A stretch of DNA of 38,139 nt from an uncultured Alphaproteobacteria bacterium (lineage in GTDB: Bacteria; Pseudomonadota; Alphaproteobacteria; SP197), in NCBI GenBank assembly GCA_938048755.1, contig CALIUG010000055.1, forward strand, positions 1-38,139, read 5' to 3'. Below the pieces are notes generated by a model. The model was not told the DNA's origin and ran no database searches. It saw nothing but the letters and a program-made list of their open reading frames with translations. Below are positions 1 through 38,139 of the stretch, in pieces (position 1 is the stretch's first letter; every line of letters begins with the position of its first letter). The translations under genes were made by a program, and so were the position numbers.

Positions 1-1887
1 ACAGGGTGGCAGGATGATGCGGCGGTCGGCCAGCAGTTCGATCAGGATGCCACCGGCACCGACCATGACGAGTGGGCCGAACTGCGGATCCCGGATGATG
101 CCGAGTGACATCTCGATCCCCTTAGGCGCCATCGGCGTAACCAGAACCTTCGATCCAAGCCGATCACGGAGATCGTTGTATGCCGTGGTGACGGCCGCCT
201 CATCCTTGAGACCGAGCAAAACGCCGCCGACATCGGACTTGTGCTGGATGCCGGGCATGGCGGTCTTCAGAGCTACCGGGAAACCAGCGGTCTGTGCGGC
301 GGCAAGGGCCTCATCCAGACTTTCCGCATGGCGGTAGGCAATGGTCCCAATGCCGAACTCTGCAATCAGCGCGAGCCCGTCTGCTTCATCGAGCGCCTGT
401 CCTGATGTCAGCCGTTCACGCCAATGCGCCACAATCCCGTCTTCGGGGGCGGGTGGCGCCTTGGGGGCGTCCCGCTTGGTGAAGTCCCGATAGGCAAAGG
501 CGTGCCGCACTGCGCGCAATCCCTCGACCGTACCGTCGAGTACGATAATCCCCTTGTCGGACAGCGTCTGACGCATTTCGAAATTGTCGGCAGCCGTAAA
601 GTTGCAGCAGACGGCCAGGGGTTTGTCGGATTCTGCCGCGACCGTTTCGATGGCGCGGTTATAGGCCTGATGCAGCGGCGAAGAACCGCGCGCATCGTGG
701 AAACCGATGGTGATGGCAGTGTCGGGGTCGTTATCGAGCATCCGGTAATAGTCCGTGAACTTCTCTTCATAGCCGTCGGCATTGCTCCAGGCATCCAGCG
801 GATTGCCCGGCTCAAGGTCGGAATCCAGACGCGCACGAAGGTCAAACATCGTCTTTTCGTTCAAACGGGCAAAGGGAACGTCCTCGTCGCTCGCCAGATC
901 AACCAGCATCTCGCGATAGCCGCCTGAATCAAGAACTCCGGAAAGTCCGCCCTCGGCGACTCTGCGTTCACTGCCCATCAACAACAGGGTCGCACCGAAC
1001 TCGTTGAGGGTCTGGCATTGAAGAACGCCATAGTGGTCGAAGAGAGCTTCATAGGCGGCATGATTGCCGGCGATGGCGCCCGAATGGGTGGCAGCAAGAC
1101 TGGCCGCGGCAGCGGTTCGCGCGAGCTTCATGGCGACCACGGGGATGTCGCGCTGATGTGCCTTCTCCAACGCGGCGACAAAACCCTCGGGATCGCGCAC
1201 GGTTTCAAGAAAGACGCCGATGACCCGCGTCGAATCAAGTTCCAGGGCGTAGTCCATGTAATCGGCTGCGGTGGTTGCCAATTCCTGGCCTGCCGAGATG
1301 GCAAGGTTGTAGCCCCAGCGCCGGTCGTTATGGATGAACGAACCCCATTGGGAGCCCGAATGGCTGATCAGCGAGATGCCGCCCTTGTACATCTTGGCAT
1401 CCAGCCCGAAGGCTGTGGCAAGGAAACCATCATGAAGGTTATAGAAACCCATGCAGTTGCCGCCGCACATGGCCATGCCGGACTGTCTTGCGATGGCTGA
1501 CAGGCGGCGCGGCAATTCCGGTTCCTGGTCGTCTTCGAGATAACAGCTCGCAAAGATGACGCCGGCCCGCACCCCGGCCTGCGCAGCCTGCGTGACCGCG
1601 TGCTCCATGCGTTCGGTCCCGACACAGTAGATCACCAGATCCGGGACCTCTGGCAGGTCATCGATCGAGGCATAGGCCTGAAACCCTGCGACCTCATCAT
1701 ATTTCGGGTTGATCGGATAAACCCTGCGTCCGGCCTCCTTGGCACCCTGGCTTGCCCGGATGACGGCCGTGTTGCCGGGCGCACCGGCCCGCGTTGACGC
1801 ACCGTAGATTGCAACACTGCCGGGATTGAGAAGCGGTTGAAGGTAGTGGCTAGCCGCTCTGGACGAGCCTTCGCCGGGAGAACGCAT
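1..1887 (-). CDS. Acyl-CoA/acetate-CoA ligase family protein (NDP-forming type), C-terminus truncated by window edge
   Basis: Translating the reverse complement from ATG at 1887 gives an open frame to the window edge (MRSPGEGSSRAASHYLQPLLNPGSVAIYGAS...THSGAIAG...FPVALKTAMPGIQHKSDVGGV...GPLVMVGAGGILIELLADRRI). It is absent from the ORF track because it has no stop in the window. Confidence 0.88.
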   Translation of the reverse strand, partial: MRSPGEGSSRAASHYLQPLLNPGSVAIYGASTRAGAPGNTAVIRASQGAKEAGRRVYPINPKYDEVAGFQAYASIDDLPEVPDLVIYCVGTERMEHAVTQAAQAGVRAGVIFASCYLEDDQEPELPRRLSAIARQSGMAMCGGNCMGFYNLHDGFLATAFGLDAKMYKGGISLISHSGSQWGSFIHNDRRWGYNLAISAGQELATTAADYMDYALELDSTRVIGVFLETVRDPEGFVAALEKAHQRDIPVVAMKLARTAAAASLAATHSGAIAGNHAAYEALFDHYGVLQCQTLNEFGATLLLMGSERRVAEGGLSGVLDSGGYREMLVDLASDEDVPFARLNEKTMFDLRARLDSDLEPGNPLDAWSNADGYEEKFTDYYRMLDNDPDTAITIGFHDARGSSPLHQAYNRAIETVAAESDKPLAVCCNFTAADNFEMRQTLSDKGIIVLDGTVEGLRAVRHAFAYRDFTKRDAPKAPPAPEDGIVAHWRERLTSGQALDEADGLALIAEFGIGTIAYRHAESLDEALAAAQTAGFPVALKTAMPGIQHKSDVGGVLLGLKDEAAVTTAYNDLRDRLGSKVLVTPMAPKGIEMSLGIIRDPQFGPLVMVGAGGILIELLADRRIILPPC

Positions 1888-2072
1888 GAAACCTGTCCCG
1901 CAAATCAATGTTGGAATCAGATGAGCCGATTTTGGTGCCGGTGCCAAGCAGGTCTGTCGCTGAATCCACAGGTTTCGCGGGTGACGACGATCACATCGCC
2001 AAGCACGGCCCGGCGCGGTAACCTGTTGAAAAGGTCCATGGGCAAAGAACCCGGTCCAGAGGAGCGCATCAC

Positions 2073-2954
2073 ATGAATTCTCGTTGGCTTTGGCGAACCC
2101 TCCTGATGCCCGGTGCCATCTTGCTTTGGGCTCTGACGGTCACCCTGCCGTCGACCGCTCAGGAGTCCATCTGGAACCTGCGCACGCCCGAATGGGAAGC
2201 GGTCTGGCCGACCATGGCCGACGCCGATGAGTCCCGTCAGCGTTTGATCCGGATCGCCAGCGAATTGATCGGGTACAGCGGAAAGCTGCTGCCTGTGCAG
2301 CCGGTAAGCCCTGTCAGCCAGGAGCCGTTCAGATCAGGACACGTTCCCATCGATACCACCTTGCTTGAAGCCAGCGATGCCGAGCTGGCCTATGGCCTGG
2401 CACGCGGCTGGGGTCATGTGGTGCAGGAGCACCAGCCCGTCGTCTTTACCAATACGGAGGCCGAACTGGCAGCGTGGCGTGATGGTTCGCGCTTCAACCT
2501 GGCAGATGAAGTCGAGGCTGATATCTTTGCCGCGCGTTTCCTGGCGGACTTCGGTTATGACCCGCAACCGCTGTTTGCCGCCCTGTGCCTGCGTCATGAG
2601 GAGGGCAGTGAGGGCAAGGTCTGGACCGAGGGCCAACGGGTCGACCTGATTGCAGATTCCATGGAAGACGTTCTGGGGTTGCGCCCTGAAACCCCCTGTG
2701 GACCGGATGCGGTCGTGATCCTGGGGAGTTGCCTGGAGCAGTACGATGCTTGTCTTCTCACGGTAGAGGACGGCGTTAACGCCTGCCACCAGGCCTGCTA
2801 TTCCGGCGAATGCAGTAGCGCATGCAGTGCGAGCAGTGACCAGTGCAATGCCTGTACGACCTCCTGCACGCGTCGTTGCAACCGTTCTGCTGCACAGAAC
2901 TTTGACCAGTGTGGTACCGATCAGGACATCTGCGAGGAAGACGAGGCACCGTGA
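2073..2954 (+). CDS. Secreted protein with degenerate M48-like peptidase region and Cys-rich C-terminus
   Basis: N-terminal signal-like segment (LLMPGAILLWALTVTLPSTAQ); ELAYGLARGWGHVVQEH and DEVEADIFAARFLADFGYDP resemble the M48 LAHELGHVVxxH and ExEAD...GYDP motifs; 13 Cys in the last ~90 residues. Confidence 0.7.
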   Translation: MNSRWLWRTLLMPGAILLWALTVTLPSTAQESIWNLRTPEWEAVWPTMADADESRQRLIRIASELIGYSGKLLPVQPVSPVSQEPFRSGHVPIDTTLLEASDAELAYGLARGWGHVVQEHQPVVFTNTEAELAAWRDGSRFNLADEVEADIFAARFLADFGYDPQPLFAALCLRHEEGSEGKVWTEGQRVDLIADSMEDVLGLRPETPCGPDAVVILGSCLEQYDACLLTVEDGVNACHQACYSGECSSACSASSDQCNACTTSCTRRCNRSAAQNFDQCGTDQDICEEDEAP

Positions 2955-2961
2955 TGAAACG

Positions 2962-3963
2962 TCACGCTTCGTGGGATCTGATCCAGTCTGCGTAGTGCGC
3001 GATTGCGTCTTCCAGAGGTCGCGGTTTCCAGCCGGTATCCGCCTTGAGGCGGGAGATGTCATAGGCACCCCATGCACCTTTCAGGCGTTCGGGATTGCCG
3101 CGGATATCGGCGCTTTCTGAGTCACTGATCTCGCTCCACGACCCGCTGCCAACGGTGCTGCATACCAGGTCCGACAGGTCTGCCAGGGTGATCGCGGTGC
3201 CATGGGCGATGTTGTAGGTATCGTGGTGGAGGGCAGGAGACCTGAGCAGGCCACAGATGGCGTCCGCAACATCTCCGCCGTGGATCCAATCACCGACACC
3301 GGCCGCGCCGCTGACGGTCCAGTGCTCCCCCGCCAGGGCCTTGTGGATCATCACATTCAACGCGCAGGCAAAGTCACGGCCCGGGGTCCAGCGGTCCATG
3401 GGGCCATAGACGCTGGCCAGGCGCACGGCATGAACCGGCAGCCCGAACAACTCGCCGTAACGTTTTGCAATCAGCTCACCGGTGAGCTTGGTGATGGGAT
3501 AAAGCGTGCCGGGGAAGGGCCGGACATAGCCGTCTTCGGGCAGCGGGCCTTCGTCGGGTCCGTCACCGCCGTAAACGCTGCCGGTGCTGACATGGATCAT
3601 GCGTTTGAGGTTGGGCAGGCTGCGCGCGAGCTCCAGACAGTGTGTTGCACCCATCACGTTGACGCCCACGATCATGGCAGCCTGGGTCGCTTCGCTGGTT
3701 CCCGCAGTGGGCGTCATGGCCGCGCCGCTAACCATATAGCCGATATCGCCCGCGCCATGCAGACCGGCGAGAAGCCCAGAATCGCGGATGTCACCGGTGA
3801 TGAATTCCAGCCTGTCCTGCACGGAAGAAAAGTGGCGTTCTGCAGTGGCATCAGGCGGGGCGACATCCACACTGATGGCCCGTGCCTGGGGATCGGCTTC
3901 AAGCCAGTGCCGCAACACATTGCTCATGACAAAGCCGGTTCCGCCGGTAACCAAAAGACGCAT
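2962..3963 (-). CDS. NAD-dependent epimerase/dehydratase family protein (extended SDR)
   Basis: MRLLVTGGTGFVMSNVL Rossmann start, YPITKLTGE (YxxxK), STGSVYGG. Confidence 0.9.
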   Translation of the reverse strand: MRLLVTGGTGFVMSNVLRHWLEADPQARAISVDVAPPDATAERHFSSVQDRLEFITGDIRDSGLLAGLHGAGDIGYMVSGAAMTPTAGTSEATQAAMIVGVNVMGATHCLELARSLPNLKRMIHVSTGSVYGGDGPDEGPLPEDGYVRPFPGTLYPITKLTGELIAKRYGELFGLPVHAVRLASVYGPMDRWTPGRDFACALNVMIHKALAGEHWTVSGAAGVGDWIHGGDVADAICGLLRSPALHHDTYNIAHGTAITLADLSDLVCSTVGSGSWSEISDSESADIRGNPERLKGAWGAYDISRLKADTGWKPRPLEDAIAHYADWIRSHEA

Positions 3964-4046
3964 GGGCCTTCCTCCTGACCTGTCTGTTCGTGTTACAGTT
4001 ACGGCAACAACCCGTCCACCTCCCCAGATGAAGAGGAGAATCCGTC

Positions 4047-4805
4047 ATGGCATCCGTTACCCAGCTTCGTCCCGTAGAGATCAGCCCCGAAGAGTGGGAA
4101 GTGCGCTGTGATCTGGCAGCGCTCTACCGTGCCTTTGTCCGGTATGGCTGGACCGATCTGATCTACACGCACATCTCCGCGCGTCTGCCGGGTGAACCGA
4201 CCCAGTACCTGATCAATCCCTATGGCCTGTTCTTTGAGGAAATTACCGCCTCGAACCTGATCGTGATGGACTTCGACGGAAACAAGGTGCGCGGCGACTG
4301 GCCGGTGAACGAGGCCGGGCACGCTATCCATCATGCGGTCCTGAAAGCTCGGCCCGATGTGGACTGGGTGCTGCATACCCATAGCCGAGCCGGCATGGCG
4401 GTTGCCTGCATGAAGTCTGGAATCCTGCCGATCACGCAGCAGGCGATGTTCTATCACGGACAGATTGCCTATCACCCCTGGGATGTTCAGACCTCGGGTC
4501 AGGAAGAGTGCGACCGGCTCGCCGCTGATCTGGGTGACAACAACATTGCCGTTCTGGAAAACCACGGCCTTCTGGCGTGTGGTCCGACTGCGGCCGACGC
4601 GTTCCTGACCCTCTACAACATCGAAAATGCCTGCAAGGTCCAGGTCGACGTAATGGCGTCTGGTCAGGAGATCATCATGCCCAGCGAAGAAGCGCTGGCC
4701 CGCACCGTCGAGGTCGGCAACGATCCCGAGTTCGCCGCTGCAGGTGAGAACTGGCAGGCCATCCGTCGCATCCTTGATGCCAAGGACCCCAGCTACAAGA
4801 CCTGA
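4047..4805 (+). CDS. Class II aldolase/adducin family protein
   Basis: THISARLPG, HTHSRAGMAVA, LENHGLLACGPT motifs. Confidence 0.92.
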   Translation: MASVTQLRPVEISPEEWEVRCDLAALYRAFVRYGWTDLIYTHISARLPGEPTQYLINPYGLFFEEITASNLIVMDFDGNKVRGDWPVNEAGHAIHHAVLKARPDVDWVLHTHSRAGMAVACMKSGILPITQQAMFYHGQIAYHPWDVQTSGQEECDRLAADLGDNNIAVLENHGLLACGPTAADAFLTLYNIENACKVQVDVMASGQEIIMPSEEALARTVEVGNDPEFAAAGENWQAIRRILDAKDPSYKT

Positions 4806-4820
4806 GATTCGCCAATCGGA

Positions 4821-4910
4821 GGCATCCCGGAAACCGCGCAGCGGTTATCCGGGACCTCGAGAAATCGGCGCCATCCCGTCGAGACCCCGGCTCAAGGCCG
4901 GAGTGACATA
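4821..4910. repeat. Composite intergenic palindromic repeat between convergent genes
   Basis: Hairpin tcccggaaaccgc-gca-gcggttatccggga (4825-4854), followed by cgagaccccggctcaaggccggagtgaca (4880-4908), related to the inverted repeat at 35425-35540. Confidence 0.75.
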
Positions 4911-4925
4911 GAGTGTTTCTTCGAA

Positions 4926-6548
4926 TCAGCTCAGGAAGTCCGAGTTCTCGTGGACTTCGATCAGCGTCGGTCCGTCGGCGTCGAACGCGTCTTTGATCGA
5001 GCCTGTCAGATCCGACAGGGACGTTGCCTTGTGGCCGTAAGCGCCAAAGGCCTTGGCCATTGCGGGAAAGTCGGGATTGCGGCCCGGCTTCACGCCGATC
5101 GGGGTGATGTCGCGGTCAACCATGCCCTCGTTGATCTGACCCAGGCAGTCGTTGTTCCAGACGATGATGGGCAGTGAGACCTTCTCATCGACGGCGGTTG
5201 CCAGTTCGGTCGCGGTAAACAGGAACCCGGCATCGCCGGCCAGTGCAACGCCCTTGCGGTCGGGCACGCCAAGGGCTGCGCCGATGGCGGACGGCATGGC
5301 GGAACCCAGCGTGCAATAGCCGCTGGGATGGGTGTAGCTGCGGGGCTGGGACGTGGGCCAGTAACCGTTGGCGAAATAGGCGATCATGGTGGCATCGGTG
5401 ATCATCCAGCCGTCCTGGGGGATGGCTTCACGCATGGCATCGAGCACCTTGGCGTGTTTGGGAGCGACCGGACCCTTCATCAGGTCTTCCAGTACGGCCT
5501 TGCGCAGATCCTTGATGACCGAAGAGCCTGTGAACCCGGCACTGCCGCTGTTGGCAGGCAGAGCGTCATTCAGCATGGCCATGGCAAGCCCACCGTCGCC
5601 CAGGATGGTCGCGTCGGGCGTGTAGTCACGGGAAAGGTTGGCTGGGTCGATGTCGATGCGGATCAGCTTGCCGTTCATGTGGAGGAAGTCGTCATCGATC
5701 CAGATGTCGGTTTCCGAGAGTTCCGTACCGATGGCGATCACCAGGTCGGCATCCTCGACAAACCGGTGCGCACGATCGGTGACCAGTGCCGCGCCGACAT
5801 TGAGCGGATGGTCGTCCGGAATGGCACCCTTGGCTGCAATCGTCAGGACGACGGCAGCGCCCAGCTTCTCGGCCAGTGCCTGAAGCGCAGCACCGTGGTC
5901 CAGCACGCCGCCACCTGCCACGATGACGGGTTTCTTGGCACCCTGCGCGACAGCTGCCGCCCGTTCGATCGAGTCTTCTGCCGGGCGCATGGGCGCGGCA
6001 ATCGGAGAGGTCTGAACGGCGAACTCCGCCGCTTCGGCGATCTTGTCGATCGGCAATTCGATATAGCAGGGGCGGGGACGTCCGGTTTCGAAGATGTTGA
6101 AGGCCCGGCTGATGGCGCTGGGAATCTGGCGGCCGTCATGAATGGTCTGGGCGAACTCGGTGAGGGGGCTGATGACGGCGAGCTGATCGGTGATCTCGTG
6201 CAAGCGGCCACGACCGGCACCCAGATCGCCGCTACCGTTGGTGCTGGCAATGACCAGCATGGGCTGACTGTCGGCATAGGCATTACCGACGGCGGTCGCG
6301 ATGTTGGTGACACCGGGCCCGGTGATGACGCAGCAAACGGCGGGTTTGCCGGAGATGCGTGCATAACCGTCAGCCATGAAGCCACCGCCCTGCTCGTGAC
6401 GGAACAGGACATGGCGCATGTCGGCATCGGCAATGCCGCGATAGTATTCCAGTGTGTGGACGCCGGGCATGCCAAAGACCGTGTCGATGCCATAGGCCTT
6501 CACCAGCTGCATCAGCGCCTGGCCACGGGTCAAATTGCTGCTCGGCAT
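4926..6548 (-). CDS. TPP-dependent enzyme, 5-guanidino-2-oxopentanoate decarboxylase (AruI)-like
   Basis: YGIDTVFGMPGVHTLEYYRG, RHEQGGGFMADGYAR, GPGVTNIATA, GDAGFLFTATEL...NND (TPP motif). Start taken at MPSSNLTRG (6548). Resembles AruI from memory. Confidence 0.8.
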   Translation of the reverse strand: MPSSNLTRGQALMQLVKAYGIDTVFGMPGVHTLEYYRGIADADMRHVLFRHEQGGGFMADGYARISGKPAVCCVITGPGVTNIATAVGNAYADSQPMLVIASTNGSGDLGAGRGRLHEITDQLAVISPLTEFAQTIHDGRQIPSAISRAFNIFETGRPRPCYIELPIDKIAEAAEFAVQTSPIAAPMRPAEDSIERAAAVAQGAKKPVIVAGGGVLDHGAALQALAEKLGAAVVLTIAAKGAIPDDHPLNVGAALVTDRAHRFVEDADLVIAIGTELSETDIWIDDDFLHMNGKLIRIDIDPANLSRDYTPDATILGDGGLAMAMLNDALPANSGSAGFTGSSVIKDLRKAVLEDLMKGPVAPKHAKVLDAMREAIPQDGWMITDATMIAYFANGYWPTSQPRSYTHPSGYCTLGSAMPSAIGAALGVPDRKGVALAGDAGFLFTATELATAVDEKVSLPIIVWNNDCLGQINEGMVDRDITPIGVKPGRNPDFPAMAKAFGAYGHKATSLSDLTGSIKDAFDADGPTLIEVHENSDFLS

Positions 6549-6623
6549 GTCCTGTCCTCTTCCTGATTGGGCGCGCATCATCGTGATGTGGGCCATGCCC
6601 TGTCAACACGACTGCGGCGAGAT

Positions 6624-7532
6624 TTACACCAGTCTGGCTGAAAGCCGGTCGGCAAGCCAGTTTGCGACGGCATCACGTGCGCTTGCCCTGTGCACACCCG
6701 GCGGACGGAGAATGAAGTACTCGCCGGGTGCCGCCACGCGGATCGGGAAGGGGACGACCAGCCGGCCCGCAGCAAGATCCGCGTCGGCCAGGATCGTATC
6801 GCCCAACGCGATGCCCAGACCGTCGGCTGCAGCACCCAGGGAGAGGCTCGCATTGCCAAGGCGCATGTCGCGGCTGTCTTCGGGCGTTTCAACACCGGCT
6901 GCCTCCAGCCACCGTCGCCAGCCAGCGCCGTTGTCGTCGTGAAGCAGGGTGTGACCCAGAACATCCTGGGGACGTCGCAGAGCCTGCGGGCCGTGGGTCA
7001 GGCGCGGGCTGCATACCGGGAAGAAACGGATCTCGGGCAGGGACAACACATCCGCCATCCCGCTGTCGATTCTGCCATAGGCGAGGATGATATCGGCATC
7101 GATGGCGGCGATGTCCCGGTGATCGTCCAACCAGGCCATTTCCTGGTTTGGCGCGATATCGACGCTGATACCGGGATGGCGTTCGATCAGGGCAGCCATC
7201 TCGGGCATCAGCCATTTGGCAGCCAAGGCAGGCGCACAGGCGATCGTGAGGGTATCGGGCTCGTCGGCATGATCCAGACCTGCAATCACGCGCGCGATGC
7301 GGTCGAAACTCTCGCTCAAGACCGGCAGCAGGCGTTGAGCAGCCGGGGTCAGGGTGATGCGGTTACCGCTGCGCAGAAAGAGCGTGGTGCCAAGCAGGGA
7401 TTCGAGGTGGCGTATTTGGTGGCTGACCGCACCATGGGTCACATGAAGCTCTGCTGCAGCACGGGCGATGTGCTGGTGGCGCGCGGCTGCTTCGAAGGCG
7501 CGCAAGGCGTTGAGGGATGGCAGGCGGCGCAT
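6624..7532 (-). CDS. LysR-family transcriptional regulator (GcvA-like)
   Basis: LPSLNALRAFEAAARHQHIARAAAELHVTHGAVSHQIRHLE HTH and typical effector domain. Confidence 0.92.
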   Translation of the reverse strand: MRRLPSLNALRAFEAAARHQHIARAAAELHVTHGAVSHQIRHLESLLGTTLFLRSGNRITLTPAAQRLLPVLSESFDRIARVIAGLDHADEPDTLTIACAPALAAKWLMPEMAALIERHPGISVDIAPNQEMAWLDDHRDIAAIDADIILAYGRIDSGMADVLSLPEIRFFPVCSPRLTHGPQALRRPQDVLGHTLLHDDNGAGWRRWLEAAGVETPEDSRDMRLGNASLSLGAAADGLGIALGDTILADADLAAGRLVVPFPIRVAAPGEYFILRPPGVHRASARDAVANWLADRLSARLV

Positions 7533-7656
7533 GGCATGGTTCCAGATATGGCTAGCGATAGTTTATCTCACGTAATCTGGAAATACTTCTCTCTTGTGCT
7601 CACGCCCGCCAGCGCTGATCTTGTTCGGCAACGACGAACCCCTCGAGGAGAACCCG

Positions 7657-8562
7657 ATGAACCCGCTTCGCTGCCGCAATCTTGAAGGCAACACACCCTT
7701 TGCAGAAAACTGGGGTGCAAACTCCGAATACGGAACGCTGCGGGATGTTCTCCTGGGCCCGGCCGACAACTATCACTGGTTGCCCACCAGCTCGATCTCC
7801 AAGGCGACGCTCAAGCGTGGTGACAGCTTCGACAAGCAGCTGGCCATGAAGCAGCACCGCGAGATGGTCGACGCCTACGAGTCCGCCGGCGTGAACGTGC
7901 ATTGGCTGGAGCAGGACGAGTCGCTGCCCTATCAGGTCTATGCTCGCGATTCCTCGTTCATGACGCCTTATGGGGCTGTGGTGACGCAGATGGCCCAGTG
8001 GTGGCGCCGCGGTGAATACGGTCCCGTCATCCGCTTCTACATGGAGAAGGGCATTCCGATTTATGACATGGTCACGGCCGGTTCGTTCGAAGGCGGCGAC
8101 TTCGACATCATCGAGCCCGGCTGCGTGCTGATCGGCTGGTGTGGCGAGCGTACCCAGGAACAGTCCGCCGAACAGGTGCGTGGCTGGTTCGAGAAGGAAG
8201 GCTGGGAGGTCAAGATCGCGACCATCGCCGAGCATTACGTCCACATCGACCTGATGGTCTGCATGCTGGCCGAAAAGCTCTGCGCCGTGTGCCTGGAGAC
8301 CACCGACCCGGAAATCGTCGACTGGCTCAAGGCCAAGAACATCGAGATCGTGCCGGTGAACTATCAGGACACCATGGCGCTGGCCTGTAACGTCATGTCA
8401 CTGGGCGACGACAAGATCCTGGCGCCGTCCCATGCCACGGATCTGGTCTCCAAGCTGAAGGCCCAGGGCTTCACGGTCTATGACCCCGACGTTGATGTCT
8501 TTACCCGCGGTGGCGGCGGCATCCACTGCATGGCCCAGTCCCTGCGCCGCGATCCAGTCTGA
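7657..8562 (+). CDS. Amidinotransferase/dimethylargininase superfamily protein
   Basis: YARDSSFMTPYG, FEGGDFDI, HYVHIDLMVCML, GGGGIHCMAQ (Asp/His/Cys positions of the GME fold). ATG 7657 is preceded by gaggag. Confidence 0.85.
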   Translation: MNPLRCRNLEGNTPFAENWGANSEYGTLRDVLLGPADNYHWLPTSSISKATLKRGDSFDKQLAMKQHREMVDAYESAGVNVHWLEQDESLPYQVYARDSSFMTPYGAVVTQMAQWWRRGEYGPVIRFYMEKGIPIYDMVTAGSFEGGDFDIIEPGCVLIGWCGERTQEQSAEQVRGWFEKEGWEVKIATIAEHYVHIDLMVCMLAEKLCAVCLETTDPEIVDWLKAKNIEIVPVNYQDTMALACNVMSLGDDKILAPSHATDLVSKLKAQGFTVYDPDVDVFTRGGGGIHCMAQSLRRDPV

Positions 8563-8585
8563 TCGCAGCATCAGAGTGCTGACCG

Positions 8586-8615
8586 GAAGGGGCCGCATTT
8601 CGATGCGGCCCCTTC
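8586..8615 (+). terminator. Strong hairpin, probable intrinsic terminator of the amidinotransferase gene
   Basis: gaaggggccgcat-ttcg-atgcggccccttc: perfect 13-bp stem with TTCG tetraloop, 23 nt after the stop. The T-tract is weak. Confidence 0.75.
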
Positions 8616-8915
8616 TCAATTTGCGCATATGGTGAATTTTGAGCCCTGGCTGTCGTGAACACTTTTCGGTGGTGCGTCGTTGGCAAAGAACTCGTGCATC
8701 TTCGACGAGAGATAAATTTCTGTAATAATATCATATGGTTGGGAGGATCGAGCCTGCGCCAAATGACAAAGCGATCAGGCGATCCCGGGACGCAGAACCC
8801 AGCATGACAGGAGCGCTGGGCATTTCTTGGCAATGAGGTGTGAGGAGAGGGCTGTTTGCTCATTCTGGCTGCATCGCCTGGGGCGATCACCGATCAACGC
8901 TTACGGGATCCTGTC

Positions 8916-9065
8916 ATGTCCGCAACGACTTACACCTACATACCACCGCGCCGCAAAACGGCTCTCGGGGCCGCGGTCAGCCAGTTCATGAACACGGTTG
9001 GCGTTTCCATCTTTGCAACCTTCGGCGGACTGGCCTTTGCTTTTGCAACCCATCTGGTGATGTAA
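8916..9065 (+). CDS. Small (49 aa) predicted membrane protein
   Basis: MSATTYTYIPPRRKTALGAAVSQFMNTVGVSIFATFGGLAFAFATHLVM: basic N-terminus then one hydrophobic helix. Confidence 0.5.
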   Translation: MSATTYTYIPPRRKTALGAAVSQFMNTVGVSIFATFGGLAFAFATHLVM

Positions 9066-9128
9066 CACCCAATGGGCAGGCATGTGACCTCCGTCACGTG
9101 CAGAATCGGCCCGCGTCCCCACATGATG

Positions 9129-9323
9129 ACTACGGACATCGATCCGCATCAAAGGGACGAAATCGCCATGATCTCACGCAACACCAAATCCATTGCCGCA
9201 CCTGCCAACAGGTCCGGTGGCGTCATTGGTGAGGAACTGCGTGCCATGGTCGCAGGCCTGATGATCACGGCCGTTGGTGCCATGATGGGGCTGGGCGCGG
9301 CCTACGCTTTCCACATCATCTAG
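9129..9323 (+). CDS. Small predicted membrane protein
   Basis: In frame with 9072..9323; start uncertain (9072, 9126/9129 or 9168). Single hydrophobic helix ELRAMVAGLMITAVGAMMGLGAAYAFHII. Confidence 0.5.
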   Translation, partial: TTDIDPHQRDEIAMISRNTKSIAAPANRSGGVIGEELRAMVAGLMITAVGAMMGLGAAYAFHII

Positions 9324-9329
9324 GCATTA

Positions 9330-10286
9330 TTAGGCCCGGTAATCGACACCGGGCAGGACACACAGCATCTCGAAGAGCATGTTGGCACCGACCAGAGCGG
9401 TGTTCCCGCTTGGGTCATAGGGTGGGGAAACCTCCACAAGGTCACATCCCACGAGATCAAGACCACGACATCCCCGGATGACTTCCATGGCCTGGCTGGT
9501 GGTCAGTCCGCCGACTTCCGGTGTGCCTGTTCCCGGCGCAAAGGCCGGATCCAGGCCGTCGATATCCATGGAGAGATAGACCGGGCCACCGGCGACCTTT
9601 TCGCGCACTTCCTCCATCAGGGGCGACAGCGATTTGTACCAGCACTCCTCGGCCTGAACGACGCGGAAGCCCTGCTGGCGAGGCCAGTCGAAATCGTCGG
9701 ATGCATAGCCGGAGCCGCGCAGGCCGATCTGGACCGTGCGGTTGCCGTCGATCAGGCCTTCTTCGACACAACGCCGGAATGGCGTGCCATGGGCGATCGG
9801 TTCACCGAACTGGTGGTCGTTGATGTCGGCATGGGCGTCGATATGAACCAGACCCACGGGCCCATGTTTTTCCTTGATCGCGCGCAGGATGGGGAAGGTG
9901 ATCGTGTGGTCCCCACCCAGTGTCATGGGAATGGCGTCATGGGCCAGGATGTTGTCAGCATAGAAGTTCGTGATGATGTCCATGCATTTGGGCAGATGGA
10001 ACGTGTTGATCGCGACATCGCCGATGTCGGCAACCTGAAGGCTGTCGAACGGCGCCGCCCGTGTTGCCATATTGTAGGGGCGGATCAGGCAGGATTCTGC
10101 GCGGATCTGACGTGGTCCGTGCCGTGTCCCCGCCCGGTTGGACGTTCCGATATCGAGCGGGACGCCGACAAAACAGGCGTCCAGACCCTGGGCGTCATCC
10201 TGCGTGGGCAACCGCAGCATGGTAGCGGGGCCGCCAAAGCGCGGCATGTCGTTGCCGCCCAGCGGCTGGTTCAGTTCACGGGCCAT
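9330..10286 (-). CDS. Ureohydrolase, guanidinobutyrase/agmatinase-like
   Basis: LGGDHTITFP, HIDAHADINDH, SMDIDGLDPAFAPGTGTPE metal-binding motifs. N-terminus NQPLGGNDMPRFGG and C-terminus resemble GbuA from memory. Start taken at MARELNQ (10286). Confidence 0.88.
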   Translation of the reverse strand: MARELNQPLGGNDMPRFGGPATMLRLPTQDDAQGLDACFVGVPLDIGTSNRAGTRHGPRQIRAESCLIRPYNMATRAAPFDSLQVADIGDVAINTFHLPKCMDIITNFYADNILAHDAIPMTLGGDHTITFPILRAIKEKHGPVGLVHIDAHADINDHQFGEPIAHGTPFRRCVEEGLIDGNRTVQIGLRGSGYASDDFDWPRQQGFRVVQAEECWYKSLSPLMEEVREKVAGGPVYLSMDIDGLDPAFAPGTGTPEVGGLTTSQAMEVIRGCRGLDLVGCDLVEVSPPYDPSGNTALVGANMLFEMLCVLPGVDYRA

Positions 10287-10367
10287 GGTGCACGTCTCCC
10301 TTTTTCTTCTGACCGTTCTAGGAGTGGCGACGGCTGATGTCACGGCTTCATGGTGACTGCAGTGTCG

Positions 10368-10916
10368 TCAGGATCGTGTAGAGCGGCCCGTCAGCATCCT
10401 CACAAGGGTTGCATCGCGCGCGATGAAATGATGCTTCATGGCTCCGCCGACATGCAGCAGCAGGGCGACGAGCAGGATCCAGCCCCCGATGCCATGCACC
10501 TGGCCGGCCAGATCCCTGACCCATTCCACCTTTTCAGGCGCGGGAATTGAGAAGATGCCGTAGATGCTGACCGGATATCCCGCGAACAGGGTTTTCAGGA
10601 GACCTGAAAGCGGCATCACGATGACGGCGGCCAACAGAACCCAATGCATTATCTTGGCGGCTGTCATCTGCCAGCTCGGGAGTGTCGCGACAGCGGCCGG
10701 GAAGCCCTGGAACAGCCGCCACAGAACGCGCCAAGCCCCGAACACCAGGATCAGAACGCCGGTCGCCTTGTGGAAGTCCCTGAGGTTGCCGCGCAGTTCG
10801 CGGTCGCCGTCAAAATTGCCCAGGTAGAGTCCGATGCACAGGACCACGATGGTCGCAATGGCAATGGCCCAGTGATTGATGCGCGACGTGGCGTCATAGG
10901 TAGCGGGCTGCGGCAT
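10368..10916 (-). CDS. Cytochrome b561 family protein
   Basis: YDATSRINHWAIAIATIVV, FHKATGVLILVFGAWR, KIMHWVLLAAVIVMPLSG, VHGIGGWILLVALLLHVGGAMKHHF: four-helix b561 with His ligands. Confidence 0.93.
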   Translation of the reverse strand: MPQPATYDATSRINHWAIAIATIVVLCIGLYLGNFDGDRELRGNLRDFHKATGVLILVFGAWRVLWRLFQGFPAAVATLPSWQMTAAKIMHWVLLAAVIVMPLSGLLKTLFAGYPVSIYGIFSIPAPEKVEWVRDLAGQVHGIGGWILLVALLLHVGGAMKHHFIARDATLVRMLTGRSTRS

Positions 10917-11010
10917 TGATCGTTCCCGGTTGTGTTGACGTCAGGCCCGGAACATACGCCATTTCCCGTCCGCGACCATCGCCAATGATGCCCGGGCCCG
11001 ATCAGAAGTA

Positions 11011-11235
11011 TCAGTTCCAGAATGGCCTGGATGCCTCATGGTCGGCGTCGCCGCGCGACACGCCGATGTCACGAAGCTGATCGTCGTCCAACGCGGCCAA
11101 CTGGCGACGTGTCACGGCATTGTGGCGCCACTTCAGGATCAGGCGCGCCGTGTAGGGACCCAGAGCATCCGAGGTCTGTTCGGATTTGCGGGCATAGCTT
11201 TCCAGGAATGTCAAAAAGTCATGGTAAGTTGTCAT
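11011..11235 (-). CDS. DUF1127 domain-containing small protein
   Basis: RLILKWRHNAVTRRQLAALDDDQLRDIGVSRGDADHEASRPFW. Confidence 0.88.
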   Translation of the reverse strand: MTTYHDFLTFLESYARKSEQTSDALGPYTARLILKWRHNAVTRRQLAALDDDQLRDIGVSRGDADHEASRPFWN

Positions 11236-11336
11236 GGGTTACTCCCGTGTTTGAGGGAGTAATTGATTTAGGGGATGAGACAGAGCGCAGCAAACCATGT
11301 AAAATGGCATTGTCATGAAAAAAAGTCATAGCACCC

Positions 11337-12287
11337 ATGAGTCGTGACCTTCCACCCCTGAATGCCCTGCGCGCCTTTGAAGCCTCTGCGAGGCATCTCA
11401 GTTTCACGGCAGCCTCCCAGGAACTTCATGTCACCCAGGGAGCCGTCAGCCGTCATGTGAAAAACCTCGAAGAACGTCTGGGCATCCAGTTGTTTCATCG
11501 GCGTTCGCAGGGGCTGGATTTGACCGATGCGGCGCGGCGTTACCTGCCCGTCGTGCGTGACAGCTTCGACCGGCTGGCTGCGGCCACGGCGGAGTTGCGG
11601 CGTCCCCAGCTCGCCAGTGTGCTCACCGTATCTGCTTCGCCGAATTTCGCTTCGAAATGGCTGATTCACAGGCTGGGTGACTTTACCCGCGACTTCCCGG
11701 ATATCGATCTGCGCGTTGCTGCCGAGCAGCAGCACATTGATCTCTCGACATCGGATGTCGATATCGGCATTCGCCATGGCGAGGGGCAGTGGCAGGAACT
11801 CCATATGACGAAGCTGGTGGGTGAGCGGGTTTATCCCGTCATCAGCCCGGCTTTGCTGGCCAATGGCCCGCCCCTCGACACGCCTGAAGACCTGCGTCAC
11901 CACACCTTGCTGCGCGATCTCAGCTCCAACGACTGGCCGGCCTGGCTGAAGGCCGCCGGTGTCGAGGGTGTGGACGGTACCAAGGGGCCCTATTTCAACT
12001 TCACCAGCATGGCGCTTGATGCGGCCGTGGCAGGCCAGGGTGTGGCGTTGGCCAGGCGGGCGCTTGCCACCTATGACGTCCTGAGCGGAAGGCTGGTGCC
12101 GCTCTTCGATACCGAACTGCGATCCCGGCGGGGCTACTTTCTGGTCTGTCTGCCCTCACGTGCCCAGGAACCCAAGATCGTGCGTTTCCGCGAATGGATG
12201 CTTGCGCAGACACGACAGGATCGCGAGGCTCTGGCAGAGTCGCGGCAACGTCTGAAACGCGAACGAACAGGAGAGAGCCATGTCTGA
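11337..12287 (+). CDS. LysR-family transcriptional regulator (GcvA-like)
   Basis: LPPLNALRAFEASARHLSFTAASQELHVTQGAVSRHVKNLEERLG. Confidence 0.94.
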   Translation: MSRDLPPLNALRAFEASARHLSFTAASQELHVTQGAVSRHVKNLEERLGIQLFHRRSQGLDLTDAARRYLPVVRDSFDRLAAATAELRRPQLASVLTVSASPNFASKWLIHRLGDFTRDFPDIDLRVAAEQQHIDLSTSDVDIGIRHGEGQWQELHMTKLVGERVYPVISPALLANGPPLDTPEDLRHHTLLRDLSSNDWPAWLKAAGVEGVDGTKGPYFNFTSMALDAAVAGQGVALARRALATYDVLSGRLVPLFDTELRSRRGYFLVCLPSRAQEPKIVRFREWMLAQTRQDREALAESRQRLKRERTGESHV

Positions 12288-13056
12288 CAGTCCCATCATG
12301 ATCGTGACCGGTGGCAGCCGGGGTATCGGATCGGCCATTGCCCGCCTGGCGGGGGAGCGGGGCTATGACGTCTGCGTCAATTACACCTCTGCGGCCGACC
12401 GTGCCGAAGCCGTGGCTGAGGTTATCCGCAAGGCAGGCCAGCGTGCCATCACGGTGCAGGCTGATGTCTCCAAGCCGGACGATATCGAACGCCTGTTTGC
12501 CGAGACCGATGCGGGCCTTGGCAAGGTGGACGTGCTGGTCAACAACGCGGCGATCTCGATCGAAACGGCGGTGGTCGATCATGCCGTCGAAACCATCCGC
12601 AGTCAGATCGACACGAACCTTCTGGGGCCCATGCTGACCACACAACAGGCAATCCGCCGCATGGCGGCCAGCCGTGGCGGCAAGGGTGGGGTGATCGTCA
12701 ACATTTCGTCGATCTCGGCACTTTATGGCGGGTTGCCGACCGACGTTGTGTATGCCGGTACCAAAGGCGGGCTCGATGCCTTCACCATCGGCATTGCCAA
12801 GGAAGTCGCACCCGATGGCATTCGCGTCTGCGGCATCCGTCCCGGTCTCATCCGCACCGAAATCTGGGACAACAGCTTCGGTCAGGAAGAGGTTGTCGCC
12901 ATGGGTCAGCGCGGCGTGCCCTGGGGCCGCATCGGCGAAGTCGAGGAAATCGCCAATGCCACACTCTGGATGGCTTCACCGGAAGCCAGCTATGTCACCG
13001 GCGCCATCCTCAACGTGTCGGGCGGCCGCGAGACCTTTGTGCGCGGGGCCGGCTGA
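12280..13056 (+). CDS. SDR family oxidoreductase
   Basis: VTGGSRGIGSAIA, NNAAIS, YAGTKGG, GGRETFVRG. Overlaps the end of the LysR gene by 8 bp. Confidence 0.93.
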   Translation: MSDSPIMIVTGGSRGIGSAIARLAGERGYDVCVNYTSAADRAEAVAEVIRKAGQRAITVQADVSKPDDIERLFAETDAGLGKVDVLVNNAAISIETAVVDHAVETIRSQIDTNLLGPMLTTQQAIRRMAASRGGKGGVIVNISSISALYGGLPTDVVYAGTKGGLDAFTIGIAKEVAPDGIRVCGIRPGLIRTEIWDNSFGQEEVVAMGQRGVPWGRIGEVEEIANATLWMASPEASYVTGAILNVSGGRETFVRGAG

Positions 13057-13059
13057 CGC

Positions 13060-14772
13060 TCAATCCACGGTCGGCACGGGCGAGGAGTAACCTGGACCCG
13101 TGACGTTGTTGCACCAAGCCGGTCCGAACTCGAGCGGTTCGATGGGGCAGGAGAAACGGAAGCCCCAGACGAAATCGGTCTGGATGCTGCGGATCTGCAG
13201 GCTCTCAAAGTTTCCGCCCAGGCCCCAGAGCTGGTTGATGCTGTAGAGCATGGGATTGGGTGTGCCGCTGGGGCTCTGGGGAATACCGGCATTGCTCAGC
13301 GAATTCTCGAAGATGGCGTGGATCAGCAGGCCATCTTCGTTGACCGCAGCGCGGGCATGGCAGCTGATGCAGGAGGCCGTGTTCACAAATCCTGCTTCCG
13401 TGACCGAATTGCCCAGACGTGTTTCATGGCCTTCGGAGGTGACCCAGTCTGTCTGGGTGCCTTTCAGGCGATAGGAACGCCAGGCGGCGTCCTGCTGTGT
13501 TGGTTGACCTGTCGTGTTCACATCACCCGCGGTGCCGATATCGAAGGCATCGAGGATCGTGGTGAGTTCGGGAGTCATCCGGTCAACGCCCAGATAGGTC
13601 TGGGCCAGATCAAAGGCCTCCAGGGACCTCCCGTCGATGGTGGTGAGCTTGTTGGGTGGGGTGTAGTTCCGCGCCACGGGGGGAAGGCCTGCTGCAACCG
13701 ACTCATCAATCGTGATGGTCTGGATGGTTTCGAAGCCGAAACTGTCGTTGCAGCCGATCCAGTCGCATCGGCCCTGGTTGGCGACATGCTCGAAGGTGGT
13801 CCAGAACCAGTTGGGGGTATCCTTTGACGAGATGTGGAACGAAACGGCGATGTAAGGCTCAGGCTCGTCCTTTTCGTCCCCGGACTGGGGCACCAGGTTC
13901 ATGGTGATGAAGGGATTTTCCGTGTCGTAGGGGTCGATGCCATAGGTCGGCGCTTCGCTGGCCGCGATCCAGTTGATCTTGACCATGACCGAACTGATGG
14001 GAAAGACGATGCTGGTGATCGGCGCAGGTGCGGCATGACTCACAGCCGGGTCAATCAACTCGGCCTGATAGGGGGCATAGGCTTCCGTCGCGCGTGCGTT
14101 GCGTTCGAACACGGCAGCCAGGCCATCGGTGAAGTAGAGCTCGTTGTCGAACAGATACTGCGTCATGACTTCGTTGCGATAGATGAGTTCGTCCTGAATA
14201 TCGCCGATCACGGCGGCACGCAGGGCATCGGGGACATCGTCCCACGTGGCGTCATCCGAACCTGTTGCATTGGCCAGGGTCACGCTATGGGCCTTGCTTG
14301 CGGCCTGGAGTTGATGGCTGGGGAAGCCCTCTGCGTCGCCGGGAAACACCGGACAGTGTTCGGGCGATCCGTCGTGGGAACTGCCAAGTTCCGGACAGCA
14401 GTTTTCCGTCAGCCCATCAGGGCCGCAACGCGGCCAGGGATCGTTGGGCCAGATCTGGCGGTCGGTTGACCAGTTTTCCCAGAACCCACCACTGACCGCA
14501 CGCACGAACAGCGACCAGGCAAAGGCGTCCGGGCAGGTCATGGCAGGGTTGGTGACCACCGCACCGAAGTCGATCCGGCCGTTTTGGACGGTCACGTCGC
14601 ATTCGGCAGCGTCGCGCACGTCGGACAGATAGAACATGGCGTAATCGATGGAGTCCGGCGGCGACGTCCCATCCTCGACCGTCTGTGCCTGAACGCTCGA
14701 GGTGCCAAGCACCAGAAATGCCAGTGCTGCCACGGTTGCGAAGTTTCCTGCGTATTTCATTGCCATTCCCAT
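13060..14772 (-). CDS. Secreted putative c-type heme protein, single CxxCH
   Basis: Signal peptide MAMKYAGNFATVAALAFLVLGTSSVQA; TASCISCHARAAV heme-c motif; WFWTTFEHVANQGRC. Start uncertain (14793, 14772 or 14766). Confidence 0.75.
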   Translation of the reverse strand: MGMAMKYAGNFATVAALAFLVLGTSSVQAQTVEDGTSPPDSIDYAMFYLSDVRDAAECDVTVQNGRIDFGAVVTNPAMTCPDAFAWSLFVRAVSGGFWENWSTDRQIWPNDPWPRCGPDGLTENCCPELGSSHDGSPEHCPVFPGDAEGFPSHQLQAASKAHSVTLANATGSDDATWDDVPDALRAAVIGDIQDELIYRNEVMTQYLFDNELYFTDGLAAVFERNARATEAYAPYQAELIDPAVSHAAPAPITSIVFPISSVMVKINWIAASEAPTYGIDPYDTENPFITMNLVPQSGDEKDEPEPYIAVSFHISSKDTPNWFWTTFEHVANQGRCDWIGCNDSFGFETIQTITIDESVAAGLPPVARNYTPPNKLTTIDGRSLEAFDLAQTYLGVDRMTPELTTILDAFDIGTAGDVNTTGQPTQQDAAWRSYRLKGTQTDWVTSEGHETRLGNSVTEAGFVNTASCISCHARAAVNEDGLLIHAIFENSLSNAGIPQSPSGTPNPMLYSINQLWGLGGNFESLQIRSIQTDFVWGFRFSCPIEPLEFGPAWCNNVTGPGYSSPVPTVD

Positions 14773-14860
14773 GCGAAGTTCCGGATCAACCATTGCGGCT
14801 TGGTCTTATCTCGACAAGTCCTCTGATCCCCTGAGCTAGCGTATCGGGCGCATTGTGAGC

Positions 14861-15691
14861 TCATCGCCCCTTGAACACCGGCTTGCGTTTCTCGGCGAAG
14901 GAGCGGGGACCTTCCTTGGCGTCCTCACTAGACAGCATGCGGGTATAGATCGGGAGTGAACCGCCCTTGTCATCGCTGCCGCGCAGGGCTCTGAAGCAGT
15001 CGGGAATCGACATGTGCATGGTGTGACGTACCGCTTCCTTGCTGGCCTGCAGGGCGAGCGGGCCGCCTTCGGCCAGATGATCGGCGGTTTCGCGTGCCCG
15101 CTCCATCAGCTTGTCGGGCTCGACAATTTCGTTGATGAGGCCCCATTTCAGGGCTTCCTCGGCATCCATGCGTCGACCGGTGAGCAGGATATCCATGGCG
15201 ATGGAATGGGGCAGGCGGCGCGGCAGGATCTGAATGGCACCTGCATCGGCGATGAAGCCCATATGCACGTCGGGAATGAAGAACTTTGCATGGGGCACGG
15301 CATACTGGATGTCGCAGGCTAGGGCGATTTCCCAGCCGCCACCCACGGCATAACCGTTGATCGCCGCAATCACCGGCTTGTAGAGGTCCCACATCTCGGT
15401 AATGCCGGCAAAGCCGCCATCGTTCTTGTATTCGGTACTGTCGCCTGAAGCTTCGCCACTCTCGACGGCGTCGAACTCCGCTGCGCCTTCCTTGAGGTCC
15501 CAGCCTGGTGAAAAGAACTTCTCACCGGCGCCGGTGATGATGCCGACCAGCAGATCGGGATCGTCACGCAGGGTGGCGAAGGCTTTTGACAGACCCGCAG
15601 TAGCCTCGCGACCGATGGCATTGGCGGGCGGGTTGTCGAGTGTGATTTCCAGGACCTTGCCCCGGCGCTCAGTGTGGACGACGTTGCTCAT
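14861..15691 (-). CDS. Enoyl-CoA hydratase/isomerase family protein (crotonase)
   Basis: PVIAAINGYAVGGGWEIALACDIQYAVPHAKFFIPDVHMGFIADAG. Confidence 0.92.
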   Translation of the reverse strand: MSNVVHTERRGKVLEITLDNPPANAIGREATAGLSKAFATLRDDPDLLVGIITGAGEKFFSPGWDLKEGAAEFDAVESGEASGDSTEYKNDGGFAGITEMWDLYKPVIAAINGYAVGGGWEIALACDIQYAVPHAKFFIPDVHMGFIADAGAIQILPRRLPHSIAMDILLTGRRMDAEEALKWGLINEIVEPDKLMERARETADHLAEGGPLALQASKEAVRHTMHMSIPDCFRALRGSDDKGGSLPIYTRMLSSEDAKEGPRSFAEKRKPVFKGR

Positions 15692-15703
15692 GATGTTCTT
15701 TCC

Positions 15704-17782
15704 TCAGGCTTTTCTGATCAGGGCATCGACGGCAACCACGCCTTGGCCTTCGGGAAGGACAAACAGCGGGTTGATGTCGAGTTCGGCAAGGGTGTCGCGA
15801 TTCTCCTGCGCATAGCGTGCAACGGCCATGACGGCTTCGACAAGGGCGTTCATGTCGCCTTTGGGGCCACCGCGGAAACCATCCAGAAGCCTGGTAATTT
15901 TCAGGCTCGAGATTGCGGCGCGCACATCGTCCTCATGTGCCGGCAACAACAGGCATGTGGCGTCCTTGTAGAGTTCGACGAAGATGCCGCCAGCACCGAT
16001 CACCAGGACCGGACCAAACACGTCGGATCGGGTCACACCAATGATCAGTTCGGCCACCGGCCTGGACGCCATGGGCTCGATCAGGAACCGGTCGATCTCA
16101 AGGCGCGCTTTCATGTCTTGCGCAGCGGTCGTTACGGCCTGTGCGTCACGAAGGTCGAGGGCGACACCGCCAACATCGGTCTTGTGCAGGATGGTGTCGG
16201 ACAAGACCTTCAAGACAACAGGAAATCCGATCTCTTCGGCTGCGCCAGCGGCGGATGCCGTGTTCACAACGCGCCCTTCGGGAACCGGCAGGCCATAAGC
16301 CTTCAGCGCCTGTTTTCCCTGCCATTCATCCAGTGTTGCGATGGAAGCGGTAAGCGGACCTGCCTCATGGATCAGGAGATCATCATGGTCGCGTGCCAGG
16401 ACGGCTGCACGTCGCTCGCTGAACGTGCAGGTCTTGCAGATTGCGCTGATGGCGTCCCGTAATCCCTGCAACATCGCCATGCCGGTTTCCTGCAGCAACT
16501 CGCGGTCTTCTCTGTTGGAGTTCTCCGAAAGGTGGCAGGCATGGGCCATGGGAACGCCTGCGGCCAGGCCAGCATCGCGGGCGGCCTCGGCGGTTTCGCG
16601 CGTTCCGGTTGGCATCGTGGGATCCTGGCGGTTTTCGAACACTGCCAGACCAAGATCGACGTCGCCTTCCAGCGCCTTGGTGAAGAGCGGCAGCAGGACA
16701 TCGTATCTGGCCCAGTTCGTCGTGTTGAAATCCAGCGGGTTCGAGATGCTGGTGTAGAGTTGCATGTGTTCTTTCATGCTTTCACGCTGGGCTGCCGTTG
16801 GCTGCGGCAGTTCCAGGCCGTGGATTGCCGCAAGGTCGGCGATCATCTCGTTGTCACCTCCCGAGCAGGTGAACGCCACCATCCGGCGCCCTTTCGGAAT
16901 TCCGGAGTAGGTAACGAGCTTTGCTGTTTCCAGCAGTTCGACGGGAGTTTCCACACGGATGATGCCAAGACGATCGAACAGTGCCTGATAATGTTCGTCG
17001 TTGCCGGCAAGAGAGGCGGTATGGCTCATGGCCATCGTGGCTCCCAGCGGTGAGGTACCCGATTTCACGGCGATGATCGGCTTTCCTGCCTTCAGGGCCC
17101 GCAGGGCAACCTCGCTGAACCGGGAGACGTCGCGCAGACCCTCGATGAAGAGGGCAAAGCAGGTGATCTCGGGACGGTCGATCAAGACATCGATGTAGTC
17201 GGCCATGTCCAGGATTGTCTGGTTGCCACAGGAAATCACATAGGCCAGCGGTGAGGATCGTCTGTTGCGGGTGACCGCTTCGCACAGACTGCCACTTTGT
17301 CCGATGAAGGCGCAGCCGCGATCAACCCGGTGGCCGCTGCCCGACGTCGCCAGCAGTTTGACGCCGTGGAGGTAGTTTTCGATTCCGTAGCAGTTGGGCC
17401 CGACCAGTGCGAGGTCGCTGGCGCGTGCCTTCAGTTCATCTTCCAGTGCGGGTCCGTCGCCGCCGATTTCGGAGTATCCCGCCGCGTAGCAGATCACACC
17501 GCCGACACCTGCGGCATCGAGTGCGGGCAGGGTTGCGTTGGTCACCATGCGGTTCACGCCCATGAAGACGGCATCGGGGATACCGGGAAGCTCTTCGATG
17601 GAGCGATGGCAGGGCAGGCCCGCAATGGAGTCGAGCTTGGGATTCACGACCCAGATGTCGCCTTCGTATCCGGCGTTCCGATTGTCCCTGATGGTCTGCT
17701 CGAGAAACGTGCCGCCGATGTAACAGACGCTCCTGGGGTTCAGAAGGCGTTCAAGGTTTTCGCGGCGACGGGGTGTCAGCAT
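15704..17782 (-). CDS. Acyl-CoA synthetase (NDP-forming)/acetate-CoA ligase family protein
   Basis: CoA-binding N-terminus LNPRSVCYIGG, MSHTASLAG His motif, ATP-grasp region VLKVLSDTILHKTDVGGVAL. 692 aa. Confidence 0.92.
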   Translation of the reverse strand: MLTPRRRENLERLLNPRSVCYIGGTFLEQTIRDNRNAGYEGDIWVVNPKLDSIAGLPCHRSIEELPGIPDAVFMGVNRMVTNATLPALDAAGVGGVICYAAGYSEIGGDGPALEDELKARASDLALVGPNCYGIENYLHGVKLLATSGSGHRVDRGCAFIGQSGSLCEAVTRNRRSSPLAYVISCGNQTILDMADYIDVLIDRPEITCFALFIEGLRDVSRFSEVALRALKAGKPIIAVKSGTSPLGATMAMSHTASLAGNDEHYQALFDRLGIIRVETPVELLETAKLVTYSGIPKGRRMVAFTCSGGDNEMIADLAAIHGLELPQPTAAQRESMKEHMQLYTSISNPLDFNTTNWARYDVLLPLFTKALEGDVDLGLAVFENRQDPTMPTGTRETAEAARDAGLAAGVPMAHACHLSENSNREDRELLQETGMAMLQGLRDAISAICKTCTFSERRAAVLARDHDDLLIHEAGPLTASIATLDEWQGKQALKAYGLPVPEGRVVNTASAAGAAEEIGFPVVLKVLSDTILHKTDVGGVALDLRDAQAVTTAAQDMKARLEIDRFLIEPMASRPVAELIIGVTRSDVFGPVLVIGAGGIFVELYKDATCLLLPAHEDDVRAAISSLKITRLLDGFRGGPKGDMNALVEAVMAVARYAQENRDTLAELDINPLFVLPEGQGVVAVDALIRKA

Positions 17783-17791
17783 GTCGTGGAC

Positions 17792-19870
17792 TCAAGCTTT
17801 GCGAATCAGGGCATCAACGGCAATCACGCCCTGGTCTTCGGGCAGGACAAACAGCGGATTGACGTCAAGCTCGGCCAGGCTGTCACGATTGGCTTCGGCG
17901 TAGCGTGCGACGGCCATGACGGCTGCGACCAAGGCTTCCTTGTCCCCCTTGGGTCCGCCACGGAATCCGTCGAGCAGTCTGGCGATCTTCAGGCGTTCGA
18001 TGGCGTCGCGAACATCATCCTCGTGAAGCGGCAGCAACAGGCTCACGGCGTCCTTGTAGAGCTCAACCAGAACGCCGCCCGCGCCAACCACCAGCACAGG
18101 ACCGAAATCGTCGGTGCGGGTGATGCCCACGATCATCTCTGCCACAGGTTTGGGTGCCATGGGTTCGATCAGGACCTCTGTGGCACCCAGACGTGCGGCC
18201 ATGTCGTCGGCAGCGCTGGAAACCTCTTCAGCCGTCTTCAGGTTGAGTGCGACACCGCCCACATCGGTCTTATGCAGGATGGTATCGGACAGCACCTTCA
18301 GCGCCACGGGGTAGCCGATTTCTTCGGCTGCATTTGCTGCCTGGGCGACCGCGACGGGACGCCCGTCCGGCACGGGCAGGCCATGGGCTTTCAGGGCCTG
18401 CTTGCCGTTCCATTCGTTCATGGCCCTGATGTCGCCGCCAATGGGCTCTATTGGAGGCAGTGTGAGATCATTGCGTGACTCGCGCGCCATGAGATTCGCG
18501 CGTCGTTCACCGAACAGGCAGGTTCGCGCAACCGCCAGAACACCTTCCCGAATGCCCTGCAACGCCGCGGCGCCACCCTGATGCATCATCTTGCGTTGCG
18601 CGACGTTGGAGTTTTCCGGCATGACGCAGGTCATGGCACTGGGCGTACCGGTTGCCTTGGCAGAGTCGCGCAAGGCCTCCATGACTGCCGTGGTGCCCCA
18701 GTCCGGTGCACCCGGTCGTCCGCTATCGACCACCAAGAGGCCGGCATCGGCGCTTTCAAGCAGCACCGGAAACATCTGCGAGAGGACCTCGTAGTTCCCC
18801 CAGTTGGTTGTGTTGTAGTCCAGCGGGTTGGTGATGTTGGCAAAGACCTGCATGTGCGGGCGCAATGCGTCGTATTGGGCCTGTGTTGGCTGCGGCAGCT
18901 CGACGCCCAGAGGTTCCAGGAGATCGGCGACCGTTTCGTTGTCGCCGCCTGAACATGTGAAGACGGCCAGTTTCCGGCCCTGGGGTACGCCTGTGTAGGT
19001 GATGTACTTTGCCGTCTCCAGCAAATCGACCGGTGTGGAAACGCGGATGATGCCCAGCCTGTCAAAGAGCGCCTGATAGAGTTCGTCGTCGCCTGCCAGG
19101 GAGGCGGTATGACTCATCGCCATCTTGGCACCCAGCGCCGAAACGCCGGACTTCATGGCGATGATCGGTTTGCCGACTTCCAGTGCGCGCAGAGCGACCT
19201 GACTGAAACGCGCAAGATCGGGAATCCCTTCGACAAAGAGGGCAAAACACGTGATCGCCGGATCGTCGACAAGGACATCAATGTAGTCGGAGATATCGAG
19301 AACGCTCTGGTTACCGCAGGAAATGACATACGCCAGCGGTGCCGAACGGTCGTTGTTGGCAATGTTGATGCAGAGATTGCCGCTCTGGGCGATGAAGGCG
19401 CAGCCGCGATCCAGACGTTCACCTGCGGCCGGCATGGCAAGCAGTGGCACGCCGTGCAGGTAGTTGATGACGCCGTAACAGTTGGGCCCGACCACCGCGA
19501 GGTCACCGGCGGAATCCTTCAGTTCCGCTTCCAGATCGTGGCCGATACCGCCCACTTCCGAGTATCCCGCCGCGTAACAGATCGCGCCGCCCGCGCCCAT
19601 GTCACGCAGTCTTGGAATCAGGTCATTGGTAAGCTCGCGATTCACGGAGACAAAGACCGCATCCGGCGCGCCTGGCAGGTCATCAATCGTGTCGAAACAG
19701 GGATGGTCCGCCAGCGTATTGAGCTTGGGATTAACGACCCAGACATCACCATCAAAGCCCATGGCGCGGTTGGAGCGCAGCGTGTTCTCCAGAAACGATC
19801 CGCCGATGTAGCAGACGCTTCGGGGATTCAGAGCGCGTTCGAGATTACGGCGACGTTTGTCCGTGAGCAT
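17792..19870 (-). CDS. Acyl-CoA synthetase (NDP-forming)/acetate-CoA ligase family protein, tandem paralog
   Basis: Colinear with 15704..17782 along its length and also 692 aa; same MSHTASLAG and DTILHKTDVGGVAL motifs. Confidence 0.92.
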   Translation of the reverse strand: MLTDKRRRNLERALNPRSVCYIGGSFLENTLRSNRAMGFDGDVWVVNPKLNTLADHPCFDTIDDLPGAPDAVFVSVNRELTNDLIPRLRDMGAGGAICYAAGYSEVGGIGHDLEAELKDSAGDLAVVGPNCYGVINYLHGVPLLAMPAAGERLDRGCAFIAQSGNLCINIANNDRSAPLAYVISCGNQSVLDISDYIDVLVDDPAITCFALFVEGIPDLARFSQVALRALEVGKPIIAMKSGVSALGAKMAMSHTASLAGDDELYQALFDRLGIIRVSTPVDLLETAKYITYTGVPQGRKLAVFTCSGGDNETVADLLEPLGVELPQPTQAQYDALRPHMQVFANITNPLDYNTTNWGNYEVLSQMFPVLLESADAGLLVVDSGRPGAPDWGTTAVMEALRDSAKATGTPSAMTCVMPENSNVAQRKMMHQGGAAALQGIREGVLAVARTCLFGERRANLMARESRNDLTLPPIEPIGGDIRAMNEWNGKQALKAHGLPVPDGRPVAVAQAANAAEEIGYPVALKVLSDTILHKTDVGGVALNLKTAEEVSSAADDMAARLGATEVLIEPMAPKPVAEMIVGITRTDDFGPVLVVGAGGVLVELYKDAVSLLLPLHEDDVRDAIERLKIARLLDGFRGGPKGDKEALVAAVMAVARYAEANRDSLAELDVNPLFVLPEDQGVIAVDALIRKA

Positions 19871-19914
19871 GGGCCGTGCCCTTCTTGTGTTTGCTTGCTT
19901 GTCCCTGGACCTAG

Positions 19915-21081
19915 TTACGCGTTCTGCTCATGCGGGCGCAACAGGTCACGGCTGATGATATGGCGCTGGATTTCACTGGTGCCTTCCCAGATGCGATGAA
20001 CCCGAGCGTCGCGCCAGTAGCGCTGAATGGGCAACTCCATCATCAGGCCCATACCACCAAAGATCTGTACTGCGTGATCCGTGGCCCGGCCCAGCATTTC
20101 GCTGGCGAAGAGCTTGCAGGTGCTGGTGTCCAGACGCGTGCAGGTGCCCTGATCCAGTTTCCAGGCGGCGTTCAGGGTCATCAGTTCCGCCGCCCGCAGT
20201 TCGGTTGCGACGTCGGCGATCTTGAAGCTCACACCCTGGAAACGACTGATTGTCTGGCCGAACGCCTTGCGCGATGCTGCCCAGTCGTTGGTCATGGCAA
20301 GAACGCGCCGGGTCTGGCCCACGCAATAGGCGGCCATGGCGATGCGTCCGGCATAAAGCCACTCGTTGGCCAGGTCGAAACCCTGACCTTCTTCACCCAG
20401 GATCTGGCTTTCGTGGACCCGCACGTTGTCGAAGGTCAGATCGGTCGGGTTGTAGCCCCGTGTGCACACGGCCTCCATCTTGCGCACGTCGAAGCCCGGC
20501 GTGCCCTTGTCGACCAGGAAACTGGTGATGCGCTTCTGCTTGCCACGCGGCGTTTCGTCTTCGCCGGTCACGCACATGACGATGAAGAAATCGGCCAGGT
20601 CACCTTCACTGATGAAGTGCTTGCGCCCGTTGATCACCCAGTGCTTGCCGTCCTTCACCGCGCGGGTCTTGATGTTGCGCGCATCCGATCCGGCATCGGG
20701 CTCGGTGAGAGCAAAGGCCTCGGCCCGTTCGCCGCGCAGGGCGGGGTTGAGGTATCGCTCGACCTGTTCGCCCCGGCATTTGGTCAGGATGTAGGTCGGG
20801 CCACCCGTGCAGACCGTGAGGCCTGATGATGCCTGGGCAAACTCGAAGGTGAGCAGGGTCTGGGTAACGTGATCCAGGCCCAGTCCGCCCCACTCCTCGG
20901 GCAGATGGCGCAGATAGAGGCCCGCCTCGATGGACTTGCGTCGGATGTCCTTCTCAAGTTCTTCGGGCACATAACCCAGCTCTTCTATCCTGTCCTCGTG
21001 CGGGCGAATCTCCTTTTCGATAAAGGCGCGCACGGAATCGATCAGCATCACCTGTTCGTTGGAAGGCGTGAAATCAAGCAT
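19915..21081 (-). CDS. Acyl-CoA dehydrogenase family protein
   Basis: AFALTEPDAGSDARNIKTRA, KHFISEGDLADFF, IFGGMGLMMELPIQRYWRDARVHRIWEGTSEIQRHII. Start at MLDFTPSNEQ (21081), overlapping the upstream gene's stop. Confidence 0.95.
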   Translation of the reverse strand: MLDFTPSNEQVMLIDSVRAFIEKEIRPHEDRIEELGYVPEELEKDIRRKSIEAGLYLRHLPEEWGGLGLDHVTQTLLTFEFAQASSGLTVCTGGPTYILTKCRGEQVERYLNPALRGERAEAFALTEPDAGSDARNIKTRAVKDGKHWVINGRKHFISEGDLADFFIVMCVTGEDETPRGKQKRITSFLVDKGTPGFDVRKMEAVCTRGYNPTDLTFDNVRVHESQILGEEGQGFDLANEWLYAGRIAMAAYCVGQTRRVLAMTNDWAASRKAFGQTISRFQGVSFKIADVATELRAAELMTLNAAWKLDQGTCTRLDTSTCKLFASEMLGRATDHAVQIFGGMGLMMELPIQRYWRDARVHRIWEGTSEIQRHIISRDLLRPHEQNA

Positions 21082-22250
21082 CAGGAAGCCTCCAGCGGAC
21101 GCAGGATCGAACGGGATATGATGTGGCGCTGCACTTCGCTGGTGCCTTCCCAGATGCGCTCGATCCGGGCATCCCGCCACAGGCGCCCGATCGGGAAATC
21201 GCTCATCATGCCCATGCCGCCATGAACCTGGACAGCTTCATCGGTCACCCGGCCCAGCATTTCACTGGCATAGAGTTTGGCCATGGCCGCGTCGGCATCG
21301 CTCAGGGTTCCCTGATCCAGGCGCCATGCAGCGTCATAGGTGAGCCATTCGGCTGCCTGGAGTTCGGTTTCCATATCGGCGAGCTTGAAGCTCACGCCCT
21401 GAAAACGCCCGATCGTCTGACCGAACTGCTTGCGGCTCGCTGCCCATTCCAGGCTCATGTCCAGCGCCCGGCGCGCCTTGCCACAACAATTGGCGGCAAC
21501 CATCACGCGCCCCGGCACCAGCCACTCACCGGCAACGTCAAAGCCGGTGCCTTCTTCCCCTAGGATTTGCGAGGAAGGCACGCGGCATTCATCGAAATAG
21601 AGGTTGTTGACGTTGTGGCCCGGGTTGCCGATGGGATTGGAGCCAGGTTCGACCACGAAACCCTTCGTGCCCTTGTCGACCAGAAAGGCCGTGATGCGAC
21701 TGCGCTTGCCACGTGGTGTCTCGTTCTCTCCGGTTACGGCAAACACCACGGCAAAATCGGCTCGGTCCGCATTGGAGATGAAGTGCTTCTGGCCGGTGAT
21801 GACCCAGTCATCACCATCCCTGCGTGCGCGCGTTCTGATGCTCATGGCGTCAGACCCTGCGCCGGGCTCGGTGAGCGCAAAGCAGTCGAGCTTCTCGCCT
21901 CTTACGACGGGGTCCAGATAGACCGCGCGTTGATCTTCGGTACAGGCACACAGGATCAGGCTGCCGCCCATGATGCAGGAGATCAGGCCCCAAGTCGTGA
22001 CGCCCAGTTCCTGGGACATCAGCGCATAGGTTACGTTGTCGATGCCGCCACCGCCGACATCTTCAGGGAAATGCGCGTTCCAGAAACCCAGATCCAACGA
22101 CTTGGCGCGGATTGCCTCCTCGATCTCGGGAGCAACATCGCCGGCGGCATAAACAGTGTCTTCGTGGGGATAGACCTCTTCACGGATAAAGGCGCGCAGG
22201 CTGTCGCGCACCATGGTCTGTTCTCCAGTCAGTCCGAAATCGTATGCCAT
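21081..22250 (-). CDS. Acyl-CoA dehydrogenase family protein
   Basis: FALTEPGAGSDAMSIRTRA, VHGGMGMMSDFPIGRLWRDARIERIWEGTSEVQRHII. Confidence 0.95.
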   Translation of the reverse strand: MAYDFGLTGEQTMVRDSLRAFIREEVYPHEDTVYAAGDVAPEIEEAIRAKSLDLGFWNAHFPEDVGGGGIDNVTYALMSQELGVTTWGLISCIMGGSLILCACTEDQRAVYLDPVVRGEKLDCFALTEPGAGSDAMSIRTRARRDGDDWVITGQKHFISNADRADFAVVFAVTGENETPRGKRSRITAFLVDKGTKGFVVEPGSNPIGNPGHNVNNLYFDECRVPSSQILGEEGTGFDVAGEWLVPGRVMVAANCCGKARRALDMSLEWAASRKQFGQTIGRFQGVSFKLADMETELQAAEWLTYDAAWRLDQGTLSDADAAMAKLYASEMLGRVTDEAVQVHGGMGMMSDFPIGRLWRDARIERIWEGTSEVQRHIISRSILRPLEAS

Positions 22251-22253
22251 GGT

Positions 22254-23036
22254 CTAGTGGCCCTTGAAGTGCGGTTCGCGCTTCTCGACGGCTGCAGCCA
22301 GCGCTTCCCTATGATCCTCTGTCTTGCCGCAGATTGCGCCGGCCTTCTGCTCCTCGATCAGCTGTTCGGCCAGGGACCGGTTTGATGCGTTGTCCATCAG
22401 ACCCTTGGTCAGGCGGAGTGCGACGCTGGGGCCTGAGCCGATCTGCTGGGCGAAGGCCATCGTGGCTTCTTCGAGGTGTTCACCGGCATGCACCTCGCTG
22501 ACCAGGCCGGTCTGACGGGCCTGTTCCGCCGACCAGATGTCGCCGGTAAAGGCGAAACGTTTGGCCGCTTCCAGGCCCATCAGGCGCGGCATGAGCCAGC
22601 TTCCGCCGGCATCGGGATTGAAGCCGACCCATGTGTAGGCACAGCGGAACTTCGCTTCGGCCGCAGCAAAGCGGAAATCACAGGCCAGAGCCATGTCCAG
22701 CCCGGCGCCGACCGCGGCACCGTTGATCATGGCAATGGTCGGGACAGTCAGGCCATGGATCGCCAGAACAAGGGCATGCATTTCCCCGACCCAGTCGTAA
22801 CCCTCCGGCACGCCCGTTTCCTTCAGCGCAGACCATTCCTTCACATCGGCACCGGCACAGAATCCCTTGCCGTTTCCGGTCAGGACCAGACAGCGTACCT
22901 GGTCGGTTTCAGCGGCGGCGATTTCTGACTGCAGCGCCTTGAGCAGCGCCATGTTGAGGGCATTGCGGGCATCGGGCCGGTTCATGCGCACGATGCGCAC
23001 CTTGCCGATCTCCTTGCGTTCGACCAGATCTGACAT
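22254..23036 (-). CDS. Enoyl-CoA hydratase/isomerase family protein
   Basis: GNGKGFCAGADVKEW, PTIAMINGAAVGAGLDMALACDFR. Start taken at MSDLVERKEIG (23036). Confidence 0.93.
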   Translation of the reverse strand: MSDLVERKEIGKVRIVRMNRPDARNALNMALLKALQSEIAAAETDQVRCLVLTGNGKGFCAGADVKEWSALKETGVPEGYDWVGEMHALVLAIHGLTVPTIAMINGAAVGAGLDMALACDFRFAAAEAKFRCAYTWVGFNPDAGGSWLMPRLMGLEAAKRFAFTGDIWSAEQARQTGLVSEVHAGEHLEEATMAFAQQIGSGPSVALRLTKGLMDNASNRSLAEQLIEEQKAGAICGKTEDHREALAAAVEKREPHFKGH

Positions 23037-23215
23037 GTTGCGCCTTTGATTCGCGTGTTGGCAGGATTGCAGGCAGGAACCTAGCATCCCTGAGCTGCGT
23101 TCTTGCAAGCGCGATGTGTGTTTGACAGTCGCTCAGCATCAACGAGGCAGAATTCGCTTGGTACGAAGTTGAGATTTTCTGGCGCTCGTAACAGGTGATC
23201 CGCTGACCATGGAGT

Positions 23216-23656
23216 TCATTGATCGGCGCTGACAATGCGGTCACTGCCCGTCAGATGGAGGTGAAGGCTGCGCTCTCTGGGGCGATCGCGGTGCTCGAAG
23301 AGAAAAATGCCCTGCCAGGTTCCCAGGGCCAGACGTCCCTGGATGAGTGGAATGGAAAGGTGCGTCTGGGTGAGCGCTGCGCGGATGTGTGCGGGCATGT
23401 CGTCAGGCCCTTCCTGTGCATGCTGATAATGTGATGCCTGTGGTGCCAGAGTTGCGAAGAAATTCTCCAGGTCCACGCATACGTCGGGATCGGCATTCTC
23501 CTGAATCAGCAGCGAAGCCGAGGTGTGCGGCAGAAAAAGGGTGAGTAGCCCCTCCTTCTGCGGCTGCTGAACGCACCAATTCTCGACCAGGCCGGTGATC
23601 TCATGCAGCCCTGGACCAGATATGTCCAAGCGCAGCGTAGTGATTGCAAAGCTCAA
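23216..23656 (-). CDS. YjbQ family protein (UPF0047)
   Basis: GLLTLFLPHTSASLLIQENADPDVCVDLENFF...LALGTWQGIFLFEHRDRPRERSLHLHLTG. Confidence 0.93.
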   Translation of the reverse strand: MSFAITTLRLDISGPGLHEITGLVENWCVQQPQKEGLLTLFLPHTSASLLIQENADPDVCVDLENFFATLAPQASHYQHAQEGPDDMPAHIRAALTQTHLSIPLIQGRLALGTWQGIFLFEHRDRPRERSLHLHLTGSDRIVSADQ

Positions 23657-23836
23657 TTTTCGCCTCCCAAGTCTCTGTCTGTTTCATCATGGTTCACATC
23701 TGTTAACGCAAGACGCAAATGGTGCGCCCAATTGTCAAATTGACAGTACATTTGCGGCATTGATTAGGCGTCCGGAAAGACTTATGGCACCATGTCTGAG
23801 GGATCACGTGGAGCGTGCTTTGCCCGTACTGAACTT

Positions 23837-24217
23837 ATGCGCTTGTTAGTATTTCTTGCGCTGGTTGGTGCTGTCGTTTTTGGTGGGGGTTACTATGCCC
23901 TGACCGCGGTTGGCCTGATCGGTGCCGAATGTCCGGCGGTGTCGCGGTCTGCGAATCAGATTGTGATCGAAAACCGGCTGCCAATTCCGCTGCGCGTGCG
24001 ACTGCATGACGCAACGACGGAAGATATTCGCGTCGAAGCACAACAGTGCATTCTGGTTGATATCAACCGCCTCAAGATCAGCGTCGAGACCTGGGAACTC
24101 GACAGCGGCGCAATTCCGAACTGTGTGGCAAATCTTCTGCCCGCCCAGCGCCTTTCGCTCTATGAACGTTCGGGCCTGGTTTACTGTGATGTCGGTCGTG
24201 CTGAGCTGACCGGCTAA
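23837..24217 (+). CDS. Hypothetical membrane-anchored/secreted small protein
   Basis: MRLLVFLALVGAVVFGGGYYALTAVGLIG hydrophobic N-terminus, soluble Cys-containing C-terminus. Start could be 23792. Confidence 0.6.
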   Translation: MRLLVFLALVGAVVFGGGYYALTAVGLIGAECPAVSRSANQIVIENRLPIPLRVRLHDATTEDIRVEAQQCILVDINRLKISVETWELDSGAIPNCVANLLPAQRLSLYERSGLVYCDVGRAELTG

Positions 24218-24229
24218 CCGAAAACCACT

Positions 24230-25486
24230 TCAACGCCGAGACATGCGGGCCAGATCGCGATCCATCTGATTGCGGATCGCCAGCTTTGCCGACAGACTCG
24301 ACATGCGCGGGACCTGGACATACTTGCGTTGTTTCTCGTTGGGTACGGCTGCGTGCCGCGTCATCCGGTAGAGGGCGAAGGTGGTCAGCGCCGCCATCAC
24401 GACCGCGGGAAACCAGAAGTAGCCCGAGGGGCCAAGCAACTGCATGGCACCACCGGCTGCTGCTGGGCCAGCCATCCCGCCAATACCGTTGGCAAGCAAC
24501 AGGCCGCTTGAGGCCGCGACCATCTGATTGGGCTTGAGATGGTCGTTGGTATGGGCAACCGACAGCGAATAGATAGGAATGGCGAGGCCACCGACAACAG
24601 CGACCGCGACCATCTGCATGGTTGGATTGTCGGCTCCGATCGTAGCGGCGCCAGCGGCACAGATCGCGCCGACAATGGCGACGCCTGTCAGCACCTGCCT
24701 GCGATCGAACCGGTCGCTCAAGCGTCCGATGGGCCATTGCAGGATCGCACCACCGACGATGGAGGCCGAAGCAAACAGCGAGATGTTGTCGAGCGGCATA
24801 CCGATGGACCCTGCATAGACTGAAGCAAGCCAGACCAGGGCGCCCGAAGTCGCGCCGTTGGCCAGACATCCCGCGATCCCCAAAGGCGAGATCTTTGCCA
24901 ACTCCCGTATGCTCAACCGCTCCTGTTCCTCGAACTTCGGTGCGGAATAGGTCGTCAGCGACACCGGAACCATGGCGAGCGAAACCATGACCGAGGCCGC
25001 GATGAAGAGGTCGAACCCCGAGGGATTGCCGATGTTCAGCAGAAGAGGCCCCATCGCCATCGATCCGGTCATGACGATCATGTAGACCGAGAGCAACTGA
25101 CCCCGTGTCTCGTTTGTCGAACGGTCGTTGAGCCAGCTTTCGGCAACAATGAAGAGGCCGATATAGCAAAAGCCGGTCATGGCGCGCAGGCCGGTCCAGA
25201 CCAGCGGATCGACGAACACCGAGTGGATCAACGCAACGGCAGAAGCGATGGAAGCCAGGACGCCGAACACCCGGATGTGGCCCACGCTTTTGACCAGCCG
25301 GGGAACAATGACAAAGCCCAGCAGGAACCCCGCGAAGTAACTCGACATGACAACGCCGGTCATCAGGGCCGAAAACCCGTCCTCCGCAGCGCGCACACCC
25401 AAAAGAGAACCTTGCAAGCCGCTGCCGGCCATCAGCAATGCGATGCCGACGAGCAGGGCCCAGACAGAAGAGATGGCAGCAAACAT
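24230..25486 (-). CDS. MFS transporter (YcaD-like)
   Basis: 12-helix-type hydrophobicity; SSYFAGFLLGFVIVPRLVKSVGHIRVFG, RAMTGFCYIGLFIVAESWLNDRSTNETRGQLLSVYMI. Confidence 0.93.
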   Translation of the reverse strand: MFAAISSVWALLVGIALLMAGSGLQGSLLGVRAAEDGFSALMTGVVMSSYFAGFLLGFVIVPRLVKSVGHIRVFGVLASIASAVALIHSVFVDPLVWTGLRAMTGFCYIGLFIVAESWLNDRSTNETRGQLLSVYMIVMTGSMAMGPLLLNIGNPSGFDLFIAASVMVSLAMVPVSLTTYSAPKFEEQERLSIRELAKISPLGIAGCLANGATSGALVWLASVYAGSIGMPLDNISLFASASIVGGAILQWPIGRLSDRFDRRQVLTGVAIVGAICAAGAATIGADNPTMQMVAVAVVGGLAIPIYSLSVAHTNDHLKPNQMVAASSGLLLANGIGGMAGPAAAGGAMQLLGPSGYFWFPAVVMAALTTFALYRMTRHAAVPNEKQRKYVQVPRMSSLSAKLAIRNQMDRDLARMSRR

Positions 25487-25642
25487 GGCGGGTCATCCAG
25501 TTAGAGCGGATTCACATGTTCTGGAACAAGCGCGCGCCTATGCAGCAAAATCCGAAGCGACGCTATCTAATCATGAACGAAATCCCATGCACGGGAAGCA
25601 TGGGGGTATGCACAATTGAGATGGTTCTGTTTTGTGGACTCG

Positions 25643-26398
25643 TCAGATGCCGACAATGGTATCGCCACCGTTGGGGCTGATGCACTGCCCGGTAATGAAA
25701 CTCGCCTTTTCTGAGGCAAGATAGACGACCGCATGGCACATCTCTTCGGGCTGAGCCCAGCGCCCCATGGGGATCAGCTTTGCGCGGTCGTCGATGTAGT
25801 CCTGGCCCTTGACGAGGGTCATGTCGGTCAGCACGCATCCCGGCGCCACGGCGTTCACACGGATGTTCCAGGGTGCGAACTCCTTGGCCCATGCCTTGGT
25901 CAGACCCAGCAGTGCGGCCTTGGCGCCACAATACTGTGCATCGCTGTCATGGCCGGTCATGCCCCAGATCGACGAGATGTTGACGATGGCACCGGATTTG
26001 CGCGCCTTCATGCCGGGGACGACGGCCTGGGTGGCGAAAAACGCGCCCTTCACATGCACATCCATGGTGCGGTCGAAGGTTTCTTCGCTGACCTCTTCCA
26101 ACTTGCCGCCCAGGCCGATGCCGGCATTGTTGACCAGCACGTCGATATGTCCGAAATGCGCTTCCGCCTGCCTGATCTTTTGCTGGGTGTCGGTGACATC
26201 GGAGATATCGCTGACGATGGTGAAGACCTCTGTGCCCTTGGCTTTCACCTGATCGCTGGCATCGCGGGCAAGATCCGCATCGATGTCGTGGATCACGACA
26301 GAAGCGCCCTGTTCGGCCATCATCATGGCATCCACCAGTCCCATGCCGCGCCCGGACCCGGTGATCAGCACAACCTTGCCTTCGAAATCCTTGCTCAT
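25643..26398 (-). CDS. SDR family oxidoreductase
   Basis: VLITGSGRGMGLVDA, NNAGIGLGG, YCGAKAALLGLT, ASFITGQCISPNGGDTIVGI. Start at MSKDFEGK. Confidence 0.94.
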   Translation of the reverse strand: MSKDFEGKVVLITGSGRGMGLVDAMMMAEQGASVVIHDIDADLARDASDQVKAKGTEVFTIVSDISDVTDTQQKIRQAEAHFGHIDVLVNNAGIGLGGKLEEVSEETFDRTMDVHVKGAFFATQAVVPGMKARKSGAIVNISSIWGMTGHDSDAQYCGAKAALLGLTKAWAKEFAPWNIRVNAVAPGCVLTDMTLVKGQDYIDDRAKLIPMGRWAQPEEMCHAVVYLASEKASFITGQCISPNGGDTIVGI

Positions 26399-26408
26399 CT
26401 CATTCTCC

Positions 26409-28118
26409 TCATCGCAGGAAGTAGGTGCGGCCAAGGGCCACATGTCTGACCGGTTCGGTCGTTGCCAGTTCGCCGTCCGCAAAGACCTCGAAGGTCTGAG
26501 GATCGACGCGGATATCCGGCAGGGTGTCGTTACGCACCATGTCGGCCTTGGTAAGTCTGCGTGTGCCGGCTACCGGCAGCATCGGTTTGGAAACGCTCCA
26601 GCGCCCGGCCATGTCGGCATCGACAGCGCTGGGGTGGACGAAAAAGGCTGAAAGCGTGTCTGGCGCACTGCCGCAGGCAGGCCAGCTTTCGCGATAGATG
26701 TTGGGTTCGGTCAGCGAGAGCGAACCCGAGGCATCGCCCTGCGGGCTCCAGATCTGCGCGCCGCCCTTGATGACCTGGCTTGCCTTCACACCGAAGAACT
26801 TCGGATTCCACAGCACGATATCGGCCATCTTGCCGACTTCCAGGCTGCCGACATGATCAGAAACCCCGAATGTGATGGCAGGGTTGATCGTATACTTGGC
26901 GAGATAACGCAGGATGCGGGCATTGTCGGCATTGTCGAAGGGCTCGCCATCGAGTGCGCCGCGCTCGTCCTTCATCTTGGATGCCAGACGCCACATGCCG
27001 GCAATCACGTCCATGACGCGTCCCATGCCTTCGGCATCGGACCCGGCCATGGAGATGGCGCCCAGGTCATGGAGCACATCCTCGGCCGCCATGGATTGAT
27101 GCCGCAGCCTGCTCTCGGCAAAGGCCACATCCTCGGGGATGTCACCGCGCAGGGTGTGGCACAGCATCATCATGTCCATGTGTTCCTCGAACGCGTTCAG
27201 CGTGAACGGGTTGGTCGGTGTCGTGGAACTGGGCAGGCAATGGGCCTCGCCATTGCAACGGATGATGTCGGGCGCGTGGCCGCCGCCTGCTCCTTCGGTG
27301 TGGTACATGTGGATCGCGCGTCCGGCGATGGCCTCCATGGTCGATTCATAGAACCCGGCTTCGTTCATGGAATCGGTGTGAAGTTGCACCTGGAAATCAT
27401 GCTCGTCGGCGACTGACAGGCAGGCGTCGATGACCGCAGGCATTGCGCCCAGGTCTTCATGGATCTTCACGCCGATCACGCCCGATGAGAGTTGCTCAAC
27501 AATGGTCTCTGGCGTGCTGGCACCGCCACGGCTGAAGAGGCCGAAGTTCAGCGGGAAGGCTTCCAGGGCCTTCAGCATCTTGGCATTGGCCCAGTCACCG
27601 CCACTGTCGATGGACCAGCAGCCGGGATAACCACCGCCGATCAGCGTCGTCAGGCCCGACGAGAGTGCGTGGCGCAGTTCTGCGGGCTGGCCGTAATGAC
27701 TGTGCACATCGATGCCGCCTGGTGTGGCGATCAGCCCCTGGCCGCTGAAGTGTTTGGTGCCCGGGCCTACCACCATGCCCGGCGTCACGCCTGCCATGAC
27801 AGCAGGATTGCCCGCCTTGCCGATAGCCGTGATACGACCATTCCGGATGCCGATATCGCCTTTGAAGATGCCCTGGACCGGGCACATGATGACAACGTTG
27901 AAGATCGCCACTTCCAGCGCGCCGTCGGCCAGGGTTTTTGACCCGTCGATGCCGTTGCCGTCGCGCAGGCTCTTGCCGACTCCGGTGATGCCTTCCTCGC
28001 CATAGGTTTCGTGATCGTGTTCGATACGCGCCAGCAGGCTGGTATCGCCCAGACGGATGCGGTCACCGGTCGTGGGTCCATACATCTCGGCATAACGTGC
28101 GCGGCTCATGGTGCTCAT
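26409..28118 (-). CDS. ureC: Urease subunit alpha
   Basis: GGIDVHSH (HxH), GVKIHED (carbamylated Lys), LHTDSMNE, YHTEGAGGGHAPD, MLCHTLRGDIPEDVAFAESR, AGSDAEGMGR: Ni-site and flap residues present. Confidence 0.95.
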   Translation of the reverse strand: MSTMSRARYAEMYGPTTGDRIRLGDTSLLARIEHDHETYGEEGITGVGKSLRDGNGIDGSKTLADGALEVAIFNVVIMCPVQGIFKGDIGIRNGRITAIGKAGNPAVMAGVTPGMVVGPGTKHFSGQGLIATPGGIDVHSHYGQPAELRHALSSGLTTLIGGGYPGCWSIDSGGDWANAKMLKALEAFPLNFGLFSRGGASTPETIVEQLSSGVIGVKIHEDLGAMPAVIDACLSVADEHDFQVQLHTDSMNEAGFYESTMEAIAGRAIHMYHTEGAGGGHAPDIIRCNGEAHCLPSSTTPTNPFTLNAFEEHMDMMMLCHTLRGDIPEDVAFAESRLRHQSMAAEDVLHDLGAISMAGSDAEGMGRVMDVIAGMWRLASKMKDERGALDGEPFDNADNARILRYLAKYTINPAITFGVSDHVGSLEVGKMADIVLWNPKFFGVKASQVIKGGAQIWSPQGDASGSLSLTEPNIYRESWPACGSAPDTLSAFFVHPSAVDADMAGRWSVSKPMLPVAGTRRLTKADMVRNDTLPDIRVDPQTFEVFADGELATTEPVRHVALGRTYFLR

Positions 28119-28121
28119 GGT

Positions 28122-28817
28122 TCAGGCTCCCTTGAAGCCGCGGGCCCGCGCCCGCTCCAGTGCGGCAGCCTTGACGGCAGGGTCATGGATGGACCCTTCC
28201 GTCAGGCGGTTCAGACCGGTGATCTCCCCGGTGCCGGCAATTTCGGTCAGCGAGACCTCGGTGTGTTCGCCAGGATCAAAGCGCGCTGTTGCTCCGGCTG
28301 GCAGGTCCAGGCGTTTGCCGAACGCCGCTTCCCGGTCGAACTCCAGTTCCCGGTTCGCCTCAAAGAAATGAAAGTGGCTCGCCACATGGACGGCGCGATC
28401 TCCGGTGTTGAGCACACGGATGCTGGATTTCTCTCCTGCCGCATTCAGCTCGATCTCGCCCTCGGCCACCAGAATTTCGCCGGGCGCGGGGCGGTCGGGA
28501 ACCGGTTCCTTGCCGGGCCGGATCGGCTGCCAGATCGTGATGGTCTTTGCTCCGTCCTCGAACATTGCTTCCACCGAGAGGAGGCCCAGCATGCCTGGCA
28601 CATCGGGCATCACGTCGTCGGACGTCAGGATGGTGCAGCCAAAGCTCATGACCTCGGCCAGGGATTGCCCGTCCCTTGCGGCCTCCAGAACCTCATCACA
28701 CAACAGGGCCTGTGCCTCGGGCAGGTTAAGCTTCATACCCCGTGCGCGCCGTTTGCGTGCCAGTTCGGCAGCGGTGTGGAGCGTCAGGCGCTCAAGTTCC
28801 GTTGGGGTCAACATCAT
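28122..28817 (-). CDS. Fused urease gamma/beta subunit
   Basis: Gamma part MMLTPTELERLTLHTAAELARKRRARGMKLNLPEAQALLCDEVLEAARDG; beta part PGEILVAEGEIELNAAGEKSSIRVLNTGDRAVHVASHFHFFEANRELEFDREAAFGKRLDLPAGATARFDPGE. Confidence 0.95.
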   Translation of the reverse strand: MMLTPTELERLTLHTAAELARKRRARGMKLNLPEAQALLCDEVLEAARDGQSLAEVMSFGCTILTSDDVMPDVPGMLGLLSVEAMFEDGAKTITIWQPIRPGKEPVPDRPAPGEILVAEGEIELNAAGEKSSIRVLNTGDRAVHVASHFHFFEANRELEFDREAAFGKRLDLPAGATARFDPGEHTEVSLTEIAGTGEITGLNRLTEGSIHDPAVKAAALERARARGFKGA

Positions 28818-28923
28818 GGCAGACGCTCCGGCTGATCTCGTGGCGACACTGTAACCACATGCGCCTTTCAGCCAAGCATTGTCCGTTCTAGTGTCGTGTA
28901 GAGGCACAAGGGGAGACCGGTGA

Positions 28924-30276
28924 ATGAACATGACCGTTGGCGCAAAGGGCAAGGCAGCGCGTGAAACACTGGCGGCGATGACGCCCAAGTCGCGTGAGCT
29001 TCATGAAAAGAGCGGCGACCTGCTCCCGGTCGAGGTCGTGCCGACCTTCGAAATGCCGACACCGCTTTCCATTCACTCGGCCGAAGGCGCGCATGTGACC
29101 GATGTCGATGGCAACGAATATATCGACCTTACCATGGGCGCTGGGCCGCATGTGCTGGGCCATCGCCCGAAGATGGTCGAGGACGCCATGCATGAACAGC
29201 TGGGCAAGGCCTGGCATCTGGTGCTCAAGAACGATCGCCAGCTGGAACTGGCCGAGCTCATCCGTGAGGCCGTGCCGGCAGCCGAACGCACGGTGTTCTG
29301 CAATTCCGGCACCGAAGCCACGATGTATGGCATGCGTGTTGCCCGGGCCTATACCGGCAAGGAAAAGGTTGCCGTGTTTGATGGCTGCTACCACGGCGCT
29401 CATGACTACGCGCTGGTGAAGGCCGATCCCTCGAGTCCCCGGAGCGCGCCGACCGGAACCGTCTGGGGCTCAGGCGTGCCCTCGACCATCCGCGATGACA
29501 CGATGGAGGTGCTGCCTTATGACGATCCCGCGGCCTTTGACCTGATCCGCAAACACCGCGACGAGCTCGCCGTGGTCCTGGTTCAGCCGGTGCAGAACTC
29601 CGTGCCGCGAGACGATGTCGGACCGTTCCTCAAGGAACTTGTCGAGGTCTGCAGGGAATGCGGAGTCCTCACCCTGCTGGATGAAGTCGTGACCGGGTTC
29701 CGCCTGGCCTGGGGTGGGGGCTGTGAGTACTTTGGTATCGACGGCGACCTCATGACCTTCGGCAAGGCCCTGGCAGGAGGCATGCCCGTTGGTGCGCTTT
29801 CCGGACGGGCTGAAGTCATGGCGCCTCTGGGCAAGCCCTGGGGTGATCCCGATGGCGTGTTCCTGGGCGGTACCTTCTCGGGCAACCCGCTCACCATGGC
29901 GGCCGGTGTCGCCGCGCTGACCCACATGCGCGACAACAAGGACACGATCTATCCCTATCTCAACGAACAGGGTGATCGCCTTGCCAAACGTGTCAATGCG
30001 TTCTGCGAGGAGCGCCAGATGGGTGCCCAGCTCATGAACGCCGGCTCCATTCTCTACATGCACTTCAAACGCGGCATCGAAACGTCACGCGATCTGACCG
30101 ACGAGAACCACGATGCCGAGCGGGAGTTCTATGTCCACCTGATGGCCAGGGGCGTCATCGTGCCCGGCATTCATCTCTTCTTCCTGTCGACCGCGCATAC
30201 ACCTGAAGACGTCGATGCCGTGGCCGACGCTTTCTGCGCTTCACTGCAGGATGTGCGGGAGGACGGCCTTATCTGA
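28924..30276 (+). CDS. Class III PLP-dependent aminotransferase (glutamate-1-semialdehyde aminotransferase-like)
   Basis: FCNSGTEATMYGMRVARAYTGKEKVAVFDGCYHGAHD, LLDEVVTGFRLAWGG, DLMTFGKALAGGMPVGALSGR (PLP Lys). Confidence 0.93.
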   Translation: MNMTVGAKGKAARETLAAMTPKSRELHEKSGDLLPVEVVPTFEMPTPLSIHSAEGAHVTDVDGNEYIDLTMGAGPHVLGHRPKMVEDAMHEQLGKAWHLVLKNDRQLELAELIREAVPAAERTVFCNSGTEATMYGMRVARAYTGKEKVAVFDGCYHGAHDYALVKADPSSPRSAPTGTVWGSGVPSTIRDDTMEVLPYDDPAAFDLIRKHRDELAVVLVQPVQNSVPRDDVGPFLKELVEVCRECGVLTLLDEVVTGFRLAWGGGCEYFGIDGDLMTFGKALAGGMPVGALSGRAEVMAPLGKPWGDPDGVFLGGTFSGNPLTMAAGVAALTHMRDNKDTIYPYLNEQGDRLAKRVNAFCEERQMGAQLMNAGSILYMHFKRGIETSRDLTDENHDAEREFYVHLMARGVIVPGIHLFFLSTAHTPEDVDAVADAFCASLQDVREDGLI

Positions 30277-30278
30277 GG

Positions 30279-30815
30279 TCAGGACTCGGCTTGTGACGCG
30301 ACAAAACGGGTGATGAACTCGCCGATGTTCCTGCGTACCGCGCCTTCGTTGGCAAGGCGCAGTCGCTCAACGCCGACGAATGCCTCTGAAAAATCGGCGG
30401 TGTAAGGTGTCGTGATGGTGTCGTTGAAGACTTCCACGCCATCGGATGCTCGCGTCACGATATAGCTCGCAACGCATGTGACGGTCATGTCGAACCCCAT
30501 GAGCGGCTGTTCCAACTCGATCAGGTGCGCCGTCAGGTCGTAGTCGCCGCCGCCATAATCGGCAAAGAGACCATAGGATTGCAGCGAGGCCTGGAGAGCC
30601 TGACGGTACTCCTCGTTGCCGACTTCCGACATCCACAGCGGATCGGTTTCTTCGCCGCCAACGATCTCGGCGATGGCAACACTTTGCTGCATCGCGACCG
30701 GTACGGTCTGAAGCTGTGTTTCATCGGGCTGGTGGATCATCTGGCCGACACGCGCTGGTTGCGCGCAGGCACCAAGCAGCAGTGCCAAACCGAGAATTGC
30801 TAGCCTCGTAACCAT
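30279..30815 (-). CDS. Putative lipoprotein
   Basis: MVTRLAILGLALLLGACAQ: signal peptide with LGAC lipobox. Confidence 0.8.
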   Translation of the reverse strand: MVTRLAILGLALLLGACAQPARVGQMIHQPDETQLQTVPVAMQQSVAIAEIVGGEETDPLWMSEVGNEEYRQALQASLQSYGLFADYGGGDYDLTAHLIELEQPLMGFDMTVTCVASYIVTRASDGVEVFNDTITTPYTADFSEAFVGVERLRLANEGAVRRNIGEFITRFVASQAES

Positions 30816-30886
30816 GACGTCCCCCTATCTGAGCCAGAGTAACTCTGGTTGAAAATTCACCTTACGGCAATCGTGCTATTTGCAAG

Positions 30887-31657
30887 TCAATCAAAGCTGC
30901 TGAAGTCCGGTTTGCGTTTTTCCAGGAAGGCATTGAAGGCTTCCTGGGCCTCTGGCGAGCGAACCATGTCGAAGAACGCCTGACCTTCTTCGGCAATCGT
31001 GCCAGAAAGATCGCCGTAACCGGCACGTACGCGTGCCTTGGTGGCACGCAAGGCGCTGGAGGGTTTCTGGGCCATGCGCCGCGCAATCGCGAGACTTTCT
31101 GCTTCCAGGTCTTCGGCAGGGAACACCCGGTTCACCATGCCTGCCTGCTCTGCCGTGGTTGCATCGAACCGATCACCCAGCAGGAAGAGTTCCATGGCTT
31201 TCTGATGTCCTGCAATCCGCGGCAGCAGAACGGTCGATCCGGCCTCCGGGAAAACCCCCAGATTGGTGAACGGAAAACAGAAGCTCGCCTGGTCGCTGGC
31301 ATGCACCATGTCGCAATGGAGCAGCATGGTGGCACCGACGCCGATTGCCATGCCGTTCACCGCAGCCATCAGGGGTGTCTCGATCGTGGCCAAGGCTTCC
31401 AAAAACAGGTGTGCCTTGGGCTTCTCGCCAGCCTTTCGGGAGCCATCGACGAAGGAGTTGACGTCGTTACCGCTGGTAAAGGCGTCTCCGCTGCCGGTGA
31501 TCCAGATGACCCGCGCGCTGCGATTGCGATCGGTATCGAGCAGGGCCTGGGCCAATGCGCCGTACATCTCGGGCGTTAGCGCGTTCTTCTTGTCAGGGCG
31601 GTTGAGTCGAACTTCCAGAACCCCTTCGTTGATCGATGTCAGGACGTGTTCGGTCAT
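30887..31657 (-). CDS. Enoyl-CoA hydratase/isomerase family protein
   Basis: PLMAAVNGMAIGVGATMLLHCDMVHASDQASFCFPFTNLGVFPEAGSTVLLPR. Confidence 0.93.
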   Translation of the reverse strand: MTEHVLTSINEGVLEVRLNRPDKKNALTPEMYGALAQALLDTDRNRSARVIWITGSGDAFTSGNDVNSFVDGSRKAGEKPKAHLFLEALATIETPLMAAVNGMAIGVGATMLLHCDMVHASDQASFCFPFTNLGVFPEAGSTVLLPRIAGHQKAMELFLLGDRFDATTAEQAGMVNRVFPAEDLEAESLAIARRMAQKPSSALRATKARVRAGYGDLSGTIAEEGQAFFDMVRSPEAQEAFNAFLEKRKPDFSSFD

Positions 31658-32853
31658 GCCGACCCTCCCGGCATGTTGGGCTGGGTCATCAGGCCGGTAT
31701 AGACGCCCAGGCCGCGCTTCTTGATCTGGCCGCCGATGATGACCTTCTGGATTTCGCTGGTGCCTTCGACGATGCGCTCGGCGCGCACGCTGGTGTAGTG
31801 ACGCGCGACGGGATTATCCATCATGAAGCCGTGACCGCCCTGGATCTGAAGAGACTGATCACAGATACGCCAGGCCATCTCGGTGCAAAACAGCTTCACC
31901 GCACTCATGCGCGCATGGGCAGCTTTCCGATCAAGGCCGTTGTCATATTCGCTGGCGCAGCGATAGAGCAGGGCCTTTGCCGCCATGATCTCCACGGCCA
32001 TGTCGGCCAGCTTCCATTCGATGCCCTGATAATCCTGAATCTTGCGCCCGAACGCCTCGCGTTCTGCGGCCCAGTCCGCCGCGATTTCTGCACAGCGCAC
32101 AGCGACGCCGACACAGCGCGCGGCGATGTTGGCACGCTGTTCGACAAACCAGTCCTTGGTCAGTTCAAAGCCCTGACCGATTCCGCCCAGGATCTTCGAT
32201 TCATGAACCCGCAGATTGGTCAGCTGCACCCAGGGGTGATCGCCGGGGCCGTTGTAGAGCGCCTTGGGGGTCTTCACGATCTCGAAACCTTCCATGCCCT
32301 TGTCCAGCAGGAAGAGCGTGGACTTCTTCGGGTCTCCGTCGACATTGCAATGGAGCAGCATGTAGTCGGCTCGCTCGCTGCCGCTGGCGAAACACTTCAG
32401 ACCGTTGATGACATAGTGATCGCCGTCCTTCACGGCGTTGGTCAGGATGCCGCCGGCGTCTGAGCCCGATTGTGGCTCGGTCACCAGAAAGGCCTCGCGA
32501 ATTTCTCCCCGGATTGCCGGGCGCAGATACTGTTCCTTCTGCGCTTCGGTGCCAAAGCGCAGGCAATAGGCCGGCATCCAGGGACAAAGTCCCAGCATGT
32601 TGGTCGCCTTGCCGAACTCCTCGAACACCAGGCACTGGTTGACCAGAGGAAATTCCTGCCCGCCGTCTTCGCGCAGATGGTTGACGGCGTTGAACCCTGC
32701 GGCCAGGACCGCGTCGCGGATGGCCGCACGGCTGGCATCCGACAACGCGTTGGTTTCCTGCACTTCCTCTTCATAGGGGAAAAGGTGGTTTTCGGTCAGA
32801 GCGCGGGCACGGGCCTGCAGGTCCATCTGTTCGGGTGTAAATGTGAAATCCAT
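31654..32853 (-). CDS. Acyl-CoA dehydrogenase family protein
   Basis: AFLVTEPQSGSDAGGILTNA, IQGGHGFMMDNPVARHYTSVRAERIVEGTSEIQKVII. Overlaps the downstream crotonase start by 4 bp. Confidence 0.95.
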   Translation of the reverse strand: MDFTFTPEQMDLQARARALTENHLFPYEEEVQETNALSDASRAAIRDAVLAAGFNAVNHLREDGGQEFPLVNQCLVFEEFGKATNMLGLCPWMPAYCLRFGTEAQKEQYLRPAIRGEIREAFLVTEPQSGSDAGGILTNAVKDGDHYVINGLKCFASGSERADYMLLHCNVDGDPKKSTLFLLDKGMEGFEIVKTPKALYNGPGDHPWVQLTNLRVHESKILGGIGQGFELTKDWFVEQRANIAARCVGVAVRCAEIAADWAAEREAFGRKIQDYQGIEWKLADMAVEIMAAKALLYRCASEYDNGLDRKAAHARMSAVKLFCTEMAWRICDQSLQIQGGHGFMMDNPVARHYTSVRAERIVEGTSEIQKVIIGGQIKKRGLGVYTGLMTQPNMPGGSA

Positions 32854-32952
32854 CGGCGTTCTCCCCCTGACAAAAGTTCAGACAAGTGACTACCATAGGC
32901 ATGCCCGCCAACAGCGGCCAAGTTGCGCATGCGGGAAAGGAGAGAAAGTCCG

Positions 32953-33783
32953 GTGGATATGGCGATTTTATCACCCGCGCTGGGCGTGGAAATTTCTGGC
33001 GTCGACCTCTCCAGTCCGCTGGAGGAACATACGGCCGCGCTGTTGCGCCTGGCCTTTTCGGAGCATCACCTGCTTCTGCTGCGTGATCAGGAACTGGACG
33101 AGGCTGCGCAGATCCGCTTTGCCACGCTGTTTGGTCCCATCTCCCACCGCGGCGCCTTCATGAAGCAACGTGACTTCACCCACGTTTCCAACGTGCGCGA
33201 AGACGGCATTCTGGGCGGCGGTATCCTGCACTTTCATTCCGACCACACCTTCTTTCGCCATCCGCTCAAGGCGATCTGCCTTTACGCCCTGGAAATCCCC
33301 GAAAAGGGCGGCGACACGCTCTTCAGCAATGTCGCCATGGCCCATGACCGTCTTTCCGATGCCATGCGGGCACGTCTTGAAAACCGGAGGTCGCTGCAGC
33401 TCTTCGATTATACGGGTGACTACAATCGCCGCACTCTTGCCGAAGATGCGCCCGACGATGCACCGCGCTGCTGGCATGCCCTGACGCGCACCGATGATGC
33501 CGGGCGCAAGGTGCTCTTCATGCACGCGCACACCACCGCAGCCATCGAGGGTCTCTCCCATGACGAGGCCGATTCCCTGATCGATGAGCTGGTCGCCGTG
33601 ATTTCTGCTCCCGAAATCGGCTATCGGCACCGGTGGCGTCCCGGTGACGTTCTCATCTGGAACAACATCACCCTGCAGCACGCCCGCACCGACTTTGACC
33701 CATCCCAACCACGCACGCTGCGTCGCGTCCCCATTGCAGTGGACGAGGCCCAGGCGCGCGACGAAACCGCGACAGCGGCTTGA
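32953..33783 (+). CDS. TauD/TfdA family dioxygenase
   Basis: HSDHTFF (HxD), LIWNNITLQHARTDFDPSQPRTLRR. GTG 32953 sits ~7 nt after aaggagag; ATG 32959 is possible. Confidence 0.92.
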   Translation: MDMAILSPALGVEISGVDLSSPLEEHTAALLRLAFSEHHLLLLRDQELDEAAQIRFATLFGPISHRGAFMKQRDFTHVSNVREDGILGGGILHFHSDHTFFRHPLKAICLYALEIPEKGGDTLFSNVAMAHDRLSDAMRARLENRRSLQLFDYTGDYNRRTLAEDAPDDAPRCWHALTRTDDAGRKVLFMHAHTTAAIEGLSHDEADSLIDELVAVISAPEIGYRHRWRPGDVLIWNNITLQHARTDFDPSQPRTLRRVPIAVDEAQARDETATAA

Positions 33784-33792
33784 GGAGTATCC

Positions 33793-34638
33793 ATGGCCAC
33801 ACCGATCGTTGACACGGAAGTCAAATGGCCCGGCGGGGCACGCTGCGCCGTCATGCTTTCCTTCGACTTTGATGCCGAGACCCTCTGGATCGGCCGTGAC
33901 CGGGCAAACTGGAAACGGCCGGGCACGCTCTCTCAAGGCAAGTACGGCGCCAAGCTTGGTGTGCCCAAGATCCTGGAGACGCTTGAGGATGCCGGCGTGC
34001 CTGCTACTTTCTTTGTGCCGGGCTGGACTGCGGAGAATCACACCGGCCGGGTCGAGGCGATCCTGGAGCGTGGCCACGAAGTCGGCCATCACAGCTATCT
34101 CCACGAATGGATCGACCCAGAGGATCCCGCCGCCGAGGAGGCCGAACTCGACAAGGGACTTGAAGCGCTGCAGAAAACCGTCGGGGTGGTGCCAAAGGGC
34201 TATCGATCCCCGGCGGGTGAGACCAGCGGCAACATGGTCAAGCTGCTGACCGATCGCGGCTTCGTCTATGACAGCTCCATGATGGACGACATCAATCCCT
34301 ACCGGCACAGGCTGGAGGACGGTTCGCCCGGCGTGATCGAACTGCCCTGGCACTGGAGTCTGGATGACGCGATCTATCTGCTGTTTTCCATCCGCAACCC
34401 GCGCCCAGTCTTCACCAACAGCCACATCATGGAAATCTGGCAGGACGAGTTCCGCGAGATCTATGCCTGGGGTGGGCTCTTCGACCTTGTCATGCACCCT
34501 CAGGTGATCGGACGTCCCTCGCGCATTGCCCTGCTGCGTGAATTTATCGCCTGGATGCAAACCTTCCCTGGCGTCTGGTTTGCCCAGGGCAACCAGATTG
34601 CCGAGGCCTGGGCCGCGCAGGCTGGTGACGACGCATGA
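33793..34638 (+). CDS. Polysaccharide deacetylase-fold hydrolase (PuuE/PgdA-like class)
   Basis: AVMLSFDFDAETLW, GHEVGHHSYLHEW, GYRSPAGETS, DLVMHPQVIGRPSR. Confidence 0.88.
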   Translation: MATPIVDTEVKWPGGARCAVMLSFDFDAETLWIGRDRANWKRPGTLSQGKYGAKLGVPKILETLEDAGVPATFFVPGWTAENHTGRVEAILERGHEVGHHSYLHEWIDPEDPAAEEAELDKGLEALQKTVGVVPKGYRSPAGETSGNMVKLLTDRGFVYDSSMMDDINPYRHRLEDGSPGVIELPWHWSLDDAIYLLFSIRNPRPVFTNSHIMEIWQDEFREIYAWGGLFDLVMHPQVIGRPSRIALLREFIAWMQTFPGVWFAQGNQIAEAWAAQAGDDA

Positions 34639-35405
34639 GCGGACGCCGCTTTGCCGGCAAGTCGGCGATCGTGACGGGCGCTGCCGGCGGGATCGGGCGT
34701 GCCTGTGCGTTGCGGCTTGCGGGAGAGGGGGCCTCGGTTCTGGCGGTTGATATCAAGGAAGCCGAACTCACCGAAACCGCGACCATGGCCTATGGGTCGA
34801 ACTTCGCCACCATGGTCGCCGACGTTGCCGATCGCACCGCACCTGAACGCATCGTCAGCCAGGCACTGGCGGCCCATGGTGGACTCGACATGCTCATCAA
34901 CAATGCCGGGATCAGCGGGCGTGGCGGTGGCGCAGAGCAGGCAAGCGACGCGGAATGGGACAGCGTCCTCGACATGAACGTCTCATCGGTTTTCCGCATG
35001 TCGCGCGCGGCGTTGCCGCACATTACGAAACCCGGCGGTAAGATCGTCCAGATCAGTTCGGTTTTCGGCCTCGTCGGATTTCCGCAGTCAGCGGCCTATG
35101 CCGCAGCCAAGGCGGGCGTTGCGCAACTCACGCGCCAGATGGTTGCCGATTGCGGGCCCCAGGGCATCAACGTCAATGCCATTGCACCCGGTGTCATCGA
35201 CACACCGATGACCACCGAACGCATCCACAACGATGCCTGGTACAACGAGGCCATGATCAAGAACACCCCCATGGGCGTAGGCAGGCCCGAGGACATCGCA
35301 GGGGTCGTTGCCTTCCTGTGTTCGGACGATGCACGGTATGTGAACGGTCAGGTCATCGCCGTTGACGGCGGCTGGTTGGCGGCCCGCTACTGGCCGAGGG
35401 ATTGA
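34635..35405 (+). CDS. SDR family oxidoreductase
   Basis: AIVTGAAGGIGRACALRLAGEG, NNAGISGRGG, YAAAKAGVAQLT, ATGA overlap with the upstream gene. Confidence 0.94.
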   Translation: MSGRRFAGKSAIVTGAAGGIGRACALRLAGEGASVLAVDIKEAELTETATMAYGSNFATMVADVADRTAPERIVSQALAAHGGLDMLINNAGISGRGGGAEQASDAEWDSVLDMNVSSVFRMSRAALPHITKPGGKIVQISSVFGLVGFPQSAAYAAAKAGVAQLTRQMVADCGPQGINVNAIAPGVIDTPMTTERIHNDAWYNEAMIKNTPMGVGRPEDIAGVVAFLCSDDARYVNGQVIAVDGGWLAARYWPRD

Positions 35406-35424
35406 TGAAGATGAGCCCTCCAGC

Positions 35425-35540
35425 GTGTCATCCCGGCCAAGGGAGTGGAGCGGACGCGAGCCGGGATCTCGGACAGTACAAAGCGCGCGTTCGGCGCATG
35501 ACGAGATCCCGGCTCTCCCTTTGGTCGGCCGGGATGACAC
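35425..35540. repeat. Long intergenic inverted repeat
   Basis: Outer arms gtgtcatcccggcc (35425-35438) and ggccgggatgacac (35527-35540) exactly complementary; inner arms gagccgggatctcg (35458-35471) and cgagatcccggctc (35502-35515) exactly complementary. Confidence 0.92.
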
Positions 35541-35574
35541 AACAAGGTGCAGAACAATCTGAAGAGACGAGAGT

Positions 35575-36579
35575 ATGACGTGGGCGAACGGCTACGACAT
35601 CACACCCCTTCCGGACGCGCGGTTCGGCGGCGTCATCACCGTCGAGGACGGCGTGGCGTTCGTTGATGCCGTGGAAGCTGCCCCTGACGAACTGCCCAGT
35701 GCACTGGGTGATGCCGACGGGTTCCTGCTGCTGAAGGGCATGGGTGCAATCTCGGAGGATCCCGAACTCCTCATCCGCCTCTCGCGGCCGTTCGGAGCCG
35801 AAGTCGAGGATTACGCGAAGACCAGCAACCGCACGAACCTGCTGCATCCCCATTCCTCGCACATCATCCGCATTTCCAACCTGCCGCCGATGAACTTTCC
35901 CGCACCCGACCTGCCTGATCCGCCGCGTCTGCCCGATGGCGGGTTGCCCGTTCAGTTTCCCCAGCGGCGCGGCTGGCACACGGACCAGAGCTTCCGGCGT
36001 CCGCCACCCGATATCTCGCTCTTCTATGCCCATCAGCCTGCACCGCGTGATCAGGGCCAGACGCTTTATGCTGACGGGGTTGGTGCCTACCAAGCTCTGC
36101 CGCAGGACCTCAAGGAAAAGGTCGAGGATCTGATGGCGCTCCATGTCGCGCCGTTCAAAGGTTACGGCGAAGATGCGGTGATGAACGGGGAGCCGCCCCA
36201 GGAACTCACCGAGCGTGACGGTCCCCAGGCCCAGCCAGTTGTGCGCGTGCACCCCGTGACCGGTCGCAAGGCACTCTACCTGTGCGAACGCGAACAGATC
36301 GACTGGCGCAACGGTCCCTTTGTGGGCATGGAAGCGGGTATCCATGGCGATGGTGCCAAACTTCTTTATGAACTCATGACGCACTTCACCCAGCCTGCCT
36401 TCACCTATGCCCATCACTGGGACCAGGGTGATCTGGTGATCTATGACAACCGTTGCACGATCCATTCGGCAACCTGGTTTGATACGCAGAAACATGGCCA
36501 CGTCATGTGGCGCACGACGGTCTGGGGTAACCCCGGCCCCGCCTATGACGGCGAAGTCAGAAGCTGGGAAGCGGCATGA
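35575..36579 (+). CDS. TauD/TfdA family dioxygenase
   Basis: RRGWHTDQSFRR (HxD), LVIYDNRCTIHSATW (distal His), RTTVWG. Confidence 0.92.
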   Translation: MTWANGYDITPLPDARFGGVITVEDGVAFVDAVEAAPDELPSALGDADGFLLLKGMGAISEDPELLIRLSRPFGAEVEDYAKTSNRTNLLHPHSSHIIRISNLPPMNFPAPDLPDPPRLPDGGLPVQFPQRRGWHTDQSFRRPPPDISLFYAHQPAPRDQGQTLYADGVGAYQALPQDLKEKVEDLMALHVAPFKGYGEDAVMNGEPPQELTERDGPQAQPVVRVHPVTGRKALYLCEREQIDWRNGPFVGMEAGIHGDGAKLLYELMTHFTQPAFTYAHHWDQGDLVIYDNRCTIHSATWFDTQKHGHVMWRTTVWGNPGPAYDGEVRSWEAA

Positions 36580-37721
36580 GCGCAGGACGCAACGAACCCC
36601 AATTCGATGCCGAGGAAATCTTCGAGGGCATCCGTGACTGGGTGCTGTGTGAAAGCCCAACGGTGCATGTCCCGGGCGTCAACGCCATGATGGACAAGGC
36701 CGAGCAGGCGCTTGCCCGCGTTGGCGCGACCATCGAACGCCAGCCGGGCAGGGACGGTTTTGCCGATATCGTGACAGGCCACATTCCCGGAAAACGCGAG
36801 GGCCCGGGCATTCTGGTGCTGGGCCATCTCGACACCGTGCACATGGTCGGTACGCTCGATGACAAGCTGCCGTTCCGCCGCGAGGGCGACAAGGTCTATG
36901 GCCCCGGCATCTACGACATGAAGGGTGGCATGTTCACGGCCTGGTATGCGCTGGCCCAGCTCCTGCGCGCTGGTGAGACGCCGGAGCTCCCCGTCACCTT
37001 CATGTTCATTTCCGATGAGGAGGTCGGCAGCCCTTCGACCCGCGCACGGATCGAAGAGACCGCCAGGGCGCACAAATACGTCCTGGTGCCCGAACCCGCC
37101 AAGGGTGAGACCGGGCGGCTGGTGACAGGACGCTATGCCTTCCTGCGTTTCACCGTGCATGTCTCGGGCAAGCCCGCCCATGCCGGCTCCCAGCTTGCCC
37201 GCGGTCGTAGCGCAATTGCTGAAATGGCGCGCCAGATCATCGCCATCGAGGACATGACCGACAAGGAAACCGGCGTAACCTACAGCGTCGGCACCATCGA
37301 GGGCGGCACCTTCGTCAATGTCGTTCCCATCGAATGCAGCGCTCAGGTCCTGGCGGTTGCGCCGTTTGCCGAAGCTATGGACGACATCCGCGCCAGGATG
37401 GCCGCGCTTAAACCCTTCAACGCCGATTGCAGCGTTACCGTCGAACCCGGCGCGGTGCGCCCGCTGTTTGAAGCCAGCGAAGGCACCATGGCGCTCTACG
37501 AACAGGCCGAAGCTATCGCAAGGGAGATCGGCTTTGTTCCCGGACACGGCCCCTCGGGCGGCGGTTCTGACGGCAACTTCACCGGAGCCCTGGGTATCCC
37601 CACGCTCGACGGCATGGGCCTGATGGGTGACGGCGCCCACACCCACGAGGAACACGTGCTCTATTCCTCCATGGTGCCCCGCGCGAAGATGATGGCGGGC
37701 CTGTTCCGGACGCTGGCGTAA
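36576..37721 (+). CDS. M20 family metallopeptidase (carboxypeptidase G2-like)
   Basis: LVLGHLDTVHMVG, GPGIYDMKGG, FISDEEVGS, GGGSDGNFTGALGIPTLDGMG, GAHTHEEHV. ATGA overlap with the upstream gene. Confidence 0.93.
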   Translation: MSAGRNEPQFDAEEIFEGIRDWVLCESPTVHVPGVNAMMDKAEQALARVGATIERQPGRDGFADIVTGHIPGKREGPGILVLGHLDTVHMVGTLDDKLPFRREGDKVYGPGIYDMKGGMFTAWYALAQLLRAGETPELPVTFMFISDEEVGSPSTRARIEETARAHKYVLVPEPAKGETGRLVTGRYAFLRFTVHVSGKPAHAGSQLARGRSAIAEMARQIIAIEDMTDKETGVTYSVGTIEGGTFVNVVPIECSAQVLAVAPFAEAMDDIRARMAALKPFNADCSVTVEPGAVRPLFEASEGTMALYEQAEAIAREIGFVPGHGPSGGGSDGNFTGALGIPTLDGMGLMGDGAHTHEEHVLYSSMVPRAKMMAGLFRTLA

Positions 37722-37739
37722 TACCTACACAAACTACCC

Positions 37740-37773
37740 GACTTGGCCCGGCTTGACCGGGCCATCCATCTCC
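37740..37773. repeat. Left arm of perfect 34-nt inverted repeat flanking the GIY-YIG ORF; contains an internal hairpin
   Basis: gacttggcccggcttgaccgggccatccatctcc; internal ggcccgg-cttga-ccgggcc (37745-37763). Exact reverse complement of 38106-38139. Confidence 0.95.
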
Positions 37774-37810
37774 AACTCTCTAACCTGATGCCGCCTCGAC
37801 CTATTCTCTG

Positions 37811-38098
37811 ATGCAACCCTGCTTCTATCTCCTTTCGAACAGAAAGAACGGCGCACTCTACGCAGGTTCAACCAGCAATCTTGCTGCACGGATCAACCAG
37901 CACCGAAGTCGGAAACCTGGCAGTTTCAGCGCACGCTACGGTGTCGTGCGTCTTGTGCACGCGGAGTTCTACGAAACCATGCCGGAAGCCATGCAACGGG
38001 AGCGTCGCGTCAAGAAGTGGAAACGTGCCTGGAAGATCGAACTGATTAAGAGGGACAATCCCGCCTGGAACGATCTCTATCTCACGATGCTCTGGTGA
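37811..38098 (+). CDS. GIY-YIG nuclease family protein (95 aa)
   Basis: MQPCFYLLSNRKNGALYAGSTSNLAARINQHR...YETMPEAMQRERRVKKWKRAWKIELIKRDNPAWNDLY: single-domain GIY-YIG pattern (GIY position altered to CFYLL, YIG to YAG). Confidence 0.9.
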   Translation: MQPCFYLLSNRKNGALYAGSTSNLAARINQHRSRKPGSFSARYGVVRLVHAEFYETMPEAMQRERRVKKWKRAWKIELIKRDNPAWNDLYLTMLW

Positions 38099-38105
38099 TA
38101 GGCTG

Positions 38106-38139
38106 GGAGATGGATGGCCCGGTCAAGCCGGGCCAAGTC
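38106..38139. repeat. Right arm of perfect 34-nt inverted repeat flanking the GIY-YIG ORF; contains an internal hairpin
   Basis: ggagatggatggcccggtcaagccgggccaagtc; internal ggcccgg-tcaag-ccgggcc (38116-38134). Reaches the last base of the window, so it may extend further. Confidence 0.95.

Follow-up and report, generated by a model that had tools for sequence, protein, structure and literature searches.

A small GIY-YIG nuclease gene between inverted CGTC-type REP hairpins: a candidate autonomous REP element of Alphaproteobacteria

Why should a gene for a small GIY-YIG nuclease be enclosed by two perfectly inverted palindromes, and could its product be what spreads them? The locus that raises this question lies at the end of a 38,139-nt stretch of alphaproteobacterial DNA (hereafter the window), which is the complete contig C55 (G000:C55) of a draft genome in 301 contigs. 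The original prediction, made from the window alone, compared the unit with the REP palindromes that RAYT transposases mobilize and suggested a RAYT-like role for the GIY-YIG protein, a role that remains an inference. Bacterial REPs have been divided into a GTAG and a CGTC superfamily, of which the former accompany RAYT transposases, whereas the latter, including dRS3 of Neisseria and RPE-4 and RPE-6 of Rickettsia, seem to be without a dedicated transposase and might, it was suggested, either be disappearing or rely on enzymes borrowed from elsewhere (Di Nocera, De Gregorio and Rocco 2013; PMC3733652). We find that this published CGTC superfamily, rather than the GTAG REPs mobilized by RAYTs, is the right frame for the element. 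A search of the open-access literature, restricted to open-licence papers, returned nothing connecting GIY-YIG with REP, REPIN, RAYT, dRS3, or MITE.

The architecture described in the original prediction was borne out (Table 1): the two 34-nt arms are reverse complements of each other without a mismatch, they enclose a GIY-YIG open reading frame, and the spacings are 37 nt from the left arm to the start codon and 7 nt from the stop codon to the right arm. Each arm had also been said to fold alone, and a single arm indeed folds as a DNA hairpin with 8 bp and a 5-nt loop (−11 kcal/mol, z about −5), while the window contains two occurrences of the 19-nt core of the arm, compared to 0.02 expected. 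The left arm is oriented with its GAC/CGAC end facing outward and its CCA end facing the gene, and matches the R1 model with 39.1 bits (37739–37768); the right arm, incomplete at the contig end, matches it with 29.5 bits (38111–38139). The leader belongs to a spacing class (mode about 30–40 nt) that is also found in homologous cassettes, and the G-free outer flank resembles that at other CGTC REPs. The upstream neighbor owes its M20 label to the naming in the original prediction and not to a family search; the gene is kept in relatives that lack the cassette. Because the contig ends inside the right arm, the outer boundary and the right flank are unseen, and the real arm may exceed 34 nt. Contig C135 starts with the same repeat as the right arm, and is a possible but unproven continuation of C55; the neighboring gene on C135 is not the one that follows the M20 gene in the relatives G193 and G199. 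Several draft contigs end in or near REPs (the end of C55, the start of C135, C266:25, C255:198, and C67:214), which shows that the repeats fragment the assembly.

Table 1. Features of the cassette and its surroundings, in window coordinates
Feature	Position	Strand	Description
Left arm	37740..37773	+	REP hairpin GAC-TTGGCCCGG-CTTGA-CCGGGCCAT-CCA, then tail TCTCC
Leader	37774..37810	+	37 nt, left arm to start codon
GIY-YIG nuclease ORF	37811..38098	+	95 aa, single domain, PF01541 E 3e-16
Right arm	38106..38139	-	Left REP in inverted orientation, truncated at the contig end
G-free flank	37722..37739	+	18 nt directly outside the left arm; from sequence
M20-type hydrolase gene	36576..37721	+	Neighbor marking the insertion site, outside the element

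The palindrome is not confined to the window. The original prediction would have been weakened had the repeat occurred nowhere else near GIY-YIG genes; instead, it is dispersed through the source genome and also brackets the GIY-YIG gene on contig C26 with the same stem. With up to three mismatches allowed, one 22-mer from the arm is matched 24 times in the genome and its reversed control not once, and a hairpin covariance model, trained on REP hairpins adjoining GIY-YIG genes, yields at least 93 copies, a lower bound with 150 of the 2355 candidates scored. Among these copies are 35 neighboring pairs (dimers), in 30 of which the CGTC ends point outward. The gap measures 13–146 nt (mostly 36–146 nt) in 31 of the dimers, and the only four with gaps above 150 nt (342, 365, 372, and 407 nt) are those that hold the GIY-YIG genes of C55, C201, C26, and C72. 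Each of the five small GIY-YIG genes in this genome adjoins palindromes, the pair on C225 being of a divergent type that was not called by the structural finder. No such repeat lies within 1.5 kb of the three other GIY-YIG genes (L006–L008). Short dimers moreover share their subterminal tails with individual cassettes: CCATCTCC is common to short dimers and the C55 cassette (the window type, with mostly CGAC heads), CCATGCCTGAG to short dimers and the C26 cassette (head CGTC), and CCCATGCTGT to short dimers and the C72 cassette (head TGTC). Judged from sequence alone, this pattern looks like that of autonomous elements accompanied by their own non-autonomous derivatives.

The DNA immediately outside the CGTC end is poor in G, which is found in no more than 4 of 49 own-genome REPs at positions −12 to −2. 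The depletion recurs in foreign genomes, with 1.66 G per 12 nt compared to 3.57 in controls (223 REPs, 82 other loci), and could reflect a preference for unstructured single strands as insertion targets. The same stretch of about 12 nt is also C-rich, both in the source genome and at loci L033–L112, L133–L145, and L170–L189. A search of Rfam gave no known RNA family above chance. Covariation within the hairpin was counted and left out of the evidence, because the sequences had been chosen as hairpins and the argument would have been circular.

The link between gene and repeat extends far beyond the source genome. Using its five small GIY-YIG proteins as queries, we retrieved 80 homologous loci from a public collection of genomes, with similarity of the protein as the only criterion and with the caveat that our own proteins doubled as the search query for all of the foreign loci. 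Flanking inverted repeats (score of at least 16) were found at 44 of 77 loci, compared to 3 of 962 shifted windows, so homologous GIY-YIG genes in other genomes do have flanking palindromes, a further point on which the original prediction might have failed. REPs were also defined structurally, by a G[T/A]C head, a 7–12 bp stem, and a CCA tail, and 82 GIY-YIG loci, consisting of foreign homologues from many phyla together with the own genes, were compared with 238 neighboring ORFs. Of the 82 genes, 65 have a REP no more than 150 bp away on one side or both, as do 20 of the 238 controls; for REPs within 150 bp on both sides, the numbers are 31 and 1, respectively, and among small control ORFs (below 500 bp) a single one in 86 is flanked on both sides. 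At the stringency used, about half of the flanked genes have a REP on one side only. The spacing is tight, with gaps of about 30–40 nt upstream (to the first matched codon) and 1–14 nt after the stop codon, and while the stems vary widely among loci, the head, loop class, and tail are constant. In a second sample, drawn from alphaproteobacterial genomes, 17 of 18 genes have an adjacent REP within 300 bp; since these loci were picked by hand among the hits, several from genomes with known REPs, this is a replication and not a random draw. Protein similarity follows stem similarity (Mantel r 0.34, 0/2000), a correlation that would largely be expected from co-inheritance as one unit, without any specificity. 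We regard the association between the GIY-YIG gene and CGTC REPs as established, with hardly any room for doubt.

The two also go together at the level of whole genomes. In 192 alphaproteobacterial genomes of at least 90% completeness, the nuclease is present in 58 and REPs are abundant (at least five hits, here called REP-rich) in 65. Both are found in 50 genomes, the nuclease alone in 8, the repeat alone in 15, and neither in 119, corresponding to an odds ratio of 49.6 (Fisher p 4e-24). This p-value ignores phylogeny, though the genomes span well over 100 families. Y1_Tnp, the transposase class to which RAYTs belong, served as a control in the same 192 genomes and has an odds ratio of 1.9 (p 0.07), and a subset of Y1 genes with long frames, picked by eye, shows a weak association at 3.5. 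The correspondence is incomplete in both directions, with no detectable nuclease gene in 15 of the 65 REP-rich genomes and fewer than five REP hits in 8 of the 58 genomes that have the nuclease.

The explanation that we favor, and consider probable without being sure of it, is that the GIY-YIG nuclease acts on its flanking hairpins and thereby spreads CGTC REPs, in a manner analogous but unrelated to that of the RAYTs. It builds on what is observed, namely the association itself, its breadth across the genome and across phyla, the fixed architecture, and the presence or absence of the element at orthologous sites; cleavage, binding, and copying are inferred, and neither cleavage nor binding nor transposition was observed. 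We favor it because no other tested enzyme tracks the repeats, because the geometry of the cassettes equals that of the dimers, because the tails match cassette by cassette, and because sites have been gained or lost. Under this model, the unit would be an autonomous REP element, in which a GIY-YIG gene lies between inverted CGTC-type hairpins with their CGTC ends outward, and short REP dimers with the same subterminal tails would be its non-autonomous, MITE-like derivatives. The nuclease would recognize the hairpin in its single-stranded or extruded form, as might arise during replication, during DNA uptake, or in a cruciform, and would cut hydrolytically at or beside it. Host repair would then copy the element to a new or homologous site, either by homing-like copying or by template switching. 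GIY-YIG enzymes hydrolyze DNA, whereas RAYTs use a covalent tyrosine link. Such a link is not known from GIY-YIG enzymes, and re-joining must therefore come from the host.

Comparison of orthologous sites supplies the evidence for gain and loss. The original prediction had treated the cassette as an insertion that relatives might lack, and empty sites do exist: the site after the M20 gene is without the cassette in G193, G199, and G195, all of the same genus. In the close relative G193, only CCGACTGGGCCTGGCTTGACCATGACGG is left at this position, a degenerate hairpin remnant resembling an arm that has collapsed. At the C26 site, G195 has the same neighbors, with neither REP nor gene between them. 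Single short dimers vary in the same way within the genus: G193 shares C296:16069, which G195 and G199 lack; C296:13471 is missing from G195, and C149:3945 from G193. Target-site duplications and exact joints were sought at six sites, three of dimers and three of cassettes; none could be defined, because the intergenic flanks diverge too fast. In two genomes of a different genus (G203 and G200, loci L150 and L152), the site after the M20 gene is occupied by a dimer of longer GTCATCCCGGACAAGC...CCGGGA palindromes. These resemble the palindromes around the C225 nuclease, and the site may be a repeated landing place.

Plasmids of Sphingobium offer a finer view. Several strains carry a cassette between fnrL and a response-regulator gene, while TomTYG64 and TomTYG74 have at the same position a solo palindrome composed of the outer halves of both arms, which in TomTYG64 is perfect. 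Two further strains have neither cassette nor solo palindrome at the fnrL site, and in TomTYG73 the nuclease copy is frameshifted. The near-identical pTom plasmid loci downstream of fnrL (L136–L145) form a natural series for insertion and excision. A solo palindrome exactly where relatives hold a gene between two halves is also what the main rival explanation would predict, namely that something else spreads the palindromes, and that the GIY-YIG gene is a passenger, a homing parasite inserting into the REPs that its nuclease cuts. Some GIY-YIG genes sit within REP arrays, and the 15 genomes with REPs and no detectable gene are likewise compatible with this. However, deletion between the 8-bp ACCCCGGG repeats common to the two arms explains the solo palindromes equally well, and we cannot tell whether they are products of such a deletion or pre-insertion sites. 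It also speaks against a homing parasite that no other tested enzyme tracks REPs (odds ratio 1.9 for Y1_Tnp compared to 49.6), that no Y1 transposase is matched in the source genome, and that short dimers share cassette-specific tails, as derivatives of the cassettes should. We consider the homing parasite unlikely, yet it has to be kept in mind.

The protein itself is a single-domain GIY-YIG nuclease by sequence. The catalytic residues Y6, Y17, G19, R27, H31, E64, and N83 are all present in the window protein, and are invariant or nearly so in alignments of 51 and 103 members. GIY-YIG is the sole Pfam match of the ORF, and a C-terminal signature, W-x-R-x-WK..LIE..NP.W.DL, is specific to the small GIY-YIG family studied here. 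In a search with the AlphaFold model (pLDDT 96), the nearest solved folds are UPF0213, followed by the branch nuclease SLX1 and UvrC (best Foldseek E 4e-4). This likeness to structure-specific nucleases, inferred from a predicted structure, would fit an enzyme that acts on hairpins. The resemblance to SLX1 and UvrC and the strong conservation of the catalytic residues would also suit a domesticated nuclease with a host role in trimming or repairing hairpins, in which case the gene would be immobile and the REPs would serve as terminator or autoregulatory sites; REPs have indeed been proposed to act in transcripts (PMC3733652). A host function of this kind sits poorly with the patchy distribution of the gene (58 of 192 genomes), with its multiple and divergent paralogues, up to 10 per genome, and with sites that hold the gene in one species but not in its relatives. 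It is further contradicted by decayed copies with premature stops or frameshifts; premature stops occur in the C26, L107, and L173 copies, as expected for a mobile gene with decaying copies. Altogether, we find domestication improbable. In the C26 cassette (L002:1468–1731), the premature TAG comes soon after the conserved NP motif, and the nuclease looks like a C-terminally truncated, decaying copy. Identification as a defense gene was rejected in the absence of a PADLOC model match for three copies, as was identification as a phage gene, for which there was no match to a phage record and only a marginal PHROG hit.

Mobilization of CGTC REPs in trans by a RAYT or another transposase, with the GIY-YIG gene being incidental, was left open by the 2013 survey, in which no tyrosine transposase had CGTC repeats on its flanks (PMC3733652). 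Both enzymes are encoded in 16 of the 65 REP-rich genomes, and the long-frame Y1 genes are weakly associated with the repeats, but 34 of the 65 have the nuclease without any Y1 match. A Y1_Tnp profile search of the source genome gave no match, and with the association across genomes being only weak, we reject this explanation as very improbable. Least credible of all is the absence of any functional link, with REPs and small orphan genes simply gathering in the same long intergenic regions: although a raw comparison of REP density with coding DNA does overstate the enrichment, because REPs are intergenic, location bias as the cause of the flanking is contradicted by the gene-level controls (31 of 82 against 1 of 238 on both sides, and 1 of 86 for small ORFs), by the tight gaps, by a density of only 0.46 REP per kb in far intergenic DNA, and by the lack of such REPs at L006–L008 and Escherichia coli yhbQ.

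How, then, does the element that we take to be spread by its own nuclease relate to known systems? With the CGTC REPs it shares a stem of 8–9 bp usually opening with AT, a loop of 4–5 nt, the CCA tail, the dispersed inverted dimers (here 35 dimers among at least 93 copies), and a center of gravity in the alphaproteobacteria. As to the unpaired head, which in the superfamily is CGTC (or TGTC/CCTC) and among the repeats here likewise CGTC or TGTC in many copies, the window arms read CGAC, and sister copies in the genome with the same stem and the same loop have either CGTC or CGAC. The difference is that a GIY-YIG gene lies between the units here, whereas the survey had no transposase flanked by them. 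With the RAYT/REPIN system it shares a small nuclease gene between inverted REPs, many short gene-less dimers, and a repeat variant that matches the gene copy, but the enzyme is an unrelated GIY-YIG hydrolase, there is no Y1/HUH match in the ORF or the genome, and the tag is CGTC/CGAC instead of GTAG. The UPF0213/YhbQ proteins (1zg2, 1ywl) are the nearest solved sequences and folds and are of similar length. However, the 5-kb neighborhood of E. coli yhbQ is free of CGTC REPs, and the present family has its own C-terminal signature. Classical IS elements and MITEs are marked by terminal inverted repeats together with a target-site duplication; here there are inverted repeats and empty sites, and the diverged flanks define neither joints nor a duplication.

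A broader reading would be that small single-domain GIY-YIG nucleases are dedicated mobility enzymes of CGTC REPs, and constitute a second, independently evolved machinery across several phyla, which relies on hydrolytic cleavage and host repair and not on HUH tyrosine chemistry, with the short dimers, including the dRS3 arrays of Neisseria, as non-autonomous derivatives. We see this generalization as evenly poised between right and wrong. Few short repeats are as common in the alphaproteobacteria as CGTC REPs, which are also known from Neisseria, Rickettsia, and other phyla; their pairing with one nuclease family makes the question of their mobility directly testable with a hairpin of 30 nt and a protein of 95 aa. 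If the reading is true, selfish elements based on REPs arose two or more separate times, using unrelated chemistry, and many of the genes annotated as “GIY-YIG nuclease family protein” or “excinuclease ABC subunit C” are element genes and not repair genes.

Part of the biochemistry may already be known. A 2025 report is said to describe Ssn, a Neisseria family of small site-specific GIY-YIG nucleases, which reportedly cuts a dispersed repeat only as single-stranded DNA. If so, this supports the proposed mechanism and lowers its novelty. The gonococcal homologue in our collection does have dRS3 repeats beside it: at L133:1368–2043 (N. gonorrhoeae 2022NG-0076), the gene for a GIY-YIG homologue lies among dRS3-type CGTC repeats, which, going by sequence, would link Neisseria dRS3 to the same nuclease family. 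The record that contains this locus, NZ_CP119140.1 (2.17 Mb), is of chromosome size and filed as a plasmid, as is NZ_AP026896.1 (4.94 Mb) from Aeromonas caviae.
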